A stretch of 64,000 nucleotides of DNA, taken from assembly GCF_007753265.1 (NCBI RefSeq), contig NZ_CP036349.1:5392862-5456861 (forward strand), in the 5' to 3' direction. A model generated the notes under the pieces. It was not told where the DNA came from. It did not search any database and saw only the letters and a program-made list of their open reading frames with translations. Below are positions 1 through 64,000 of this stretch, piece after piece. Within the stretch, counting starts at the first letter, position 1, and each line of letters begins with the position of its first letter. Position numbers and translations under genes: made by a program. Origin of the DNA: Botrimarina mediterranea (GTDB lineage: Bacteria; Planctomycetota; Planctomycetia; Pirellulales; Lacipirellulaceae).

Positions 1-2
1 TG

Positions 3-521
3 CCGGACCTTGTGGTGGCGTGCGTCGGCGGCGGCTCGAACGCGGCGGGCATGTTCTATCCGTTCGTTGAGCATAAAGGCGTCGAGCTGGTGGGCGTCGA
101 AGCGGGCGGACGCTCCGCCAATCCCGGCGACCACGCCAGCCCGCTCACCTACGGCCAGCCCGGCGTGCTGCACGGCAGCTTCTCGTACGTCATGCAGGAC
201 GAGGACGGCCAGACGTGCGACGTCCACAGCATGTCGGCGGGCCTCGACTATCCGGGCGTGGGCCCCGAGCACAGCTACTGGAAGGACGCCGGCCGCGTGC
301 AGTACACGAGCTGCCGCGACGACGAAGCGATGGCGGCGTTCGACGCCTGCGCGTCGCACGAAGGGATCATGCCCGCGCTCGAAACGTCGCACGCCATCGC
401 CAAGGCGATGGAACTAGCGGCGAAGCGCTCGAAGGACGACATCGTGGTTATCTGCCTAAGCGGGCGTGGGGACAAGGACGCGATGGAGATCGCGCGGTTG
501 AAGGGAGTAAACTACGGTTAA
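3..521 (+). CDS. trpB: Tryptophan synthase beta subunit, C-terminal part
   Basis: This gene is cut by the left edge of the window; about 172 C-terminal residues are visible. TrpB makes L-tryptophan from indole and serine with pyridoxal phosphate, in the cytoplasm as a TrpA2B2 complex. Seen: the PLP-phosphate loop GGGSNA near the start of the visible part, the TrpB signature around [16 protein letters not shown], and the terminal SGRGDKD motif whose serine contacts the cofactor ring. The visible part is intact to its TAA stop. trpA follows on the same strand but is separated by two small genes that resemble a toxin-antitoxin pair, which is unusual because trpB and trpA normally abut or overlap. 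Confidence 0.96.
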
Positions 522-538
522 CCAACCGGAGCATTGCC

Positions 539-796
539 ATGGTCCAGATCACGCCCGAACAAGTCGAAGCGCTCGCCCAGTCGGAAGACCATTGTCTTCG
601 TATTCGCGACCCCAAGACGAACAAGCAGTACGTAATTTTCGAGGAGCCCGCGGTTCCCGAGGCCGACGCCGAGCACATCGAGTACATGCGGCGGGGGCTA
701 GAGGAGGCCGAAGAGGCCATCGCCCAAGGTGACGTGGCCCCGTGGAACAAGGATGCGTTTCTTGCTGAGATGCATCAGCAGCACGGCGGCCGTTGA
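539..796 (+). CDS. Small acidic protein, probable antitoxin of a ParE-type pair
   Basis: The product has 85 residues. No family is firmly recognised. The protein is rich in Glu and Asp, and its C-terminal third reads as a charged helix (around GLEEAEEAIAQGDVAPW) ending in FLAEMHQQHGG. That resembles the toxin-binding tails of small antitoxins. Support for the role is positional: its TGA stop overlaps by one base the ATG of a ParE-like toxin gene, the usual antitoxin-first, coupled arrangement. The ATG at 539 lies 17 bases after the trpB stop, so it can be read from the trp transcript. It could also be an unrelated small protein. The function is inferred. Confidence 0.7.
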   Translation: MVQITPEQVEALAQSEDHCLRIRDPKTNKQYVIFEEPAVPEADAEHIEYMRRGLEEAEEAIAQGDVAPWNKDAFLAEMHQQHGGR

Positions 797-1101
797 TGCT
801 TCAGCCGATCTTTACTGGTCCGGCACGCCGAGACCTCGGCGCCATCTGGAAGCACATCGCTGCGGACAGCGCCGAGGCAGCCGACCGCTTTGTCGATGAA
901 GTTGATCGCCGCATTCACTTGCTGTGCGCTCAGCCGACCCAAGGTGAACGAGACCACCGCGTCGGCGGCTGCCGCCGCGTGCTCATCGGTCGTTATCTGC
1001 TGTTCTACGAACAAGCCGGGAGAGAGCTTCGCATCCTCCGGCTCTACCATTCGGCCCGCCGAATCGAGAAGATGCGGCTCCGCCCCGACGACTCGCCGTA
1101 G
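796..1101 (+). CDS. RelE/ParE-family toxin
   Basis: The product has 101 residues, the normal length for ParE/RelE-fold toxins. Seen: an N-terminal ARRDLGAIWKHIA helix, a central AADRFVDEVDRRI helix, the G-x-YLLFYE strand and the terminal ILRLYHSARR strand typical of ParE-like proteins. Family members inhibit either DNA gyrase or translation; the sequence alone does not show which. The start is the ATG that overlaps the upstream stop (TGATG); a TTG one codon earlier is possible. The gene is wedged between trpB and trpA, so it is probably cotranscribed with them or has its own promoter upstream. Confidence 0.85.
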   Translation: MLQPIFTGPARRDLGAIWKHIAADSAEAADRFVDEVDRRIHLLCAQPTQGERDHRVGGCRRVLIGRYLLFYEQAGRELRILRLYHSARRIEKMRLRPDDSP

Positions 1102-1147
1102 TCGACTTCCGCAATCCGCAATCCGCAATCCAAATTCCGCCATCGCA

Positions 1148-1948
1148 ATGCCCGCGATCCCCGACCTCTTCGCCAAGCTCCGCGCCGAAGGCCGCAAGGC
1201 CCTGATGCCGTTCGTTACCGCCGGCGACCCCGACGTGGCCTTCACCGCCGCGGTGCTGCGGGAGGTCGTTGGCCGGGGGGCGAGCCTCTGCGAGGTGGGC
1301 GTCCCCTACAGCGACCCGATCGCCGACGGGCCTGTCATCCAGGCGTCGTACACCCGGGCTCTGAACAAGAAGATCAAGCTGGCTTCGATCTTGGAGATGC
1401 TCGGCGAGACGTGCCCGGCTTTGCCTGCTCCTGTGGTGACGATGGTCAGCTACGCGATCATCTACCGCCACGGCGTTGAGAAGTACTGCGACGACGTGGC
1501 CGAGCGCGGCGTCGCGGGACTGATCGTACCGGACCTGCCGCTCGACGAGTCGGCGGCGCTCGCGAAGGTGACCGCCGCGCGCGGGCTGTCGCTGATCCAG
1601 CTCGTGACGCCCACTACGCCGCGAGAACGGGCGGTGCGGATCTGCGAAACGTCCACCGGCTTCGTCTACTACGTCTCGGTGGCCGGCATCACGGGCGAAC
1701 GCACCGAGCTGCCGCCGCAACTGGTGGACAACGTCGGCTGGCTGCGGACGCAGACCGACTTGCCGATCTGCATCGGCTTCGGCGTCAGCAAACCGGAGCA
1801 CGTGAAGTTGCTGGCCCCCGTAGCGGACGGCCTAATCGTTGGCTCGGCCATCGTCAAGCGCGTCGCCGAAGCCGCGACCCGCCCGCAAGCCGAAGTGCTG
1901 AAGGAAGTCGGCGACTACGTGGCGACCTTACTGGCGGCTCTCAAGTAA
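1148..1948 (+). CDS. trpA: Tryptophan synthase alpha subunit
   Basis: The product has 266 residues, full length for TrpA. It cleaves indole-3-glycerol phosphate to indole and glyceraldehyde-3-phosphate, and the indole is channelled to TrpB. Seen: the catalytic-Glu segment CEVGVPYSDPIADGPVIQ (about residues 48-65) with the second acidic catalytic residue in SDPIADG, VSVAGITGER in the middle, and the phosphate-binding end GFGVSKPEHV then GLIVGSAIVK. The chosen ATG gives the normal N-terminus (PDLFAKLRAEGRKALMPF). An in-frame ORF extends 86 codons upstream across the toxin gene but is not needed. A short run of GCAATCC-like repeats precedes the start. Confidence 0.97.
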   Translation: MPAIPDLFAKLRAEGRKALMPFVTAGDPDVAFTAAVLREVVGRGASLCEVGVPYSDPIADGPVIQASYTRALNKKIKLASILEMLGETCPALPAPVVTMVSYAIIYRHGVEKYCDDVAERGVAGLIVPDLPLDESAALAKVTAARGLSLIQLVTPTTPRERAVRICETSTGFVYYVSVAGITGERTELPPQLVDNVGWLRTQTDLPICIGFGVSKPEHVKLLAPVADGLIVGSAIVKRVAEAATRPQAEVLKEVGDYVATLLAALK

Positions 1949-2423
1949 CCACAGAGACGCAGAGGACACTGAGGACGCACAGAGAGTTTGACCGGATCTA
2001 CTGGAAAAGGGATTGTCCACGTTCGCAGACCGATCCTGGCCATCCTGTTAGTCTTGTCTCAGTGCTTCCTCCGTGCTCTCAGTGCCTCTGTGGTAAATCT
2101 CTCCAGCCATGCCCTCCGACGGGCCGATGCAATTTGCTGGCCCGATTTTGGCATCGACCAAACTCGCCAGGTAGAATATTGGTAGCTGCCACAGGCGGCG
2201 GCTGGCGGCGTGATCGACCATTCGCGTTACCAGCCGCGTATCCACAACGGCGCGTCCGAGGGTGTGACCTCTCTCTATCAGGGGCGGGGTCGGGGCCACG
2301 GTCGGCGGTTGGGGCCGGCGCCACGAGATTGCTACGACGGCGCTCCAACCGATCGCACACAGTGGTTCGCTCCCCACGGGCGCGGCGTTCATCCGCCGAG
2401 CGTCACACGGAGAGCGACCAACC
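1949..2423. repeat. Spacer with a dispersed CCACAGAG-type inverted repeat
   Basis: This is a 475-base gap without a credible gene. It begins right after the trpA stop with CCACAGAGACGCAGAGGAC (about 1949-1967). The reverse complement of a similar unit, ending GCCTCTGTGGT, lies at about 2058-2094. The two can pair imperfectly after transcription and may end the trp transcript, but there is no clean T-run. The rest (2100-2423) holds several short ORFs in all frames but no recognisable protein. A GGAGAG 12 bases before 2424 may be the ribosome site of the next gene. Confidence 0.5.
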
Positions 2424-2960
2424 ATGCGAGACGATCGTCCCGAGGCCGAACAGCAAGCGTCGGCCGCCCGACGGTTCTTTGCCGGCGTCACCGAGCAGGC
2501 CTTCATGGTCGAGCTGGGCGTTGCCGACCCGCCGCTGATCGACTACATCGCCGCGCTGTTGTCGCGGTTCCTGGCGTCGGACGACATCTACTCCGTCCGC
2601 AGTGTGCGGGGCGAACGCCTCACGCAGGTCGCCGACATGCTTGCCGAGGCCGAGGCCCGGCGCGGCCCCGCCAAGCGGCAGCTCCACCGCCACATCGGCG
2701 ACTTCACGCTCTTCTGGACCGGCGTCTTCCCCGACATCGCGGCGCGCAACAAGCACCTCGGCGGCAAGGATGCGCTGCTCAACTACCGTGAGCTCGGCAA
2801 ACGCAGCTACGCCGCCGCGAGCCGCATCCAGGTCGATCGCGAAACGGCGCCGAGCGAACTGCTCGAACGCCTCAGCCAAGAGTTCGAGCTCTGCGTCTAC
2901 GGCTTAGGCGAGGTGCGAAAGGCGTGGGAAGAGCGAGAGGGCGGGCCGCTACTGGTTTGA
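2424..2960 (+). CDS. Conserved hypothetical protein
   Basis: The product has 178 residues and I do not recognise it. It has no signal peptide or membrane segment. It looks mostly helical and charged, with a notable HRHIGDFTLFWTGVFPD stretch near residue 93 and a regular heptad-like C-terminus (ELLERLSQEFELCVYGLGEVRKAWEE region). The codon pattern is strongly GC3-biased like its neighbours, and a GGAGAG precedes the ATG, so it is very likely a real gene. It stands alone between trpA and a convergent gene, so context gives no function. Confidence 0.75.
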   Translation: MRDDRPEAEQQASAARRFFAGVTEQAFMVELGVADPPLIDYIAALLSRFLASDDIYSVRSVRGERLTQVADMLAEAEARRGPAKRQLHRHIGDFTLFWTGVFPDIAARNKHLGGKDALLNYRELGKRSYAAASRIQVDRETAPSELLERLSQEFELCVYGLGEVRKAWEEREGGPLLV

Positions 2961-3000
2961 CTCCCCACCTAGCTGTCGATGTGTAGCGGCGACGTGGCCT

Positions 3001-3270
3001 CTACTTGAATACAGCTATGGATACCGCAGTTACGACAAAGGCAACCACGAAAGCAGGCACAACAACGCCAAAGGTCCAGATCCACGCCGCGCGGTGGGCG
3101 AAGTTCAGCGTCCAGCCGGTCCATGGGATCCGCTTTGCGACCCATACGCGGGTATCTCGAGGGCTGTTGTAGATGCCGAAGTACCAGTTATCCGAATTCC
3201 GCCATTCGGCCTGGTGATCTCTTTCTGGTCCATCGCCCGGCCCCGGATTTCGACGCTTTGGCGGCGGCAT
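3001..3270 (-). CDS. DUF5808-like small membrane protein
   Basis: The product has 89 residues. The centre (about 22-60) has WYFGIYNSPRDTRVWVAKR followed by GWTLNFAH. This matches the pattern I associate with DUF5808: W-x-F/Y-G, Y-x-N/P, D-x-R, V-x-K-R, G-W-T-x-N. A single hydrophobic segment (about residues 62-88) ends the protein, so it is probably a tail-anchored or single-pass membrane protein with the DUF5808 patch outside the lipid. The function of the family is not known to me. It is convergent with the hypothetical gene to its left and lies downstream of the DUF1559 gene on the same strand, with an 87-base gap. Confidence 0.7.
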   Translation of the reverse strand: MPPPKRRNPGPGDGPERDHQAEWRNSDNWYFGIYNSPRDTRVWVAKRIPWTGWTLNFAHRAAWIWTFGVVVPAFVVAFVVTAVSIAVFK

Positions 3271-3357
3271 CAGCCACCGCGCAAATCAGCCTAGCATCGA
3301 GCCGTTCGCCAATCGGTCACGATTATTGGCGAAGATCCTGTTGGATTCTTGGGCGTC

Positions 3358-4416
3358 TCAGTCCGTCCAGACCTCTTCGCCGGCGATGGTGCTCATCGCC
3401 ATCAGCCAGCCCCATTGGTCGATCAGCCCCTGGTCCTCAGCGTCGAGACTGCTGGGGACGTCGCGGATCTGGTTGGGGTTGATCGTCTCGGCCCGGCCGC
3501 TGCGGCCAGTGCTAATCGCCTCGGTGTGTCCATCGAGGAAGGCGAACATCACGATCCCCGGGTGATTGCTCGCGCCGAAAAGCTGGGCCGCTTGGTTACG
3601 CCTGCCCTGTTCGATGCGATCCGACGAGTCACCAAGGCCGTCCTCGGTCCCGCGCATGATCGTGGTGATATTGTCTGACGCGAGGAAGCACGTATCGCCC
3701 TGGGCGGCGTGGATGAATTTGTCGTCCCAATCCCCCTCGGTTTGCGGGATGAACTTCTCACCAACTGCGAGTGTCTTCGACATCCCATCGGTGACATTGC
3801 GGGACTCGATCTTCGAGTTGCTGAAGATCGGCCCTGAAAGCGACCAGTCGACGTGGCCGCTACGGAAGTCGACCTCACCCTCGAGGTAGTCCGAGTCTTC
3901 CATGCCGGTGTCCTCTTCGAGTCCGGCATTGGCGGCGTAGTCGCCCCGGACGGCGACGCCGCGGGGTTCGCCGTTGGCGCCCGCGCCCTGTTCGTTGTTG
4001 TCGAAGTCGCGATCGGCCGTCGCGGGTCCACGGCTAGGGCAGGCGTAGACAGCGATCGGCGTCCGCATTGCCGTCGCGTTGGCCTCCGAGTGAACCGGCT
4101 GACTCGGGTCGAACGCATCGTAAAGGGATTGCTCTTCGATTTGCGGCAGGATCGCGTACGCCCAGGACACCCCAAACTCATCGGTCGAGGTGCGGCCTGT
4201 TGGGAACTGTCCGTTGGCGTCGTGGTAGCTCTGGATCGCCAATCCGATCTGCTTGAGCTGTGAGTTGCACTGCGTCCGCCGCGCCGCCTCACGCGCCGCT
4301 TGCACCGCCGGCAAGAGCAGCGCGACGAGCACCCCAATGATCGCGATCACGACCAACAGTTCGACGAGCGTAAACGCGGTTCGTCTGGCGGCGAGAGTCG
4401 TGTAGCGATGCGTCAT
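3358..4416 (-). CDS. DUF1559 domain protein with type IV pilin-like N-terminus
   Basis: The product has 352 residues. It starts with a short positive leader and the prepilin methylation motif [18 protein letters not shown], followed by [17 protein letters not shown], the standard entry into DUF1559. The DUF1559 region includes [11 protein letters not shown] (about residue 70) and a C-terminal block with [20 protein letters not shown], the family's typical end. Such proteins are massively expanded in Planctomycetota and are thought to be exported pseudopilin-like envelope proteins; their precise job is unknown. A prepilin peptidase would be expected to cut before the Phe. It is monocistronic; the ugd gene upstream on the same strand ends in a strong hairpin. 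Confidence 0.93.
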
Positions 4417-4520
4417 TGTTTAGCCCCTCCTGTCATGCGGAACGTCGATTGCTTCGATGAGACCCAGCCCACAGGGGGAACTTTAGGAAGGCCCCCTGAG
4501 TTGACGAACCCCCGAAAAGA

Positions 4521-4560
4521 ACAACGGCGCCGCGGCTTTTCGGGGCCGAGGCGCCGTTGT
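4521..4560 (-). terminator. Hairpin terminator downstream of ugd
   Basis: An 11-bp perfect stem ACAACGGCGCC/GGCGCCGTTGT is extended inward by CGGC/GCCG around a small T-rich loop. On the minus strand it lies 52 bases past the ugd stop and is followed by TTCTTTTCGG. It separates ugd from the DUF1559 gene. Confidence 0.75.
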
Positions 4561-4611
4561 GTAAGGCGGCTAACTTAAACGCGTAACGCTGCTGACGAAC
4601 GCTCGATCGCT

Positions 4612-5931
4612 TCACGCTTTGCGGCCATCGACCGCGACGCGGCCGATGCTGTGGTAGCAAAAGCCACGCGCCTTCATGCGCGCCGGGTCGTAGAGGTTGC
4701 GGCCGTCGAAGACGACCGGTGACGCCATCAGCTGGTACATCTCGGCGAAGTCGGGCTGGCTGAACGCCTTCCAGTCGGTGCAGATGCACAATGCGTCGGC
4801 GCCCTTCACGGCTTCGGTCATCGACTCGCAGAATTCGATACCGGTGGTCTCCTTGGCGACGTTCTCCATCGCCTCGGGGTCGTGCGCGACGATCGTGGCG
4901 CCGGCGTCCTGCAGTTGCTTGATGAGCACCAGCGCCGGCGCCTCGCGAATGTCGTCGGTCTCGGGCTTGAACGCCAAGCCCCAGACCGTGATTCTCTTGC
5001 CGGCCAAATCATCGCCAAAGTGCGACTTGACTTTGTTGAAGAGCACCGTCTTCTGCCGTTCGTTGACGCTGTCGACCGCGCGGAGCATCTCGGGGAGGTT
5101 TCCCTTGTCCTCGGTCATCGCGGTGAGCGCGCGGACGTCTTTGGGGAAGCAACTGCCGCCGTAGCCGACGCCGGGGAACAAGAACGCGAAGCCGATGCGG
5201 CTGTCGTGGCCGATGCCGCGGCGGACGTCGTTGATGTCGCCGCCCATCTTCTCGCAGAGATTGGCCATCTCGTTGATGAAGCTGATCTTGGTGGCGAGCA
5301 GCGCGTTGGCGACATACTTCGTCATCTCGGCCGACTCGGGCGACATCACCAGGAACGGCTTCTCGGTCCGCAAGAACGGCGCGTAGAGCTGGCGGAGCTT
5401 CTCGCCGACCTCGGGGTCGCGGACGCCGACCACGACGCGGTCTGGCTTCATGAAGTCGTCGATCGCCGCACCTTCCTTGAGGAACTCGGGGTTGCTGGCG
5501 ACGTGGCACTCACGGCCGGTCAACTCTTTCAGAATGGCGAAGATGCGGGCGTTGGTGCCCACCGGGACCGTGCTCTTGGTGACGACGATCGCGTCCTCAC
5601 GCAGGTGCGGGGCAATCGCCTTGGTGACGGCCCACATCGCCGACAGGTCCGCGGCGCCGTCATCCCCCTGCGGCGTGCCGACGGCCAGATAGATCATCTC
5701 GGCTGTCTTCACCGCCGCCGCGGTGTCGGTCGTGAAGTGCAGGCGTCCGTCCTCGGCGTTGCGAAGCACGAGCTCCTTGAGGCCCGGCTCGTAGATCGGG
5801 ATGACGCCCCCCTTGAGCCGCTCGATCTTCTTCTCATCGATGTCGATGCAGGTGACGTCGTTACCGCTGTTGGCGAAACAGGTGCCAGTGACGAGGCCGA
5901 CGTAGCCGGTGCCGATGACTGCGATCTTCAT
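4612..5931 (-). CDS. ugd: UDP-glucose 6-dehydrogenase
   Basis: The product has 439 residues, normal for the family. It oxidises UDP-glucose twice with NAD+ to UDP-glucuronate, a precursor for capsule, exopolysaccharide and glycan synthesis. Seen: the Rossmann start [20 protein letters not shown], the [10 protein letters not shown] segment, the catalytic-cysteine motif [10 protein letters not shown] at about residue 260, and the C-terminal NAD/UDP-binding domain with [17 protein letters not shown]. The ORF extends 23 codons further upstream, but MKIAVIG is the conserved N-terminus, so the ATG at 5931 is chosen. It is probably monocistronic. Confidence 0.97.
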
Positions 5932-6447
5932 GCGAGGGGCGACTGCGAAAGGACGGAGTGAGCGAAGGGATGAGCCATCGTAGACGGGGAGGGGTGGCAA
6001 GCCGAAGGCGCCCGCCGGCGGGGGTCTTCATGATAATTGGCGGGTTGACGCCGTCGAGCGAAGGCGGGCTGGGTCGTCCAGTTGGTCCGTCAATATTCGA
6101 ACTTCGCTATCACGGCCTTCGCGGCCATCCGTAGGCACAATCGTACCGATCCGCAATACCCGCCGTCAGCGGCTAAAAACTTACTAAAAAGTCCCGGAAG
6201 AGAGCCACGCCCGTGTGGCGATGGATTGGGTAAATAACGCGGATTCTTCGGGGCGTTTTCGGCTCGATTCGGGTCGGGATCCTCCGCGCCTATCGGTTTT
6301 GACCCCGGAACTCTGGCCGTACTTGCCGTATCCGCGCCAAGGCGGGGCGCGCCGGGCTAACCCAGATTACGGCATGCCCGCCAACGGGGGTTCACACCCC
6401 GCTCGGCGGCCCACCCTCCCCGCCCACCGTTTTCTGAGAGTTCCAGC
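5932..6447. other. Divergent spacer between ugd and the first chemoreceptor
   Basis: This is 516 bases with no credible gene; a short ORF at 6215-6457 has no recognisable content. It must hold the ugd promoter (minus strand) and the chemoreceptor promoter (plus strand), but I see no convincing -35/-10 pair. A small hairpin GCCAC...GTGGC lies near 6205-6222. I searched for a cyclic-di-GMP riboswitch ahead of the chemoreceptor and did not see one. Confidence 0.4.
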
Positions 6448-7779
6448 ATGTTCATGACGAAGACGAAGTCCTCGCGCATCCCCGCGGTCGAAACCCCCGC
6501 CCCGAACGACGCGCAGGCAGTCCTCGACGCCTTCGGCCGGGCCCAGGCGACCATCGAGTTCACCCCGCAGGGCGAGATCCTCGACGCCAACGAGAACTTC
6601 CTCTCGGTTGTCGGCTACACGCTCGGCGAGATTCGCGGTCAGCACCACCGGATCTTCGTCGATCAGGCCGAGAGCAAATCGACGGCCTACCAGTTGTTCT
6701 GGAATGACTTGGCCCGCGGCAAATTCTCCGCGGGCGAGTACAAGCGGGTCACCAAGAGCGGCCAGGAGATCTGGATCTCGGCCTCTTACAACCCCGTGCT
6801 CGACGAGACGGGCCGCGTCTTGAAGGTCGTCAAGATCGCCTCGGACATCACCGCTACCAAGCAGCTGATGCTCGAGCAGACCGCTCTGATCGATGCGTTG
6901 AGCCGCTCGCAGGCGATGATCGAGTTCGAGCCGGACGGCGTCATCATCAAGGCCAACGACAACTTCCTGTCGACGCTCGGCTACTCGCTCGACGAGGTTC
7001 GCGGCAAGCACCACCGGATGTTCTGCGACCCCACCTACACGGCCAGCGGCGAGTACACCTCGTTCTGGAGCCGCTTGCGTCAGGGCGAGTTCTTTGCCGG
7101 CCGCTTCCAACGCTTCGCCAAGGGCGGGCGTGAGGTGTGGATCTTGGCTTCGTACAACCCCGTGCTCAACGCCCAGGGTCAGGTCGTCCGCGTTGTGAAG
7201 CTCGCCTCAGACATCACCAAGGAAGTCCAGGCCGAGCAAGGCAACAAGAAGGAAGCCCAGACCGTCGGTCACAGCGTCGCGACCAGCACGACCGAGATGG
7301 CGGCGACCATCGAAGAGATCTCCAAGAACGTCGCCCGCACCGCCACCCTGGCGCAGCAGGCCGAGAACCACGCCCAGACGTCCAACGCCGCTACCGACGC
7401 CCTGCAAGAGAGCAGCCGCGCGATCGGCAAGGTGGTTGGCGTGATCCAAGAGCTCGCCGACCAGACGAATCTCCTGGCGCTCAACGCCACGATCGAAGCG
7501 GCCCGCGCCGGCGAGAACGGCCGTTCGTTCGCCGTGGTCGCCAACGAGGTGAAGGACCTAGCGTCCGAGACTTCGAACGCGACGCAGAGCATTGAGCAGT
7601 CGGTCCAAGAGATTCAGACCCGCATCGCCGAGGTCTCTGAGTCGATCCGCTTGATCACCGAGAGCGTCACCGAGGTCTCCGGCAACACCAACACCGTCGC
7701 CGCCGCGATCGAAGAGCAATCGATCACGATGAGCGAACTGTCGAAGACGGCCGAGGGCTTGGTGCGTCTCTCTGAATAG
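6448..7779 (+). CDS. Soluble methyl-accepting chemotaxis-type protein with two PAS domains
   Basis: The product has 443 residues. It has no membrane segment, so it is a cytoplasmic chemoreceptor or related signalling protein. Domains: PAS 1 at about 25-135 ([34 protein letters not shown]), PAS 2 at about 145-260 with the same pattern, then a short receptor signalling domain at about 265-443. The hairpin tip is clear: [39 protein letters not shown]. It would normally act on CheW/CheA, but no che gene lies nearby. PAS pockets of this type often bind FAD or heme; no ligand can be assigned. The next gene is a close paralogue with nearly identical ends, pointing to a recent tandem duplication. Confidence 0.95.
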
Positions 7780-7808
7780 TCGGCTCCACATCAGGGGATG
7801 GGGCAAAC

Positions 7809-7850
7809 GGCGGCGGGGAATCCTCGCGATTCCCCGCCGCTGTTGCTTTT
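7809..7850 (+). terminator. Rho-independent terminator after the first chemoreceptor
   Basis: A 13- to 14-bp stem GGCGGCGGGGAATC / GATTCCCCGCCGC is followed by TGTTGCTTTT. It starts 30 bases after the stop codon. Confidence 0.8.
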
Positions 7851-7884
7851 GGGAGCGGCGCAATGCACATCGCCTGCGATTGAC

Positions 7885-7978
7885 GGCGAGGCGCGCGACG
7901 TTAGTCGTCGGTGTGCGCCTGTTGTCGCGTTAGATCGAATGGTGCTTCCCACCGACGACTAACGTCGCGCGCCTCGCC
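7885..7978. repeat. Palindromic repeat, family B copy 1
   Basis: A perfect 29-bp inverted repeat, beginning GGCGAGGCGCGCGACGTTAG at 7885-7913, is mirrored at 7950-7978 with a 36-base loop. The same core (CGACGTTAGTCGTC) forms the inverted repeat at 47489-47577, so this is a dispersed family. It sits between the two chemoreceptors, just after the terminator. A further small hairpin, GGCGGCG...CGCCGCC type, follows near 8034-8056. The remaining bases to 8289 show no gene. Confidence 0.85.
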
Positions 7979-8289
7979 ACGATCACTACGCGCGGCTCAA
8001 CCCGAACGCCGCGCATAAAAATATCCGAAATCTTGCGGCGCTCTCGCGCCGCCTTCTTATCGCCGGTTTGTGCCGTCGGCGCCGTCTGCGCCGGTCTCTG
8101 GAGCGGTTTCTCGCCCCTTCTTCGCGACGCCCACAACGGCTGTAGCGGTTGCGCTGCCTCGTGTGGTTTCCAACGTCTCTGCCGCGTGGCGCCGGTTATT
8201 GACCCAACCTCTCGTGGCGTCACGGCCCCGACGCGGCGTCCCGCCCCGCACACGCACCCCTCCCTCTCCGTTCCGTTGAGACCCCGATC

Positions 8290-9609
8290 ATGTTCATGAC
8301 CAAGACGAAAACCTCGCGCATCCCCGCCGAGGCAGCTAGCGACAACTCGGCCGACGACGCCCGCGCCGTCCTCGACGCCTTCGGCCGCGCCCAGGCGATC
8401 ATCGAGTTCACGCCGCAGGGTGATATCCTCGACGCCAACGAGAACTTTCTGTCGGTGCTGGGTTACACGCTCGGCGAAATCCGCGGCCAGCACCATCGCC
8501 TCTTCGTCGATCCGGCCGAGAGCAAGACCGACTCCTACCGCGTCTTCTGGAGCGACCTCGCCGCCGGCAAGCTCGCCGCCGGCGAGTTCAAGCGCATCAC
8601 CAAGAGCGGCAAGGAGATTTGGATCTCGGCCTCGTACAACCCGGTGCTCGACAAGACGGGCCGCGTGGTGAAGATCGTGAAGATCGCCTCGGATATCACC
8701 GCCACCAAGTCCGCTGGCGTCGAGGCCGAGCGGCTGGCGAACATGGTCGAGAACCTGCCGATCAACGTGATGTTCGCCGACCGCGACCTCGTGATCCGCT
8801 ACATGAACCCCGCGTCGTTCAAGACGCTCCGCAGCATCCAACACCAGCTGCCGGTGTCGGTCGATCGGATCGTCGGAACCTGTATCGACCAGTTCCACAA
8901 GGACCCGTCGCACCAACGCCGCGTGCTGCAAGACCCGTCGAACCTGCCGGTGCAGACCATCATCCAGGTCGGCGAGGACTCGCTCGACTTGCTCGTCAGC
9001 CCGATCACCAACCCCAAGGGCGAGTACATCGGCGCGATGGCGACCTGGAGCGTCATCACTGACCAGCTCCGCACCAGGAAGGAAGCCCAGACCGTCGGCC
9101 ATAGCGTCGCGACCAGCACGACCGAGATGGCGGCGACGATCGAAGAGATCAGCAAGAACATCGCCCGCACGGCGACGCTCGCCCAGCAGGCCGAGTCGCA
9201 CGCCCAGACCTCGACCGCCGCGACCGACGCCCTGCAAGAGAGCAGCCGCGCGATCGGCAAGGTCGTTGGCGTGATCCAAGAACTCGCCGACCAGACGAAC
9301 CTGCTGGCGCTCAACGCCACGATCGAGGCCGCCCGCGCCGGCGAGTCGGGCCGCAGCTTCGCGGTGGTCGCCAACGAGGTGAAGGACCTGGCGTCCGAGA
9401 CCTCCAACGCGACGCAGAGCATCGAGCAATCGGTCCAGGAGATTCAGACCCGTATCTCCGAGGTGGCCGAGTCGATCCGCCTGATCACCGAGAGCGTCAC
9501 CGAGGTATCGGGCAACACCAACACCGTCGCCGCCGCGATCGAAGAGCAATCGATCACGATGGGCGAGCTATCGAAGACCGCCGAGGGCTTGGTGCGTCTG
9601 TCCGAATAG
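8290..9609 (+). CDS. Soluble methyl-accepting chemotaxis-type protein, paralogue with a different second sensor domain
   Basis: The product has 439 residues and no membrane segment. PAS 1 (about 28-138) and the C-terminal signalling domain (about 262-439, tip [20 protein letters not shown]) are almost identical to the preceding gene. The middle (about 145-258: [20 protein letters not shown], then a [20 protein letters not shown] stretch) is a different PAS-type domain. That variant is known from other bacterial chemoreceptors with the N-LPxxVMxAD start. So duplication was followed by replacement of one sensor module, giving two receptors that probably share an output but read different inputs. 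No che genes are adjacent. Confidence 0.95.
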
Positions 9610-9671
9610 TCGGCACGCCGCAACCGGGCCGTCCACAAGAGGGCCATCCACAACTGGGGATGGGGCAACCA

Positions 9672-9713
9672 GCGGCGGGGCGCAACGAAAGCTGCGCCCC
9701 GCCGTTGTGCGTT
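9672..9713 (+). terminator. Hairpin terminator after the second chemoreceptor
   Basis: Stem GCGGCGGGGCGCA / TGCGCCCCGCCGT (9672-9684 and 9693-9705) is followed by TGTGCGTTT. It also faces the end of the convergent gene at 9779. Confidence 0.7.
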
Positions 9714-9778
9714 TGGTGCAGCGTAAAGCACGACCCCTTCGCTTGACGGCTCAGAGTGAGAACCGGCTGCGAAGACTT

Positions 9779-11725
9779 CTAGTCCGCCATCAACGGATCA
9801 CTAGCCGCGTCGTCGCTCCCCTCCCCCGTCGCCCTCTCCCACGGCCAAGGCTTGATCGGTAGCGGAACACGGAGCGAGAGGTCGTCGGCGCCCTTGGGGA
9901 TCTTTGCGGTGAGGTTGGCGGCTTCGGTCTCGTCGTCCATCTCGTCGGTCCGAATCCCCTCAAAGACTTCGAACCCATACCCCAACGACTCGCCGTCGTT
10001 GCTGCCGTTGTCATCGACGCCGTTGAAGCCGAGCGAGTAGACAAGGAACCCGCCGTCGGTTCGGCGGTAGCTCAACGGATCGCCATAGACGGGATCGACC
10101 GGCGCTGTCGGTAGAACATCTGGCGCGAGGTCGTCGAGCGATTCGGGGTACTCGCCGTGCTCGGCGCGGTAGATGGCGAGGGCGATAGTCGTGCGAGTTA
10201 GAGCGCGATCGATTCGGTTGCGATCCTCGATCGCAAAATACTGTTCAAACCCAAAGAAAGACTGTGACTGAAGGACATCCGCCGCAAGCTCGCCGCGCGC
10301 GGCGGAGGTCCACATTCGGCCCAAGCCCGACGCCGTGCTCTGCACCCTCTCTTGAGCCGCACCAATCTCGGCGTCGATGGGCTGCAGAGCGATGCGACGA
10401 TCGCGACCATTTGTAATCTTCGCGGCGACAACCACCTGATCGTACATTGTATTGAACCGCCGGAGGACGACGTTCCAATCGACAGAGCATCGACACAGTG
10501 TTTGATGGACGAGCGCCGGTAGCGGCTCGGCCTGGAACGTCGTCATGCTCATGGTCCCGACTAGGCGTTCGCCGAGGTCACTGGAATTGGCGCAAGTTAT
10601 CACTTCATTCAAACAGTAGTAGCGTTCCCCGCTATCCATCGTGTCGCTCATTCGGCTGGCTGGTCCGATTGCATCAAACTCCTTCAGTAGCGCTCGCAAT
10701 TCGTCGGCGGGCGTCTCCAGATCCAGAGCAATCCGCCGAATTGCGGAAGCAGCCATCCCGTCGATGGCGTTGGCGACGAGTTGATCGATTACGAAAACAT
10801 CGTTGGCAAGGTGCGTCGCAAGCTTCATGATCGCCAGCCCGTCGCGACGCGCCGCCTGCCAATCTTGTTCGCCGATGTCGTAGAGCGTTCGCACCAGAAG
10901 TGTACGGGCGATCTGACGCGAACCCGTCATGGCGAAGATATCAAGCCAGTTGCTCGGATCGCGTTCCCCACGGATCCAGCCAGATTTCGGCAATGCCCAC
11001 TCCGGTCGATCAAGCCCCGCGACAATGGCATTGATCGTCTCGGCGTTCTCATGAAACCAGTCGGCTACGAACGGTAGATCGTTCTGTGACCAAGGCCGGT
11101 CAAGCATGCTGTCATAGTAAAACCGGGCTCGCTCGTCATTGGCGACCTCCTCCTCGCTTAAACGCCAGAAGTCTTCATCCGAGATGCCGCAGCAGTCGTC
11201 ATCCCATGGCTCTACTACAGACTCATCAACTTCTGAATCGTTGCCGCCGCTTCCGATGTTCACGATCTCTATGTCCGCAGGACGCGGGACTCGCTCTCGA
11301 TAGAGTCGCACTGCCCCAATTCTCACTTCCTTCGAGAACAGTGAAGGAATCGCTCGGGTTTCATCCGGCGGCCACGCAGCGCCAATCTTGTCGAAGACAA
11401 GCTTGAGATTGTCCTTCTCGGACGGCTCGAGTTTGTCGAACTCCTCGATATCCATCGACTCCAGCAACGGCACGGCCGCGTTCGTCTCCGGCGTCACGCC
11501 CTTCATCGCGTCGGCCAGCAGCACCGCGGCGTAGTCGGGCAGGCCGTCTTTGCCGAGCGGCGTTGTCAGGTGCGTTGTCGCTTTGCTGACGATGATCGGC
11601 GGGTTGGGGCCCACCGTCGCGTAGAGGCAGTAACCGAAGACGATCAGAATCGTCACGATCAGCAGCCAGAACGGCAGCATCGATCGCTTCGTGCGGCGGT
11701 GACGGTCGAGGGGCGAATCGAACAT
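9779..11725 (-). CDS. Large membrane-anchored hypothetical protein
   Basis: The product has 648 residues from the ATG at 11725 (a GTG nine codons earlier is possible). A single membrane helix near the N-terminus (MLPFWLLIVTILIVFGYCLY) is followed by a large soluble part, presumably extracytoplasmic. The C-terminal part (about 525-590) has IALAIYRAEHGEYPESLDDL, then PVDPVYGDPLSYRRTDGGFL and VYSLGFNGVDDNG. This resembles the end of type II secretion pseudopilin GspG and a recurring planctomycete module. An acidic segment with DDDCCGISDEDFW lies near residue 195. I do not recognise an enzymatic domain. It is convergent with the chemoreceptor and downstream of the glycosyltransferase on the same strand, with a 44-base gap, so the two may be cotranscribed. 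Confidence 0.85.
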   Translation of the reverse strand: MFDSPLDRHRRTKRSMLPFWLLIVTILIVFGYCLYATVGPNPPIIVSKATTHLTTPLGKDGLPDYAAVLLADAMKGVTPETNAAVPLLESMDIEEFDKLEPSEKDNLKLVFDKIGAAWPPDETRAIPSLFSKEVRIGAVRLYRERVPRPADIEIVNIGSGGNDSEVDESVVEPWDDDCCGISDEDFWRLSEEEVANDERARFYYDSMLDRPWSQNDLPFVADWFHENAETINAIVAGLDRPEWALPKSGWIRGERDPSNWLDIFAMTGSRQIARTLLVRTLYDIGEQDWQAARRDGLAIMKLATHLANDVFVIDQLVANAIDGMAASAIRRIALDLETPADELRALLKEFDAIGPASRMSDTMDSGERYYCLNEVITCANSSDLGERLVGTMSMTTFQAEPLPALVHQTLCRCSVDWNVVLRRFNTMYDQVVVAAKITNGRDRRIALQPIDAEIGAAQERVQSTASGLGRMWTSAARGELAADVLQSQSFFGFEQYFAIEDRNRIDRALTRTTIALAIYRAEHGEYPESLDDLAPDVLPTAPVDPVYGDPLSYRRTDGGFLVYSLGFNGVDDNGSNDGESLGYGFEVFEGIRTDEMDDETEAANLTAKIPKGADDLSLRVPLPIKPWPWERATGEGSDDAASDPLMAD

Positions 11726-11769
11726 GCCCGCACTGTAATCGAACCTCCGCACGGCGGCTCAACAAAACC

Positions 11770-12765
11770 TCACGCCGCTCGCGGCTGCGCGGCGCCGCTC
11801 GCCACGCAATCGAACTCCCGCCAATCCGGCAACACCGGCAACCGCTCGCGCCGCCCCGTCGCAACGGCAATCGCTCCACGCAAAGCTGTCTCCGCGGCGA
11901 TGCGCCAGCTGCTCGGCGCCAACGGCTTGTCGGCGACGAGCCGCTGCACCCACTTCATCGCCACGCCGACGCGTCCGTCGCGGGCCGCTTGACGGGCCCA
12001 CTTGCCGCGCGGGTCGGAGAGCGGGCGCTGCGACGCTTCACGCTCGGGGAGCGGCGGCAGGCCGCGCTCGGCGCGGGCTTCGCGCAGCAAGCGCGCGAGC
12101 CGCTGCTGTTGCTCGGCGCGCTTCGTCCAGCAAACCGAGTTGGCGTGCAATCGATAACGCACCAACGGTTCGGCGAGGTTCGCCAGCCGACCTTCGCGCG
12201 CGAGCCGTAGCCAGAGGTCGGCGTCCTCAACCCACTCGTACGCGCTGCGATAGCCGCCCGCGGCGAGCACGGCGTCGCGCCGCACGAGCACGGTTGGGTG
12301 CGCGATCGGCGCGTCGCCGGCTAACAGCGCGTTCTCAATGGCCTGGTGCTCCGTCACACACGGCAGCGTCCGCAGCACGTCCCCCTCGGGGTCGATCGTC
12401 GTGACCGCCGAGCCGACGACCGTCGTCTCGGGGCGGCGTCGCACGAAGTCGAGCTGCGTCTTGAACCGGTGCGGCAACGCGATGTCGTCGCCATCGAGCC
12501 GTGCAACCCAATCGGCCCGCGCTTCGGCGAGCCCGCGGTTGAGCGCCGCAACGATGCCGCCGTTGGGCTGATCGATGATCCGAAAGCGCTGGTCCGCCGC
12601 GGCGTAGTCACGGAGGATGTCGAGCGAGCCATCGGTCGACCCATCGTTGACACAGACCGCCTCCCAAGTGGCGAACGACTGCCAACGCAAACTGGCCAGC
12701 GTCTCGCGCAGGTAGCGCTCGCCGTTGTAGACGGGCAGGACAACGCTGATCGCGGGGCGTGGCAT
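11770..12765 (-). CDS. Family 2 glycosyltransferase
   Basis: The product has 331 residues. It has the GT-A fold of GT2 enzymes, which move a sugar from a nucleotide-sugar to an acceptor, usually for cell-surface glycans. Seen: ISVVLPVYNGERYLRETL at the N-terminus, VNDGSTDGSLDIL (about 38-50), the metal/nucleotide site WVARLDGDDIALPHR (about 88-102) and a later WVEDADLWLRLA. The ORF runs far upstream, but the ATG at 12765 gives the standard N-terminus. No membrane segment is clear. Acceptor and donor cannot be assigned; ugd at 4612 could supply UDP-glucuronate, but it is not linked. Confidence 0.93.
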   Translation of the reverse strand: MPRPAISVVLPVYNGERYLRETLASLRWQSFATWEAVCVNDGSTDGSLDILRDYAAADQRFRIIDQPNGGIVAALNRGLAEARADWVARLDGDDIALPHRFKTQLDFVRRRPETTVVGSAVTTIDPEGDVLRTLPCVTEHQAIENALLAGDAPIAHPTVLVRRDAVLAAGGYRSAYEWVEDADLWLRLAREGRLANLAEPLVRYRLHANSVCWTKRAEQQQRLARLLREARAERGLPPLPEREASQRPLSDPRGKWARQAARDGRVGVAMKWVQRLVADKPLAPSSWRIAAETALRGAIAVATGRRERLPVLPDWREFDCVASGAAQPRAA

Positions 12766-12842
12766 GCTGGGGAGTCTCGCAATCGATGGATTCGAATACG
12801 TTGCGTAGCACTTTGGACCGAAACGGAACAACCCGAGTTCCC

Positions 12843-12872
12843 TGTGGGAGGCGTCTCCAGACCCCTCCCACA
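12843..12872. repeat. Palindromic repeat, family A, short copy
   Basis: Compact inverted repeat TGTGGGAGG...CCTCCCACA around GCGTCTCCAGAC. It is the outer part of the larger family A palindrome found at 15844, 25877 and 36359, lacking the central segment. It lies between the divergent glycosyltransferase and yjbQ genes. Confidence 0.7.
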
Positions 12873-12942
12873 ACAGCCACGCAGCGGCCGCGTTCGATGT
12901 GGTAAGATTGCCTCGACACCTCACGCTAGCACCGCCCGCATC

Positions 12943-13362
12943 ATGCCCTGGTCCCAGACGACGCTCGACCTGCCGCCGCTGCCGCGGGGGTTTCATCTCT
13001 TCACCCGGCGTGTCGTCGAGGCGTTGCCGCAGATCAGTGAGACGAAGGTCGGCCTGCTGCACGTGTTCATCCAGCACACCTCGGCGAGCCTGACACTCAA
13101 CGAGAACGCCGACCCGGACGTGCGACACGACCTTGAACAAGCGTTCAACCACCTCGCGCCGGAGACGTTCCCGCACACGCACACCTGCGAGGGGCCCGAC
13201 GACATGCCGGCCCACGTGAAGGCGTCGCTGCTGGGCGCCAGCCTGTCGATCCCCGTGTGTGATGGGCGGCTGGCGCTCGGCACGTGGCAAGGGATCACGT
13301 TGTGTGAACACCGCAACCATGCCGGCGGCCGCAGGCTGGTTCTCACACTGTCGGGCGATTAA
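12943..13362 (+). CDS. yjbQ: YjbQ/UPF0047 family protein
   Basis: The product has 139 residues, the normal family length. Seen: LLHVFIQHTSASLTLNENAD (about 44-63), then DVRHDLEQAFN, HTCEGPDDMPAHVKASLLG and the closing GTWQGITLCEHRNHAGGR. The conserved His, Asn and Glu residues of the family are all present. E. coli YjbQ has a weak thiamine-phosphate synthase activity, but the physiological role of most members is unclear. The ATG at 12943 is chosen because upstream sequence in this frame is antisense to the glycosyltransferase. Confidence 0.93.
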   Translation: MPWSQTTLDLPPLPRGFHLFTRRVVEALPQISETKVGLLHVFIQHTSASLTLNENADPDVRHDLEQAFNHLAPETFPHTHTCEGPDDMPAHVKASLLGASLSIPVCDGRLALGTWQGITLCEHRNHAGGRRLVLTLSGD

Positions 13363-13426
13363 CCTCGGGAGTCCGAGGCTCTTCGTTCGCGGATTACTTT
13401 ACTCCCCCGATAGGAACGCACCCCTG

Positions 13427-14173
13427 ATGTACCGAACTCTCGCTGGCTGCGCCCTGCTCGCCTGTGCTTCGTTGGCGACAGCCCAGGACGGGGCAGGTGA
13501 CTCCGCCGTCTTCGTCCCCGACAACGCTCTGACACCCAACAGCACGACGGCGGTCGAAGCGTCGGGTGACAATGAATTGCCGATCGCGACCACGCCCTCC
13601 GAAGCGAACGGCTGGACGAAGCTGTTCAACGGCAAGGACCTCACCGGCTGGACCGCCAGCGAGAACAAGGACACCTTCAAGGTCGAGGATGGCCTGATCG
13701 TCGTGCACGGCGATCGCTCGCACCTCTTCTACACCGGCGACGTCAACGACGGAGAGTTCAAGGACTTCGAGCTGTGGGTCGAGGTGCAGACCGAGCCGCA
13801 AGCCAACTCGGGCGTCTACTTCCACACCGAGTACCAAGAGACCGACTGGCCGATGAAGGGCTACGAGGTGCAGGTCAACCAGTCGCACGGCGACCCGCGC
13901 AAGACGGGCGGCCTCTACGGCATCGTTGACGTGATGGACGTGTCACCCGTCGAGGACGGCGACTGGTACGTCGAGCACATCACCGTCAAAGGCAAGCACA
14001 TCACGGTGCGCGTCAACGGCAAGGTGACCGTCGATTACACCGAGCCCGAAGGCGTCGAGCGCGAAGGCCGCATGGCGGGCCGCAAGATCGACAAGGGGAC
14101 GTTCGCCCTTCAGGGCCACGACCCAGGGAGCGTGGTCCGCTTCCGCCAGATTTGGGTGAAGCCGTTGGACTGA
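13427..14173 (+). CDS. Secreted DUF1080 protein
   Basis: The product has 248 residues. Signal peptide MYRTLAGCALLACASLATAQ (cleavage probably after ATA) is followed by a low-complexity linker and then a DUF1080 domain at about 58-248. That domain is a concanavalin/LamG-like fold with WTKLFNGKDLTGW, FELWVEVQTEPQANSGVYFH and the C-terminal FALQGHDPGSVVRFRQIWVK. Some relatives act on 3-keto-glucosides, which is why databases call this the 3-keto-disaccharide hydrolase domain; the exact substrate here is unknown. Planctomycetes carry many such secreted proteins for glycan use. The ATG at 13427 gives a clean signal peptide. It is followed by a repeat-rich spacer. Confidence 0.93.
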   Translation: MYRTLAGCALLACASLATAQDGAGDSAVFVPDNALTPNSTTAVEASGDNELPIATTPSEANGWTKLFNGKDLTGWTASENKDTFKVEDGLIVVHGDRSHLFYTGDVNDGEFKDFELWVEVQTEPQANSGVYFHTEYQETDWPMKGYEVQVNQSHGDPRKTGGLYGIVDVMDVSPVEDGDWYVEHITVKGKHITVRVNGKVTVDYTEPEGVEREGRMAGRKIDKGTFALQGHDPGSVVRFRQIWVKPLD

Positions 14174-14336
14174 AGAGGGAGGGGCTAGGGATTAGGAATT
14201 GAGGGGCTGAGGGAAAGACCGGAGGCCGCTCGCGCGTCCCCTCGTCCCCCGTCCCTCAACCCCTCGTCCCTCTAGAATCCGCGCCAGCGGTGTCACCAGG
14301 GCTACAGGGTTTTTTGTTAACTTTTGTGCAAAAGGC

Positions 14337-14365
14337 CTGACAGACAGCCATCCGCCAACTATCTT
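14337..14365 (+). promoter_or_regulatory. Sigma-70-type promoter of a candidate ncRNA
   Basis: -35 CTGACA (14337-14342), exactly 17 bases, then -10 TATCTT (14360-14365). The predicted start falls at about 14371-14373, right where the first RNA hairpin begins. An A/T-rich stretch (TTTTTTGTTAAC, 14310-14321) lies just upstream like an UP element. Confidence 0.65.
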
Positions 14366-14370
14366 CGCGT

Positions 14371-14603
14371 TCAGACGCGGACCGGAACCCGCTTTGTTGA
14401 CCACTGTGATAACGGTCCACGTCTGACCCAGCTCCGGGGTGCAATGCCCCGGAGAAGCGAAACACTCTGCGGAATCAGCTTTGACTGTTCCTCAATGAGC
14501 CCTCGTCGGTTCTGCAGAGTGGAGTACGGCGCACACTCAAGTACGGCATCTCTGATACGACTCGCCCCGGGCAGGCCAGCAGGCTTGTCCGGGGTTTTCG
14601 TTT
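14371..14603 (+). ncRNA. Candidate structured non-coding RNA
   Basis: About 233 bases with no credible ORF but strong RNA structure. Hairpin 1: TCAGACGCGGACCG (14371-14384) pairs with 14413-14426 over 13 of 14 positions. Hairpin 2: CTCCGGGG (14432-14439) pairs with 14447-14454. Hairpin 3: CACTCTGCGGAATC (14463-14476) pairs with 14508-14521, all 14 positions including G-U. Terminator: CCCCGGGCAGGCC (14565-14577) pairs with 14582-14594 around loop AGCA, then TTTTCGTTT. A sigma-70-like promoter sits directly upstream. I could not match it to 6S, tmRNA, RNase P, SRP or a known riboswitch from memory. The next gene downstream runs the other way, so this is not a leader but probably a free small RNA. 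An ORF at 14324-14779 crosses it and is regarded as chance. Confidence 0.65.
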
Positions 14604-14726
14604 CGCCAGCGTGTCCCCTCCGGTTGGTAATGCTGCTTGGCGACGCTACTGGGACGCCGCTTCACCAGGGAGAGTTCCCAATCGATCTCCCGCGCCCACG
14701 GCTCAGACGCTCACGAATCGGCGCCG

Positions 14727-15809
14727 CTAGACAGTCGCCGCCCGCGATAGCATCGCCTCGGCGGCGGCTAGGCCGCTGAGGTAGGCCCCTTCGACCCGCG
14801 GGCCCCCGCACCAGTCGCCGGCGGCGTACAGGCCAAGGGCCTGATCGGAGATGGCTCGGGCGGCCAACGGGTTCTCCGGGAGGGCGAAACGCCAACGGTG
14901 GGCCTCGGCGTAGGCGACCGGCTGGGGAGGGAGCCCCAGGGCCTTCCAGAAGGCCTCTAGGAGGCCTTCTAAGGCCCGTTCAGGGGTGATGGCGTGGTTT
15001 GACTCAGTCCACGCCGGCGAGCCATGCAGGACCCACTGAGAGCCTCCTACGGGCCCTTCCGAGGCGCCCTCCGAACGGGCCGGTTTGGACCCCTCCCGGG
15101 CGAACCAGCTCAGCGCCGTGGCCTCGGGCGGACCGTTCACAAACGCGCCATCGATCTCCGTCGCAATCGGGCCGTCGAAGGCGACCATCGCCGCCCAACA
15201 GCCCGACATCCGCACGCTTTTGGCGGCGTTCGACAGGGCGGGTGACGGGGTCAGCAGCTCGGCCGCCTGGGGCGCCGGGGCGGTCACCAGGACCTTGGCG
15301 AAGTCGCCCAGCGGCTCGCCCGATTCCGCCGCTAGGCGCCAACGGCCATCGCCCCGCTTGAGTGGCGCGACCCGTACACCGGTCGTTACTCGGCCGCCCG
15401 CGGCGGCGACGTCGTCGGCCAGCCGCCCCGCGATCGCGTTCATCCCGGGGACGCCGACGTAGCGTTGCTTCGCCTGCGGCGGGTCGGCCAAGCGGCAGGC
15501 GTCCAGGTCGCAGTCGATTACCGCCAGCCGCCCCGTCCACTCGGCCGCCAGGCCGGCGGCGACCCAATCGGCGACCTGCGCAGCGAACTTGTCAGACTCA
15601 CAAGTGAAGTACTGCGCGCCGTGATCGAACTGCCGGCCACCACCAGCGAGAGCATCGTCCCGCCGCGTCGAGACCCGCCCGCCAACGCCGCGACCTTTAT
15701 CAAAGACCTGCACTGACGCCCCCGCCCGAGCGAGCACACGCGCCGCGGCAAGGCCGGCGATACCGGCGCCGATGATGGCGATGGCGTCTTGGTCAGTCGG
15801 TGCGGACAT
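14727..15809 (-). CDS. FAD-dependent oxidoreductase (renalase-like amine oxidase fold)
   Basis: The product has 360 residues. The N-terminal dinucleotide-binding motif is IAIIGAGIAGLAAARVLARA, followed by VFDKGRGVGGRVSTRR (about 33-52), the GG motif of FAD-dependent amine oxidases. FDHGAQYFTCES and a C-terminal FAD-binding end LGLYAAGDWCGGPRVEGAYL with LSGLAAAEAML complete the fold. It resembles the bacterial renalase/NAD(P)-dependent oxidoreductase group. The substrate is unknown. There is no signal peptide, so it is cytoplasmic. The ATG at 15809 is preferred over one eight codons upstream because it is closer to the Rossmann motif. It is divergent from coaX, and a family A palindrome fills the spacer. 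Confidence 0.88.
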   Translation of the reverse strand: MSAPTDQDAIAIIGAGIAGLAAARVLARAGASVQVFDKGRGVGGRVSTRRDDALAGGGRQFDHGAQYFTCESDKFAAQVADWVAAGLAAEWTGRLAVIDCDLDACRLADPPQAKQRYVGVPGMNAIAGRLADDVAAAGGRVTTGVRVAPLKRGDGRWRLAAESGEPLGDFAKVLVTAPAPQAAELLTPSPALSNAAKSVRMSGCWAAMVAFDGPIATEIDGAFVNGPPEATALSWFAREGSKPARSEGASEGPVGGSQWVLHGSPAWTESNHAITPERALEGLLEAFWKALGLPPQPVAYAEAHRWRFALPENPLAARAISDQALGLYAAGDWCGGPRVEGAYLSGLAAAEAMLSRAATV

Positions 15810-15843
15810 TCGGGGCTCGGGACGTTGACGCAAACAGAATCCC

Positions 15844-15928
15844 TGTAGGAGGCGTCTCCGACGCCGATTACGGCATCCACCCCAAAGCGGCGTGGTGCGC
15901 GAAATCGGCGTCGGCGACGCCTCCTACA
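15844..15928. repeat. Palindromic repeat, family A
   Basis: An 85-bp palindrome whose left arm begins TGTAGGAGGCGTCTCCGACG and ends with GCCGATTACG; the right arm mirrors it with two or three changes. The central loop contains CCACCCCAAAGCGGCGTGGT. Near-identical arms occur at 25877-25963 and 36359-36443. It sits between the divergent FAD oxidoreductase and coaX genes. Confidence 0.88.
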
Positions 15929-16005
15929 GAACAATGGCTTACTAGCCTAGTCGTCCCAGTGGGGGCAAGAAAGCGACCAGCCTGCCGTGGTATCGTAGGG
16001 GCATC

Positions 16006-16860
16006 GTGAGCACTACCGAAAACACCACTGGCCTCCTAGCCATCGACATCGGCAACAGCCGCGTCAAGCTCGGCTTGTTCGCCGAAGCGGCGTCGTCCTG
16101 CATCGCCGAGGCGCAAGGCGCGACGCTGCCGATCGCTGCGCCGCTCCTCCCCGAGCCCGCCGAGACGCTGACCGGTTCGCTCAGCGACCTCTGCGCGGGC
16201 GCTTTGCGGGATTGGCTTCATGCCATCGGCGATAGCCGGCCGCGCGTCGCTTTGGCGAGCGTGTCGCGCCCCGCCGAGGCGGCGATCGCGTCGCTCCTCG
16301 ATGGCTTCGTCGTGCAGCGACTGGCGAGCGAGACGGCGCCAATCGTCTTGCGAGTGGACGAGCCGTCGCGCATCGGCGTCGACCGCGTCATGGCCGCCAT
16401 CGCCGCCAATCGGTTGCGTCACGAGGGCCGGCCCGCAATCGTCATCGACGTTGGCACCGCGATCACTGTCGATCTCATCGCTACTGACGGAGCGCTCGAA
16501 GGCGGCGCCATCCTGCCGGGCCCAACGCTCGCCGCCCGCGCGCTCGCCGAGAAGACCGATCGACTTCCTGACATCCAGTTCGGCGACCTCGACGAATCAC
16601 CCGACGCGGTAGGCCGCTCCACCGAACCCGCGATCCGTGCCGGCGTCTTCTGGGGCGCGGTCGGCGCGATCCGCGAACTCATCGCCCGCCAACGCGACCG
16701 ACTCACCGCCCCGCCGCAGGTGTTCTTCACCGGCGGCGCGGCGCCGTCGATCGCGCGGCTGATCGGCGGCCCCGACCTGTCGGTGCGATACATCCCCCAC
16801 CTGACGCTCGCCGGCATCGCCATCGCCGCCGACACGTTGAAGGCAGAAGCCGCGTCGTGA
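16006..16860 (+). CDS. coaX: Type III pantothenate kinase
   Basis: The product has 284 residues. It phosphorylates pantothenate, the first step of coenzyme A synthesis; type III enzymes need a monovalent cation and are not feedback-inhibited. Seen: the ASKHA phosphate-1 motif LLAIDIGNSRVKLGLF at the N-terminus, RIGVDRVMAAIAA (about 124-136), IVIDVGTAITVDLI (about 145-158) and GGAILPGPTLAARAL (about 166-180). The start is GTG at 16006. The final GTGA overlaps the start of the next gene by four bases, so the two are translationally coupled, an arrangement I believe is common in planctomycetes. Confidence 0.94.
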   Translation: MSTTENTTGLLAIDIGNSRVKLGLFAEAASSCIAEAQGATLPIAAPLLPEPAETLTGSLSDLCAGALRDWLHAIGDSRPRVALASVSRPAEAAIASLLDGFVVQRLASETAPIVLRVDEPSRIGVDRVMAAIAANRLRHEGRPAIVIDVGTAITVDLIATDGALEGGAILPGPTLAARALAEKTDRLPDIQFGDLDESPDAVGRSTEPAIRAGVFWGAVGAIRELIARQRDRLTAPPQVFFTGGAAPSIARLIGGPDLSVRYIPHLTLAGIAIAADTLKAEAAS

Positions 16861-18092
16861 ACAACGACCCACCCCGGCAGTTTGAGCCGCGGCCGCCAGG
16901 AAGCGGCGTTCAAAGCGGCGCAGCAGCGCAAGTCCGCGTCCTTACGCCCGCCGGCCGCGGCGCGATCGCCGTCGTCGAAGTCGTCGGCGACAACGCCGCG
17001 ACGCTCGTCGATCACTGGTTCGAAGGATCGCAACCCCTTGCCGAAGCGCCGATCGACGCCATCCGCTTCGGCCGTTGGCGTCGCGCCGAGGACGACGCGC
17101 CGGGCGAGGAGCTCGTCGTCGTCCGCACCGCCGAAGACCGCGTCGAAGTCCACTGCCACGGCGGCGTCGCCGCGTCCGCAGCGATTATGGCGTCAATTGA
17201 GTCGTCGGCGCTAGCCGCGGGTGACGCCTGTCGAACGGCGCCTCACCCGCGGCTAGCGCCGACGGCTCACCTTGGTAGCGAACTACGTCTAGCGCTCTCG
17301 AACGCACCGACCGAGCGCGTCGCGGGGGTTCTGCTCGACCAACTCGGCGGGGCGCTCGAAGCCGCGTTGCATTCGGTGGTTCAACTCGTCCGTGAAGGCG
17401 AGACGGAACGCGCGATTGAACTCATCGACGACCTGCTAAGCCGCGAGCGGCTGGGCGTCCATCTGACGCGGCCGTGGCGTGTCGTGATTGCCGGCGCGCC
17501 GAACGTCGGCAAGAGCAGCCTGATCAACGCGCTGGTGGGTTACGACCGCGCGATCGTCTTCGACCAGCCCGGCACGACGCGCGACGTGGTCACCGCCGCG
17601 ACCGCCATCGGCGGCTGGCCGGCGACGCTCGCCGACACGGCCGGCGTCCGCGCGACCAACGACGCGCTCGAGGCCGCCGGCGTCGAGCTCGCGCTCGCGA
17701 CGCTCCGTTCGGCCGATATCGTCGTCGTCGCGCGCGAGGCCGCGACGTTCGATTCAGCGGAGTCGATCACGCTGCACGATTCACTGCTGAGAGAAGTTTC
17801 GCCCGACGCCGCGATCGTCGAAGTCGCCACCAAGGCCGACCTCGCGCCCGCGGGCGAGACGATCCCGCCCACCGTCGTTGCGACCGACGCCCCGCACGGC
17901 GTTGGGGTTCCTGAACTCCTCGCCGCCATCGAGCGAGCCATGGGCGTCGCCGAACCCGACCACGGCGTCGCCGTCGTCATCGGCCCGTGGCGTTACGACG
18001 TCTTGCGGCAGGTCCGCGCGGCGCTGGCGAATCTCGATGTTGCAGCGGCGCAGCAAGCGGCGCCCGCGCTGCTAGCCCCTGCGAAACCTTGA
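16857..18092 (+). CDS. MnmE/TrmE-like GTPase, divergent, with an in-frame palindromic insert
   Basis: The product has 411 residues. It has an MnmE-like N-domain (VRVLTPAGRGAIAVVEVVG, then VEVHCHGGVAASAAI) and a central G domain with G1 AGAPNVGKSS (about 213-222), a switch region with PGTTRDVV, G3 DTAG and G4 TKAD. True MnmE modifies wobble uridine of tRNAs with MnmG and ends in a C-(I/L/V)-G-K motif. Here the C-terminus is ALLAPAKP with no cysteine, so it cannot do the usual chemistry and is best called a TrmE-like paralogue. Residues about 115-138 are encoded by a 72-bp palindromic repeat (17198-17269). The GTG start overlaps the coaX stop. Confidence 0.85.
   Translation: MNNDPPRQFEPRPPGSGVQSGAAAQVRVLTPAGRGAIAVVEVVGDNAATLVDHWFEGSQPLAEAPIDAIRFGRWRRAEDDAPGEELVVVRTAEDRVEVHCHGGVAASAAIMASIESSALAAGDACRTAPHPRLAPTAHLGSELRLALSNAPTERVAGVLLDQLGGALEAALHSVVQLVREGETERAIELIDDLLSRERLGVHLTRPWRVVIAGAPNVGKSSLINALVGYDRAIVFDQPGTTRDVVTAATAIGGWPATLADTAGVRATNDALEAAGVELALATLRSADIVVVAREAATFDSAESITLHDSLLREVSPDAAIVEVATKADLAPAGETIPPTVVATDAPHGVGVPELLAAIERAMGVAEPDHGVAVVIGPWRYDVLRQVRAALANLDVAAAQQAAPALLAPAKP
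17198..17269. repeat. Palindromic repeat, family C, inside a coding region
   Basis: Arms 17198-17224 and 17243-17269 are inverted copies of TGAGTCGTCGGCGCTAGCCG plus seven further bases, with one mismatch and an 18-base loop. The total of 72 bp is exactly 24 codons, so the host reading frame is kept. A single arm of the same repeat (TGAGCCGTCGGCGCTAGCCG...) occurs at 23661-23683. Confidence 0.88.
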
Positions 18093-18189
18093 CGGTTGCG
18101 CGAAAGATTCCGCGCCACGGCGGTCGATGGTAGAGGGCGTGTCGTCGCGCCGCTGCGCGCCAACTCCTCTGGACCACGAGGTCGCCCCG

Positions 18190-18663
18190 ATGCTCCGCTC
18201 GATCGTCGCCGTCGCCGTTACGCTCACCGCCGCCTCGTTCGCCGAGGCTCAGCAGACCAGCGCCTACCGGCCGCAAACGGCGATGGGCGCGCTTGGTCAG
18301 ACGGGCGTGCTTTACCCCTCGGCGCCGGCCGGCTATCGAGTCGCCGCCACGAACGGCGGCGGCGCCCAACGGACGCGCCCCATCGGGAACTCGGCGAAGC
18401 CGTTCAACATGACCAATAGCGGGCCGACGATCAGCCCCTACCTGAATCTGTTCCGCGGCGACGACCAACGTTCCGCGCCGAACTACTACACGTTCGTGCG
18501 CCCGATGCAGGACCAAGCCGACGCCGTCCGCCAGCAGCAGATGCAGATGCAACAGCTGCAACGCCAGGTCCAGCAAACCAGCTACGCCGCGCCCAGCTCG
18601 AGCACGGCCGGCGGCGCCCGCTACGGCGACACCGGCCACTACTACGGCGGCTGGAAGCGGTAG
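18190..18663 (+). CDS. Small secreted hypothetical protein
   Basis: The product has 157 residues. Signal peptide MLRSIVAVAVTLTAASFAEA is followed by a low-complexity mature part rich in Gln, Tyr and Pro. A NSGPTISPYLNLFRGDD motif lies at about residue 74, and a Gln/Met repeat (QQQMQMQQLQRQVQQ) near 118 may form a short coiled coil. The end YGDTGHYYGGWKR is tyrosine-rich. The SPYLNL motif recurs in small exported planctomycete proteins, in my recollection. No function is known. The ATG at 18190 is chosen over one 21 codons upstream because it starts the signal peptide. Confidence 0.8.
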   Translation: MLRSIVAVAVTLTAASFAEAQQTSAYRPQTAMGALGQTGVLYPSAPAGYRVAATNGGGAQRTRPIGNSAKPFNMTNSGPTISPYLNLFRGDDQRSAPNYYTFVRPMQDQADAVRQQQMQMQQLQRQVQQTSYAAPSSSTAGGARYGDTGHYYGGWKR

Positions 18664-18671
18664 GGAGCACA

Positions 18672-18747
18672 AAAGGGGAATGCGGAAAGGGGAAAGTGGA
18701 AAGCCTCCACCCGCTTGCGCGGCATTCCCCTTTCCGCATTCCCCTTT
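18672..18747. terminator. Bidirectional inverted repeat between convergent genes
   Basis: A perfect 23-bp inverted repeat, AAAGGGGAATGCGGAAAGGG at 18672-18694 and its mirror at 18725-18747. It lies between the convergent small secreted gene and the HDOD gene, and the right arm runs into the HDOD stop codon. It could stop transcripts from both sides. Confidence 0.65.
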
Positions 18748-20336
18748 CAAAACACCTCGATGCTCTTCACCGATGGCCCCGCTTGCGCGATGGCGCCCGC
18801 TAGGCAGCGCTCGGCCGCGGTGAGTAGGCCTTCGCTCTGAAAGCCCTTCGTCGGGTGCGCGACGCCCGCGACGCCGACGTCGAGCGTCATCGGCGTCGCC
18901 TTCTGCAGCGCGATGCCCACGGCCGTCCAGACGCGATTGACCTCGATGCGGTCGATCCCGGTCATCCACACCACCGCGCGGTTGCGCGCCGTCGGGGCCC
19001 AGACGGCCCGCACGAAGTCGCTCGCCCACGGCGACTCGTCGATCCACTGCCGCAGCGCGATCACGTCGGCGTCGGCCTTCGCGTCTCCGCACGACGCCTC
19101 GACGACTGACAGCACCAGGCCCGACCGTGTCTCTCGGCTGTCGCCGATCGCCACGTCGGTTTTCTCCAGCAGCCAGTCGCGCGAGCAGATTTCGACCGGC
19201 GCGGGGACGCCGCGTCGAGCGCGTGCCGGCTTCGCTTCTTCGTGCGACGGGTCATTGCGTGGCTCCAGCCCGCCGGCGACCATCACCCGCACCGCCGCCG
19301 AGAGCCGCCGCGTTTCGAGTAGCAGATCACGGCAGAGGCGTTCGTCCTCATCCATCTCTTCGGTGGAACGCGACATGCCCATCATCCGCACGGCGCTCTG
19401 CTCGGAGAGCAGCGAAAGTCTTGCGTGGGCTTCGACGAGCGTCTGCTGGTAGTCGAGCCCCTCGATGAGTGGCGCGGAGAGCGCCTCGGCGAGCTGTCGC
19501 GTCTCTTCGCACAGCGAGCCGACAATCTTGTTGATCTGGCGGCGATTGAGGTTGGCGTAGCGCTCGGCCGCGTTGATCAGCTTCGGCAGCGACTCGAGGT
19601 CGCGGTACAGCAGGAGTCGAGTCAGCAGGTTGCCGAGCCGCAGCGCTTGCGCGAGGCAAGCGTCTTCGCCCTGCAAATCCTCGAGCGGCAATCCATCGAC
19701 CTGACGCCCGATCGCCGTCGCGAAGGACTCTGGCAATCGCCAGCGGCGCACCAACTCGGCCGACAGTTCGCGGTGTTCGAAGCCCAACGCGTCACGTTCG
19801 AGCCCTTCGAGGGTGTGCTTCGACTCGCGACGCGCGGCGCCGCTGACGAGCGTGGCGTAGGCCTCGCCGAACTGCTCGAAGAGCACCAACTGGCCGACGC
19901 CCTGCATCAGCCCGACGGCGAACGCCTCGTCACCCAGTCGGCCCCAGCCCTCGACCGCGAATTGCCGAGCGGCGGCCGCCGCGGTCAGCGTCTCGGTCCA
20001 GTAGAGCTGCATCGCCTCGCCGGTCGCGGCGGCGACGAGGTCGTCGGGGATCGAGAAGCCGAGCACCAGCAGCTTGAGCGGCTGAACGCCCAACAGCGCG
20101 ATCGCTTCGGTCAGGCTCGCCACCTGGCGGGGGAGGCCGTACAGCGAGCTGTTGACCACCCGTAGCAGCTTACCGGCCAACGCCGGGTCCCCTTCAAGGC
20201 ATTTGCAGAGGGCCCGCCCGTCGATCTTCGGGTCGTCCGTCAGCCGAAGCACCTCCAGCGCCACCGCCGGCGGCGAATAGAGCCTCCCCGCGCGGTCGGC
20301 GAGCGCGTCGAGCGTCGTGACTTCGACTGGGGGCAT
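18747..20336 (-). CDS. HDOD domain signalling protein with a degenerate GGDEF-like end
   Basis: The product has 529 residues. The HDOD domain covers about 10-210 (LYSPPAVALEVLRLTDDP, LRVVNSSLYGLPRQVASLTE, AIALLGVQPLKLLVLGF). HDOD proteins lack the catalytic His-Asp of HD phosphohydrolases and act as signalling scaffolds in motility, biofilm and stress control. A helical linker at about 270-370 precedes a C-terminal domain (about 385-529) ending VGVAGVAHPTKGFQSEGLL and AAERCLAGAIAQAGPSVKS. That pattern matches the last helix-strand of a GGDEF domain, but no GGDEF motif is visible. It is therefore probably a non-catalytic relative. No membrane segment is present. Confidence 0.87.
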   Translation of the reverse strand: MPPVEVTTLDALADRAGRLYSPPAVALEVLRLTDDPKIDGRALCKCLEGDPALAGKLLRVVNSSLYGLPRQVASLTEAIALLGVQPLKLLVLGFSIPDDLVAAATGEAMQLYWTETLTAAAAARQFAVEGWGRLGDEAFAVGLMQGVGQLVLFEQFGEAYATLVSGAARRESKHTLEGLERDALGFEHRELSAELVRRWRLPESFATAIGRQVDGLPLEDLQGEDACLAQALRLGNLLTRLLLYRDLESLPKLINAAERYANLNRRQINKIVGSLCEETRQLAEALSAPLIEGLDYQQTLVEAHARLSLLSEQSAVRMMGMSRSTEEMDEDERLCRDLLLETRRLSAAVRVMVAGGLEPRNDPSHEEAKPARARRGVPAPVEICSRDWLLEKTDVAIGDSRETRSGLVLSVVEASCGDAKADADVIALRQWIDESPWASDFVRAVWAPTARNRAVVWMTGIDRIEVNRVWTAVGIALQKATPMTLDVGVAGVAHPTKGFQSEGLLTAAERCLAGAIAQAGPSVKSIEVF

Positions 20337-20626
20337 CGGTGGGCGCAGCGTGGGCGGTAGGCGGAGTGGAGTACCGCAAACCTAGCTCACGCCGAGATAA
20401 CAGGCGGCGCCAGCATTGGCAGCAAAATCAGCACAGAAGGAAGCGAATGACCAATGACCAATGACCAATGAAGTGAGGGATCCGTGGTCCGAAATCAATT
20501 ATCAGGAGATCCCCGTGCGGGAGCACGCCATTGGTCATTACCCTCTTGGGCTTCAGAACTCCTGTGGGGCCAAACCCCTGTGGCGGATAGACTTATCCCC
20601 TCCTCTCCAACCTTGGGGCCGCACGG
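20337..20626. repeat. Spacer with short TGACCAA tandem and inverted repeats
   Basis: Between the divergent HDOD gene and the next gene. Three TGACCAA units occur in tandem at about 20448-20468, and their complement (ATTGGTCATTA) lies at about 20530-20540. No promoter is clear. Confidence 0.5.
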
Positions 20627-23600
20627 ATGCGTCGCCTGTTGCTAATATTTGCGCTCATTGCCGCTCCTGCCGACGCGCAGGAGGGGCAGCCGACGTTGGA
20701 CGACGTTATGGCGGACGAGGCGTCGCTGCGCGGCGTCGCGTTCGTCGATTCGCAACACGGGTGCGCCGTCGGCGATCATGGCGTCGCGCTTGTCACCAGC
20801 GATGGCGGGCAGCGTTGGCGCCGCGTGCCGACGCCGACCGACCAGCGCCTCGACGCGGTGACGTTCGTCGATAGCGAGCGTGGCTGGGCCGTTGGTGGCT
20901 CGGCGCGGCCTTACACGCACGAGTCGCGTGGCGTCGTGCTGGCGACCACCGACGGCGGGCGTAGCTGGGAGTCGATCGCCGCTGACATCGTGCCGCGGCT
21001 CCGCGCGGTGCGGTTCTTCGATCACGAGCACGGCGTCGCCGCGGGCGACGGCACGGCGAATAGCCCCTCAGGGCTTTACACGACCGACGACGGCGGTCGG
21101 CACTGGCGGCCCGTCCCCGGCGCCGCCGAACGCCAGTGGCTCGCCGCGGCGTTTGTCCAAGACCGCGTCGGCGAACCGGCCGGGGTCGTCGCCGGGTTGC
21201 GCGGCTCGTCGGCACGGCTCTCGGGTCGCGACGTGACGCTGTCGCTCGCCGCCGGTGATCGCCGCGGCGGTTATGGCGTCGCGCTGGTGAACGAGTCGCG
21301 GGGCTGGCTCGTCGGCGACGGCGCCCTGGTGCGTATCACCGACGACGGCGGTCAGGCGTGGGGCCCGCCGCCGAGCGAACTGCCGCCGTCACTCGCCGAC
21401 TGGTTCGACTGGCGCACGGTCGCCGCGCGTGGCGAGCGAGTTTGGATCGCTGGCTCACCGGGATCGATCGTCTTGCACTCGACCGACGCCGGCGCCACGT
21501 GGCGGCTGACGCGCACCGGCGTCACGACGCCGCTCACCGCGATCACGTTCATTGATGACCAGAACGGCTGGGCCGTTGGCGAGTTGGGCGTGATCCTGAC
21601 GACGCGCGACGGTGGCATGTCTTGGCGTGCACAGCGAGGCGCGTCGCGGCGCGCCGCCGCGGCCGTTGTCGTCGCGACCCCTCAAGAGCTCCCCGCCGAG
21701 ATCCTCGCCACCTACGCCGCGGGCGAAGGCTTCCGCACCGTCGTTGCGGCGCCGCTGCTGGCCGAGTCCGCCACCGTGGCGACGCCGATCGCCAACCGAC
21801 TGGGCGACGCCGCCACGTTGCTCGGCGCCGACGCGACGCGGCTCGGCTGGTCCACGCCGCTCGATCCGGCCGACGCCTCGCTGCCGCAAGCGGCCTTGCT
21901 CGATCGGCTCAACCGTCTGACCGACAACCGCGCGCGCGAGTTGCTCGTCTCCGAGCTGCGTAAGCTGCTGGTGACCTATCGACCCGAGGTCGTCGTCACC
22001 GCCGATCCGAATCGCACGACGACGGGCGCCGCCGCGTTGCTGGCCGACGCCGCCGCTGAAGCGATGACGCTCGCCGCCGAGACGCCGCCGATCGAGACCG
22101 GCATCGCGTCGTGGCGCGTCGAGCGTGTCGTTGGCGTCGCCGTCGACGACGGTTCGCCGCTCGCGCCGGGCGAGACGCGCCAAGGCACGGGCGACTTCTC
22201 CTCGCTCTTGGGCGCGACGCCCGCGCAGTGGCGCCGTGGGGCCCGGGGGTTGCTGGAGAGCGAGTACACGACCGCGCCCGCGGCGTACCGCTGGCGGACC
22301 CTCGCCGGCGATCCGGCGCTATCGACCCAACGGCCCGATCTCATGGCGGGCATCGCTCACGCGCGCGGCAGCGACGCCCGACGACACGTCGCGATGGCGC
22401 CCGCCAGCCAGCTCGATCAGCTGCGCCGCCTGGCTTCAAAGGAACGCAACCTCAAGCATCTGCTCGACCAGTCGAGCGGCGACGCCGCTTGGGCGGGACA
22501 GGTCGTGAACCTCACCGGCGGGCTCGACGCCGAAGCGGGCGCCGAACTGTTGCGGCAACTGGCCGAGGGGTATCGTCAAGCGGGCCGGCTCGAACTCGCC
22601 GCCGACACGCTCTACCTGCTCGCCCGGCGTTACCCCGAGGCGCCGCTCGCCGACGCGTCGCTCCTCTGGCTCTTGCAGTACTACGCCAGCAGCGAACGCG
22701 CGCACGCCGACGCCCGCGTCGTCGAAGCGAAGGACGCCCGACCGGAGACACTCGCCAACGTGCCAAGCGAACCCCGTGGCGCCGTCGCACTGGCGGCGCC
22801 GACGAAACCCGGCGCGCTATCGACCGAAGAACGCCAACAGCGCGCCGCAGCGCTTGCGGAGTTCCTGGGCCAAGCGCGGCCGGCGCTGCACGCCAAGCCC
22901 TCGATCCGCTTCGCCGAGGCGGCGACGCAACGTGCCCGGGGCTTCGGCGCCGACGCCGACCGCATCGCGCTGGTGCTCTCCAAGCAATCGATCGCCGACG
23001 ACTGGCGCCGCGCGGCCATGACCGAGCGATGGCTCGCGAAGCCCGAGGGGCTGCCGCCCGACAAGCCGCTCGCCAACTGCCGCTACACGCCACGGCGCCC
23101 GTTGCTCGACGGCCGCCTCGACGACCCGATGTGGACGCGGACGCAGCCGATCTCGCTCGCCGCGACGAGCGCCGCGAAGCCATCGGCGACGGTTCGCATC
23201 GTTCACGACGAGGAGTTCTTGTTCGTCGCGATCGAGGCCTCCTCATCGCAGGCGGCGTCGATCGACCCTCATGAAGCCCGCCCGCGCGACGCCGACCTGT
23301 CGCGCAGCGACCGCGTCACCCTCCGCATCGATGTCGATCGCGACTATGCCACGGCGTTTGAGCTCGCTATCGACGCGCGCGGGTGGACGAGCGATGCGAT
23401 CTGGGGCGACACGCACTGGAAGCCCACGTGGTGGGTCGCCGCCGAAGCCGACGACAAATCTTGGCGGGCCGAAGCGGCAATCCCGCTGGCGGAGCTGACC
23501 GACCCCAAGCACGTCGAGCGAGCGGCGTGGGCCGTCTCGCTACGACGAGAACGCCCCGGCGAACCAGCGACCACATGGCCCGCGGGCGGCGCCGCGGCGG

Positions 23601-23638
23601 ATTCGCCGGACGCGTTTGGGTTGTGGCTCTTTGATTGA
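20627..23638 (+). CDS. Secreted Ycf48-like propeller protein with degenerate PIG-L-like and CBM9-like domains
   Basis: The product has 1003 residues with a signal peptide (MRRLLLIFALIAAPADA). Residues about 25-345 hold six BNR/Ycf48-type blades with the pattern V-x-F-x-D-x-x-x-G-W-A-V-G ... T-x-D-G-G-x-x-W, as in the photosystem-II assembly factor Ycf48 and sialidase-like propellers. Residues about 345-520 resemble a PIG-L/LmbE deacetylase (LRKLLVTYRPEVVVTADPNR), but the metal-binding HPDD motif is replaced by TPQE, so it is probably inactive. A helical middle follows (about 590-800, TPR-like EGYRQAGRLELAADTLYLLA). The end (about 820-1003) looks like a CBM9-type domain (RPLLDGRLDDPMW, FLFVAIEAS). 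Domains two and four are inferred. Confidence 0.82.
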   Translation: MRRLLLIFALIAAPADAQEGQPTLDDVMADEASLRGVAFVDSQHGCAVGDHGVALVTSDGGQRWRRVPTPTDQRLDAVTFVDSERGWAVGGSARPYTHESRGVVLATTDGGRSWESIAADIVPRLRAVRFFDHEHGVAAGDGTANSPSGLYTTDDGGRHWRPVPGAAERQWLAAAFVQDRVGEPAGVVAGLRGSSARLSGRDVTLSLAAGDRRGGYGVALVNESRGWLVGDGALVRITDDGGQAWGPPPSELPPSLADWFDWRTVAARGERVWIAGSPGSIVLHSTDAGATWRLTRTGVTTPLTAITFIDDQNGWAVGELGVILTTRDGGMSWRAQRGASRRAAAAVVVATPQELPAEILATYAAGEGFRTVVAAPLLAESATVATPIANRLGDAATLLGADATRLGWSTPLDPADASLPQAALLDRLNRLTDNRARELLVSELRKLLVTYRPEVVVTADPNRTTTGAAALLADAAAEAMTLAAETPPIETGIASWRVERVVGVAVDDGSPLAPGETRQGTGDFSSLLGATPAQWRRGARGLLESEYTTAPAAYRWRTLAGDPALSTQRPDLMAGIAHARGSDARRHVAMAPASQLDQLRRLASKERNLKHLLDQSSGDAAWAGQVVNLTGGLDAEAGAELLRQLAEGYRQAGRLELAADTLYLLARRYPEAPLADASLLWLLQYYASSERAHADARVVEAKDARPETLANVPSEPRGAVALAAPTKPGALSTEERQQRAAALAEFLGQARPALHAKPSIRFAEAATQRARGFGADADRIALVLSKQSIADDWRRAAMTERWLAKPEGLPPDKPLANCRYTPRRPLLDGRLDDPMWTRTQPISLAATSAAKPSATVRIVHDEEFLFVAIEASSSQAASIDPHEARPRDADLSRSDRVTLRIDVDRDYATAFELAIDARGWTSDAIWGDTHWKPTWWVAAEADDKSWRAEAAIPLAELTDPKHVERAAWAVSLRRERPGEPATTWPAGGAAADSPDAFGLWLFD

Positions 23639-23660
23639 AGCGTGATGTAGCGAAGAGGTT

Positions 23661-23683
23661 TGAGCCGTCGGCGCTAGCCGCGG
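23661..23683. repeat. Half copy of palindromic repeat family C
   Basis: One arm only, TGAGCCGTCGGCGCTAGCCG plus CGG, identical over most of its length to the arms of the repeat inside the MnmE-like gene at 17198-17269. It lies between two convergent genes. Confidence 0.75.
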
Positions 23684-23689
23684 ATTTGT

Positions 23690-24253
23690 TTACGGCGCGA
23701 GCTTCTTGAGCTTGCGCTGCAGAGTGCGGCGCGGGATGCCGAGGCGTTCGGCGGTGCGGGTGATGTTGCCGCCGCAGTCGGCGAGAACTTGCTGGATGTG
23801 GTTCCACTCCGCTTCGGCGAGGCTCGGCGTGTGGATGGCGGCCTCCTTGGCCGGGGGCGCCTCGTCGTCGCTGATCACACCGCTGCGGTGGAATGCTTCG
23901 AGCACCTGGTCGGCGTCGGCTGGTTTCGTGACGTAGTTCTCCGCGCCCTGGTGCAGCGCTTCGACGGCGTTGGCGATCGATCCGTAGCCGGTGAGGATTA
24001 CGGCCCGCACGTCGGGCGCGATCGTCTTCAACTCACGCAGAGTCTCCAATCCGCTGATGCCGGCCATTTTGAGGTCGAGCACCGCCAGCTCTGGCGGCTG
24101 CTCGCGCGCGAGTCGTAACGCCTCCTCACCGCTCGCCGCGACACGCACCACCAGCCCCCGCGAAGCCAACGCGCGGCCCATCCGCTCCCGCAGCAGCTCG
24201 TCGTCATCGACGAGCAGTAGCGATTTGCCGTTCAGCGGGAGGGGATCGTTCAT
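23690..24253 (-). CDS. RegA/ActR/PrrA-family response regulator
   Basis: The product has 187 residues, the typical short length of RegA-type regulators. The receiver domain (about 10-125) has the acidic pair in LLLVDDDELL, the phospho-Asp in LAVLDLKMAGISGLE and the Lys in NYVTKPAD. The C-terminal DNA-binding helix-turn-helix is of the Fis type and strongly RegA-like: HIQQVLADCGGNITRTAERL then GIPRRTLQRKLKK. In proteobacteria RegBA/PrrBA controls redox-responsive genes for respiration, nitrogen and carbon fixation. The cognate kinase lies upstream on the same strand, separated by 248 bases containing a long inverted repeat. Target genes are not shown here. Confidence 0.92.
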   Translation of the reverse strand: MNDPLPLNGKSLLLVDDDELLRERMGRALASRGLVVRVAASGEEALRLAREQPPELAVLDLKMAGISGLETLRELKTIAPDVRAVILTGYGSIANAVEALHQGAENYVTKPADADQVLEAFHRSGVISDDEAPPAKEAAIHTPSLAEAEWNHIQQVLADCGGNITRTAERLGIPRRTLQRKLKKLAP

Positions 24254-24501
24254 CTTTTAATTCCAGCCTTAGCTGCTTAAGGAGATAAGGGGGATGTTGG
24301 TGATAGGGGGGATGAAAGAAAGAGAAGTAATGGTGTGTGATCGGCGTTGGAGACGCCTCGTGCAATCGATCTATCGCACAATGTAATCGGCCTAGTTGAC
24401 TAGAAGTAGTTGACTAGAAGCTATAAGAGGGTACTCGCATTTGCGACAGCATCCCCCCTATCACCAATATCCCCCCATCTCCTTTCCTAAACTCTGACTT
24501 C
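24254..24501. repeat. Inverted repeat and tandem 14-mer between kinase and regulator
   Basis: Arms at 24281-24314 (starting GGAGATAAGGGGGATGTTGG) and 24450-24482 are imperfect reverse complements over about 33 bases, with a 135-base loop. The loop holds a worn family A half-palindrome (about 24339-24364) and a perfect tandem duplication of TAGTTGACTAGAAG (24393-24406 and 24407-24420). If transcribed with the kinase it would fold into a long hairpin ahead of the regulator gene. Confidence 0.75.
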
Positions 24502-25845
24502 CTAGGCATCGGCCAAGGGCAAAACGATCGTCACCAACGCGCCGCCCGCCTTTGGTGATTCTAATCGCAACGAGCCGCCGAGTCTTTCGATAACGCTGCG
24601 AGCGAGAAACAGGCCCAGGCCCATGCCGCTGCCGGCGGCTTTGGTTGTAAAGAACGGTTCGCCGGCGCGGGCGATTACCGCCGCGGGCATGCCGGGGCCG
24701 CGGTCGGCGATTTCCAGACGCAGCTTGTTCGCCAAGTGATCGCCGCGGACGGTGACCCGGCCCGTAGGGTCCACGGTATCGGTGGCGTCGAGCCCGTTCT
24801 TGACCACCGCTCGGATCGCCTGCGCCAGCGCCACGGCGGGGACGTACAACTCGGCGTCGGCGGCGGCGTTCTTCCACTCGACATCGACCCGGCCCGCTGC
24901 GGCGAGTTCGTCGAGCACGTCGCCGATCAGCTCTTCGGCCGTCAGCCGCTCGGGCAACCCCGCAGCGGGCTGGCCGGAGCGGGTCGCCATCCGGTCGAGG
25001 ATCGAACGGCACCGCGTCACTTCGCGACGCACCAACTCGAGGTCTTCGACCACCGGGCCCTCGACGCCCTGCTGCACGAGCTCGCGGTGCGCCTCGCTGA
25101 CGGCGACGGCGATCGTCGAGAGCGGCGACGCCAACTCGTGCGCGGCGCCGGCGGCGAGCGTGCCCAGCGCCTCGAGCTTCTCGGCGCGGGCCATCTCTTT
25201 CTCGACACGCCGGCGGGCGCGGTCGCTGGCCCGCAGCTCCGAGGTCAATCGCGTCGTGAAATAGACGATCACCACCGACGACGTGGCGAACGCCAGCCAA
25301 GCGCCGATGATCGCGATCGGCGTGTCGGCGACGCCCTGCGCGCGGAGCGTCTCGAGGCTCTCTAGCCGCCACGGGTCGCGGAGCACATCGATCGGGTGGT
25401 GCGTGATCGACAACACCGCGAACGCCAGGATCGCCAGCACCGACAGCGCCCACGCCCACCCCGCCGTCAGCACGACGCCCGACAGCGCGAGGTTGACGAA
25501 GTAGAAGAACATGAACGGGTTGGTCGGCCCGCCGGTGAGCGCGAGCATCGCCGTCAGCACCGCTAGGTCGAGCAGCATCAACCCGCCGAGCACGGTGTGC
25601 CACTCGGTGCGAGAGGGCGGCGTCACGTGCGACGCCTGCCACCACCAGAAGAGGGCCGAGCTAACCAGCGTCACGCCCACCAGTAGCACCAGCGGCAGCA
25701 CGGGCGCATCAACGCCCAGCGGGCCGGCGACGAAGGCGATCGTCACCAGCTGCCCGATCGCCGCCACCGAACGCAAACGGCCGAACCACTCGGCGTTGAT
25801 CGCCAAGCGTCGTGAGCCGCCGGAGGTGGTGGTGGTGTCGGTCAC
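24502..25845 (-). CDS. RegB/PrrB-like redox sensor histidine kinase
   Basis: The product has 447 residues from the GTG at 25845. Several membrane helices lie at about 20-190. The fourth contains GGPTNPFMFFYFVNLALSG, matching the GGxxNPF quinone-sensing element of RegB. The H-box is LGTLAAGAAHELASPLSTIA (about 230-250), the RegB form of HisKA; an RCRSIL cysteine follows near residue 290. The ATPase part has NGLDATD, ADRGPGMP and GSGMGLGLFLARSV. The ORF extends 23 codons upstream, but that stretch is encoded by a family A palindrome, so the longer start is doubtful. It pairs with the RegA-like gene downstream. Confidence 0.92.
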   Translation of the reverse strand: MTDTTTTSGGSRRLAINAEWFGRLRSVAAIGQLVTIAFVAGPLGVDAPVLPLVLLVGVTLVSSALFWWWQASHVTPPSRTEWHTVLGGLMLLDLAVLTAMLALTGGPTNPFMFFYFVNLALSGVVLTAGWAWALSVLAILAFAVLSITHHPIDVLRDPWRLESLETLRAQGVADTPIAIIGAWLAFATSSVVIVYFTTRLTSELRASDRARRRVEKEMARAEKLEALGTLAAGAAHELASPLSTIAVAVSEAHRELVQQGVEGPVVEDLELVRREVTRCRSILDRMATRSGQPAAGLPERLTAEELIGDVLDELAAAGRVDVEWKNAAADAELYVPAVALAQAIRAVVKNGLDATDTVDPTGRVTVRGDHLANKLRLEIADRGPGMPAAVIARAGEPFFTTKAAGSGMGLGLFLARSVIERLGGSLRLESPKAGGALVTIVLPLADA

Positions 25846-25876
25846 GTAGGAAATGGTAGCGGCTGCTTGCTCTGCT

Positions 25877-25963
25877 TGTGGGAGGCGTCTCCAGACGCCG
25901 ATTACGGTATCCATTCCGAAACGGCTTGGTGCGCGTCATCGGGGTCTGGAGACCCCTCCCACA
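25877..25963. repeat. Palindromic repeat, family A
   Basis: An 87-bp palindrome, left arm TGTGGGAGGCGTCTCCAGAC then GCCGATTACGGTATCCATT, mirrored at the right. It lies between nadD and the RegB-like kinase. The inside of the repeat provides a spurious ATG for the kinase ORF. Confidence 0.85.
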
Positions 25964-25976
25964 ACCAATGAAGCTT

Positions 25977-26543
25977 TTAGCGGTAGAGTTTGTGCTCGTC
26001 GATGTATGCGGCGACCGCGGGGGGCACGAGGCCCGCGATCGATTCTCCTAAGGTTAGTCGACGGCGGATATCGCTGCTGCTGATGTCCCTTGGCGGCATC
26101 TCGATGCGCAGGTGAGGAACGTCGGTCGCCACCTCGGCTTCGCCGGGGCGCTGGACGACCATCGGCGTCGCCATCCGCAGGACCTCGTCCGGTTCGCGCC
26201 AGCCGGGCAGGTCGCGGAGCGTGTCGGCGCCCATCAGGAAGAAGATCTCGGCTTCGGGAAGCTCGGCAGAAAGCTGCCGCAGGGTGTCGACCGTGTAGCT
26301 GACGCCGCCGCGATCGATTTCGAGCGTCGAGACTTCGCGGTCCGGCATGTCGAGAATCGCTAGCCGCAGCATCGCGACGCGGTCGGCGTCGCTGGCGACG
26401 GGCCCGTGGAGCTTGAAGGGCTGCAAAGCGGCCGGCACGAACCATACCGCGTCGAGCCCCCCCTGCTCCGCGCACGAGGCCGCCAGCGTCAGGTGCCCGT
26501 TGTGCACGGGGTCGAAGCTGCCGCCGAAGAGGCCGATTCGCAT
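25977..26543 (-). CDS. nadD: Nicotinate-nucleotide adenylyltransferase
   Basis: The product has 188 residues. It adds AMP to nicotinate mononucleotide to form deamido-NAD, an essential NAD synthesis step. Seen: the nucleotidyltransferase motif GLFGGSFDPVHNGHLTLA (with the HxGH motif) at the N-terminus, WFVPAALQPFK (about 34-44), FLMGADTLRDLPGWREPDEV (about 103-122) and the C-terminal ISSSDIRRRL, the second nucleotide-binding motif. All catalytic residues are present. The ATG is followed directly by the conserved RIGLFGG. It is divergent from priA across an unusual 7-bp repeat. Confidence 0.97.
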   Translation of the reverse strand: MRIGLFGGSFDPVHNGHLTLAASCAEQGGLDAVWFVPAALQPFKLHGPVASDADRVAMLRLAILDMPDREVSTLEIDRGGVSYTVDTLRQLSAELPEAEIFFLMGADTLRDLPGWREPDEVLRMATPMVVQRPGEAEVATDVPHLRIEMPPRDISSSDIRRRLTLGESIAGLVPPAVAAYIDEHKLYR

Positions 26544-26545
26544 AG

Positions 26546-26637
26546 GAGAGGCTAGAGGCTAGAGGCTAGAGGCTAGAGGCTAGAGAATGCGGGCTTCCTA
26601 TCTTCTAGCCTCTAGCCTCTAGCCTCTAGCCTCTCCC
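26546..26637. repeat. Tandem heptamer repeat arranged as an inverted pair
   Basis: About five copies of GAGGCTA (26546-26585), then about 17 bases, then four to five copies of the complement TAGCCTC (26603-26637). The whole forms a large potential hairpin between divergent nadD and priA. It occupies nearly the entire 96-base spacer, so both promoters must lie in or next to it. There are no unique spacers, so it is not a CRISPR. Confidence 0.88.
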
Positions 26638-26639
26638 CT

Positions 26640-28946
26640 GTGTCCCAACGCTCCCTCTTCGACGCCGAGCCGCCTGCGTGGGAGCTGGATGCTGGGGCCA
26701 TGGTCCTCGCGGCGACGGTGGTTTTGCCGGGGGGGCCCGTCGGAGAGTTCGACTACGCCATCCCCGATGCGATGGCGGACGAGCGGAAGCCCGAGACCTT
26801 CGTCGAGCCCGGCCGGCGGGTGCGGGCGCCGCTAGGGCGGGGCAACCGGCCGGTGATCGGCTACTGCGTCGCGGTGGTACTGAAGCCCGCGTCGCCGTCG
26901 CGACCGCTCAAGGCCCTGAAAGGGGTGATCGACACCGAAAGCCTTGTGTCGCCGCCGATGATGCGGCTCACGCGCTGGATGGCGGACCATTACCTGACGC
27001 CCTGGGGACAGGTGCTCGAAGGCGTGGTGCCGTCCGGAGTCCGCGGCAAGGCAGGGACGCGCGACGTGATGCTGCTGAGCGTGCCGACGCACGTCGCCGC
27101 GCGGTTGACGAAGCTCCAGCTACCGCCGAAGCAAGCCGAAGTCCTCAAGGCCCTCGCCGCCAGCTCGAAGCCCCTCTCGCTCAAGCAACTGGCGATGCGC
27201 GCCGATTGCACCTCGGCGCCGATCAACGCACTACGCAAGGCGGGGCTCATCGAGTCACGCGTCGAACGCCTCGCCACCGACGGGCTGCTTGCCGAGGACA
27301 TGGTCGTTGAGCGTTTGCAACCAAAGAAGCTCAACGCCGATCAAGTGCGCACGCTCGACACGATCCTTGGCGCGATCGACTCCGGCGAGCACGAGACGAT
27401 CCTCGTCCACGGCGTCACCGGCAGCGGCAAGACCGAGGTCTACCTGCAAGCGATCGAGCGCGTCGTCGCTTTCGGTCGGCAGGCAATCGTGCTGGTGCCG
27501 GAGATCAGCCTCACGCCGCAGACCGTCGGGCGGTTCCGCGAACGATTCGACCGCATCGCCGTCTTGCACAGCCACCAGTCCGATGTCGAGCGCCACCGCC
27601 AGTGGCGGCGGATCGCGGCGGGCGAGGTCGAGGTCGTCGTCGGCGCAAGGAGCGCCGTCTTCGCACCGACGCCGCACTTGGGCTTGGTGGTCATCGACGA
27701 AGAGCACGAGACCTCGTTCAAGCAAGACACGGCGCCGCGCTACCACGCCCGCGACGTTGCTTTGCAACGGACGCGCGCCGAGAACGTGCCGCTGGTGCTG
27801 GCGAGCGCGACGCCGTCGCTCGAAGCGTGGCGTTACGCGCAGCCGGGGGCGCCGGAGCGATTCCGCTTGGCGAGCATGCCGCGACGGATCGGCGACCTGC
27901 CGATGCCCGCGGTGCGGGTCGTGGACCTGCGCGTCGATGGCGAAATGCGCGGCGCCTTGAGCCGGCCGCTCTGCCAAGCGATGAAGCAAGCGCTCGACGA
28001 TGACGGGCAGATCATCCTGTTGCTCAACCGCCGCGGCTACTCGACGCACGTGCAATGCCCGGCCTGCGGCTACAAACTTGTCTGCGACCATTGCGATGTG
28101 GCGATGACGTTCCACCGGCAGGACAACGTCGTGCTCTGCCATTGGTGCGACCACCGCGCGGCGCCGCCAGTGGTCTGCCCCGATTGCCGCAGCCCGCGCA
28201 TCCGTTACGGCGGTCTGGGGACGCAGAAACTCGAAGCCGAGGTCAGTGCGCGCTTCCGCGGCGTTTCGATTGCGCGGATGGACGCCGACACGATGCGCCG
28301 CCCAGGGAGTCACGAGGTGGCGCTCGACGCCTTCCGTCGCGGCGAGACACGGATCCTGCTCGGCACGCAGATGATCGCCAAGGGGCTCGACTTCCCGAAC
28401 GTCACGCTCGTGGGCGTCGTGTCGGCGGACTCGGCGTTGAACCTGCCCGACTTCCGCGCGGCGGAGCGGACATTCCAACTCGTCACCCAAGTCGCCGGCC
28501 GCACGGGCCGCGGCGAGCGTGGCGGGCGCGTCATCGTGCAGACCTTCGACCCCGACCACCCCGCGATCCAGGCCGCCGTGCGGCACGACTTCGAAAGGTT
28601 CGCCCGCGAAGAACTGCCGAACCGCCAGGCGCTCGGTTACCCGCCCTATGGTTCGATGGCCCGCATCATCGCCCGCGGCGCCAGCGAGCCGCTGGTGACG
28701 GCGTACCTCGACCAAGTGGCCGACGCCGTCAAACAGGCCGCCGTCGAAACCGGTGTGAAGATGCGTATCGCCGGTCCGGCGCCGGCGCCGATCACCCGCC
28801 TGCGGGGCGAGTTCCGCCGCCACCTGCAGCTGCACGCCCCCAATGGCGACCCCCTCCGCGCCGCCCTGAAGGCCGGCTGGCAGCCGATCAAACCGCCTGA
28901 AGGGGTGCGTTCGATCGTCGATATCGACCCGGTGGATATGCTTTAG
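26640..28946 (+). CDS. priA: Primosomal protein N' (replication restart helicase)
   Basis: The product has 768 residues, full length. PriA recognises abandoned forks and reloads the replicative helicase. Seen: the 3'-DNA-binding domain (FDYAIPD, VRAPLGRGNRPVIGYC), Walker A VTGSGKTEVYL (about 258-268), DEEH box VIDEEHETSFKQ (about 350-361), and a zinc-binding region with paired cysteines CPACGYKLVCDHC, CHWCDHRA and CPDC (about 473-520). Helicase motifs V-VI follow, GTQMIAKGLDFPNVTLVGVV and QVAGRTGRGERGG. The start is GTG at 26640, directly after the heptamer repeat. It is an alternative-start gene, but the N-terminal 30 residues look less conserved, so a later start cannot be excluded. Confidence 0.96.
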   Translation: MSQRSLFDAEPPAWELDAGAMVLAATVVLPGGPVGEFDYAIPDAMADERKPETFVEPGRRVRAPLGRGNRPVIGYCVAVVLKPASPSRPLKALKGVIDTESLVSPPMMRLTRWMADHYLTPWGQVLEGVVPSGVRGKAGTRDVMLLSVPTHVAARLTKLQLPPKQAEVLKALAASSKPLSLKQLAMRADCTSAPINALRKAGLIESRVERLATDGLLAEDMVVERLQPKKLNADQVRTLDTILGAIDSGEHETILVHGVTGSGKTEVYLQAIERVVAFGRQAIVLVPEISLTPQTVGRFRERFDRIAVLHSHQSDVERHRQWRRIAAGEVEVVVGARSAVFAPTPHLGLVVIDEEHETSFKQDTAPRYHARDVALQRTRAENVPLVLASATPSLEAWRYAQPGAPERFRLASMPRRIGDLPMPAVRVVDLRVDGEMRGALSRPLCQAMKQALDDDGQIILLLNRRGYSTHVQCPACGYKLVCDHCDVAMTFHRQDNVVLCHWCDHRAAPPVVCPDCRSPRIRYGGLGTQKLEAEVSARFRGVSIARMDADTMRRPGSHEVALDAFRRGETRILLGTQMIAKGLDFPNVTLVGVVSADSALNLPDFRAAERTFQLVTQVAGRTGRGERGGRVIVQTFDPDHPAIQAAVRHDFERFAREELPNRQALGYPPYGSMARIIARGASEPLVTAYLDQVADAVKQAAVETGVKMRIAGPAPAPITRLRGEFRRHLQLHAPNGDPLRAALKAGWQPIKPPEGVRSIVDIDPVDML

Positions 28947-28988
28947 GGAGGGACGAGGGACCGGGGGCTAGGGACGAGGGGTTTGTCT

Positions 28989-29064
28989 CCGAGCCGCGAC
29001 CGTGAGGGAGTCGTCCAAGCGACCTTGCTATCGTCGGGACGACTCCCTCACGGTCGCGGCTCGG
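28989..29064. repeat. Palindromic repeat, family D
   Basis: A perfect 28-bp inverted repeat, CCGAGCCGCGACCGTGAGGG plus AGTCGTCC at 28989-29016 and its mirror at 29037-29064, with a 20-base loop. It is nested inside a looser inverted repeat made of GGGACGAGGG-type units (about 28950-28980 and 29070-29108). It fills the spacer between priA and the sensor kinase and may act as a terminator. Confidence 0.85.
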
Positions 29065-29154
29065 AAATGAACTCCCTCGTCCCCCGTCCCTAACCTCTCG
29101 TCCCTCCCTCTTTCTGCCGTCTGCCCACTGCCGTCTGCCTGCTACAATCCCCAC

Positions 29155-30966
29155 ATGTCCCCCCGTGGCCTCAAACGTGTCTTCGTCGGTGAGACGAGCC
29201 TCGAGCGGAAGTGCCGCTGGTGGTTCGGCATCTCGCTGGGGGTGCTGTTGGTTCTGAGTTTCTATTACTCGGGACAAGAGCTCCGCGACTTCTTGCGTCA
29301 GAGCGACAAGATCCTCGGCCCCCAACTGGTGCATACGGCATATCTCGAACGCCACTTCGAGGAGTTGAATCAGCCCTCCGCAACCGACGAAGCGGCGATG
29401 ATTCCCGAGGAGGCGGAGACTTGGCGGAAGATCATTGCCGACCTCGTCGAGTTCAATCCGGCGCCGGACGAGGAAATACCGTACCAAGCCTACGCCATCA
29501 AACCGCAAGACCCGGCAAAGAACCAGAACCAATACGGTCGGCCGGAGCACCCGCACGAGTGGGAACTCTTGCAGCGCTACGAGAAGGCTAAACCAGGCTC
29601 GCCCGAGGCGGAGGTGACCTCTCGCTACGATAACAACCGCGAAGTGTGGCGCTTCTACCAACCTCTCTATGCGAAGGGCGATTCCTGCATTAACTGCCAC
29701 AAAGTCTGGGGGAAGCCGGCTCGGCCCGATTTGGTCGAAGACGACCTGATCGCGGTCATGCGGATTGAAGTGATCGAGGACCAGCGAAGTGGGGGGCGCA
29801 ACGATGTCGCCTCGTATGACGGCAAAATGTGGGCGGTCGCCGTCACGATCTTTTTCCTCTCGATGTTCCTCCTCTGGTTCATCGTCCGGCTGTTGATCGC
29901 CAAACCGGTGAAGCACCTCAAGGAAGTGGTCAACGCCGTCCGCGGGGGCGACACCAGCCAGCGCGCCGATATCCAAACGGGTGACGAATTCGAAGAACTC
30001 GCCTCGGCGTTCAACCGCATGCTCCGCCAGCTGCTCAGCCAGCAAAACGCGCTCGAAGGGGTCAACCACGAACTCGACGCCAAGGTCGACGAGCTCGCGC
30101 AGATGAACCTGCGGCTGTTCGAGATGAACCGCCTCAAGAGCGACTTCCTCGCCACGATGAGCCACGAGTTGCGCACGCCGCTCAACAGCATCCTTGGCTT
30201 CAGCGAGGTGCTGGCCACCGTCAACGCGCTCGACCAAAAGCAGCAACGCTACGTCGGCAACATCCAGCGTTCGGGGAAGATGCTGCTGGAGATGATCAAC
30301 GACATCCTCGATTTGGCGAAGCTCGAGTCGGGCCGCATGGACGCGTCGCCGGTCGAGTTCCCGCTCGGGGCGATCGTCACCGCGCAGTGCGACATGGCCC
30401 GGCCGCTAGCCGAGCGCAAGAACATCGACCTCGACACCAGCCTCGAATCGGGCGTCCCGCCGCTACGGCAAGACCAGACAAAGCTCCAGCAGATCCTCAA
30501 CAACCTCCTCAGCAACGCCATCAAGTTTACGCCCGAAGGGGGCCGCATTATGGTCCGCGCTCATCGCGAGGCGGACCAGCACAGCGCCGCGGGTCCGCGC
30601 CAGAATGACGCCGGGTGGCTCGTGCTAGAGGTCGAGGACACGGGCATCGGCATCAGCGAGGCCGACCAAGCGATCATCTTCGAGAAATTCCGCCAAGGCG
30701 CCTCGGCGGCCCCCGGCGGCGACGCGATGACCCGCGAACAGGGCGGCACGGGCCTCGGCCTGTCGATCGTCCGCGAGCTGTGCCGCCTCCTCGGGGGCGA
30801 CGTCACCGTCCGCAGCGTCAGCGGCAAGGGGAGCACCTTCGTCATCCGCATCCCCTGGCGGCTGCCCGACCGGGCCAATCTCGACGCCGAACTCAACCGC
30901 GGCGTCGCCGAACTGACCCGGCCCACGGTCGCAGCGCTAGCAGCGCCTACCGCAGCGAGCCACTGA
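29155..30966 (+). CDS. Sensor histidine kinase with Tll0287-like (DUF3365) domain and CxxCH motif
   Basis: The product has 603 residues. Membrane helix 1 (about 21-42) is followed by an extracytoplasmic domain (about 45-220), helix 2 (about 225-247), HAMP (about 248-300), HisKA with MSHELRTPLNSILGFSEVL (about 338-356) and an ATPase domain with GTGLGLSIVREL. The sensor domain resembles the Tll0287/DUF3365 type. It contains CINCHKVWG at about residue 179, a c-type heme-attachment motif, so heme-based redox or gas sensing is likely. No response regulator is adjacent; the partner is unknown. The downstream spacer has an imperfect inverted repeat (GGCCTCAGCCG at 30984, mirrored near 31051). Confidence 0.9.
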   Translation: MSPRGLKRVFVGETSLERKCRWWFGISLGVLLVLSFYYSGQELRDFLRQSDKILGPQLVHTAYLERHFEELNQPSATDEAAMIPEEAETWRKIIADLVEFNPAPDEEIPYQAYAIKPQDPAKNQNQYGRPEHPHEWELLQRYEKAKPGSPEAEVTSRYDNNREVWRFYQPLYAKGDSCINCHKVWGKPARPDLVEDDLIAVMRIEVIEDQRSGGRNDVASYDGKMWAVAVTIFFLSMFLLWFIVRLLIAKPVKHLKEVVNAVRGGDTSQRADIQTGDEFEELASAFNRMLRQLLSQQNALEGVNHELDAKVDELAQMNLRLFEMNRLKSDFLATMSHELRTPLNSILGFSEVLATVNALDQKQQRYVGNIQRSGKMLLEMINDILDLAKLESGRMDASPVEFPLGAIVTAQCDMARPLAERKNIDLDTSLESGVPPLRQDQTKLQQILNNLLSNAIKFTPEGGRIMVRAHREADQHSAAGPRQNDAGWLVLEVEDTGIGISEADQAIIFEKFRQGASAAPGGDAMTREQGGTGLGLSIVRELCRLLGGDVTVRSVSGKGSTFVIRIPWRLPDRANLDAELNRGVAELTRPTVAALAAPTAASH

Positions 30967-30983
30967 AGACACCGCTTACTTTC

Positions 30984-31061
30984 GGCCTCAGCCGAGGGCG
31001 GCAGCCCCCGGCGCAGCGGGCGCCAGGGTTCCGCCGTGGGCTCCCGCCGACGGCTGAGGCC
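30984..31061. repeat. Imperfect inverted repeat after the sensor kinase
   Basis: Outer arms GGCCTCAGCCG (30984-30994) and CGGCTGAGGCC (31051-31061) are perfect; inner parts pair with interruptions (GGCGGCAGCCC... with GGGCTCCCGCC). It starts 18 bases after the kinase stop and may act as its terminator. Confidence 0.6.
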
Positions 31062-31171
31062 CCATCGATGGTGTTGTTGGCGCTCTCGCCGCGCGACCGC
31101 CCCCCGGGTTAGACTATCCCGCTGCGCCACATCGCCCCTAGTTCGCAAGCCGCCCGTTGGGACGTAGCCCC

Positions 31172-31348
31172 ATGAACCTCTGGGAAGGTCTGCTGTTCGC
31201 CATCGCCGCGCTCGTCGCGGTGCGGGTGCTCGTCGGCATGATGCGGCGCCGCGAAGAGTCGATCGTCCAAGAGGTCCAGGCCCAGGTAGACGCCCACATC
31301 GAGCGCGAGAAAGAAGCGAAGAAGAAGAAACGAGCGGTTAGTCGTTAG
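31172..31348 (+). CDS. Small single-pass membrane protein
   Basis: The product has 58 residues. An N-terminal membrane helix (about 3-24, LWEGLLFAIAALVAVRVLVG) is followed by an arginine cluster, a charged amphipathic helix (about 30-48) and a lysine-rich tail (KEAKKKKRAVSR), so the tail is probably cytoplasmic. No family is recognised. It precedes miaB on the same strand with a 72-base spacer made of TTAGC-type repeats, and could be cotranscribed. An upstream ATG five codons earlier is less likely. Confidence 0.65.
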   Translation: MNLWEGLLFAIAALVAVRVLVGMMRRREESIVQEVQAQVDAHIEREKEAKKKKRAVSR

Positions 31349-31420
31349 CTATTAGCTGTTAGTCATTAGCGATTAGCATCCGTTGGCAAACGACCAACCG
31401 CTAACTGCCAACCGCTACCT

Positions 31421-32866
31421 ATGAAAAAACTCTACATCGAGACGGTCGGCTGCCAGATGAACCTGCTCGATAGCGAGCTGGTCGTCGCGGCGCTGCGCAA
31501 AGAGGGCTACGAGCTCACCGGACAGGCCGCCGACGCCGACACGGTCCTCTTCAACACGTGCAGTGTCCGCCAACACGCCGAGGACAAGATCTATTCGGCG
31601 CTCGGTCGTTTGAAAGAAGCCAAGCGGTCGATGCCCGACAAGGTGATCGGTGTGATGGGCTGCATGGCGCAGAAGGACCAGAAGCTGATCTTCAGCCGCG
31701 CGCCGTTCGTCGACATCGTCGTCGGCCCGGGGCAGTTGCACCAAGTGCCGCAACTCGTGCGCGAGGCGCGTGAGAAGCCGGGCCAACAACGATTGGAAGT
31801 CTCGCTCGGCCGCACCGACGGCAAGGTCGATGACATCAAGCGCAGCCACGAGTCGTTCGACCCGCTCCGCGACCCAACGATGCGGCCGACGCCCTTCCAG
31901 GCGTTCGTCCGCATCCAGATCGGCTGCGACAAGTTCTGCACCTACTGCATCGTGCCGAGCGTCCGCGGCCCCGAACAAAGCCGCCCGCCAAGCCACATCC
32001 TCGCCGAGGCCCGCCAGCTCGCCAGCGAGGGCTGCAAAGAGATCTGCCTGCTGGGCCAGACCGTCAACAGCTGGCGTCACACCGAAGACGGCCGCGCGTG
32101 GCGCTTCAGCGACTTGCTCTACGCGCTACACGAAATCGAAGGGATCGAGCGGCTGCGCTTCGTCACCTCGTACCCGCGCGACATGACCGACGACGTGCTC
32201 GAAGCGGTCCGCGACCTGCCCAAGTGCGTGAAGTACCTGCACGTCCCCGCCCAGCACGGCAGCGACGAGCAGCTCCGCCGCATGAAGCGCGGCTACACGG
32301 TCGCCGAGTACCGCGAGATGCACGACCGCGCCAAGCGCTGGATGCCCGACGTGGCGATCACCAGCGACTTTATCGTCGGCTTCAGCGGCGAGACCGAGGA
32401 GGATTTCCAGCAGACGATGGACCTCGTGCGCGAGTGCCGGTTTAAGAACAGCTTCATCTTCAAGTACAGCGAACGCCCCGGGACGAAGGCCGCCAACCGC
32501 CTGCCGGACGACGTGCCTGAGGAAGTGAAGCGCCGCCGCAACAACGAGCTGCTCGCGCTACAGAACGAGATCAGCGAAGAAGACAACCATAAGTTCCTCG
32601 GCAAGCGAGTCGAGGTCCTGGTCGAAGGCCCCAGCAAGACCGCCGTCCGTAACCTGGAGAGAGCAGACGCCAACGCGCCGCTCACCGGCCCGCTGCAACT
32701 AACCGGCCGCACGATGTGCGACCGCATCGTCGTCTTCGACGGCAACCCGCGCCAGATCGGCCAGACGCTGTCGATCGCGATCTACGACGTGAACCTGCAC
32801 ACGTTGTTCGGCGCCGTGGTGACCGAGCACGTCGGCCCCGAGGTGTTCACCCTGGCGGGTGTGTAG
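31421..32866 (+). CDS. miaB: tRNA-2-methylthio-N6-dimethylallyladenosine synthase
   Basis: The product has 481 residues. This radical-SAM enzyme adds a methylthio group to i6A37 of tRNAs. Seen: the N-terminal UPF0004 domain with its three cysteines (ETVGCQMN, NTCSVR, GVMGCMAQ), the radical-SAM cluster CDKFCTYCIVPSVRG (about 169-183), LLGQTVNSW, the SDFIVGFSGETEEDF motif and a C-terminal TRAM domain (LGKRVEVLVEGPSK onward). The ATG at 31421 is the conserved start (MKKLYIETVGCQMN). Both iron-sulphur sites are intact. Confidence 0.96.
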   Translation: MKKLYIETVGCQMNLLDSELVVAALRKEGYELTGQAADADTVLFNTCSVRQHAEDKIYSALGRLKEAKRSMPDKVIGVMGCMAQKDQKLIFSRAPFVDIVVGPGQLHQVPQLVREAREKPGQQRLEVSLGRTDGKVDDIKRSHESFDPLRDPTMRPTPFQAFVRIQIGCDKFCTYCIVPSVRGPEQSRPPSHILAEARQLASEGCKEICLLGQTVNSWRHTEDGRAWRFSDLLYALHEIEGIERLRFVTSYPRDMTDDVLEAVRDLPKCVKYLHVPAQHGSDEQLRRMKRGYTVAEYREMHDRAKRWMPDVAITSDFIVGFSGETEEDFQQTMDLVRECRFKNSFIFKYSERPGTKAANRLPDDVPEEVKRRRNNELLALQNEISEEDNHKFLGKRVEVLVEGPSKTAVRNLERADANAPLTGPLQLTGRTMCDRIVVFDGNPRQIGQTLSIAIYDVNLHTLFGAVVTEHVGPEVFTLAGV

Positions 32867-32912
32867 GGTCCGCTGGGCGGACCGTCGTTGGCGGATCGAT
32901 TCTACGATCGAC

Positions 32913-32960
32913 TCCGCTTCCTGACGGGCGCGGCTCGAGCCGCGCCCGTCAGGAAGCGGA
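32913..32960. repeat. Perfect 48-bp palindrome
   Basis: A perfect palindrome without a loop: TCCGCTTCCTGACGGGCGCG and its continuation GCTC form a 24-base arm mirrored at 32937-32960. It follows miaB by 46 bases and could act as its terminator, but there is no T-run. It also belongs to the dense repeat cluster 32900-33460. Confidence 0.85.
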
Positions 32961-32963
32961 GTT

Positions 32964-33021
32964 GCGACCGGAGGGCGGTTGATACTCGCTTGCCTCCGGT
33001 CGCTGACGCTCCCGGCTCGCC
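32964..33021. repeat. Palindromic repeat, family E, copy 1 (left arm truncated)
   Basis: The right arm, CCTCCGGTCGCTGACGCTCC then CGGCTCGCC (32993-33021), is complete; only the inner part of the left arm (GCGACCGGAGG) remains. This copy provides an uninterrupted version of the sequence into which the MITE-like element is inserted at 33265. Confidence 0.8.
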
Positions 33022-33246
33022 GAAAGCAGGGGCGGCCGCCTCCACCCCACAGCATGCTCCTGAGAGGCTCTAGGAGCCCCTTACGGGCGTTATCTCGTCG
33101 CCTGCGTGAAATGATCGCCCCTCGGGCTACGAACGCGCCAGCGTGCGTCCTAGCGGCTCTGGCGTGGGGGTCGGCTTTTCGCTGCTTCTGCCGGCTTTCC
33201 GCTTGCTTTTAGCCATGCCAGTTTCTGCTACTCGGGGCCTGATCGT

Positions 33247-33459
33247 GGCGAGCCGGGAGCGTCACAGGATTATGCAAGGGCTAGCAGTTACCACGTTCAG
33301 ATAAGGACTTAAGCGTCGTCGGACTGCTATCGCAGCAGTGCATCATCGACGTAAGTCCTTTGTTAAACGTCCATTTGCTAGCAGTTGCATAATCCTGGTC
33401 AGCGACCGGAGTGTATCTGGTGCCCGCTTCCCTCCGGTTGCTGACGCTCCCGGCTCGCC
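33247..33459. repeat. Palindromic repeat, family E, copy 2, split by an inserted element
   Basis: The left arm GGCGAGCCGGGAGCGTCA (33247-33264) continues after the insertion as GTCAGCGACCGGAG (33398-33411). A loop and the complete right arm (CCTCCGGTTGCTGACGCTCC..., ending at 33459) follow. Removing 33265-33397 and one GTCA restores a palindrome like copy 1. Confidence 0.85.
33265..33397. mobile_element. 133-bp MITE-like element with 4-bp target duplication
   Basis: Perfect 13-bp terminal inverted repeats CAGGATTATGCAA (33265-33277) and TTGCATAATCCTG (33385-33397). The inner parts of the two halves also pair imperfectly (GCTAGCA, AAGGACTTA and ACTGCT blocks), so the whole folds on itself. 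It is flanked by direct repeats GTCA at 33261-33264 and 33398-33401. It encodes nothing. It interrupts family E copy 2, and the uninterrupted sequence is visible at 32993-33021. This is the signature of a non-autonomous DNA transposon; the transposase that would move it is not in the window. Confidence 0.85.
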
Positions 33460-33484
33460 AATTTACGGTTTCGGCCAACCCCGC

Positions 33485-33513
33485 TTGACAAACGACTACA
33501 CGTGTAGTCTTAT
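33485..33513 (+). promoter_or_regulatory. BlaI-type operator within the blaI promoter
   Basis: -35 TTGACA (33485-33490), 17 bases, -10 TCTTAT (33508-33513). A perfect 16-bp palindrome GACTACACGTGTAGTC (33494-33509) fills the spacer. BlaI/MecI repressors bind TACA-x-TGTA dyads, and the core here is ACTACACGTGTAGT. A repressor bound there would block polymerase, so the pair at 33551-36342 is probably autoregulated. Confidence 0.85.
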
Positions 33514-33550
33514 GCCAACACTGCGTTATCCTTCGCCTGTCGAGGCCGTC

Positions 33551-34018
33551 ATGTCGAGTGCAAGCGAACCCGCCCCGGCGCTGTCGCCCGCCGAGTGGGA
33601 AGTGATCAAGGTCCTCTGGGAGCGCGGGCCGCTCGCCGCACGCGACGTGTTCGCCGCGCTGCCGCGCGACGGTCGGGGGCGGCCGGTGCATGACTGGTCG
33701 TACCGCACCGTGAAGACATTGCTCTCACGGCTCGTGGCGAAGGGCGCGATCGATTACGAGCAGGTCGGCAACTCGTACCTGTACCGCGCGGCCGTCTCGC
33801 AAGAGGCGATGACCCGTCAAGAAGTGGGCGGCGTGCTCGACCGGCTGACGCGTCACACCGGCGCCGCCGGCCGCCGCATCGTCTCGACGGTGCTGGCGCA
33901 GTTCCTCGGCGACGCCGAGCTGAGCGACGAAGAGGTTCGTGAACTCAAGGCGGCGCTCGATCGCAAGCGAACCGCACGGGATGCGAAGAAGCCGCCGCGC
34001 GGCCGGGGGCGGGCATGA
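33551..34018 (+). CDS. BlaI/MecI-family transcriptional repressor
   Basis: The product has 155 residues. The winged-helix domain covers about 10-85: LSPAEWEVIKVLWERGPLAA, SYRTVKTLLSRLVAKGAI, then YLYRAAVSQEAMTRQEVGGV as the entry to the dimer/cleavage region. BlaI-like repressors bind TACA/TGTA dyads and are cut by a partner M56 protease on signal. The operator lies directly upstream, and the gene overlaps the M56 gene by four bases (ATGA), so both repressor and protease are made together. The start at 33551 gives the usual N-terminus; an ORF running further upstream is not needed. The signal is unknown. Confidence 0.94.
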   Translation: MSSASEPAPALSPAEWEVIKVLWERGPLAARDVFAALPRDGRGRPVHDWSYRTVKTLLSRLVAKGAIDYEQVGNSYLYRAAVSQEAMTRQEVGGVLDRLTRHTGAAGRRIVSTVLAQFLGDAELSDEEVRELKAALDRKRTARDAKKPPRGRGRA

Positions 34019-36342
34019 ATGTCGCCACGTTTTCTGAAAGTCTCGTCCGCTGGCTCGTCGCGTCGAGTTGGCAGCTGGCGCTGTTCATCGCGGTGGTCGC
34101 CATCGCAGCGATGCTCTTGAAGAACGCGGCGCCGCGGCTGCGTCACGGTTTGTGGCTGCTGGTGCTCGTGAAGGCGTTGCTGCCGCCGACGCTCGGCGGC
34201 CCGTCGCTGCCGGCGCCGTGGGCGGCCGGCAATTGGGCCGTCGCGCCAGTGACGAGTCGCCTGCCGGATACCGCCCGCGAACTGGTGACGCTCTCCGCGG
34301 AAGAGACCCCACCGGTCGAAAGTCCCGCCGGTCCGACCGCGTCACTCCTCGCCAAGACAGAGGCGACGTCGACAGCCGACGTTAGAAACACCTGGGAGCG
34401 TCCCTCGCTCTTCACGATGCTTGCCGCCGGTTGGTTAATCGGCGTCGTCGTGGTCGCCACGGCGCTAGTTGCGGGTTACGCCCGCGTCCGTCGCGCAATC
34501 AGCAAACTGGAATCGATCGACGAGGGCCCCGCGCGGGTGGCTTTAGAACGGGCCGCCATCGCGATCGGCCTGCCCGACGCCGACGGCGTTGACCTCCGCC
34601 TCAGCGAAACACCGGCCGCGACGTTCCTCATCGGCGTGCGGCGGCCGACCATCGTGATCTCGCGCGCGACGATCGACGAACTCGCCCCGGACGAACTCGT
34701 CGGCGTCTTCGCCCACGAGCTCGTTCACTGGCGCCGGCGCGACACGCTCGTCGGTTGGCTGCAGGCGGTCGTCGTCACGCTCTACTGGTTCCACCCGCTG
34801 GTGTGGTGGGCTTCGACGCGGCTCCGCGACGAACGCGAACGCTGCTGCGACGACGAGGTGCTCCGTCGGTCGGCCGTCGCGCCCGACCGTTACGGCGAGG
34901 CGATTGTCCGTTCGCTCACGCTCGGCCACGGGCGGCCCAGCGGCCTGTCCGCCCCCATGCCACTCGCCGCGGCGGGCATGGTCGGCGTTTTCGAACGCGG
35001 CTCGGCGCTCCAACAACGAATGGAGGACATCATGGCGTTCCAACCCACCCGCGGCCGCTTCGGCTGGCCATCGCTGGCGCTGCTCGCGGCGTTCGCAGCG
35101 GTCTTCGTGCCGCTAGCCGGCGCGTCGATCGCGGCGAAGTCGCAGGGCGAGGTCGAGCTCGTGCAGTTGAGCCTCGACGACACGTCCGAGTCGGGCCTCA
35201 AGGTCGAACCCGATGCGGAGATAAAGGTCGAAGGCAAGGCCTCGACGCGGGTCACCACCAAGTGGGCGACGACCGTCTGCCTCGCCGAGATCGAGAAGCC
35301 CGACGTCGAGGACGCGCAGCTCATCTACAGCGCGATGGTTCGATCCGACCTCGATCAGTCGGCGTCACTCGAAATGTGGGCCCACGTCGATGGCGGCGTC
35401 TACTTCTCACGCAACCCGAACGTCGCCGTCTTCGGCAAGAGCGACTGGAAACGGCTGGAGATCCCGTTCTTCTTCAAGGCGGGGCAGCGCCCCGACAAGG
35501 TGACGCTCAACCTGATCATCGGTGGTCCGGGCACGGTCTGGGTGGACGACATCCGCCTCACGAAGCGACCCCTCAACGGCGTCGGCTCCGCGGCGGCGGG
35601 TGAGAAGCTGTCGCCGGTGAAGAAGGGAGTCATTGCAGACAAGGCCGAGAAGGAAGCTACCGCCGACCTGCCTTATCCTTCGGTCATCAAAACGGTCCCT
35701 GAGATCGGCGCCACCGATGTGAGTCCTTCGCTTGACGAGATTCGCGTCACCTTCGATCGCGACATGAACCCCGGCGGCATGAGTTGGACCGGCGGCGGCG
35801 AGAACTTTCCTACCTACGATGAAAGCCGCAAGGCGAGATGGATCAACGCCCGCACCTGTGTGTTACCTGTGCTGCTAGAGAAGGGTAAGTTCTATCGCGT
35901 CGGCATCAACGCCAAGAGCGCGCAGAACTTCAATAGCGCCGATGGCACGCCAGCGGCTCATGCCGTGATCGCGTTTGCGACCGAGAGGGCGAAACGCTCG
36001 GTCGCAAACAAAGTGAAAGCGCCGGAGATCGTTGAGCTGTCCCCTCCGAACGGGGCGACAATCGTTCCTTCCATCGATCAAAAAGAGATTAGCGTCACGT
36101 TCAACACGAAGATGGGGCAAGGGACATCCATCGTAAAGACAGGCGGCAAGATGCCTGATTTCGCAAAGGAAGACGCCGTGCGCTGGAGCAAGGACGGCCG
36201 CACTTGCACGATGACCGTCACCCTAAAACCCGGCACTAAGTATGAACTAGGGATCAACGGCTCACACGCCATCAACTTCCAAAGTGACGACGGCGTGCCG
36301 GCGCCAGCGACGGTGTGGAGCTTCACGACGAAAAGCAAGTAA
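34015..36342 (+). CDS. M56 (BlaR1-like) membrane metalloprotease with extracellular Ig-like domains
   Basis: The product has 775 residues. N-terminal membrane helices (about 18-36, 40-60, 122-145) frame an M56 zinc protease with VFAHELVHWRRRD (HExxH at about residue 235) and WFHPLVWWASTRLRDERERC with the third ligand region ERCCDDEVL. A further helix at about 345-365 leads to an extracytoplasmic part: a carbohydrate-module-like beta domain (about 380-520) and two Ig-like (Big_5/SbsA type) domains at about 560-665 and 680-775. There is no penicillin-binding sensor, so it is not a beta-lactam receptor. It presumably cleaves the BlaI-like repressor when the outer domains sense something. Confidence 0.9.
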   Translation: MNVATFSESLVRWLVASSWQLALFIAVVAIAAMLLKNAAPRLRHGLWLLVLVKALLPPTLGGPSLPAPWAAGNWAVAPVTSRLPDTARELVTLSAEETPPVESPAGPTASLLAKTEATSTADVRNTWERPSLFTMLAAGWLIGVVVVATALVAGYARVRRAISKLESIDEGPARVALERAAIAIGLPDADGVDLRLSETPAATFLIGVRRPTIVISRATIDELAPDELVGVFAHELVHWRRRDTLVGWLQAVVVTLYWFHPLVWWASTRLRDERERCCDDEVLRRSAVAPDRYGEAIVRSLTLGHGRPSGLSAPMPLAAAGMVGVFERGSALQQRMEDIMAFQPTRGRFGWPSLALLAAFAAVFVPLAGASIAAKSQGEVELVQLSLDDTSESGLKVEPDAEIKVEGKASTRVTTKWATTVCLAEIEKPDVEDAQLIYSAMVRSDLDQSASLEMWAHVDGGVYFSRNPNVAVFGKSDWKRLEIPFFFKAGQRPDKVTLNLIIGGPGTVWVDDIRLTKRPLNGVGSAAAGEKLSPVKKGVIADKAEKEATADLPYPSVIKTVPEIGATDVSPSLDEIRVTFDRDMNPGGMSWTGGGENFPTYDESRKARWINARTCVLPVLLEKGKFYRVGINAKSAQNFNSADGTPAAHAVIAFATERAKRSVANKVKAPEIVELSPPNGATIVPSIDQKEISVTFNTKMGQGTSIVKTGGKMPDFAKEDAVRWSKDGRTCTMTVTLKPGTKYELGINGSHAINFQSDDGVPAPATVWSFTTKSK

Positions 36343-36358
36343 AAAAATTCTTCTATCT

Positions 36359-36443
36359 TGTAGGAGGCGTCTCCGACGCCGATTACGCGCAACAATCGGT
36401 ATTGGTATGGAGAACGTAATCGGCGTCGGAGACGCCTCCTACA
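36359..36443. repeat. Palindromic repeat, family A
   Basis: The best-preserved copy. The left arm TGTAGGAGGCGTCTCCGACG then CCGATTACG and the right arm are exact reverse complements. It follows the M56 stop by 17 bases and the AAAAAAATTC tract, in a convergent spacer. Confidence 0.9.
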
Positions 36444-36535
36444 AGAATCGATTTTGACGCGTTCCGGCTCCCCGTCATCAATGACGTTGGATCGCTCGGT
36501 GCGGATGATCGTTCGTTCGGTCCGCCCAGCGGACC

Positions 36536-37432
36536 CTACTTCCACTCGATCGATGCGGTCACCGGGTAATGATCCGACGGGTAGCGGCCGTCGTACGACG
36601 TGCGCACGATCTCCGCGTCGGTCGCTCGCAGCCCCTCGGTGTGGACGATGTAATCGATCCGCCAACCCTCTTCGCCCCCTTTGAAGTCGTGGTAGGTGCG
36701 TTCGTTCTTGCCGCGTTGCGGCTGGACTTCACGGAAGCTATCGACGAGCCGTCGCGGGCCGTCGCCGAGCAACGTTGTGATTGGCTCCTTCCTCTCGGTA
36801 ACGTTGAGGTCGCCCATCACGATTGCGGGGCGGTCGCCGGCTAACTCTTCGAGCCGCTGACGGATGAGGGTGGCCGAGTAACTCCGCGCTTCGGCGGAGA
36901 CGTGGTCCCAATGCGTGTTGACCACCAGCAGCTCGCGCCCGGCGGGTTCCCCGTCGTTGTGGTCACGCAGCACGGCCCATGTCGCCACGCGCGGGCATGC
37001 GGCGCCGGGGTATGTGCTCGGCTTGTCGGGCGTTTCGCTGAGCCAGAACGTGCCGGAGTCCACTAGCTCGAAGCGATCGGCGCGGTAGTAGAGGCACGAG
37101 TGCTCGCCCGCCTCAGCGCCGTCGTCGCGACCGACGCCGACAAAGGCATGACCCGGCAACGCCGCGTCGAGCTCCTGCACTTGGTTGCGATACGCCTCTT
37201 GCACGCCAAGCAGATCAGGGTCTACGTCGCTCGCCAGCCGCAGCGCAAGTTCGCGTCGGTGGTCGCCGCTCTTGCTGAGCCAGCCCGTCGGCTTGTCGGT
37301 GGCGACGCCGCCGTCGAAGTCGCCACGCAGGTTGAACGACATGACCGTGAACGGCTCCGCGGCAAATGCTCCGACCGGGGCAAGCAAGCCTAGAACAACG
37401 AAGGCGAAAAGAAATCCGAGCAGCTTCGACAC
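36536..37432 (-). CDS. Secreted endonuclease/exonuclease/phosphatase-fold hydrolase
   Basis: The product has 298 residues. A signal peptide (MSKLLGFLFAFVVLGLLAP, cleaved near GAFAA) is followed by an EEP domain with its catalytic set: FTVMSFNLRGDF (metal-binding Asn), DLLGVQEAYRNQ (catalytic Glu), VVNTHWDHVS, PAIVMGDLNVTE (Asp and Asn) and the final YPSDHYPVTASIEW (Asp-His). Family members cleave phosphodiesters or phosphomonoesters in nucleic acids, sphingomyelin or inositol phosphates; the substrate here is not evident. Export suggests a role in phosphate or nucleic-acid use. It is monocistronic and convergent with the M56 gene. Confidence 0.92.
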   Translation of the reverse strand: MSKLLGFLFAFVVLGLLAPVGAFAAEPFTVMSFNLRGDFDGGVATDKPTGWLSKSGDHRRELALRLASDVDPDLLGVQEAYRNQVQELDAALPGHAFVGVGRDDGAEAGEHSCLYYRADRFELVDSGTFWLSETPDKPSTYPGAACPRVATWAVLRDHNDGEPAGRELLVVNTHWDHVSAEARSYSATLIRQRLEELAGDRPAIVMGDLNVTERKEPITTLLGDGPRRLVDSFREVQPQRGKNERTYHDFKGGEEGWRIDYIVHTEGLRATDAEIVRTSYDGRYPSDHYPVTASIEWK

Positions 37433-37714
37433 GATTCATTCCAATCAACAAGGACGGATCCGACCGTCGCGACTCTCGCGATGGTCCTTGCAGGATACGA
37501 CGAATCATACAACGAGGCGACTCACCAAGCCGCAACGGCGTCTGGTCCCCCACCAACCAAACTGGGGCCTCACTTCACAGCATGAGGCCGTTCGCCCGGC
37601 GAAAACAGCTTCTTTCGCCGCTAAGGAGGCTTCGGCACGCAAGTTGCCGCTTCTGACTATCACGCCTACCGTCTAAGAAGACAACCTCTTTCGCATTTGA
37701 ATAGGAGTGCCCCG

Positions 37715-38311
37715 ATGTCCGCAACTCCACTCGACCCCCACGCGCCGTTCAGTTACCTCTCGCCAGAGCCGCCCCTCGCAGGCGCGTCATCGAGGGCTCC
37801 GGCGAACCCCGCGCTGCCTCAAGGCCGCGTCGGCTTCTATCAGTCGCCAGATCAAGCGCGGGACGCCGTTAAGATGCTCGTCAACAGCGGCTTCGACTCC
37901 AAGCACGTCTACGTGTTGTACCGCGATAAGGACGAAACCTTCGACACCCTCGGCACCTGGGTCCCCGTCGAGCCGCCCTCCCAAGATTCGGGCCGGGTAT
38001 TCATGGCGACTCATGGAGCGGGCTTCGGCATCGTCGGCGGCGCGTTCTTAGCGACGATCGTGGCGTGGCCGATTGCGGTGGTCGCAGCGGGCGTCGGCGG
38101 CTTGGCCGGCGGAGCCATCGGGGCGATGCTCGGCACGGGAACGTTCAGCAGCGATGAGACTCGCCGCCTAGTCGAGCACTACCACGACCGCATCGCCCAA
38201 GGCGCCGTCGTCGTCGTGGTCAAGCCGACTGAAGGCGAAGACCCCGCGAAGATGGAGAGGGCGGCAAAGCTGCTTGCTACCGCGGCGGACGACGAGCCAC
38301 TTGAGGGGTAA
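37715..38311 (+). CDS. Glycine-zipper membrane protein with a YflT-like N-domain
   Basis: The product has 198 residues. Residues about 35-95 (VGFYQSPDQARDAVKMLVNS, GFDSKHVYVLYRD) look like the general-stress-protein 17M/YflT domain, which adopts a small alpha/beta fold. A Gly-rich membrane-hairpin-like region (about 108-150: GAGFGIVGGAFLATIVAWPI, VGGLAGGAIGAMLGTG) is a glycine zipper. The C-terminal part (about 155-180) has VVVVVKPTEGED. The ATG at 37715 has AGGAG 7 bases upstream; a TTG six codons earlier lacks one. It may respond to envelope or general stress by analogy, but this is not demonstrated. Confidence 0.8.
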   Translation: MSATPLDPHAPFSYLSPEPPLAGASSRAPANPALPQGRVGFYQSPDQARDAVKMLVNSGFDSKHVYVLYRDKDETFDTLGTWVPVEPPSQDSGRVFMATHGAGFGIVGGAFLATIVAWPIAVVAAGVGGLAGGAIGAMLGTGTFSSDETRRLVEHYHDRIAQGAVVVVVKPTEGEDPAKMERAAKLLATAADDEPLEG

Positions 38312-38321
38312 TCGCAAGATA

Positions 38322-41300
38322 CTACACGTCAACGACGACGCCCTCTTCGAATACGCAGGCGACGGCGGCTTCAACCGCTTCTTCTGAGTCATCGACGTAA
38401 CGCATTTCGGGCACGGCACGCTTATCGAGCACGACTTGAACTTTACAAAGGCGATATCCTTCAATGTCGATATTGATCGCAAGCCGGGTCCGCCAATCCC
38501 CGACTTCGGCTAAGGCTCGGTCAATCGTCTCTGCGTAACTTGAAGAGTATGCACTGCCATCTTTCGGCGTCGAATCGATTAGGAACGCCGGCGAGATCGG
38601 CGATGCCGCTTCAAAGGCGCCAATGTCGATGCGCAGCCCGCCCGACCCGCCGTCGAGCACGCGCGGGAAGCCGTCGCCGCGCTGATCGTCTTCACCCGTT
38701 GAGCTGAAACCAAGAATGCTCCACGGAACGGCGGTGCGAGTTGGGTCGCCCGCGTCGATGGCGGGACTCCCCGCCAGCAATGCATGGGTCCATGTCGGCC
38801 CGCCATTGTCTTGCAACGGCCCGAGCAGCGGATCGACGTTTAGTAGGTTGCCGACACCCGTCGCGGCATCGATCCCCGAGCCGGTCGTGTCGCCAATCAG
38901 TGAATATACGACGCTGATGCCGGTGTCCAGCACTCGTTGCAGATCGGGGCTGCCGGCAGGCGCGACGTTCCCCGCCAGTATCGTCCCGTGAAGGCGTCCC
39001 GAAGCCGAGGTGAGGTAGGCGCCGCCGCCGACCGAGTCGGCCGCATTGGCTGTAATCGTGCTGTGTGTCGCCGACAGGTCTCTTGCATAGACACCACCAC
39101 CGAGCGTGTTGGCGCCCTCGACAGAATTGCCGCTGACGGTGCTCTGGACGAGCTCGACAAAGCCAACGCTATAAACGCCTCCCCCACGGGCGTTGTCGCC
39201 AACAGCACGATTCCCACTTACCGTGCTGCGGTAGAACCTGGCGTAGTTAGTTCTGCCAAGGTTCACGCCGCCGCCCTTGACGCCCGGCCCTTCGACTAGG
39301 TTGTCACTGATAGTCGAGTCGATAGCAACGAGTTCGCTCGCACTGATCCCACCGGCCAAGGGGTACGAAGAGGCGCCCCATGTCGGCGAGAAAATCAGAT
39401 GGTTCCCGGTGACGGTGGATCGCTCGAGAACAATACGAGACGGCGTCCCCTGAATACCAGCGGCAAAATGCAAACCCAGTACCGTGCTTTGCAGCGTTGG
39501 ATCGAATACTGTCGAGTTTCCTCGAATAACACTGTCGCTGATAAGGAGGTGGTCATCAGCCGTCGCCAAGCCGCCGCCTTGATTTCCGGATACCGTGGTC
39601 CCACGAATCTCCTCCTGCACGATAGCGCCGAATCCCGCATTGCGGCTGATGACGCTGTCGTAGATGGAGCGCGCTGATACTCCATTCAACTGATTATCGA
39701 TGACATGAGTACGGAGGAACGTAGCGTTGACGGGGTAGGAGTAACCCGCGAGAACATAGGAAGGTGTAATCCGACCCGTGACCGGATCGAGAGGGCCAGA
39801 GTTGTCGGCGAGGACGACATCCGTGAACGAGACGACCGGTTGCGAGGACGGGCTGACGGGGCTGTCGATCGAGACGATCGCCTGCCTCAACGAATCGGTC
39901 CAAGAGCTGGCAATAGCGTTGTCGGAGATCGAAATTGCTTCGACGAATACCGCTCCCCGAGAGGTGATTGCTCCGCCATTCCGCAAGGCCGTGTTGCCGC
40001 TGACGGAACTGCCGACGATTGAAACAACCGGCGTTCCCGTTGGGTGATTGGCGCCGCCGACGGTGCGGCCTTCGGCGTAAATCCCGGCGCCGTAGGCGGC
40101 CGAGTTGCCATCGACGACGCTGTCCAGCAGCGATGCGGTTCCACGGGCGTAGATGCCGCCGCCTTTCGTAGAAGTTGGATTGACAACCGTGTTGTCTTCA
40201 ACGTGGCTGCGCACTAGCGAGACGCTGCCCATCGCGGCAATTCCCACGCCGCCGGGCGTCCCGAGATAACCGTAGGTTCCCCCTGTTTCCGTGACTGAGA
40301 AGCCGCGGACCGTGCTATCTACGAGTTCGACATTGCCTACTAAAGGCAGGCTGCCATTCCCGCTAGCGACGATCCCGACGCCCGACAAGCCTTCGAGCGT
40401 GCTGCCAATCAGCGTTACGGTTCCCGGAGCGACGATTCCGCCGCCAACGGCGCCTATAATTGAGCTGTCTATCAATTGCACCGACGGGGCGACGTCGAGG
40501 CGTACATACGGCCATTGCGGGTCAAAGCCCGCCGCGACGATGGCGCCTCCACCGCCCACGGGGAGCGCCTCCACGTTACGCAGGTGGCTGCGTACGAGCG
40601 TGACGTCGCCTACGGCGTAGATGGCGCTGCCGCTGCCGCCGGTTGCCGTACTCAGTGTGCCGGAGGTGGCGCCGTCGATAGTCGTATCCGTCAGATGGAC
40701 GGGCCCACGCGCGAAAATGGCGCCACCCTGGCCGATGATCTGACCGTCGTAGCGGCGGCCGCTGAGATTGTCGAATAACTGGCAATCGATCAGCATCAAC
40801 GTGCCGGTCATCAAGGAATTGACTGCCCCGCCGCCACCGAACTGCCCAACGCCATTCTCGATCGTCAACCCGATCAGCGTGACGTCGAAATCGTTGTTCG
40901 TGTTGACGTGGAAGGCGTTGATGTGCAGTCCGGTCGTCCGCTCGCCCGCATCGAGCGTGATCCCCTCGGGCAATATCGAAGCGTCGATCGTCAGCTCCGA
41001 TTCGATCTGGTAGTACCTGCCAGAGTTCGTTGTCCCAACCTCGATCACGCCGCCGGAGAGGGCGGGGTCGAACGTGATGCGGTCGGCCCAGGCGTTCTCG
41101 TTCGTGTAGTTGATCGCCTCGCGGAGCGTCGTGCGGCCGTTGTAGATGTCGCCGTCGTCGTCGTCCGCTAGGTCGTTGACCTCGACCTTCGCGACATAGC
41201 GATCCCCGTAGCGCGAGACCCAGAGCAGGCGGTCCGTCTCGTCAACGAGGCCGTCGCCGGTCGCGTCGCCCGTGCTGAGCGGGGCGACGCTCAAGCCCAG

Positions 41301-42755
41301 GCTGTCACGCCAGACCGTGTAATCGGCGGCGTCGAAGCGGCCATCGCCATTGAAGTCGCCGGGCGCCGCGGTGACCGGCCCTTGGGCCTCGACCGCGCCG
41401 ATGTCTATCCGCCCGCCGACGACACGCTGGTAAGGCCCGCCGCGCTGGTCCGTCGCGCCCGGCAACTCTGTGTAGTCGGGGTCGCCGGCGTTGATCGCGA
41501 CGCTTCCGGGGAGGGGCGCGTGTGTAGGCGTCGGCCCGCCATTCATCGCCAGCGGCGCTAAGTGCGGGTCGAGGGGGGTCAGCTGGCTGCCGACGTAGTT
41601 GCCGTTTTCGCCGTCCACCAAGCCCTGGTTGTCGTACCCAATGACGCTGTCAGTTATGACTATCTGGGTGGAGGCCCGCAGGTCGGCGGCCGGCGACGAT
41701 TGGTAGAGTGTTCCCGCGACGATCGAATGGTCGATCTTCAGGACCGTGTCGGTATACAAGGCTTCGATCGCCGCTCGGTCCGATGTGGTCACCCGGTTAT
41801 CGAACACTGTCGAATGACGCAACGTCAGACCGAGCCGAACAGCGATAGGGGCGCCGGCGCCGGCTTTATGTCCGGAGAACGTGCTGTTGATGATGATCGA
41901 TGCGTCGACTTCGTTACCGAGGTACGCGGCCCCACCGAGGATGCTTGCCTCGTTTGCGACGAAGGTGCTGCCCATGATTGTGATCTGGTCGCCAGCATCG
42001 GGGCTGCAAATAGCGCCGCCGTACCGCGTCGAGACGTTGGCCTCAAACTGCGAGTCCGTGATCGTCGCGTCACCCGAGTTAAAAATCGCGCCACCCTCGT
42101 AAGCCTGGTTGCCAACAAAGCGGCTGTTGAAAACTTTTAGGTCGTCGTCGTTCGCGATGGCGCCGCCCCGGTTGTTCTCAAAGAAAGCGTCCCGAACGAC
42201 GAGGACGCCGGTGTTAGTGACCGCCCGCCCATGAGTGTTCAAGAAAACGACCGAATCTAGGACGAGCGATTCGGCGTTGCTCAACGCCACCGACTTGTCG
42301 AAGTTGGTGAAGGTCAGGCCGCTGATCGCGACCTCGATCCGTGTGCTGGACGACGAGTCCGTCACTTGAAGGGCCTGCCAGCCGTCGCCGGTAAAAGGAA
42401 CGCGGCTATTTCCGTTCTGCCCGTCCAGCGCCAGCAGTTCCGCCCCCGGCCCGACGATCGCCAGCGCGTCGGTGATCGTCGGCAGTTGACTGTCCAGCAG
42501 GATCGCCTGGGGCGTCGCGAAGACGGTCTCATCGAAAACGATCTCGTCCGCGATGGTCGCCGTCGCGTTCGCCAGATCAATCGCTTCGCGGAGCGATCCC
42601 GCGCCGGCGTCGGCCGTCGAGCTGACGACATAAGTCGCCAGCACGCGGCGGTCCTCCAGCGCCTCGCAGCGTAGGCGATTCCGCAGACGGGGCGACGCGA
42701 TTCGACGAGAAGAACGACGAGGCATGGGAGCAGCTTTCTTGAGGGGCGACGCCAC
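38322..42755 (-). CDS. Giant secreted right-handed beta-helix protein with central dockerin-like repeats
   Basis: The product has 1477 residues from a GTG at 42755 (ATG at 42725 is an alternative). The N-terminus is Arg-rich and carries LRCEALEDRRVLA, the planctomycete extracellular motif. Next come CSLREA-type GSLREAIDLANA (about residue 55), a beta-helix with GGAIFN/GGGIYA repeats, and two dockerin-like calcium loops (FNGDGRFDAADYTVWRDSLG and ATGDGLVDETDRLLWVSRYG, about 470-520). A second LREA segment and a much longer beta-helix (to about 1390) follow, with LVHSTI/VDSTVSGN-type coils. The last 70 residues are a different alpha/beta-looking tail. Such proteins are presumed cell-surface adhesins or polysaccharide-binding factors. 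No autotransporter barrel is seen. Confidence 0.92.
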   Translation of the reverse strand: MASPLKKAAPMPRRSSRRIASPRLRNRLRCEALEDRRVLATYVVSSTADAGAGSLREAIDLANATATIADEIVFDETVFATPQAILLDSQLPTITDALAIVGPGAELLALDGQNGNSRVPFTGDGWQALQVTDSSSSTRIEVAISGLTFTNFDKSVALSNAESLVLDSVVFLNTHGRAVTNTGVLVVRDAFFENNRGGAIANDDDLKVFNSRFVGNQAYEGGAIFNSGDATITDSQFEANVSTRYGGAICSPDAGDQITIMGSTFVANEASILGGAAYLGNEVDASIIINSTFSGHKAGAGAPIAVRLGLTLRHSTVFDNRVTTSDRAAIEALYTDTVLKIDHSIVAGTLYQSSPAADLRASTQIVITDSVIGYDNQGLVDGENGNYVGSQLTPLDPHLAPLAMNGGPTPTHAPLPGSVAINAGDPDYTELPGATDQRGGPYQRVVGGRIDIGAVEAQGPVTAAPGDFNGDGRFDAADYTVWRDSLGLSVAPLSTGDATGDGLVDETDRLLWVSRYGDRYVAKVEVNDLADDDDGDIYNGRTTLREAINYTNENAWADRITFDPALSGGVIEVGTTNSGRYYQIESELTIDASILPEGITLDAGERTTGLHINAFHVNTNNDFDVTLIGLTIENGVGQFGGGGAVNSLMTGTLMLIDCQLFDNLSGRRYDGQIIGQGGAIFARGPVHLTDTTIDGATSGTLSTATGGSGSAIYAVGDVTLVRSHLRNVEALPVGGGGAIVAAGFDPQWPYVRLDVAPSVQLIDSSIIGAVGGGIVAPGTVTLIGSTLEGLSGVGIVASGNGSLPLVGNVELVDSTVRGFSVTETGGTYGYLGTPGGVGIAAMGSVSLVRSHVEDNTVVNPTSTKGGGIYARGTASLLDSVVDGNSAAYGAGIYAEGRTVGGANHPTGTPVVSIVGSSVSGNTALRNGGAITSRGAVFVEAISISDNAIASSWTDSLRQAIVSIDSPVSPSSQPVVSFTDVVLADNSGPLDPVTGRITPSYVLAGYSYPVNATFLRTHVIDNQLNGVSARSIYDSVISRNAGFGAIVQEEIRGTTVSGNQGGGLATADDHLLISDSVIRGNSTVFDPTLQSTVLGLHFAAGIQGTPSRIVLERSTVTGNHLIFSPTWGASSYPLAGGISASELVAIDSTISDNLVEGPGVKGGGVNLGRTNYARFYRSTVSGNRAVGDNARGGGVYSVGFVELVQSTVSGNSVEGANTLGGGVYARDLSATHSTITANAADSVGGGAYLTSASGRLHGTILAGNVAPAGSPDLQRVLDTGISVVYSLIGDTTGSGIDAATGVGNLLNVDPLLGPLQDNGGPTWTHALLAGSPAIDAGDPTRTAVPWSILGFSSTGEDDQRGDGFPRVLDGGSGGLRIDIGAFEAASPISPAFLIDSTPKDGSAYSSSYAETIDRALAEVGDWRTRLAINIDIEGYRLCKVQVVLDKRAVPEMRYVDDSEEAVEAAVACVFEEGVVVDV

Positions 42756-42811
42756 CAGCGATGGCCCTCAGAATAATCCAAACCGCCCGACCCCACCGCC
42801 GCCATTTCAAC

Positions 42812-42850
42812 GAAAAAGACCCCCGCCGCTCGCGCGACGGGGGCCTTTTG
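42812..42850 (-). terminator. Terminator after the sigma factor gene
   Basis: Stem CCCCCGCCG (42820-42828) with CGACGGGGG (42835-42843), one mismatch. On the minus strand it is followed by a TCTTTTT run, and on the plus strand by CCTTTTG. It starts about 35 bases after the sigma factor stop. Confidence 0.8.
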
Positions 42851-42876
42851 CTAGGTCGATTCTTCTAGTCGTCTTC

Positions 42877-44448
42877 TTAATCCAAGAAGCCCACCAACTC
42901 CGCCGAGCGGCTTGGCTGTTGCAGCTTGCGGACTGCCTTGGCTTCGATTTGGCGGATGCGTTCGCGGGTCACTTTGAAGATGTGGCCCACTTCTTCCAGC
43001 GTGTAGCTGTAGCCGTCGCCTAGGCCGTAACGGAGCTTGATGATCTCGCGCTCGCGGTAGCTGAGCGTCTTGAGGACATCGGTGATCCGGCCGCGGAGCA
43101 TCTCTTGGGCCGCGCCGTTGGCGGGGCTCTCGGCGCCGTTGTCGGGCAGGAGGTCGCCGAACTGGCTGTCCTCGCTGTTGCCGACCGGGCGGTCGAGGCT
43201 GATCGGGTAACGGCTCATCGCCAGGACGCGACGCGCCTCGTCGATCGTGCAGTCGGCCGCCTTGGCGGTCTCCTCGAGCGTCGGCTCGCGGCCCAGCTTC
43301 TGTAGCAGCATGCGCGACACGTTCCGCACGCGGCTCATGGTCTCGACCATGTGAACCGGGATGCGAATCGTGCGGCTCTGATCCGCGACGGCGCGGGTGA
43401 TCGCCTGACGGATCCACCAAGTTGCGTACGTACAGAACTTGAAGCCGCGACGGTACTCGAACTTATCAACGGCCCGCATCAGGCCGGCGTTGCCCTCTTG
43501 GATCAGGTCCAAGAACGACAGGCCGCGGTTGCGGTACTTCTTGGCGATCGACACCACCAGACGTAGGTTGCCTTCGGAGAGACCGCGCTTGGCGCGTTGG
43601 TACTCGGTGTGGACGCGGCGCAGCTGGCGGACACGGTTCCGCAGGCTCGTGGGCGTCTCTTGCAGCGAACGGAGGATCGAACGGTACTCCTGAATGACCG
43701 GCTTGCGCTCGGACATCGGCCGACGGTCCTTCTTCATCTGCTCCATCTGCGAACGGAGCTGCTCGACGCGGCGGTGGAACTTTCGCAGCTCGTTGATCAT
43801 CGGCTCGATCCGCTGCGTGCGGAGGCCGAGCTCTTCGATCAGCTTTACGACGCGGCAACGCCGGCGGCCGAGGCGCTTCCAGGCTTCCTGGCGGGCCTTC
43901 ATGTTGGCCGACTTGCTGGTCGCCAGGCGGTAGTCGTCGGCGTTCTGGTCCAGCAGCACCTGAAGGGTCTTCAGGTTGTGCGGCAGGCGGCCGAGGATCT
44001 GGTCCTTCTCAAGCCGGTCGGTGACGCTCACCTGCACCGTGCGGTCGAAGGGGAGCTCGCCCTTCTGGACGCGGTCGAGCGTCCGGTAGGCGGCGCGGGC
44101 CACGTAGTCGCAGGCCAGCAACTTGCGGCGGAACGCGGTGCGCGTGACCTCGATGCGACGGGCCAGGCAGATCTCTTCCTTGCGGGTGAGCAAGGGGATC
44201 TCGCCCATCTGCGTCAGGTACATGCGGACGGGGTCGTCCGACCAAGAGTCGGCCGCCTCGCCGTCGAAGAGGCCGGTGCCGTCCTCGTCGTCGTCATCGG
44301 GCTCGTCGTCGCGGCGGGCGCCGGCGGTGACGGCAGAACGCAGGGACGCCTCGTCGTCGCCCGAGTCCTCGTCGCGGGCGGACCGATGGCCTCCCAGCTC
44401 GGGGTCCACGGCGTCGTCCAGGTCGTTGTCCAATAGTGCGTCGTACAA
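42877..44448 (-). CDS. rpoD: RNA polymerase sigma factor of the RpoD/SigA type
   Basis: The product has 523 residues. Region 1.2: [20 protein letters not shown] (about 70-89). A long charged non-conserved insert runs at about 110-280. Region 2: [56 protein letters not shown] (DNA-melting aromatics present). Region 3: [15 protein letters not shown]. Region 4: [36 protein letters not shown] (helix-turn-helix). The acidic N-terminus is short, so region 1.1 is reduced. The start is TTG with GGAG 11 bases upstream; no in-frame ATG lies nearby. Region 4 is complete, so it is a primary or primary-like sigma. It is separately transcribed with its own terminator. Confidence 0.95.
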
Positions 44449-45732
44449 AGCTTTGCGCTCCTAAAAACGCTTGTCGAAAATGTCCGGCCCGCCAGACGGT
44501 GTCGTTGGTTGGGCCGGTGAGAATTCTAGGGATGAGAGCCGCTCCGTCGCGGTCGGCGCCCGCTCTGGCAGGCGATTCGATCGATGAGACCGGATCGCTG
44601 GCAGGTCGGGCCGACATGGGTACGCACCCACGGCGGATAAAGCTCTCGAATTACCGCAACCTTTTCCAAGACACCTGCCCCACGGCGCCAGCAGTTTCAG
44701 GCCGGCCGCTCGTGTCGGGTCGATTGGGTTGACGGTGAACCGCGTTGCGGTGAATGGCGCTGCTTGCTGGCTCCAGTGAGAGGAACCGGCGTAGCCAACG
44801 GCACGCCGCGCCGCGGGGTTTGTTCTTTCTTGCTATCTCTATCTGACTGTGATGACTGGTAACGAAGTCTAACACCAATGCGTGTCAAGGCTTATGCCGG
44901 CGGTCAGTTGGCAAAGGATTGCCACTGGGGCAACTTTGCCGATGACGCTCGCTGTTAGCATCAGGCTGAGTCTCCGCCTCCGCGTCGAGCGGTGGCGTCG
45001 GCCTCTGCTGTCATTCGTATTCTGTCTTCAGGAACCGGCTACCCCCTTTCGATGTCCAACACTGCTGGCAAGCCGTGCTGTAACCAACCGAAGAGCGATG
45101 ACGACCGGCGAAGTGGCGGGCCAACGGATCGGCAAGCCGACGCGTCGGTGAAATGGGAGGGAAAGTAGCGAGGGCTGAGCCGGGGCGGCTCGTCCGACGG
45201 ATACCACCAACCACTTCATGACGCTAACCACTCTGCGTCCCACGGGGGGAAGCAAGGGGTCATCACTCAATCTCACACCGATCGGCAAAGTCGTGGCCGG
45301 GCGTCGCTCGGGGGAGCGGAGCCCGCTTACAGGACTTGGTTGTCCTGCTGGCGTTGGTCCTGCTGGCCTTGTCGGTTGGTGCGTGGTTGCAGCGCGGGGA
45401 GCGTCGGCTAGGCGGGTTGTCTCGCTCGCGGGTCAGACTACCGAGACGACAGCAACCGGATGGGCATGGCGCCTTCTGGCGTCGCACCCTTTGGTGGCTG
45501 GCTTCGGTGTCTCACTTCGCGGCCGCTCCCTCGGGGAGGTTCGCTGCGATCGGCTCCGTCGATCGAATAATCTTATTCACGGGTTTTGCCGGGTCTACCC
45601 TTTGGGGCGGAAATCCGTGCTAATTCAGACGCTGGCGCTGTGGGTTGTTGCCCGTCGCGGCGGCGTCGACAATGCTCCGTTTGGACGCCGACCGCTGACG
45701 CCCGCCAACCCGACGACTGCCGAGCTGCGATT
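44449..45732. other. Long spacer between rpoD and the zinc-ribbon gene
   Basis: 1284 bases, the largest gap in the window. It must carry the rpoD promoter region near 44460-44600. I see no tRNA, no clean terminator and no recognised protein. One ORF at 45336-45623 (95 codons, TTG start) begins with a hydrophobic stretch (VVLLALVLLALSVGAWLQ) and could be a real or decaying small membrane protein; support is weak. Another overlaps it in a different frame. Composition is less strictly GC3-biased than in coding parts. A diverged pseudogene is possible. Confidence 0.4.
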
Positions 45733-46263
45733 GTGAGCACCCGCCACCTCCTCCCCTGCACCGCTTGCGGCAAGTCGGTCCCCGTCAGCCCCAGCCAGGC
45801 CGGCGGAGCCGTCACCTGCGAGTGCGGCGCCCGCTTAGACGTGCCGCGGCTCGGCGAAATGCGGAACTTGCCGGCCGACGAGTCCGTCCCGCCGCAGGCC
45901 GCGGCATGGAGCTTTCGCAACGGCGTCCTCAGCGCGGGACTGCTGATCGCCGGCGCCTTAGCGGCCGGCGCAGGTTGGTTCGCCGCCGTCGAGCCCGCCC
46001 CCCCCGCGCCCCCCGACGCGGCGGCCCGCACCGAATCGGTCCAGCGACAGCTCGACGCCATGCCCCCTGCCCAGCTCTTTCAGCTCTACACCGAGATCTA
46101 CAAACCGCTCATCGACCGCGGCTTCCAGGAGTTCAAATCCCCCGAAGACGTGGCGACACTTCGTCGGATCGACCAGTGCCGGCTCTACCGGAATGTACTG
46201 GTCGGCGCCGCCGGCGCGGTGGTGGTCGCGACGCTCGTCCTTGTCGGTGTCGCCCCCAAGTGA
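45733..46263 (+). CDS. Zinc-ribbon membrane protein
   Basis: The product has 176 residues from a GTG. The N-terminal zinc ribbon is CTACGKSVPVSPSQAGGAVT followed by CECGARLDVP (four cysteines in CxxC pairs). Then a membrane helix (about 60-82, LSAGLLIAGALAAGAGWFAA), a soluble helical part (about 90-145 with LYTEIYKPLIDRGFQEF) and a second membrane helix at the end (about 152-175). Both ends of the helical part are probably extracytoplasmic or intramembrane. Function is unknown. Because upstream codons in this frame look non-coding, the GTG at 45733 is preferred. It precedes the family 4 glycosyltransferase by 63 bases. Confidence 0.8.
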   Translation: MSTRHLLPCTACGKSVPVSPSQAGGAVTCECGARLDVPRLGEMRNLPADESVPPQAAAWSFRNGVLSAGLLIAGALAAGAGWFAAVEPAPPAPPDAAARTESVQRQLDAMPPAQLFQLYTEIYKPLIDRGFQEFKSPEDVATLRRIDQCRLYRNVLVGAAGAVVVATLVLVGVAPK

Positions 46264-46326
46264 TTGGTGATTGGCGCCAAGTAACCCGACACTTCCCCCC
46301 CGTCTCGGCTTCTTAGGGCCTCCGTC

Positions 46327-47487
46327 GTGCGTGTCTTGCACTACATCGACTCGCTCTGTCTCGAGGAGGGCGGGATCGTCCGGGCGGTTCTCGACCTCGC
46401 TGCCGAGGTCGCCAGGGCCGGCGCCCAGGTCACCATCCTCACTGGCGATCCCAAGGACGTGCCGACCTCGTGGAGCAGCGACCCCGCCGCCCCGCGGGTT
46501 GTGACGATCCCCGTAAGCCCCGGAGCGGCATTCCGCCCCGGCTCCCTAACCCCAGCCATCCGCGACGCCGTCGGTGGGGCCGATGTGGTTCACTTCCACG
46601 AGTTGTGGGACCCCTTCAACTTGGTCGTCGCCCGCGCCGCCCGACGTGCTAGCAAGCCTTACGTCATCAGTGCGCACGGCATGCTCGATGACTGGTGCAT
46701 GGCTGGCAAGTCGCTCAAGAAGTCAACTTACTTGCGACTCTTCGCGGTCGGACTGCTGCGACGGGCACAGTGGGTGCACTTCACCGCGTCGATCGAAGCC
46801 GAACAGTCGCTCCGCCGCGTGCCCGGTCTGACGCCGATCGTCGAACCGCTGGTGCTCGACGTCGAGCCGTATCACACCGCTGTCGGCCCAGCGCCTGCTA
46901 AAACGGCGTACCCTCAGGCCTTCGTTGACGACGGCTTGCCCCGCCTGTTGTTCGTCGGACGCCTGCACCCGATCAAGGGCTTGCCGACTCTGCTGGAAGC
47001 GATCGCCCTGCTCCCTACCGCCCAGCGTCCGCACCTGTTGCTGGCCGGGCCGGCGGCCGACGGGCACGACGCCCAACTGGAGCGTCAAGCCGCGTCGCTC
47101 GGCGTCGACGATCGCATCCACCTGCTGGGCATGGTCGGCGGCGAGCTCAAGCGGTCGCTCTACGAAGCCGCCGACGCCTTTGTGTTGCCGTCCCACCATG
47201 AGAACTTCGGCATCGCGCTGGCTGAGGCGATGCTGTGCGGCGCCCCGGTGCTGACCAGCCGCTCGGTCAACATCTGGCCCGAGGTCGAGAAACTCGGCGG
47301 CATCGTCGCGGACAATACGGCCGAAGGCTTCGCAAAGGGCCTTCGTCATTTGCTCGACGACCTGCCCGCACGCCAACAAGCCGCCTCAATGAACCGCCCC
47401 GCGGTGTTCGAGTGGTTAGAACCCAAGCGTCTTGCGACGCGGTACCTCGAAGCGTACGAACGAGCGATTAGCAGAACGCGATGTTAA
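46327..47487 (+). CDS. Family 4 glycosyltransferase
   Basis: The product has 386 residues. It has the GT-B fold of retaining GT4 enzymes, typical of exopolysaccharide or lipid glycan assembly. Seen: VLHYIDSLCLEEGGIVRAVL (N-terminal acceptor domain), VHFHELWDPFN, VISAHGMLDDWCM, LLFVGRLHPIKGLPTLLEAI (donor domain start) and the donor-binding HHENFGIALAEAMLCGAPVL (E-x7-E pattern, about 300-320). The start is GTG at 46327, giving the conserved VLHYI entry. No other glycan genes adjoin it, though ugd and a GT2 occur elsewhere in the window. The sugar transferred cannot be read from sequence. Confidence 0.93.
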   Translation: MRVLHYIDSLCLEEGGIVRAVLDLAAEVARAGAQVTILTGDPKDVPTSWSSDPAAPRVVTIPVSPGAAFRPGSLTPAIRDAVGGADVVHFHELWDPFNLVVARAARRASKPYVISAHGMLDDWCMAGKSLKKSTYLRLFAVGLLRRAQWVHFTASIEAEQSLRRVPGLTPIVEPLVLDVEPYHTAVGPAPAKTAYPQAFVDDGLPRLLFVGRLHPIKGLPTLLEAIALLPTAQRPHLLLAGPAADGHDAQLERQAASLGVDDRIHLLGMVGGELKRSLYEAADAFVLPSHHENFGIALAEAMLCGAPVLTSRSVNIWPEVEKLGGIVADNTAEGFAKGLRHLLDDLPARQQAASMNRPAVFEWLEPKRLATRYLEAYERAISRTRC

Positions 47488-47488
47488 T

Positions 47489-47577
47489 GGCGAGCCGGCG
47501 ACGTTAGTCGTCCGTGTCAGATATCGCGAAAGGGCGTGTACCCGCTTCGCACCCACGACTAACGTCGCCGGCTCGCC
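47489..47577. repeat. Palindromic repeat, family B copy 2
   Basis: Left arm GGCGAGCCGGCGACGTTAGT then CGTCCGTG (47489-47516); the right arm 47550-47577 mirrors it with one or two mismatches. The core is shared with the copy at 7885-7978. It lies between convergent genes, and its last base is the first base of the downstream stop codon. Confidence 0.85.
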
Positions 47578-48884
47578 TACAGTGAATCCACCGCCACCGG
47601 TCGCCACACCGACGACATCCGCGACGCCTCGGCGGCGTGAATCACTGTGAGCGACTCCTTGTCGAACGACGCCACGCGCCGGCGGAACCACCCGCTCGCT
47701 TCGATCACATAAGCAACGGGCGTCTCGGTGAGCGCCCAGTTTCTCTTTGCAAGCTTCGGGTGCTTCGCCACGATCGCCAACAGCCGCGGGTCGTCGGCGC
47801 CGACACGTTTGGCGCGGCGACAAGCGTCGCAGTCGCCGCTGCGCTTCGCAGCCGGCGCCACGAGCAACCCGCAGCGATCGCACCTCACTAGCTGGCTCTT
47901 CAACACCGGCTCGCCGCTCGCGGCGCAACGGCCGACGTACTCCGGCTCGGCCAGCCTGCCCGTAGCCGAACACTTCACCAGATCGGCCAACAGCCGGCGA
48001 TGCTTCGTGACGTCGCAAACGCCGACCTGCTCGGCCGCGGCGATCTCGCCACCTTCAATCGTCGTTAAGTGGTAGGTATCCACGCCGGTAAGCGGACAGA
48101 CGACGGGCGGCGCTTTGAGAAGCCGCGCCCAGCCCTCGAACGGCGCGTCGATCGATTGGTCGCTGAACTCGAACCGTAGACGCCCCCACGCCCGTTTCGC
48201 CCAGACGACCGTCTCGAGCGAGGGCGCAACGTCCGCGTGACGCCTAACCGATTCGAGCATCCGCGCCAGACGTTCCGGTTCGATCCGCGGCGTCGGTCCG
48301 GCCAGCGGTGCGACGCGATCGACGCCCAACGCTTCCGCCAACGACCACTCCAGCGGCTCGCCCAACTCGTCGTAGTACCGGTGCTCGATGGACTGCGCGC
48401 CGTCGTCCCCCTCCTGCACCCAGGTCAGTCGCACCAGCGGCACGTCGTCGAAGTGGCAACCCGCCAAGTGGGCTTGTCCACCGTCGAGTTTGTAAGCCGC
48501 GAAGAGCTGAGCCGACAGGTCATGGACCGCCGTCGGCTGGCTTACGGGCCGGGCGTGCGTCACTTCGGGCCGCTCGCGTAGGCGGTTGACCAGTTCACCC
48601 AGCAGCTCGGCCGGCGTCTCCGTGGCGAACGGCTCGGGCCCCTCGGCCGCCTCCTCCTTCGGGGACCGGCGCCGGAACCAACTCCGCCGTGCTGCGGATT
48701 CGGTCGTCGATGCGTCGGGGGCAGCGGCGTGGACGTCCTCTTCGATGCGGTAAAGCTTGCCGTCGAAGGCGACCCTGACGCCTAGTTCATCCGCTGCCCA
48801 AGCCGCCAGCGCGGTCCACGACTCGCCGCCGACTCGATGGGTCGGCGCAGCGGGGACGTCGGCTTTGATAGCGTCGGCGGCCAA
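47577..48884 (-). CDS. Hypothetical protein with cysteine-rich C-terminal part
   Basis: The product has about 435 residues. The ORF runs upstream into the methyltransferase gene, but that part is out of frame with a real gene; a TTG at 48884 is the first plausible start after its stop, so the exact start is uncertain. A middle part (about 75-260) is unrecognised. The C-terminal third has paired cysteines in several short treble-clef-like modules: VCPLTGVDTYHL, GVCDVTKHRRLLADLVKCSA, VGRCAASGEPVLKSQLVRCD, RCGLLVAPAAKRSGDCDACR. These look like tandem zinc-finger knuckles. There is no membrane segment. Codons match the neighbourhood, so it is probably real. Function is unknown. Confidence 0.75.
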   Translation of the reverse strand: MAADAIKADVPAAPTHRVGGESWTALAAWAADELGVRVAFDGKLYRIEEDVHAAAPDASTTESAARRSWFRRRSPKEEAAEGPEPFATETPAELLGELVNRLRERPEVTHARPVSQPTAVHDLSAQLFAAYKLDGGQAHLAGCHFDDVPLVRLTWVQEGDDGAQSIEHRYYDELGEPLEWSLAEALGVDRVAPLAGPTPRIEPERLARMLESVRRHADVAPSLETVVWAKRAWGRLRFEFSDQSIDAPFEGWARLLKAPPVVCPLTGVDTYHLTTIEGGEIAAAEQVGVCDVTKHRRLLADLVKCSATGRLAEPEYVGRCAASGEPVLKSQLVRCDRCGLLVAPAAKRSGDCDACRRAKRVGADDPRLLAIVAKHPKLAKRNWALTETPVAYVIEASGWFRRRVASFDKESLTVIHAAEASRMSSVWRPVAVDSL

Positions 48885-48901
48885 GGTCTCAGCGGGCCAC
48901 G

Positions 48902-49753
48902 CTAGGACGCGGCCCGTTTGCGGAGGATGTACACGACATCCTCGGTGGTCCCGTCGATCTCGACCGTCCCGTCGAGGTCGTACGCGAAATCGTATACGGC
49001 GGCCACGTCCCACGCCCCCGTCTTGTCGATCAGATCGGCCATTTGCCGCGCCGTGTACGTCCGAAAGGGAGTCTGGTCCACCAATCGGAACTGCTTGGTC
49101 GGGGTGTAAACGTCAAAACTCATCCCAACCGTTTCAACCCGACGCCGCCGGTCCACCCCCTCACTCCACATGTGCGAGATAACGCTGAGGTCCCCGCGCC
49201 GGGCCGCCCAGGACTCTTCGTCGCTCTCCGGCTCGCCACGGGCCGGCGTCAGGTGCAGACCGAGCACATACAGCCCCCCGGGCCGCAGCGCGTCGGCGAC
49301 GCAACGCAGGTGACCCTCGGCCGCCGCTTCGCTCGGCAAATGCCGGAAGCTGTTGATCGTGTTGAACGCCGCGTCGAAGGGCTTCGCGCCCCGGCTGTTA
49401 AACCCCTGGGCTTGAATGCCCTTGAAGTCAGCCAGCGTGAAGTCGCTCATGTCGCCAACGACCGCCGACTCCGCGAGTCCCTGCCGCCGCAGTCGAGCGT
49501 TGCAGAACGCCACCGCCTTGGCGTTGAGGTCGTTCCCCGCGACGGTGTAGCCCGCCTTCCCGAAGCGGTACATCAGCCGCCCCGTCCCGCAAGCCGGCTC
49601 CAACAACCGCTTCGGCTTCGCCCCCCGCGGCAACGCCGAGTGCTTGGCGAACACCCCCGTCAAGAAATCAAACTCCGCTTTCCAGTCGGAGCCGAACACG
49701 AGGTCGTAGTACTTCGGGTAGTCGTACAGATTGCCGGGGATGACTTCGGGCAT
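48902..49753 (-). CDS. Class I SAM-dependent methyltransferase
   Basis: The product has 283 residues. The SAM-binding motif I is LLEPACGTGRLMYRFGKAGY (about 47-66), with the acidic motif II in VAGNDLNAKAVAFCNARL and FDAAFNTINSFRHLPS. The rest of the fold includes ALRPGGLYVLGLHLTP. Substrate is not determinable; small-molecule methylation is likely. The ATG at 49753 gives PEVIPGNLYDYPKYYDLVF at the N-terminus, a segment common in this group, so the 19-codon upstream extension is dropped. It precedes the Cys-rich gene on the same strand and may be cotranscribed with it. Confidence 0.92.
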   Translation of the reverse strand: MPEVIPGNLYDYPKYYDLVFGSDWKAEFDFLTGVFAKHSALPRGAKPKRLLEPACGTGRLMYRFGKAGYTVAGNDLNAKAVAFCNARLRRQGLAESAVVGDMSDFTLADFKGIQAQGFNSRGAKPFDAAFNTINSFRHLPSEAAAEGHLRCVADALRPGGLYVLGLHLTPARGEPESDEESWAARRGDLSVISHMWSEGVDRRRRVETVGMSFDVYTPTKQFRLVDQTPFRTYTARQMADLIDKTGAWDVAAVYDFAYDLDGTVEIDGTTEDVVYILRKRAAS

Positions 49754-50662
49754 AGGGTTTTCGCGATCGGTGGACGGGGCGCGGCGCAGAAAGCAGCGCA
49801 CTTCGGCCACTGAGGGTAATCGAGGGCGCCGTTCGGGCCCACCGGTGGAGCGTTTCTGCCGGTGGGCCCTCTCGCATTTGCTCTGCCCCGATCTCCGTTA
49901 CGCGACCGCTAGGCCAAGCCTAAGGCAACGCCTGCGGGGCGGACTTACGAGGTCGCTATGTGACAACGCTCATCTAGGCGAGTGAGGCCCTTCTTCGCGG
50001 GTCAACTCATAGCAACGATTTACGGCTAACTGTGTGCCATTAGCGTATACGTCCTCAGCAGTTCGGATTCGGGCCGAAAACGCCAGCCTGATTAGGTTGT
50101 TCCATGCGACGACGCGAGAATAATTGCTCGATTGTCATGTCAAGGTATCGGTCCGTTTTGGAAATGTGAGGTATTTGGCCAGCTCAGGCATCTCAGGTCC
50201 ATCACCTGAAAATATGAGGATGGCATAGGCGGCGCGACCCAATTGCCAGGAGGTCGATCGAGACTGTCTCGAAAAGGAATTATCCGCATGCTGATCGTCG
50301 ACTGCGTGGCATCGAGTGGTAAGACCGATTCGACATCTGGCGTCAGGATGCTCAACTCCGTGTCTGTTCATCCGACACCAGCGTCGCTCGGCGCGTCACC
50401 TCGCCGTTTAATCGACGGTCATTTTTTCCCGCTTCCTGACGTATCTCTCGCCTTACCTAGTCCGAGCCGTTACGGCATGCGACTTGCGATGAGGCGCTGC
50501 CTCGACATCTAGCGCACCCTGTCCCCTTCAATCGACCGGTGGAAGAGCTGAGCCATCGAACGTGGCTCACACTCGCTGGGGAGGCAGTGACATTGCGTAT
50601 TCGCACGCACAGCTTCCGTGCGAGCCAACTTCACTTACGACAAGGCGTTTTGGAAATCAAGA
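49754..50662. other. Long leader upstream of the chelatase operon
   Basis: 909 bases. A strong 11-bp hairpin (GGGCCCACCGG at 49835-49845 with 49859-49869) sits near the left end. A second small one, GAGCCA...TGGCTC, is at about 50551-50569. ORFs at 50243-50512 and in the other frames have no recognisable content. A possible promoter is TTGTTC then 16 bases then AATAAT near 50097-50124, weak. I looked for a cobalamin riboswitch because of the CobN-like gene and did not find its conserved boxes. Composition looks more AT-rich than the left half of the window. Confidence 0.45.
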
Positions 50663-51634
50663 ATGGCAACGAAGAAGGGATTCACGCTCGTTGAACTGCT
50701 TGTGGTGATCGCCATCATCGGGATCCTCGTCGCGCTCTTGCTGCCCGCCGTGCAGGCGGCCCGTGAGTCGGCCCGGAGATCGCAGTGCACCAACAACGTC
50801 CGGCAGATGGGCCTGGCGCTGCAGATGTACCACGACACCCACAAACACTTTCCGCCGGGTCACGACGAGACGGGCGTCGATGGCCCTTCTTACCGCCATC
50901 AACTGAGTTGGCTGACGCTTTGCCTCCCCTTCTTGGAGGAGCGGGCGATCGCCGACATGATCACTCCCGACCTGATCGACCCGGCGACAAACGCCCACAC
51001 CAACGTGAAACTGGTCGAGGCTGGGCGGAACGTGATCCCGACCTTCACCTGCCCGAGCGATCCGATCTCGCCTTACGAGGTCGCCGGCGTGCCGCGTGAC
51101 AGCGCTCAAACGCTCTACTTCGCTCCGACGAACTACCTCGGCAACCAGGGGATTGTCTGCGAGTGTCGCACGAAGGTTTGCAGCGGCATATTCGGGCACG
51201 ACACGAAGTTCAAGATGTCGCAGATCACCGACGGGACTTCCCACACGATCGCGGTCGGGGAGTCGCTCAAGGGTGACCTCGATCCCAGCACCCTGACAGA
51301 CAATTACATCTATCTCGCCGGGTCGGGGAACGCGAACGACATCAGTACCTGCGTAGGCGGTGACCCCAACACGGCCGATCGCGCAACGGTTTGGATCGGC
51401 GGCCAACCCCACCTGAACATGTTCAGCACCTCGCGTCCGCCGAACGATCCCCGCACCGACTGCAAGGCGCCGAGCAACGGCTGCACGAACTTCGCCGCTC
51501 GCAGCGCGCATCCCGGCGGGGCCATGCTCGCGTTCGCTGACGGCTCGGTGCGGTTTGTTTCAGACTCCATTGACGAGACAACGATGCAGGCGCTCGGCAC
51601 ACGGGCGGCAGGCGACATCCCGGGCGACTATTGA
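50663..51634 (+). CDS. DUF1559 pseudopilin-like protein heading the chelatase operon
   Basis: The product has 323 residues. It has a prepilin-type start, [20 protein letters not shown], then [17 protein letters not shown], and a DUF1559 body with YHDTHKHFPPGHDETG (His-rich, about 55-70) and FAARSAHPGGAMLAFADGSV near the end. Extra cysteines appear in CECRTKVCSG (about 172-181) and CKAPSNGC. Its stop overlaps the next gene's ATG by one base (TGATG), so it is coupled to the CobN-like gene. A role in presenting or binding the substrate outside the membrane is conceivable but inferred. The ATG at 50663 is chosen over one 15 codons upstream. Confidence 0.9.
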   Translation: MATKKGFTLVELLVVIAIIGILVALLLPAVQAARESARRSQCTNNVRQMGLALQMYHDTHKHFPPGHDETGVDGPSYRHQLSWLTLCLPFLEERAIADMITPDLIDPATNAHTNVKLVEAGRNVIPTFTCPSDPISPYEVAGVPRDSAQTLYFAPTNYLGNQGIVCECRTKVCSGIFGHDTKFKMSQITDGTSHTIAVGESLKGDLDPSTLTDNYIYLAGSGNANDISTCVGGDPNTADRATVWIGGQPHLNMFSTSRPPNDPRTDCKAPSNGCTNFAARSAHPGGAMLAFADGSVRFVSDSIDETTMQALGTRAAGDIPGDY

Positions 51635-54600
51635 TGAGCTTTCTTACGGTATTGGTGTCGCAAGCACGCCGCGGCTATCTTGTGGCAGCGGCCGTGTTGT
51701 CGCTTGTCGCTTGTGTGGCTGCGCAAGAGGTCGCCCCGGCTGGTGATGATGCGCCCCGTTTGGCGTTTGTCGGCTTGCACGGCGGGGTCTTCGACCAGCT
51801 CAAGACGCTCGAGACGGAGACCGGCATGGAGCTGGACTACCTGCGTGACGATGATATCGCCGCCGGTAGGGTCGATCTTTCGCCTTACCGGATCGTGTTC
51901 TTCCAGCACACCCGCGAAGAGGACCGCGAGCAGTACCGCACGATGATCGAGGCGGGACGCAAGGCGAACCCTGCGCTCCGCATCTTCTCAATCTCCGGGC
52001 TCGCCGAGGACGCCGTCCCCGAGTTGGCGCGCGGCGGCGTGATCGAGCACGACGACAGGCTGAGCGCGTACTACGGCTCGTCCACCGAAAACCTACGGAG
52101 GATGTTGAGATACATCTGGTCGGAGCTGTTGGGGAATGGCGGCGAGGTTCCGCTGCCCGAGGAGGTGGGCGCCGTCGAGGGGCTCTACTACCCCGGCCAC
52201 GAAGGGATGTTCCCCGACGCCGCCTCCTTCCTGCGCTGGGCCAAGGAGAACGGCAAACCCGTCGATGCAACCCAGCGAGCGATGATCGCGGTCCACACAA
52301 CGCATCTCGTATTCCAACAGCCGAAGGTCGTTGACGCCCTGGTGCGATCGCTCGAGGAGAAGGGCGTGCTTGCCGTAGGGGTCATCGACGGCGGCCCCGA
52401 GTATGAGGCGGCGCTGCGCGAATTCGGGCCGCACTGCGTCATTCATACCTGCCACAGCCGCGAGAGCGTCGCATTGCGGGCCGAGTTGGGCGTGCCCCAC
52501 CTGCACTCGATCTTCTTCCGCAAGCAGTCGATCGATGACTGGCGAACCGGCCTCGAAGGCCTCGCTTCGAGCGAGATGGCCTTTCATGTGATCGGGCAAG
52601 AACTCCTCGGCGCCATCGAGCCACAGATCGGCGCCGGCACCGAGCAAGGGGGCGGCAGCAGCGAAGCCTTTCTGCCGATCGCGGAGCGTATAGATCACCT
52701 GACGGATCGTGCGTTCGCCTGGATGCGGCTATCGACGACGCCAGAGGCCGACAAGAAGATTGCGTTCGTGTACTACGACCGTGAGATGGGCAAGGCCGAG
52801 CTGATGCGGGGCAGCGCGACGGGGATGTTCATGAACGGGCCGCGCAGTCTCGTCGGTGTCTTGAAGCGGATGCAATCGGAAGGCTATCGGTTGACCGACG
52901 TGCCGAAGGACGAAGACGAGCTGGTTGGATGGATGATGGAACGGGGCCGGCAGATCGGCATCTGGGCGCCCGGAGTGCTCGATCAGCTAGCGAGATCGGG
53001 CGACGCCGTTCTTGTCCCGCTGACGCAATATGAAGACTGGTTCGCCAAACGCGTTCCCGAACCGCTTCGTCAAGAGGTGATCGACCGGTGGGGCGAGCCG
53101 CCAGGCGAATTCTTGGTTTGGCACGGAGACGATGGGAAGCCCTGCATCGTCATCCCGCGGATCGACCTCGGCGGCGTCATCCTGCTCCCTCAACCCTTGC
53201 GAGGCGAGGCCCAGGACACTTCGCTGGTGCACGACAAACTCGTCCCGCCGCCGCACAACTACCTAGCGACTTACTTTTGGCTCGAAGAATCGTTCGGCGC
53301 CGACGCGCTGGTGCATTTCGGCACTCACGGGACCGAGTTCATGCTCCCGGGCAAGCCGGTGGGTCTCTCCGACCACGATTGGCCCGACATCGTGCTGGGG
53401 ACGACGCCGAACATCAATCCGTGGATTCTCAACAACCTCGGTGAGTCCTCACCTACGCGTCGCCGCGCTTACGCCGTGCTGATCGACCATCTGGTTCCGC
53501 CCAGCGTCAACGCGGAACTCTCCGATGAACTAGCAAACCTGCACAACGACATCGACCACTGGATCGTACTCGGCGAGGGCGCGCTCAAGGAGAAGTTCCG
53601 CCGCTCGATCAGCGAGCAGGTCAAGCAAGAGAATCTCGACAAAGATGTCGGCCTCGACTTAGCCGGCGGCCGACTGCTGACGCCTGCCGAGATTGAGCAG
53701 GTCCTCACGTATCTGCACGACGTTCACAACGAGACGACCCCCGTCAGCCTGCACGTCTTTGGCGAGACGCCGCGTGACGACCTCCTCGTCCCCTACCTGA
53801 CGACTTGCCTGGGTAAGGCGTACCTCAACGCGCTGGACGAGGTGGTCGATGTCCCGCCGGGTGAGGCCCTAACGCCGGGCGACAGTCTGAAATATCTGCG
53901 ACGCGTCGGCGAAGAGATCGTCTCGCTGGTTGTCAGCAAGGGCCTATCGCCAGCCGAGGCCTTGGCGGCAACTATCCAGCGCGACGCCTCGGCCGACACC
54001 CCAGAGCCGCTTGCGAAGTCACTTGCCCTCGCGGGACGCTTGGCAAAAGGTTTCGCCCGCACCGGGGAGGAGATCGATAACCTGCTCGCCGCGCTTGACG
54101 GCAAGTTCATTCCTCCTGGCCCCGGGGGCGGACCCGACCGCAACGCCGCGGCCCTGCCGACGGGGCGGAACCTTTACGTCATGAACCCGGAAGAGGTGCC
54201 CACGAAGCCCTCTTGGGAGCTCGGCTGCGAGTTGGTGGATCAACTCCTTGCGCAGAAGCTCGAGCAGACCGGGCGCTACCCCGAGAAGATCGGCTTCACG
54301 CTTAACTCCTTCGCTACCTTCCAAGATTACGGAGTAATGGAGTCGCAGATCCTGCGGCTCATCGGCGTGCGTCCTGTCTGGGACGATCAAAACCTCGTGG
54401 TCGATGTCGAACTGGTTCCCGCGGATGAACTCGGCAGGCCACGGATCGATGTCTTCATTGCGGGCCAGAGTTATTACCGGGACATGTTGCCGACGAGGAT
54501 GCGGCTGCTAGATAAGGCGATCCGGCTGGTCGCCCAGACCGAAGAGCCGGACAACTGGGTCTGGCGCAACAGCGAGCAGACGCGGCAAGACCTCGAAGCG

Positions 54601-55767
54601 GCGGGCGTCGAGGCCGAACGGGCAGGCCGACTCTCACGGGCGAGGATCTTTGGTCATCCGCTCGGGCAGTACGGCAGCGCCGGGTACTACTACCTGGTCG
54701 AGAAGAGCGGCGAGTGGGACACCCGCGAGGATCTCATGGAGGTCTACCTCGGCCAGTCGCGCTACGTGTACACCGAGGGGCTATGGGGTGACAACGCTCC
54801 CGAGGCATACGACCGCTCGATCCAGGGGACGGAGATCGTTCTCCGTAGTTGGTCCGACCGGACGCGCAGTCCGCTCTCCAATAAATACGATTGGTATCAT
54901 GGCGGAAGCCTCTGTATGGCCGTTAAGCATCTCACCGGCGTCGAGCCCGAATACTACCTCTCCGATGTCCGGGACCCCGATTCGGCCGGCATGATCGCGG
55001 CCGAGGAGGCGCTGCGGCGTGAATACCGGGTGCGGCTCTTCAACCGCAAATGGATCGAAGGGATGATGCGCGAGGGCTACGCGGGCGCCGATCAGGTGGC
55101 TGTGCATGTCTCCAACACGATGGGCTGGAAGATCATGCGGCCCGACAGCGTCTCCGATGACATTTGGGAAGAGATCGTCGAGATCTACGTGCGAGATAGC
55201 AAGAGCTTGGCGATTCGCGAGTGGTTCGAGGCCGAGAACCCCTATGCGTTTCAAGATATGACCGAGGTGCTTCTCGAGAGCATCCGGAAAGGCTACTGGA
55301 GGCCCGGCGACGAGGTTGTCCGAGAAATCGCGGTCGCTTACGCCGAATCCGTCGCTCGCCACGGCGAGGGCGGCGGCTTGCGTGGCGGCGGCAATGTCAA
55401 ACTCGAGAAGTTCGTCCGCGACGCATTGTCTGCTCCAGGCGACGCCGCCGTGAGCGAGTTGGTTGCGGCCTACGACGCACGACTCAATGAGTCGGCCAGC
55501 GCTGGCGCCGCTTCATCTCTCCCGACCAACACGGCGCAATCAACCGCGGGCGAGTCGTCAGAAGCAGCGCGGTCGGACGTTGCTGAGGGGCCCGAGAAAG
55601 AAGAAGTCACGGGACGGCAACTAGTCGATACGGCAGCGGAAGCGACGCCCCCTAAAGAGGAATCGAGAAGTTACCTATGGCTGCTAGGACTAGTGATCGC
55701 AGCCACCCTGGTCGTCGTCGGCTATGCTTCACGGCAGCTTCCCACGAAGCGCGAGGAGCAGCCGTAA
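51634..55767 (+). CDS. Extracytoplasmic, membrane-anchored CobN-like chelatase
   Basis: The product has 1377 residues. The N-terminus is a signal sequence (RRGYLVAAAVLSLVACVAAQ; LVAC could be a lipobox). The body matches CobN/BchH large chelatase subunits: HFGTHGTEFMLPGKPVGLSD (about 561-580), PNINPWILNNLGESSPTRRR, AYAVLIDHLVPPSV, MNPEEVPTKPSWELG and SDVRDPDSAGMIAAEEALRR. A Ser/Ala/Glu-rich linker (about 1285-1340) leads to one membrane helix at the end (LWLLGLVIAATLVVVGY). Cytoplasmic CobN inserts cobalt with CobS/CobT; those are absent and this protein is exported. It resembles the HmuS group of heme loci in Bacteroidota, which is membrane-anchored. Function as a tetrapyrrole metal chelatase or dechelatase is inferred. 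Confidence 0.9.
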   Translation: MSFLTVLVSQARRGYLVAAAVLSLVACVAAQEVAPAGDDAPRLAFVGLHGGVFDQLKTLETETGMELDYLRDDDIAAGRVDLSPYRIVFFQHTREEDREQYRTMIEAGRKANPALRIFSISGLAEDAVPELARGGVIEHDDRLSAYYGSSTENLRRMLRYIWSELLGNGGEVPLPEEVGAVEGLYYPGHEGMFPDAASFLRWAKENGKPVDATQRAMIAVHTTHLVFQQPKVVDALVRSLEEKGVLAVGVIDGGPEYEAALREFGPHCVIHTCHSRESVALRAELGVPHLHSIFFRKQSIDDWRTGLEGLASSEMAFHVIGQELLGAIEPQIGAGTEQGGGSSEAFLPIAERIDHLTDRAFAWMRLSTTPEADKKIAFVYYDREMGKAELMRGSATGMFMNGPRSLVGVLKRMQSEGYRLTDVPKDEDELVGWMMERGRQIGIWAPGVLDQLARSGDAVLVPLTQYEDWFAKRVPEPLRQEVIDRWGEPPGEFLVWHGDDGKPCIVIPRIDLGGVILLPQPLRGEAQDTSLVHDKLVPPPHNYLATYFWLEESFGADALVHFGTHGTEFMLPGKPVGLSDHDWPDIVLGTTPNINPWILNNLGESSPTRRRAYAVLIDHLVPPSVNAELSDELANLHNDIDHWIVLGEGALKEKFRRSISEQVKQENLDKDVGLDLAGGRLLTPAEIEQVLTYLHDVHNETTPVSLHVFGETPRDDLLVPYLTTCLGKAYLNALDEVVDVPPGEALTPGDSLKYLRRVGEEIVSLVVSKGLSPAEALAATIQRDASADTPEPLAKSLALAGRLAKGFARTGEEIDNLLAALDGKFIPPGPGGGPDRNAAALPTGRNLYVMNPEEVPTKPSWELGCELVDQLLAQKLEQTGRYPEKIGFTLNSFATFQDYGVMESQILRLIGVRPVWDDQNLVVDVELVPADELGRPRIDVFIAGQSYYRDMLPTRMRLLDKAIRLVAQTEEPDNWVWRNSEQTRQDLEAAGVEAERAGRLSRARIFGHPLGQYGSAGYYYLVEKSGEWDTREDLMEVYLGQSRYVYTEGLWGDNAPEAYDRSIQGTEIVLRSWSDRTRSPLSNKYDWYHGGSLCMAVKHLTGVEPEYYLSDVRDPDSAGMIAAEEALRREYRVRLFNRKWIEGMMREGYAGADQVAVHVSNTMGWKIMRPDSVSDDIWEEIVEIYVRDSKSLAIREWFEAENPYAFQDMTEVLLESIRKGYWRPGDEVVREIAVAYAESVARHGEGGGLRGGGNVKLEKFVRDALSAPGDAAVSELVAAYDARLNESASAGAASSLPTNTAQSTAGESSEAARSDVAEGPEKEEVTGRQLVDTAAEATPPKEESRSYLWLLGLVIAATLVVVGYASRQLPTKREEQP

Positions 55768-56379
55768 ATGGAGGAGCTCGCCGAACTAGTTTATCAACTC
55801 GCGACCGCGATGCTCGCGCCAGTGCTTGTGGCGCTCGTCCTGCTGTTCGGTTGGTCGCTCTTTACCCTCGGCTCGTTGCTGGGTGAGTGGCGGGGCCGCC
55901 TACAGTTGGCCGATGCTTGGCAGCGTGTTATTACCGAGGGCCGCCAAACGGCGCCGAGGGGAGGCACTCCCGCTTTCAACGGCCTGCAAAGAGACTTCGC
56001 CGCAGCGATCCAGAGGGGATCGGATCCCGAGAAGACGCTCGCTGGCTTGGAGGTAAACGCCTCGGGCCGTCTTGCATGGATGAGCTTTGGCGTGCGAACA
56101 GGCCCGCTCCTCGGGCTCATGGGGACACTCATCCCCATGGGGCCTGCGCTAGTCGGACTTTCCGCCGGTGATATCGAAGCGATGGCCGGTAACCTCGTTA
56201 TCGTCTTCAGCACAACGGTCGTCGGCGTCTTTATCGGCGGCCTCAGCTACACCATGTTGCTGATAAGACGGCAGTGGTACGCCCGCGACCTTGTCGACAT
56301 CGAGTTTGCTCTCGGGCGTCCAATGGTGCGCAATCAGGACGATTCGGCGTATGCGTGCGAGGAAGAAAGCTGTGCGTAG
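55768..56379 (+). CDS. MotA/TolQ/ExbB-family proton channel
   Basis: The product has 203 residues. The first membrane helix is at about 12-40, and the other two at about 107-130 (GVRTGPLLGLMGTLIPMGPA) and 143-168 (NLVIVFSTTVVGVFIGGLSY). The GPLLGLMGTLIPMGPAL stretch is the family's conserved helix of ExbB/TolQ. ExbB-like proteins pass protons and drive a partner across the periplasm. The start codon follows the chelatase stop directly (TAAATG), so both are tightly coupled; the next gene overlaps this one. It probably powers the chelatase, its substrate supply or product release. No TonB or receptor gene is present. Confidence 0.9.
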   Translation: MEELAELVYQLATAMLAPVLVALVLLFGWSLFTLGSLLGEWRGRLQLADAWQRVITEGRQTAPRGGTPAFNGLQRDFAAAIQRGSDPEKTLAGLEVNASGRLAWMSFGVRTGPLLGLMGTLIPMGPALVGLSAGDIEAMAGNLVIVFSTTVVGVFIGGLSYTMLLIRRQWYARDLVDIEFALGRPMVRNQDDSAYACEEESCA

Positions 56380-56734
56380 CCGAAATTCAGGTTCTCACCG
56401 CCGCCTGCTCTCCGGACATGACGACGATCCGTTGGGCGGCGTCGCCAACCTCTTTGACGTCGCCATGGTGTTCGCCGTGGCGATCCTGCTCGTTCTGCTC
56501 TCTCGGGCGCCAATGGTCGGGGCGCTCTCGGCTAGCGATAGCGCTACGGTGCTCAAGAATCCGAATGAGCCGGACATGGAGATTATCGTCCGCGACGGCG
56601 AGCGGTTAGAACACTACCGCGTCAGCGAGAACGAGCTGCAGGGAAGTGGCGAGCGTCTGGGCGTCGCCTACCGGCTCGAGAACGGCGAAGTTGTTTATGT
56701 ACCCAACGTAGCAACGAAGTCGTCGAAGCGTTGA
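56372..56734 (+). CDS. DUF2149 membrane protein (ExbD-like position)
   Basis: The product has 120 residues. After a basic start, RRLLSGHDDDPLGGVANLFD then VAMVFAVAILLVLLSRAPMV (about 15-50) form the DUF2149 signature and a single membrane helix. A small soluble domain (about 55-120) is presumably extracytoplasmic (NPNEPDMEIIVRDGERLEHY, GVAYRLENGEVVYVPN). DUF2149 genes accompany CobN-like and ExbB-like genes in other lineages, including methanogens, and occupy the place of ExbD. The start is GTG at 56372 because GAGGAAG precedes it at the right distance; it overlaps the previous stop by eight bases. An ATG at 56351 is possible. Confidence 0.88.
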   Translation: MRSRNSGSHRRLLSGHDDDPLGGVANLFDVAMVFAVAILLVLLSRAPMVGALSASDSATVLKNPNEPDMEIIVRDGERLEHYRVSENELQGSGERLGVAYRLENGEVVYVPNVATKSSKR

Positions 56735-57002
56735 CAACTAGTAGCAGCTTCCCGACCAAGCTCTTGACGCGTGGGTTTATCGCAGGTTCGTCGCTACCTT
56801 CGCTAGCAGACGACTCGACTCGTTGTGCGCTGCCGGTCAGGCAAAGCGTCGCGGCGGTACGCCCCGCAGAATCGCGCCAATCGCGACGGCATCGCTCCGC
56901 GAATCTGCCGACTCTAGTGACACGGTGGCTTCAAAGTCCCTCCGTCGCTGCATTGTCGGCGGATGTGGGCCTGATGTCTGCCGTCCTTGCGAGAGACTCG
57001 GT

Positions 57003-58432
57003 ATGCGACGCTACAAGTCCACTGCTGGCGCCTTGCTCATCGCGACGTGCGTGGGTTGCGCTGCGGTTGCGCCCTCGTCGCCAGTGGACGCGACTCCGTC
57101 CGCAACCGTTGACCTTGCATCCAGCACCTCGGCGACAGGCAGTGCAAAGGAGCAGCCAGCAATCGTGCAGGTCGCGGCCTACGCACCGGCTACGACCCAA
57201 GGCGAAGAGTCAACCGCTGCGGCGATGACGCTAGAGGACCTTGAGTCGATAGCGCTCGCGCACAACCCGGCGATCAAAGAGCTGGTGGCGACGACACAGA
57301 AGGCCGCGGGCTACCGGGCTCAGGTGATCGCGAGGCCCAACCCCCGCGTCGGCTACCAGGGTCAGCAACTCGCGGACGAAGGGACCGACCAACACCTCGC
57401 CTTCGTCGAGCAAGAGTTCGTCACCGGCGACAAGCTCGAGCTTAATCACCGCGTGCTCAACGCCACCGTTTGCGCTCAGCTGCAAGAGCTCGAGGCGCAG
57501 CGGCTACGCGTCACGACCGATACTCGCATCCGCTTCTACGAGGCGCTTGCGATTCAGCGACATTTGGAGTTAATCGACGACTTCACGATCGTCGCGGAAA
57601 AGGGCTTTGAGCTCGCCAAGCAGCGGAAGAAGGCGGGGGAAGGCTCGCAGATCGATACGCTTCAGGCGAGCATCCAGAAGAGCGAGGTCCGGCTCTCGAG
57701 GCGTAAAGCGACCGCACGGCTGGCGGCGACGTGGCGTAAGATCGCGGCCCTCGCCGGTCAGCCCAATATGGCGCAGCCGCCGCTCGCGGGGACTTTGCCG
57801 ACGGAGACGCCGGCGATGGAGTGGAGTTCTCTTGCCGACACGGTCATCGCATCGAGCCCCGAGTACGCCGCGGCGCGGGCCCGCGTCTCTCGCGCCCGTG
57901 CGGCCGTCGAGAGACAACTCGCTCAGCAGACGCCAAACCTCGCCGTGCAGATGGGGGCGGGTGTCGATAACGGCACGGACTCGGGGATGCTCAACGTCCA
58001 AGTGGGCGTGCCGATCCCGCTCTACAATAAGAACCGCGGCAACATCGCCGCGCCCGGGCCGAGGTCTGTCGCGCGATCTACGGGGCGGAGCGTATCGAGA
58101 ACAGCGTGAGAGAGCGCCTCGCCGTCGTGTCGCAAGAATACGAGATGGCTGTCGCTGCAATGGAGCAATACGCATCGGAGATTCTCCCCAGCGCTAGCTC
58201 GTCGATGGACCTCGCCGAGAAGGCGTACCAGTCGGGGGAGGCCGATTTCGTGCAGATCTTGATCGCGCGCAAGACTTTCTACGACTCAAACGTGCAGTAC
58301 ATCAACGCGCAGGCCCAACTCGCCATCGCCCAGGCGAAGATCGAAGGAGTGCTCCTCACCGGCGGCCTCGACGCGGTGCGTGACGACAGCGGCGACGACA
58401 GCTTGCGTGGGCAAGCCTTGAGTCAGCAGTAA
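57003..58432 (+). pseudogene. TolC-family outer-membrane factor with a frameshift
   Basis: The first reading frame runs from the ATG at 57003 (signal MRRYKSTAGALLIATCVGCA) through a typical TolC/CzcC body: LEDLESIALAHNPAIKELV, NPRVGYQGQQ, VEQEFVTGDKLELNHRV. At about 58051-58055 the sequence GCCGCGCCCGGGCCGAG has one base too many. Removing it gives the family continuation NIAAARAEVCRAIYGAE, and the other frame then carries the remaining TolC helices (MAVAAMEQYASEILPSASSS, YQSGEADFVQILIARKTFYD) to the stop at 58432. It is either a recent pseudogene or a sequencing error in a GC run. It would form the outer-membrane part of the RND exporter encoded on the opposite strand. Confidence 0.88.
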
Positions 58433-58446
58433 GTCGGCTCCCTAGC

Positions 58447-61400
58447 TCAGTGCTCGAACTCCGTCATGTCAACGGGTTCAGGAGACGTCTCGGCGGGCTC
58501 GAACCAGCGGTAGATCGTTGGCAGCACCAGCAACGTCAAGGCGGTGGACGTCACTAGCCCACCGATCACGACCGTAGCGAGCGGTCGCTGCACTTCCGCC
58601 CCTGAGCTTCCTGAGATCGCCATGGGGATAAACCCAAGGGCGCCGCAGGACGCCGTCATGAGCACCGGCCGCAATCGGTCCATGGCGCCATTGACGACGG
58701 CGTCGCGTTGATTGTCGCCGGCGTGACGCAAATGACGGACGTGCTCGATCAGCACGACACCATTCATCACCGCGATGCCGAACAGGGCGATGAATCCGAC
58801 GCCCGCCGAGATCGAGAAGGGCATCTCGCGGAGCCAGAGGAACAGGATGCCACCCGTCGCCGCGATTGGGACGTTCAGATAGATCAGCAGCGCGAGCTTC
58901 ACCGAGTTGAAGGTCATGTATAGCAGCGCGAAGATCAGGAACATCGCGACGGGCACGGCGATCGCGAGCCGTTTGCTAGCCTCTTGTAAGTTCTCAAACT
59001 GTCCGCCCCATCGCAGCGTGTAGCCGGCCGGCAATTGCACGTCGCTTTCGACGACTCGCTGCGCCTCGGCGACGAAACCCGCCAAGTCACGACCCCGCAC
59101 GTTGCACTGCACGAGAAGTCGACGACGGATTGCGTCGCGGCTGATCTCGACCGGCCCGTCCTCGACCGTGATGTCGGCGAGCTGTGACAAGGGGATCAGC
59201 CTCCCCTGGGGGTCTTCGATACGTAGGTCGGAAAGCCTTTGCGCATCCGTCCGCCAGTCGGGCGCCAGCCGTACTTGGAGCGGGAAGCGCCTCTGGCCTT
59301 CAAACACCTGACCGATAGGAAAGCCACCGACCGTGGCGACCGCGTCAAGCACGGCCCGCGCGTTGACGCCGTTCCGTGCGAGGCTTTCCCTTCGCACCAC
59401 GATTCGAAGGTACGGCAATCCGGCGATCTGCTGGGCTTGGACATCCGCGGCGCCGGGAACTTTGTTGAGGGCGACAACGATCTCGTCCCCTTTGCGTTTG
59501 AGTTCGTCGAGGTCGTCGCCATAGAGGCTGAGGCCGATATCAGAACGCACGCCGGCGACGAGTTCCTGCACACGTAACTCAATCGGCTGGGTGAAACTGA
59601 ACGAGTTGCCGGGGACCTTCTCTTCAAGCGCCTGTTGCATCGTTTCGATGAGCCGAGGCTTAGTGACGCCCTCGGTCCAGGAGTCGGGGGAGTGCATCCG
59701 GACTAGCAGGTCGGTCTGGTACACGCCCATGGGATCGTTGGCGATTTCCGGGCGGCCGGTTTTCGAGACAACCGTCTCGACCTCGGGAAACTCTAGCAGG
59801 CAGCGTTCCATCGCTTTGGTCATCTCGATAGAAGTTTCGAGCGAGACGCTCGGTAGCCGAGTCGCCTGGATTGCGATGTCTCCCTCGTCGAGCTTGGGAA
59901 CAAACTCGACGCCGAACTGCGTCGCTAGTCCGACGCTGACGAGGAACATGGCTACCGCGCCGCTAAGCATTGCGCCGGGACGGGCCATTGCGAAACTGAG
60001 CATGGGTTGGTACGCCGATTTGATCCAACGCACCAGGAAGGTCTCGTGTTCCTTGATCTGCCGGGCGAGGAACAGCGACGCCATGACGGGCATCACGGTG
60101 ACGGAGATCACCAGCGCCGATGACAGAGTCGACATGAAGACGAACGCCATCGGGCGAAACATCTTCCCCTCCATCCCTTGGAGGCTGAGGATCGGGATGA
60201 AGACGATGATCACGATCAGCCCGGCGAAAAGGATCGGCTTGCCGACTTCTTTGGCCGACTCGCGATAGACGCCCAGAGGGACGTGGTCGCCGCCGTGGTC
60301 GCGTTGGTAGCGAGACGCGCGTCGCACGCAGTTCTCGATCATCACGACGGCGCCGTCAACAATCACGCCGAAGTCCACAGCGCCGAGGCTCATCAAGTTG
60401 GCCGAGACACCGGCGTACCGCATCGCGATCAGAGCGCACATCGCCGAGAGGGGTATCGCTGCAGCGACGATCAGCCCGGCGCGGATGTCACCGAGTAGTA
60501 GGAAAAGCATCACGACCACTAGCAGAACGCCGACGCCGATGTTCTCCGTAACGGTATGGATCGTCTTCTCGATCAGCTCGGTGCGATCGTAGAAGGTCTC
60601 GACGACGACGCCTTTCGGGAGCGACTTGCGGATTTCGGCTATCCGTCGCTTTACGTCCGCGACGACCTGTCGCGAATTACCCCCCATGATCATCATTACC
60701 ATGCCGATTACAGCCTCGCGATCGCCGTCGCGGGTGACGGCGCCCTGGCGGAGCATCGGGGCGTAGCGGACCTCGGCGACATCGCGGATGAGGATCGGCG
60801 CGCCCTCGCGGCTGTCGAGGATGATGGCGCCAATGTCGTCGAGCGAGCTGACGAGCCCCTCACCGCGGATAAGCCGTTGCTCGGCGCCGTGCGTGATGTA
60901 GCCGCCGCCGGCGTTGCCGTTGTTTTCTTCGAGGGCGGTGAAGACATCTTTGAGCGAAATGCCATAGTTCTGCAGGCGTGCCGGATCGACCTGCACCTCG
61001 TAGGTCTTCAACTCGCCGCCAAAGGTGTTGACCTCGATCACGCCGGGGACGCTGCGGAGTTGGAAGGCGATCTGCCAGTCGAGAATCGTTCTCAGATCGC
61101 TGAGCGAGTGCGTAGCGCCCTCTTCGTTCCGTACCTCGAACTGATAAATCTCACTCATGCCCGTGGCGATCGGTCCGAGCTCGGGTGTGCCCATCCCCGG
61201 CGGGATATTCTCGCGAGCCTTGAGGAGCCGCTCGTTGACGAGGTTCCGCGCCCAGTAGATATCGACACTGTCCTTGAACGCGACGGTCACAGCACTCAGG
61301 CCGAAGCGGCTGATCGAGCGGATCTCCTCTACATCCGGGACGCCGCTCATGGCGTTCTCGACGGGAAACGTGATGAACTGTTCGACCTCTACCGGCCCGA

Positions 61401-61566
61401 GCGCAGGCGAGTTGGTGAGGATCTGCACCTGCACGTTTGTCAGGTCGGGGACGGCGTCTAGCGGCAGGGTGGACGCCGCGATAACGCCGCCACCCATCAC
61501 GACCACCGCGAGGATCATGACAATGAAGCGGTTGTTGAGCGACCATTCGATGATGGGGTTGACCAT
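58447..61566 (-). CDS. czcA: Heavy-metal RND efflux pump, CzcA type
   Basis: The product has 1039 residues with twelve membrane helices in the RND layout and two large periplasmic loops. Membrane helix 4 (about residues 395-412) has DFGVIVDGAVVMIEN, the proton-relay motif of the heavy-metal (HME) branch and close to the Co/Zn/Cd type (CzcA) rather than CusA. Other marks: the start PIIEWSLNNRFIVMILAVVV, SGVPDVEEIRSISRFGLSAV, and the last helix stretch LWLREMPFSISAGVGFIALF. It expels divalent metals from the periplasm or cytoplasm with a membrane-fusion and an outer-membrane partner. Its stop lies 14 bases from the stop of the convergent TolC gene, and it follows the fusion-protein gene with a gap of three bases. 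Confidence 0.95.
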   Translation of the reverse strand: MVNPIIEWSLNNRFIVMILAVVVMGGGVIAASTLPLDAVPDLTNVQVQILTNSPALGPVEVEQFITFPVENAMSGVPDVEEIRSISRFGLSAVTVAFKDSVDIYWARNLVNERLLKARENIPPGMGTPELGPIATGMSEIYQFEVRNEEGATHSLSDLRTILDWQIAFQLRSVPGVIEVNTFGGELKTYEVQVDPARLQNYGISLKDVFTALEENNGNAGGGYITHGAEQRLIRGEGLVSSLDDIGAIILDSREGAPILIRDVAEVRYAPMLRQGAVTRDGDREAVIGMVMMIMGGNSRQVVADVKRRIAEIRKSLPKGVVVETFYDRTELIEKTIHTVTENIGVGVLLVVVMLFLLLGDIRAGLIVAAAIPLSAMCALIAMRYAGVSANLMSLGAVDFGVIVDGAVVMIENCVRRASRYQRDHGGDHVPLGVYRESAKEVGKPILFAGLIVIIVFIPILSLQGMEGKMFRPMAFVFMSTLSSALVISVTVMPVMASLFLARQIKEHETFLVRWIKSAYQPMLSFAMARPGAMLSGAVAMFLVSVGLATQFGVEFVPKLDEGDIAIQATRLPSVSLETSIEMTKAMERCLLEFPEVETVVSKTGRPEIANDPMGVYQTDLLVRMHSPDSWTEGVTKPRLIETMQQALEEKVPGNSFSFTQPIELRVQELVAGVRSDIGLSLYGDDLDELKRKGDEIVVALNKVPGAADVQAQQIAGLPYLRIVVRRESLARNGVNARAVLDAVATVGGFPIGQVFEGQRRFPLQVRLAPDWRTDAQRLSDLRIEDPQGRLIPLSQLADITVEDGPVEISRDAIRRRLLVQCNVRGRDLAGFVAEAQRVVESDVQLPAGYTLRWGGQFENLQEASKRLAIAVPVAMFLIFALLYMTFNSVKLALLIYLNVPIAATGGILFLWLREMPFSISAGVGFIALFGIAVMNGVVLIEHVRHLRHAGDNQRDAVVNGAMDRLRPVLMTASCGALGFIPMAISGSSGAEVQRPLATVVIGGLVTSTALTLLVLPTIYRWFEPAETSPEPVDMTEFEH

Positions 61567-61569
61567 GGC

Positions 61570-63105
61570 TTAGCCCTCCCCCATCTGGCTTTCGAGCATC
61601 TTTGACTTGAGGATGAATCCGCCCTCGACGACGACGGCGTTCCCCTCGTTAAGGCCTGCTTTAATCTGCACAACGGAACGGCTGCGGTCGCCGAGTACGA
61701 CCTCCCGCGGCTCAAACTTGTCACCCGAGACATGGACGAAGACAAAATCTTTGCCTCCATGCTGCTGAATCGCCGAGGGAGGGATTCCGAGTTTTTTGTC
61801 GCCGGAATCGGCTTCGAACTCAATCGTGACAAACATCCCCGGCTTGAGGAGGTGCTCGTCGTTTTTGGCGATCGCGCGCATCGAGATGGTCCGCGTTGAC
61901 TCGTCCATGATCTCGCCGGTGTAGAAAACCGTCGCGACAAAATCTTGGTCGGGCCACGCCTCATTGCATACACGGACCGGTTTGCCCGCGATGGCGGCTA
62001 GCAGCGGGACGTGCTGCTCGTAGATGTCAGCAGTAACCCAGACGGTGGAGAGGTCGGCGATGCTAAAGATCTGCGTATCGGGCCGCACCTGCTCCTTGAG
62101 AGTTACGTCTTTGGCGACCACCGTCCCGTCGAAGGGCGCTCGGATGGAGTAGTGAGAGACGGTTTCGCCCTGTTGCTCCGGGTCAATCGATGCGATGTCC
62201 TCCTCGTCGCAACCGAGGATCCGCAGGTTCGTCGTCGCGACGGCAACGCGGGTCGCCGCCTCTTTGACGGCTTGCGACGAGCTCAGCAGTGAGGTCTGCA
62301 ACTCGTAGTCGATCTGTTCGATCCGGGCTTGGAACGTCGCTTGGTCCGAGCTCTTGCTCGACTGGGCTGCGTAGAGTTGCTTGGCGGAGATCGCTCCGGA
62401 CTGTGCGGGGCCCTCCAGACGCTCGACGTCGGCTTCGGACTTTAAGAAGCCCGCGTACGCAAGCAGCAGGCGCTCGCGGTAGTCCCCCATGCTCCGATTA
62501 CGGAAGCGGCCCTCGATGGCGTCGATTGATTCGCCGTTACGCAGCGCGTTGAGCAGCTCGCGCGCATTGTTGGCTACTCCTTCTTGCAGGTTCTGTTTGA
62601 CGACAGCCATCTCGTGCTGCTGCCGCGCCTGGTAGAGCTCGAGCTTCGCCTTGCCGACTTCGCGGCTGTGGACGACGACGAGAAGATCGTTTGCCTTAAC
62701 CACTTGGCCCAGACCAACGAGGACCTCATCAACAGTTCCTTCGACGAGGGGATAAATGTGGGCGACCTTGTCCTCGTTGAGTGACACCTTGCCGGTAAGC
62801 CGGATCGAAGTGGCAAGGGTCTGTAGCGACGCTCGCTCAAGCCGGATGCCGCAGGACTCCCACTGGCTGGTCGGCATTTCGACAACGCCCAGAGGGGACG
62901 AGTCGGCGCCCCGGCTGATGTCGTTCGCTGCTCGCGGTGGGTCGAGATTTTGCGGCGGAGATTTTGTCTCTGCTCTTGTAGACAACGAGATCACATAGGG
63001 GGTTGTAGCGGCGCCGGCAGCAGCCAGCAGCGAAACTACAACGTAGGGCATCCAAGGGCGCGAAGCGGCCTTCGCGCCGTGCGGGGCGCCGACTGCTTGG
63101 TTCAT
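61570..63105 (-). CDS. czcB: RND membrane-fusion protein, CzcB type
   Basis: The product has 511 residues from the ATG at 63105, preceded by AGGT about 7 bases upstream. It has an N-terminal membrane helix (about 20-38), a barrel-sandwich hybrid half (about 90-140: IRLTGKVSLNEDKVAHIYPL, VEGTVDEVLVGLGQVVKAND), a long helical hairpin (about 145-290), the second lipoyl half (YSIRAPFDGTVVAKDVTLKE) and beta-barrel and membrane-proximal domains. It links CzcA to the outer-membrane channel. Its order before czcA on the minus strand and its three-base gap make one operon. The ORF continues 18 codons upstream, but those are not needed. Confidence 0.94.
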   Translation of the reverse strand: MNQAVGAPHGAKAASRPWMPYVVVSLLAAAGAATTPYVISLSTRAETKSPPQNLDPPRAANDISRGADSSPLGVVEMPTSQWESCGIRLERASLQTLATSIRLTGKVSLNEDKVAHIYPLVEGTVDEVLVGLGQVVKANDLLVVVHSREVGKAKLELYQARQQHEMAVVKQNLQEGVANNARELLNALRNGESIDAIEGRFRNRSMGDYRERLLLAYAGFLKSEADVERLEGPAQSGAISAKQLYAAQSSKSSDQATFQARIEQIDYELQTSLLSSSQAVKEAATRVAVATTNLRILGCDEEDIASIDPEQQGETVSHYSIRAPFDGTVVAKDVTLKEQVRPDTQIFSIADLSTVWVTADIYEQHVPLLAAIAGKPVRVCNEAWPDQDFVATVFYTGEIMDESTRTISMRAIAKNDEHLLKPGMFVTIEFEADSGDKKLGIPPSAIQQHGGKDFVFVHVSGDKFEPREVVLGDRSRSVVQIKAGLNEGNAVVVEGGFILKSKMLESQMGEG

Positions 63106-63240
63106 ACAAATACCTGGGGAGGACGCGAGCCAATGCCCGCGGTCGCTGCCGCGCATCACGTCAGCCGATTAGGCCTAGCGAAGCGGCAAGCCGCCACGGG
63201 GGCGCACGGAGGCGTTAGAGAGGGGCCTGCGCTGAGAGAA

Positions 63241-63687
63241 TCAGCAGGTCCAAACGCAGAAAAGTCGATGGAAGGTCAGCCCGCAGGGTTCGGGCCGATC
63301 GGCATCGTATTCGCTGTCGAGGCGCATTCGCCCCCGGTCGAGGACGACATCGCTTTCAAACCACGCCAGCAAAGGGACGAGCGTACGGGGAAGCAAGTCG
63401 TCCGCTGGAGCAAAGCGTCCCACGGTTCCTTCCTCCGCATCAAGCGGCGCCGCCTGCATGGGAGCGTCGAGTCCCGCCCACACGAAGAACCAATGACAGT
63501 GGGGTTCGTCGGGATCGACGGAAGACGGCTCCTGCGACTCGTGGTGGAGCGCTACATGCTCAGCAAGCAGACGCATGCTACTCGGCTGGCTCAAGTAGTC
63601 CAAATGCGTATGGACCACCGGCAGCGGAGCCGGCCAGCTAAGGAGCAGGACCAGTGCATAGTGCAGATAGGTCTTGGAACGCACCAT
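63241..63687 (-). CDS. Secreted His-rich protein, probable metal-related
   Basis: The product has 148 residues from the ATG at 63687. A signal peptide (MVRSKTYLHYALVLLLSWPA) is followed by a mature part with many His and Asp residues: VVHTHLDYL, LAEHVALHHESQEPSSVDPD, EPHCHWFFVW. The cysteine-histidine groups (HCHW; FHRLFCVWTC at the end) suggest divalent-metal binding in the periplasm. No family is recognised. It is upstream of czcB on the same strand (135-base gap) and probably starts the exporter operon. Upstream in-frame ATG codons (63753) would prepend 22 residues without purpose. Confidence 0.7.
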   Translation of the reverse strand: MVRSKTYLHYALVLLLSWPAPLPVVHTHLDYLSQPSSMRLLAEHVALHHESQEPSSVDPDEPHCHWFFVWAGLDAPMQAAPLDAEEGTVGRFAPADDLLPRTLVPLLAWFESDVVLDRGRMRLDSEYDADRPEPCGLTFHRLFCVWTC

Positions 63688-64000
63688 GCTCTGCCGCAGA
63701 CGAACGCTTCGAGGTGATAGGGGCTCTTCAGAGACGCCAATCAACTTTGCCAACCAATTACCATGTGTACTCTATACCGGACTGTCAGAATACCGTAGTG
63801 GCGAGGCCGCGGGGAGTCAATTTTGACCGCCGCCCAGCGGGATTCCGCAGCCAAGGCTTCGGCGTTTGGGGACGATTTGCCGTTGCTACTCGATCCTTGC
63901 GAGAGGCCTCTTAAGCCGCCATTTGGGTGTCCTCGACCAGCGAATGAGAATTGTCGTCTGGTCTTAGGCGTCTTCCGAGGGGGCCGTACACAATCAAGGG
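63688..64000. other. Right-end spacer
   Basis: 313 bases to the window edge. It should contain the promoter of the minus-strand metal operon; a motif CTGACAG...GGTATAGAG occurs on the minus strand near 63768-63790, but the spacing is too short for a normal -35/-10 pair and I do not claim it. No gene is supported. Confidence 0.4.

Follow-up and report, generated by a model that had tools for sequence, protein, structure and literature searches.

A probable REPIN of a Y1 transposase-linked repeat family lies in frame within an MnmE-like GTPase gene of the planctomycete Botrimarina mediterranea

The region analyzed here (hereafter the window) is a stretch of 64,000 nucleotides from the genome of Botrimarina mediterranea (Planctomycetota; NCBI RefSeq assembly GCF_007753265.1, contig NZ_CP036349.1, positions 5,392,862 to 5,456,861). 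It contains a plus-strand gene (16857..18092) coding for a 411-aa MnmE-like GTPase paralogue with a TrmE_N domain (29-118) and a G domain (208-313), whose start overlaps by 4 bases the end of a type III pantothenate kinase gene on the same strand (16006..16860), a neighbor that lies outside the element described below. An earlier account made from the letters alone (hereafter the sequence-only reading) had termed this gene MnmE-like, and the TrmE_N and G domains agree with that; however, the product is a paralogue that scores 140 bits against the curated MnmE cut-off of 380, and the C-terminal CxGK motif is absent from it and from all 29 orthologues, such that neither the motif nor the score places it within MnmE proper. 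Relatives of the gene were recovered in all 60 genomes searched. A second protein, encoded at genome positions 1686599-1687942, matches the MnmE model over its full length, helical domain included, and has CIGK at its C-terminal end, and, with a score of 266 bits that is also below the cut-off, it is presumably, judging from its sequence, the working MnmE of this organism.

Between the VEVHCHGG and ALSNAPTERVAG segments of the MnmE-like gene lies a palindrome (17198-17269) whose two 30-nt arms (17198-17227 and 17240-17269) are 93% complementary and leave the reading frame of the 411-aa ORF open. Its RNA fold reaches -68.7 kcal/mol versus -35.5 +/- 3.4 for shuffled sequences (z -9.7), and the corresponding DNA fold has a z of -10.8. 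The sequence-only reading had reported both this in-frame palindrome and a recurrence of its arm in a spacer at 23661, and both observations were borne out, the latter as a single extragenic plus-strand copy at 23662..23686, between two convergent genes (20627-23638, plus strand; 23690-24253, minus strand). Matches to the 17-nt core of the arm, with up to 3 mismatches, number 6 in the window as against 0.95 +/- 0.85 expected. Delineated by sequence and the genome-wide consensus, the palindrome resolves into a doublet of a 25-nt unit, namely a forward unit (TGAGTCGTCGGCGCTAGCCGCGGGT; 17198..17222, plus strand) with one mismatch to the consensus, which is translated in the E(P/S)SALAAG frame, and a reverse unit (17245..17269, minus strand) that is the exact consensus and is translated on the plus strand in the HPRLAPTAH frame. 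The two 25-nt cores are separated by 22 nt (GACGCCTGTCGAACGGCGCCTC; 17223..17244, plus strand), which form the tip of the long hairpin.

The information content of the 25-nt REP unit (TGAGCCGTCGGCGCTAGCCGCGGGT) changes sharply at its edges, with a weaker tail (GGCGCCACGA) on the 3' side. The unit has TGAG as its 5' foot, then an outer stem (CCG/CGG), a single bulged base, an inner stem of 4 bp (CGGC/GCCG in the form found in the relative G028), and a GCTA loop. A single unit folded alone does no better than shuffled sequence, and the hairpin call hence relies on comparison among families. Across seven related REP families from the window genome and two relatives, all 28 cells of the inner stem are paired, with seven double changes, a value matched by none of 500 shuffles and lost in the slid controls; these families were picked for their mutual resemblance, and the covariation is to be read as support for the hairpin and not as its independent discovery. 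In the genome, which is a single contig of 5.87 Mb, the 25-mer is matched 96 times when up to 3 mismatches are allowed, and the reversed-pattern control not once. With up to 4 mismatches, 89 copies are found at 71 sites in the genome stretches examined, 18 of which are occupied by inverted pairs; the cores of almost all these pairs are 17-38 nt apart. Matches lacking the TGAGCC part (e.g., at 164727) were counted as chance coding matches. Six separate sites of the family are clustered within about 8 kb in one region of the genome (822564-834325). A short hairpin unit (20-40 nt) of high copy number and chiefly extragenic location, along with inverted pairing at short range, are features by which REPs and REPINs are defined, and the family shows them all.

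The unit is present in 15 of the 60 genomes searched and is abundant in the window genome, in the sister species G001 from the same genus, and in G013 from the same family. In G028, two copies situated 629 nt apart flank a gene for an IS200-like Y1 transposase (matching Pfam Y1_Tnp at E 1.2e-9); TGAGCCGACGGCGCTAGCCGCGGGT lies immediately upstream of this gene and a pair immediately downstream, the unit there differing by 1 mismatch from the window family. The closest Y1 transposase of the window genome (263443) is 59% identical to that of G028 and has doublets of a sister unit (TGAGCCGAACGCGCTAGCGTCGGGCG) on both sides, and G001 likewise has a Y1 transposase flanked by the sister unit in the same arrangement. 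A further defining feature of REP/REPIN systems, a RAYT bracketed by the units, is hence seen with 1 mismatch in G028 and with sister units in the window genome and G001. Inspection by eye of two of these transposases (L084 and L167, the latter from G028) revealed NHVH and YVLEGQ/YVREGQ (Y----Q) motifs. The CCGA of the RAYT-flanking units fits the published CnGA foot, whereas the window subfamily has CCGT. No transposase bracketed by this exact CCGT subfamily was found in the window genome; the other Y1 genes there have different repeats on both flanks, and the best PF01797 match (1556894) was rejected as the cognate transposase, being flanked by a different repeat (AAAGCCCCGGAGGGGCG). The cognate of the CCGT subfamily may have been lost, or a sister RAYT may act in trans; we infer mobilization of the window subfamily in trans by the sister transposase.

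The palindrome is accordingly very probably a REPIN, i.e., two inverted REP units of a family of the RAYT/TnpA-Y1 class 3 type, the likeness to class 3 being judged from motifs and not from the published class profile. The REP family itself would be non-autonomous miniature mobile DNA, a kind of element disseminated by domesticated transposases. We propose that the transposase would recognize the foot and hairpin on single-stranded DNA and mobilize the doublet in trans, the predicted single-stranded target of the two Y1 transposases (263443 and its G028 counterpart) being TGAGCCGTCGGCGCTAGCCGCGGGTG. Most landings would survive between genes, where the TGA or TAG of the unit would often come to serve as the stop codon of the upstream gene, and a rare landing in a stop-free frame of a flexible linker would be tolerated and become protein, as might have occurred in the MnmE-like GTPase, valS, and glcF.

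Several other repeats of comparable organization are present in the window. Three doublets (15843-15929, 25873-25967, and 36356-36446) belong to another family (CTGTAGGAGGCGTCTCCGACGCCGATTACG and variants), the sequence of which also brackets the Y1 transposase at genome position 939814. Doublets of further REP-like families occur at 7885-7978 and 47489-47577 (GCGCGACGTTAGTCGTCGGTG; GAGCCGGCGACGTTAGTCGTC), with the copy at 47489 showing a GAGCCG foot like that of the REP family studied here, and the doublet at 28978-29075 (CCGAGCCGCGACCGTGAGGGAGTCG) resembles the repeat around a Y1 transposase of G001 (L165). At 26545-26639, a GAGGCTA array is followed by its own inverted copy, forming a long simple-repeat hairpin beside a nadD-like gene.

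The three verified in-frame cases of the window genome, in the MnmE-like GTPase, valS, and glcF, all lie in variable linkers. The copy in the MnmE-like GTPase follows the TrmE_N domain, the one in ValS immediately precedes the anticodon-binding domain, and that in GlcF immediately precedes the cysteine-rich domain with the best match. In valS the REP pair (genome 719676-719743) gives the segment FALANLEGY-SPAASADGSPSTAKKEPSALAAG-, and the segment in glcF reads TREPSALAAGGATKR. Among the loci aligned, these valS and glcF segments are restricted to the window genome and G001; in G001 they are the only two in-gene sites out of 51. The valS gene of G001 retains a single complete unit together with what appears to be a leftover of the tail of the second, which suggests decay or partial loss of the latter. 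Between the two species, all 25 nt agree in the first valS unit and likewise in the glcF unit, with flanks at 75-85% identity, and this might be taken to mean that the in-gene copies are REPINs under selection, acting as a DNA or RNA hairpin or as a peptide, and not neutral passengers. We consider this unlikely: there are only two such cases, the same pattern would arise by re-insertion or by gene conversion among the roughly 90 copies, the extragenic copies shared by the two genomes are also near the consensus (0-3 differences), and the mnmE-like copy is not common to G001. The same disparity between units and flanks underlies the idea that selection, or conversion tied to a domesticated transposase, keeps the in-gene hairpins identical over speciation within essential coding sequence, with the peptide being carried along, and we regard this as quite improbable. 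The REP-encoded residues are most likely neutral linker. Only about a dozen of the 71 sites are common to the window genome and G001, suggesting turnover of the family.

By a codon-score ORF test run on genome stretches and not on a full annotation, 5/71 REP sites fall within genes, and 3 do so after inspection, as against 39-72% of random blocks in five genome stretches (binomial below 1e-9). The two sites set aside are 251970, where the opposite strand has a coding-like frame ending at the TGA of the repeat, and 5248754, where the open stretch downstream is only 46 codons. The stop codon of a coding-like ORF is supplied by 22 REP copies, in 17 of them via the TGA of the unit, versus 13/694 (1.9%) of control TGAG sites. 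The sequence-only reading had likened the invasion of coding sequence to the RPEs of Rickettsia. An RPE analogue would be a repeat specialized for in-frame residence in coding regions. In-frame insertions in three genes, a unit without stops in one forward and two reverse frames, and the retention of the valS and glcF copies across speciation are all consistent with such an analogue; however, the strong depletion of in-gene copies, the chiefly extragenic location of the family with many copies at gene ends, and its link to a Y1 transposase render it very improbable. Moreover, RPE-4 and RPE-6 have already been treated as CGTC-type REPs (PMC3733652), a foot that the window family does not have. 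The genome-wide search for further copies, which had been suggested together with the RPE comparison, with its about 90 copies at 71 sites and three verified in genes, instead describes a REP/REPIN family of the RAYT type.

The linker that hosts the palindrome, measured from the CHGG to the PTER motif, has 46 residues in the window protein and 36-54 (median 43) in the 29 orthologues. Without the palindrome it would have 22 residues, and exact removal of the 72 bp results in no orthologue-like linker; compared with the nearest orthologue (67% identical), the window protein gains a net 10 residues. The earlier claim that the repeat adds exactly 24 residues therefore fails. Given this net gain, the linker was already variable when the REPIN landed in it or took the place of part of it. 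About 42 bp may have gone missing at or near the insertion, or the linker may have been shortened beforehand, and both alternatives fit the data. The old linker would have lost about 14 codons, either along with the insertion or before it. In the G001 orthologue, GTGAGCGACGGCGCCGTCG was weighed as a possible degenerate REPIN and rejected, its residues aligning with the ordinary linker of other orthologues. As the sequence-only reading had anticipated, protein alignment found no copy of the REPIN in the three same-genus orthologues, and no orthologue was found to have the same residues on DNA lacking the palindrome. Given that absence, the MnmE-like copy would be either a younger insertion or one that has been lost in the same-genus orthologues. 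An origin of the palindrome as a normal feature of the coding sequence or mRNA, such as a repeat-rich linker or an attenuator, with no insertion involved, is hardly credible, since at the DNA level it reproduces almost exactly a repeat found throughout the genome and is missing from the three same-genus orthologues, even if the total of 46 residues falls inside the orthologue range.

On the REPIN interpretation, protein segments derived from REPINs occur in three proteins of a planctomycete (an MnmE-like GTPase, a tRNA synthetase, and a metabolic enzyme), and the repeat is linked with a Y1 transposase of the class 3 type. These cases offer a tractable set for asking how far miniature elements seed protein linkers and why those inside genes remain intact, two of them being exactly conserved. 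The sequence-only reading had held that such invasion is known from Rickettsia and is not known to be described in Planctomycetota. The dispersed in-frame repeat stands, but intragenic repeats have been published for several phyla (PMC3733652), and Planctomycetes have been reported to possess Y1 transposases of class 3 that show a Y----Q motif, a CnGA foot, and hairpins in high copy number (PMC6006769). The former include REP dimers inside genes encoding 20-30 residues, as in uvrA of the verrucomicrobium Opitutus terrae, a member of the PVC superphylum, and in tRNA synthetase genes of other species (PMC3733652). Our searches of the open-access literature turned up no description of REPs within genes of planctomycetes.

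Among the known systems, the window family shares with the REPINs, or REP doublets with their RAYT (PMC3116915; termed REPtrons in PMC3733652), short hairpin units that have a conserved 5' foot and occur as inverted pairs, many copies with an extragenic bias, and a bracketed Y1 gene. It differs from them in its foot, which is TGAG-CCGT/A and not GTAG, in its short hairpin with a GCTA loop, and in that the window subfamily is without a bracketed RAYT of its own in the window genome. With a unit that starts with TGAG and has CCGT or CCGA at the hairpin base, it falls outside the GTAG and CGTC super-families (PMC3733652). It is like the TnpA-Y1 class 3 group with "atypical secondary structures" (PMC6006769) in its presence in Planctomycetes, the NHVH and Y----Q motifs as read by eye, the hairpins on both sides of the transposase gene, the high copy number, and the CnGA-type CCGA of the RAYT-flanking units; the CCGT of the window subfamily, in place of CCGA, is the point of difference. 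The RPEs are likewise palindromic repeats in frame in genes, but their defining preferential in-frame residence in coding genes is the reverse of the depletion seen here, and the window repeat is chiefly extragenic, Y1-linked, and has another foot. The closest parallel to the in-gene copies is with the published intragenic REPs (PMC3733652), which are also in-frame dimers of 20-30 residues with tRNA synthetase targets and REP ends serving as stops. Those have GTAG or CGTC feet, whereas the window family has a foot of another type, is from a planctomycete, and adds the mnmE-like gene and glcF as new targets; in-gene REPs are thus a known phenomenon, here in a new bacterial group.
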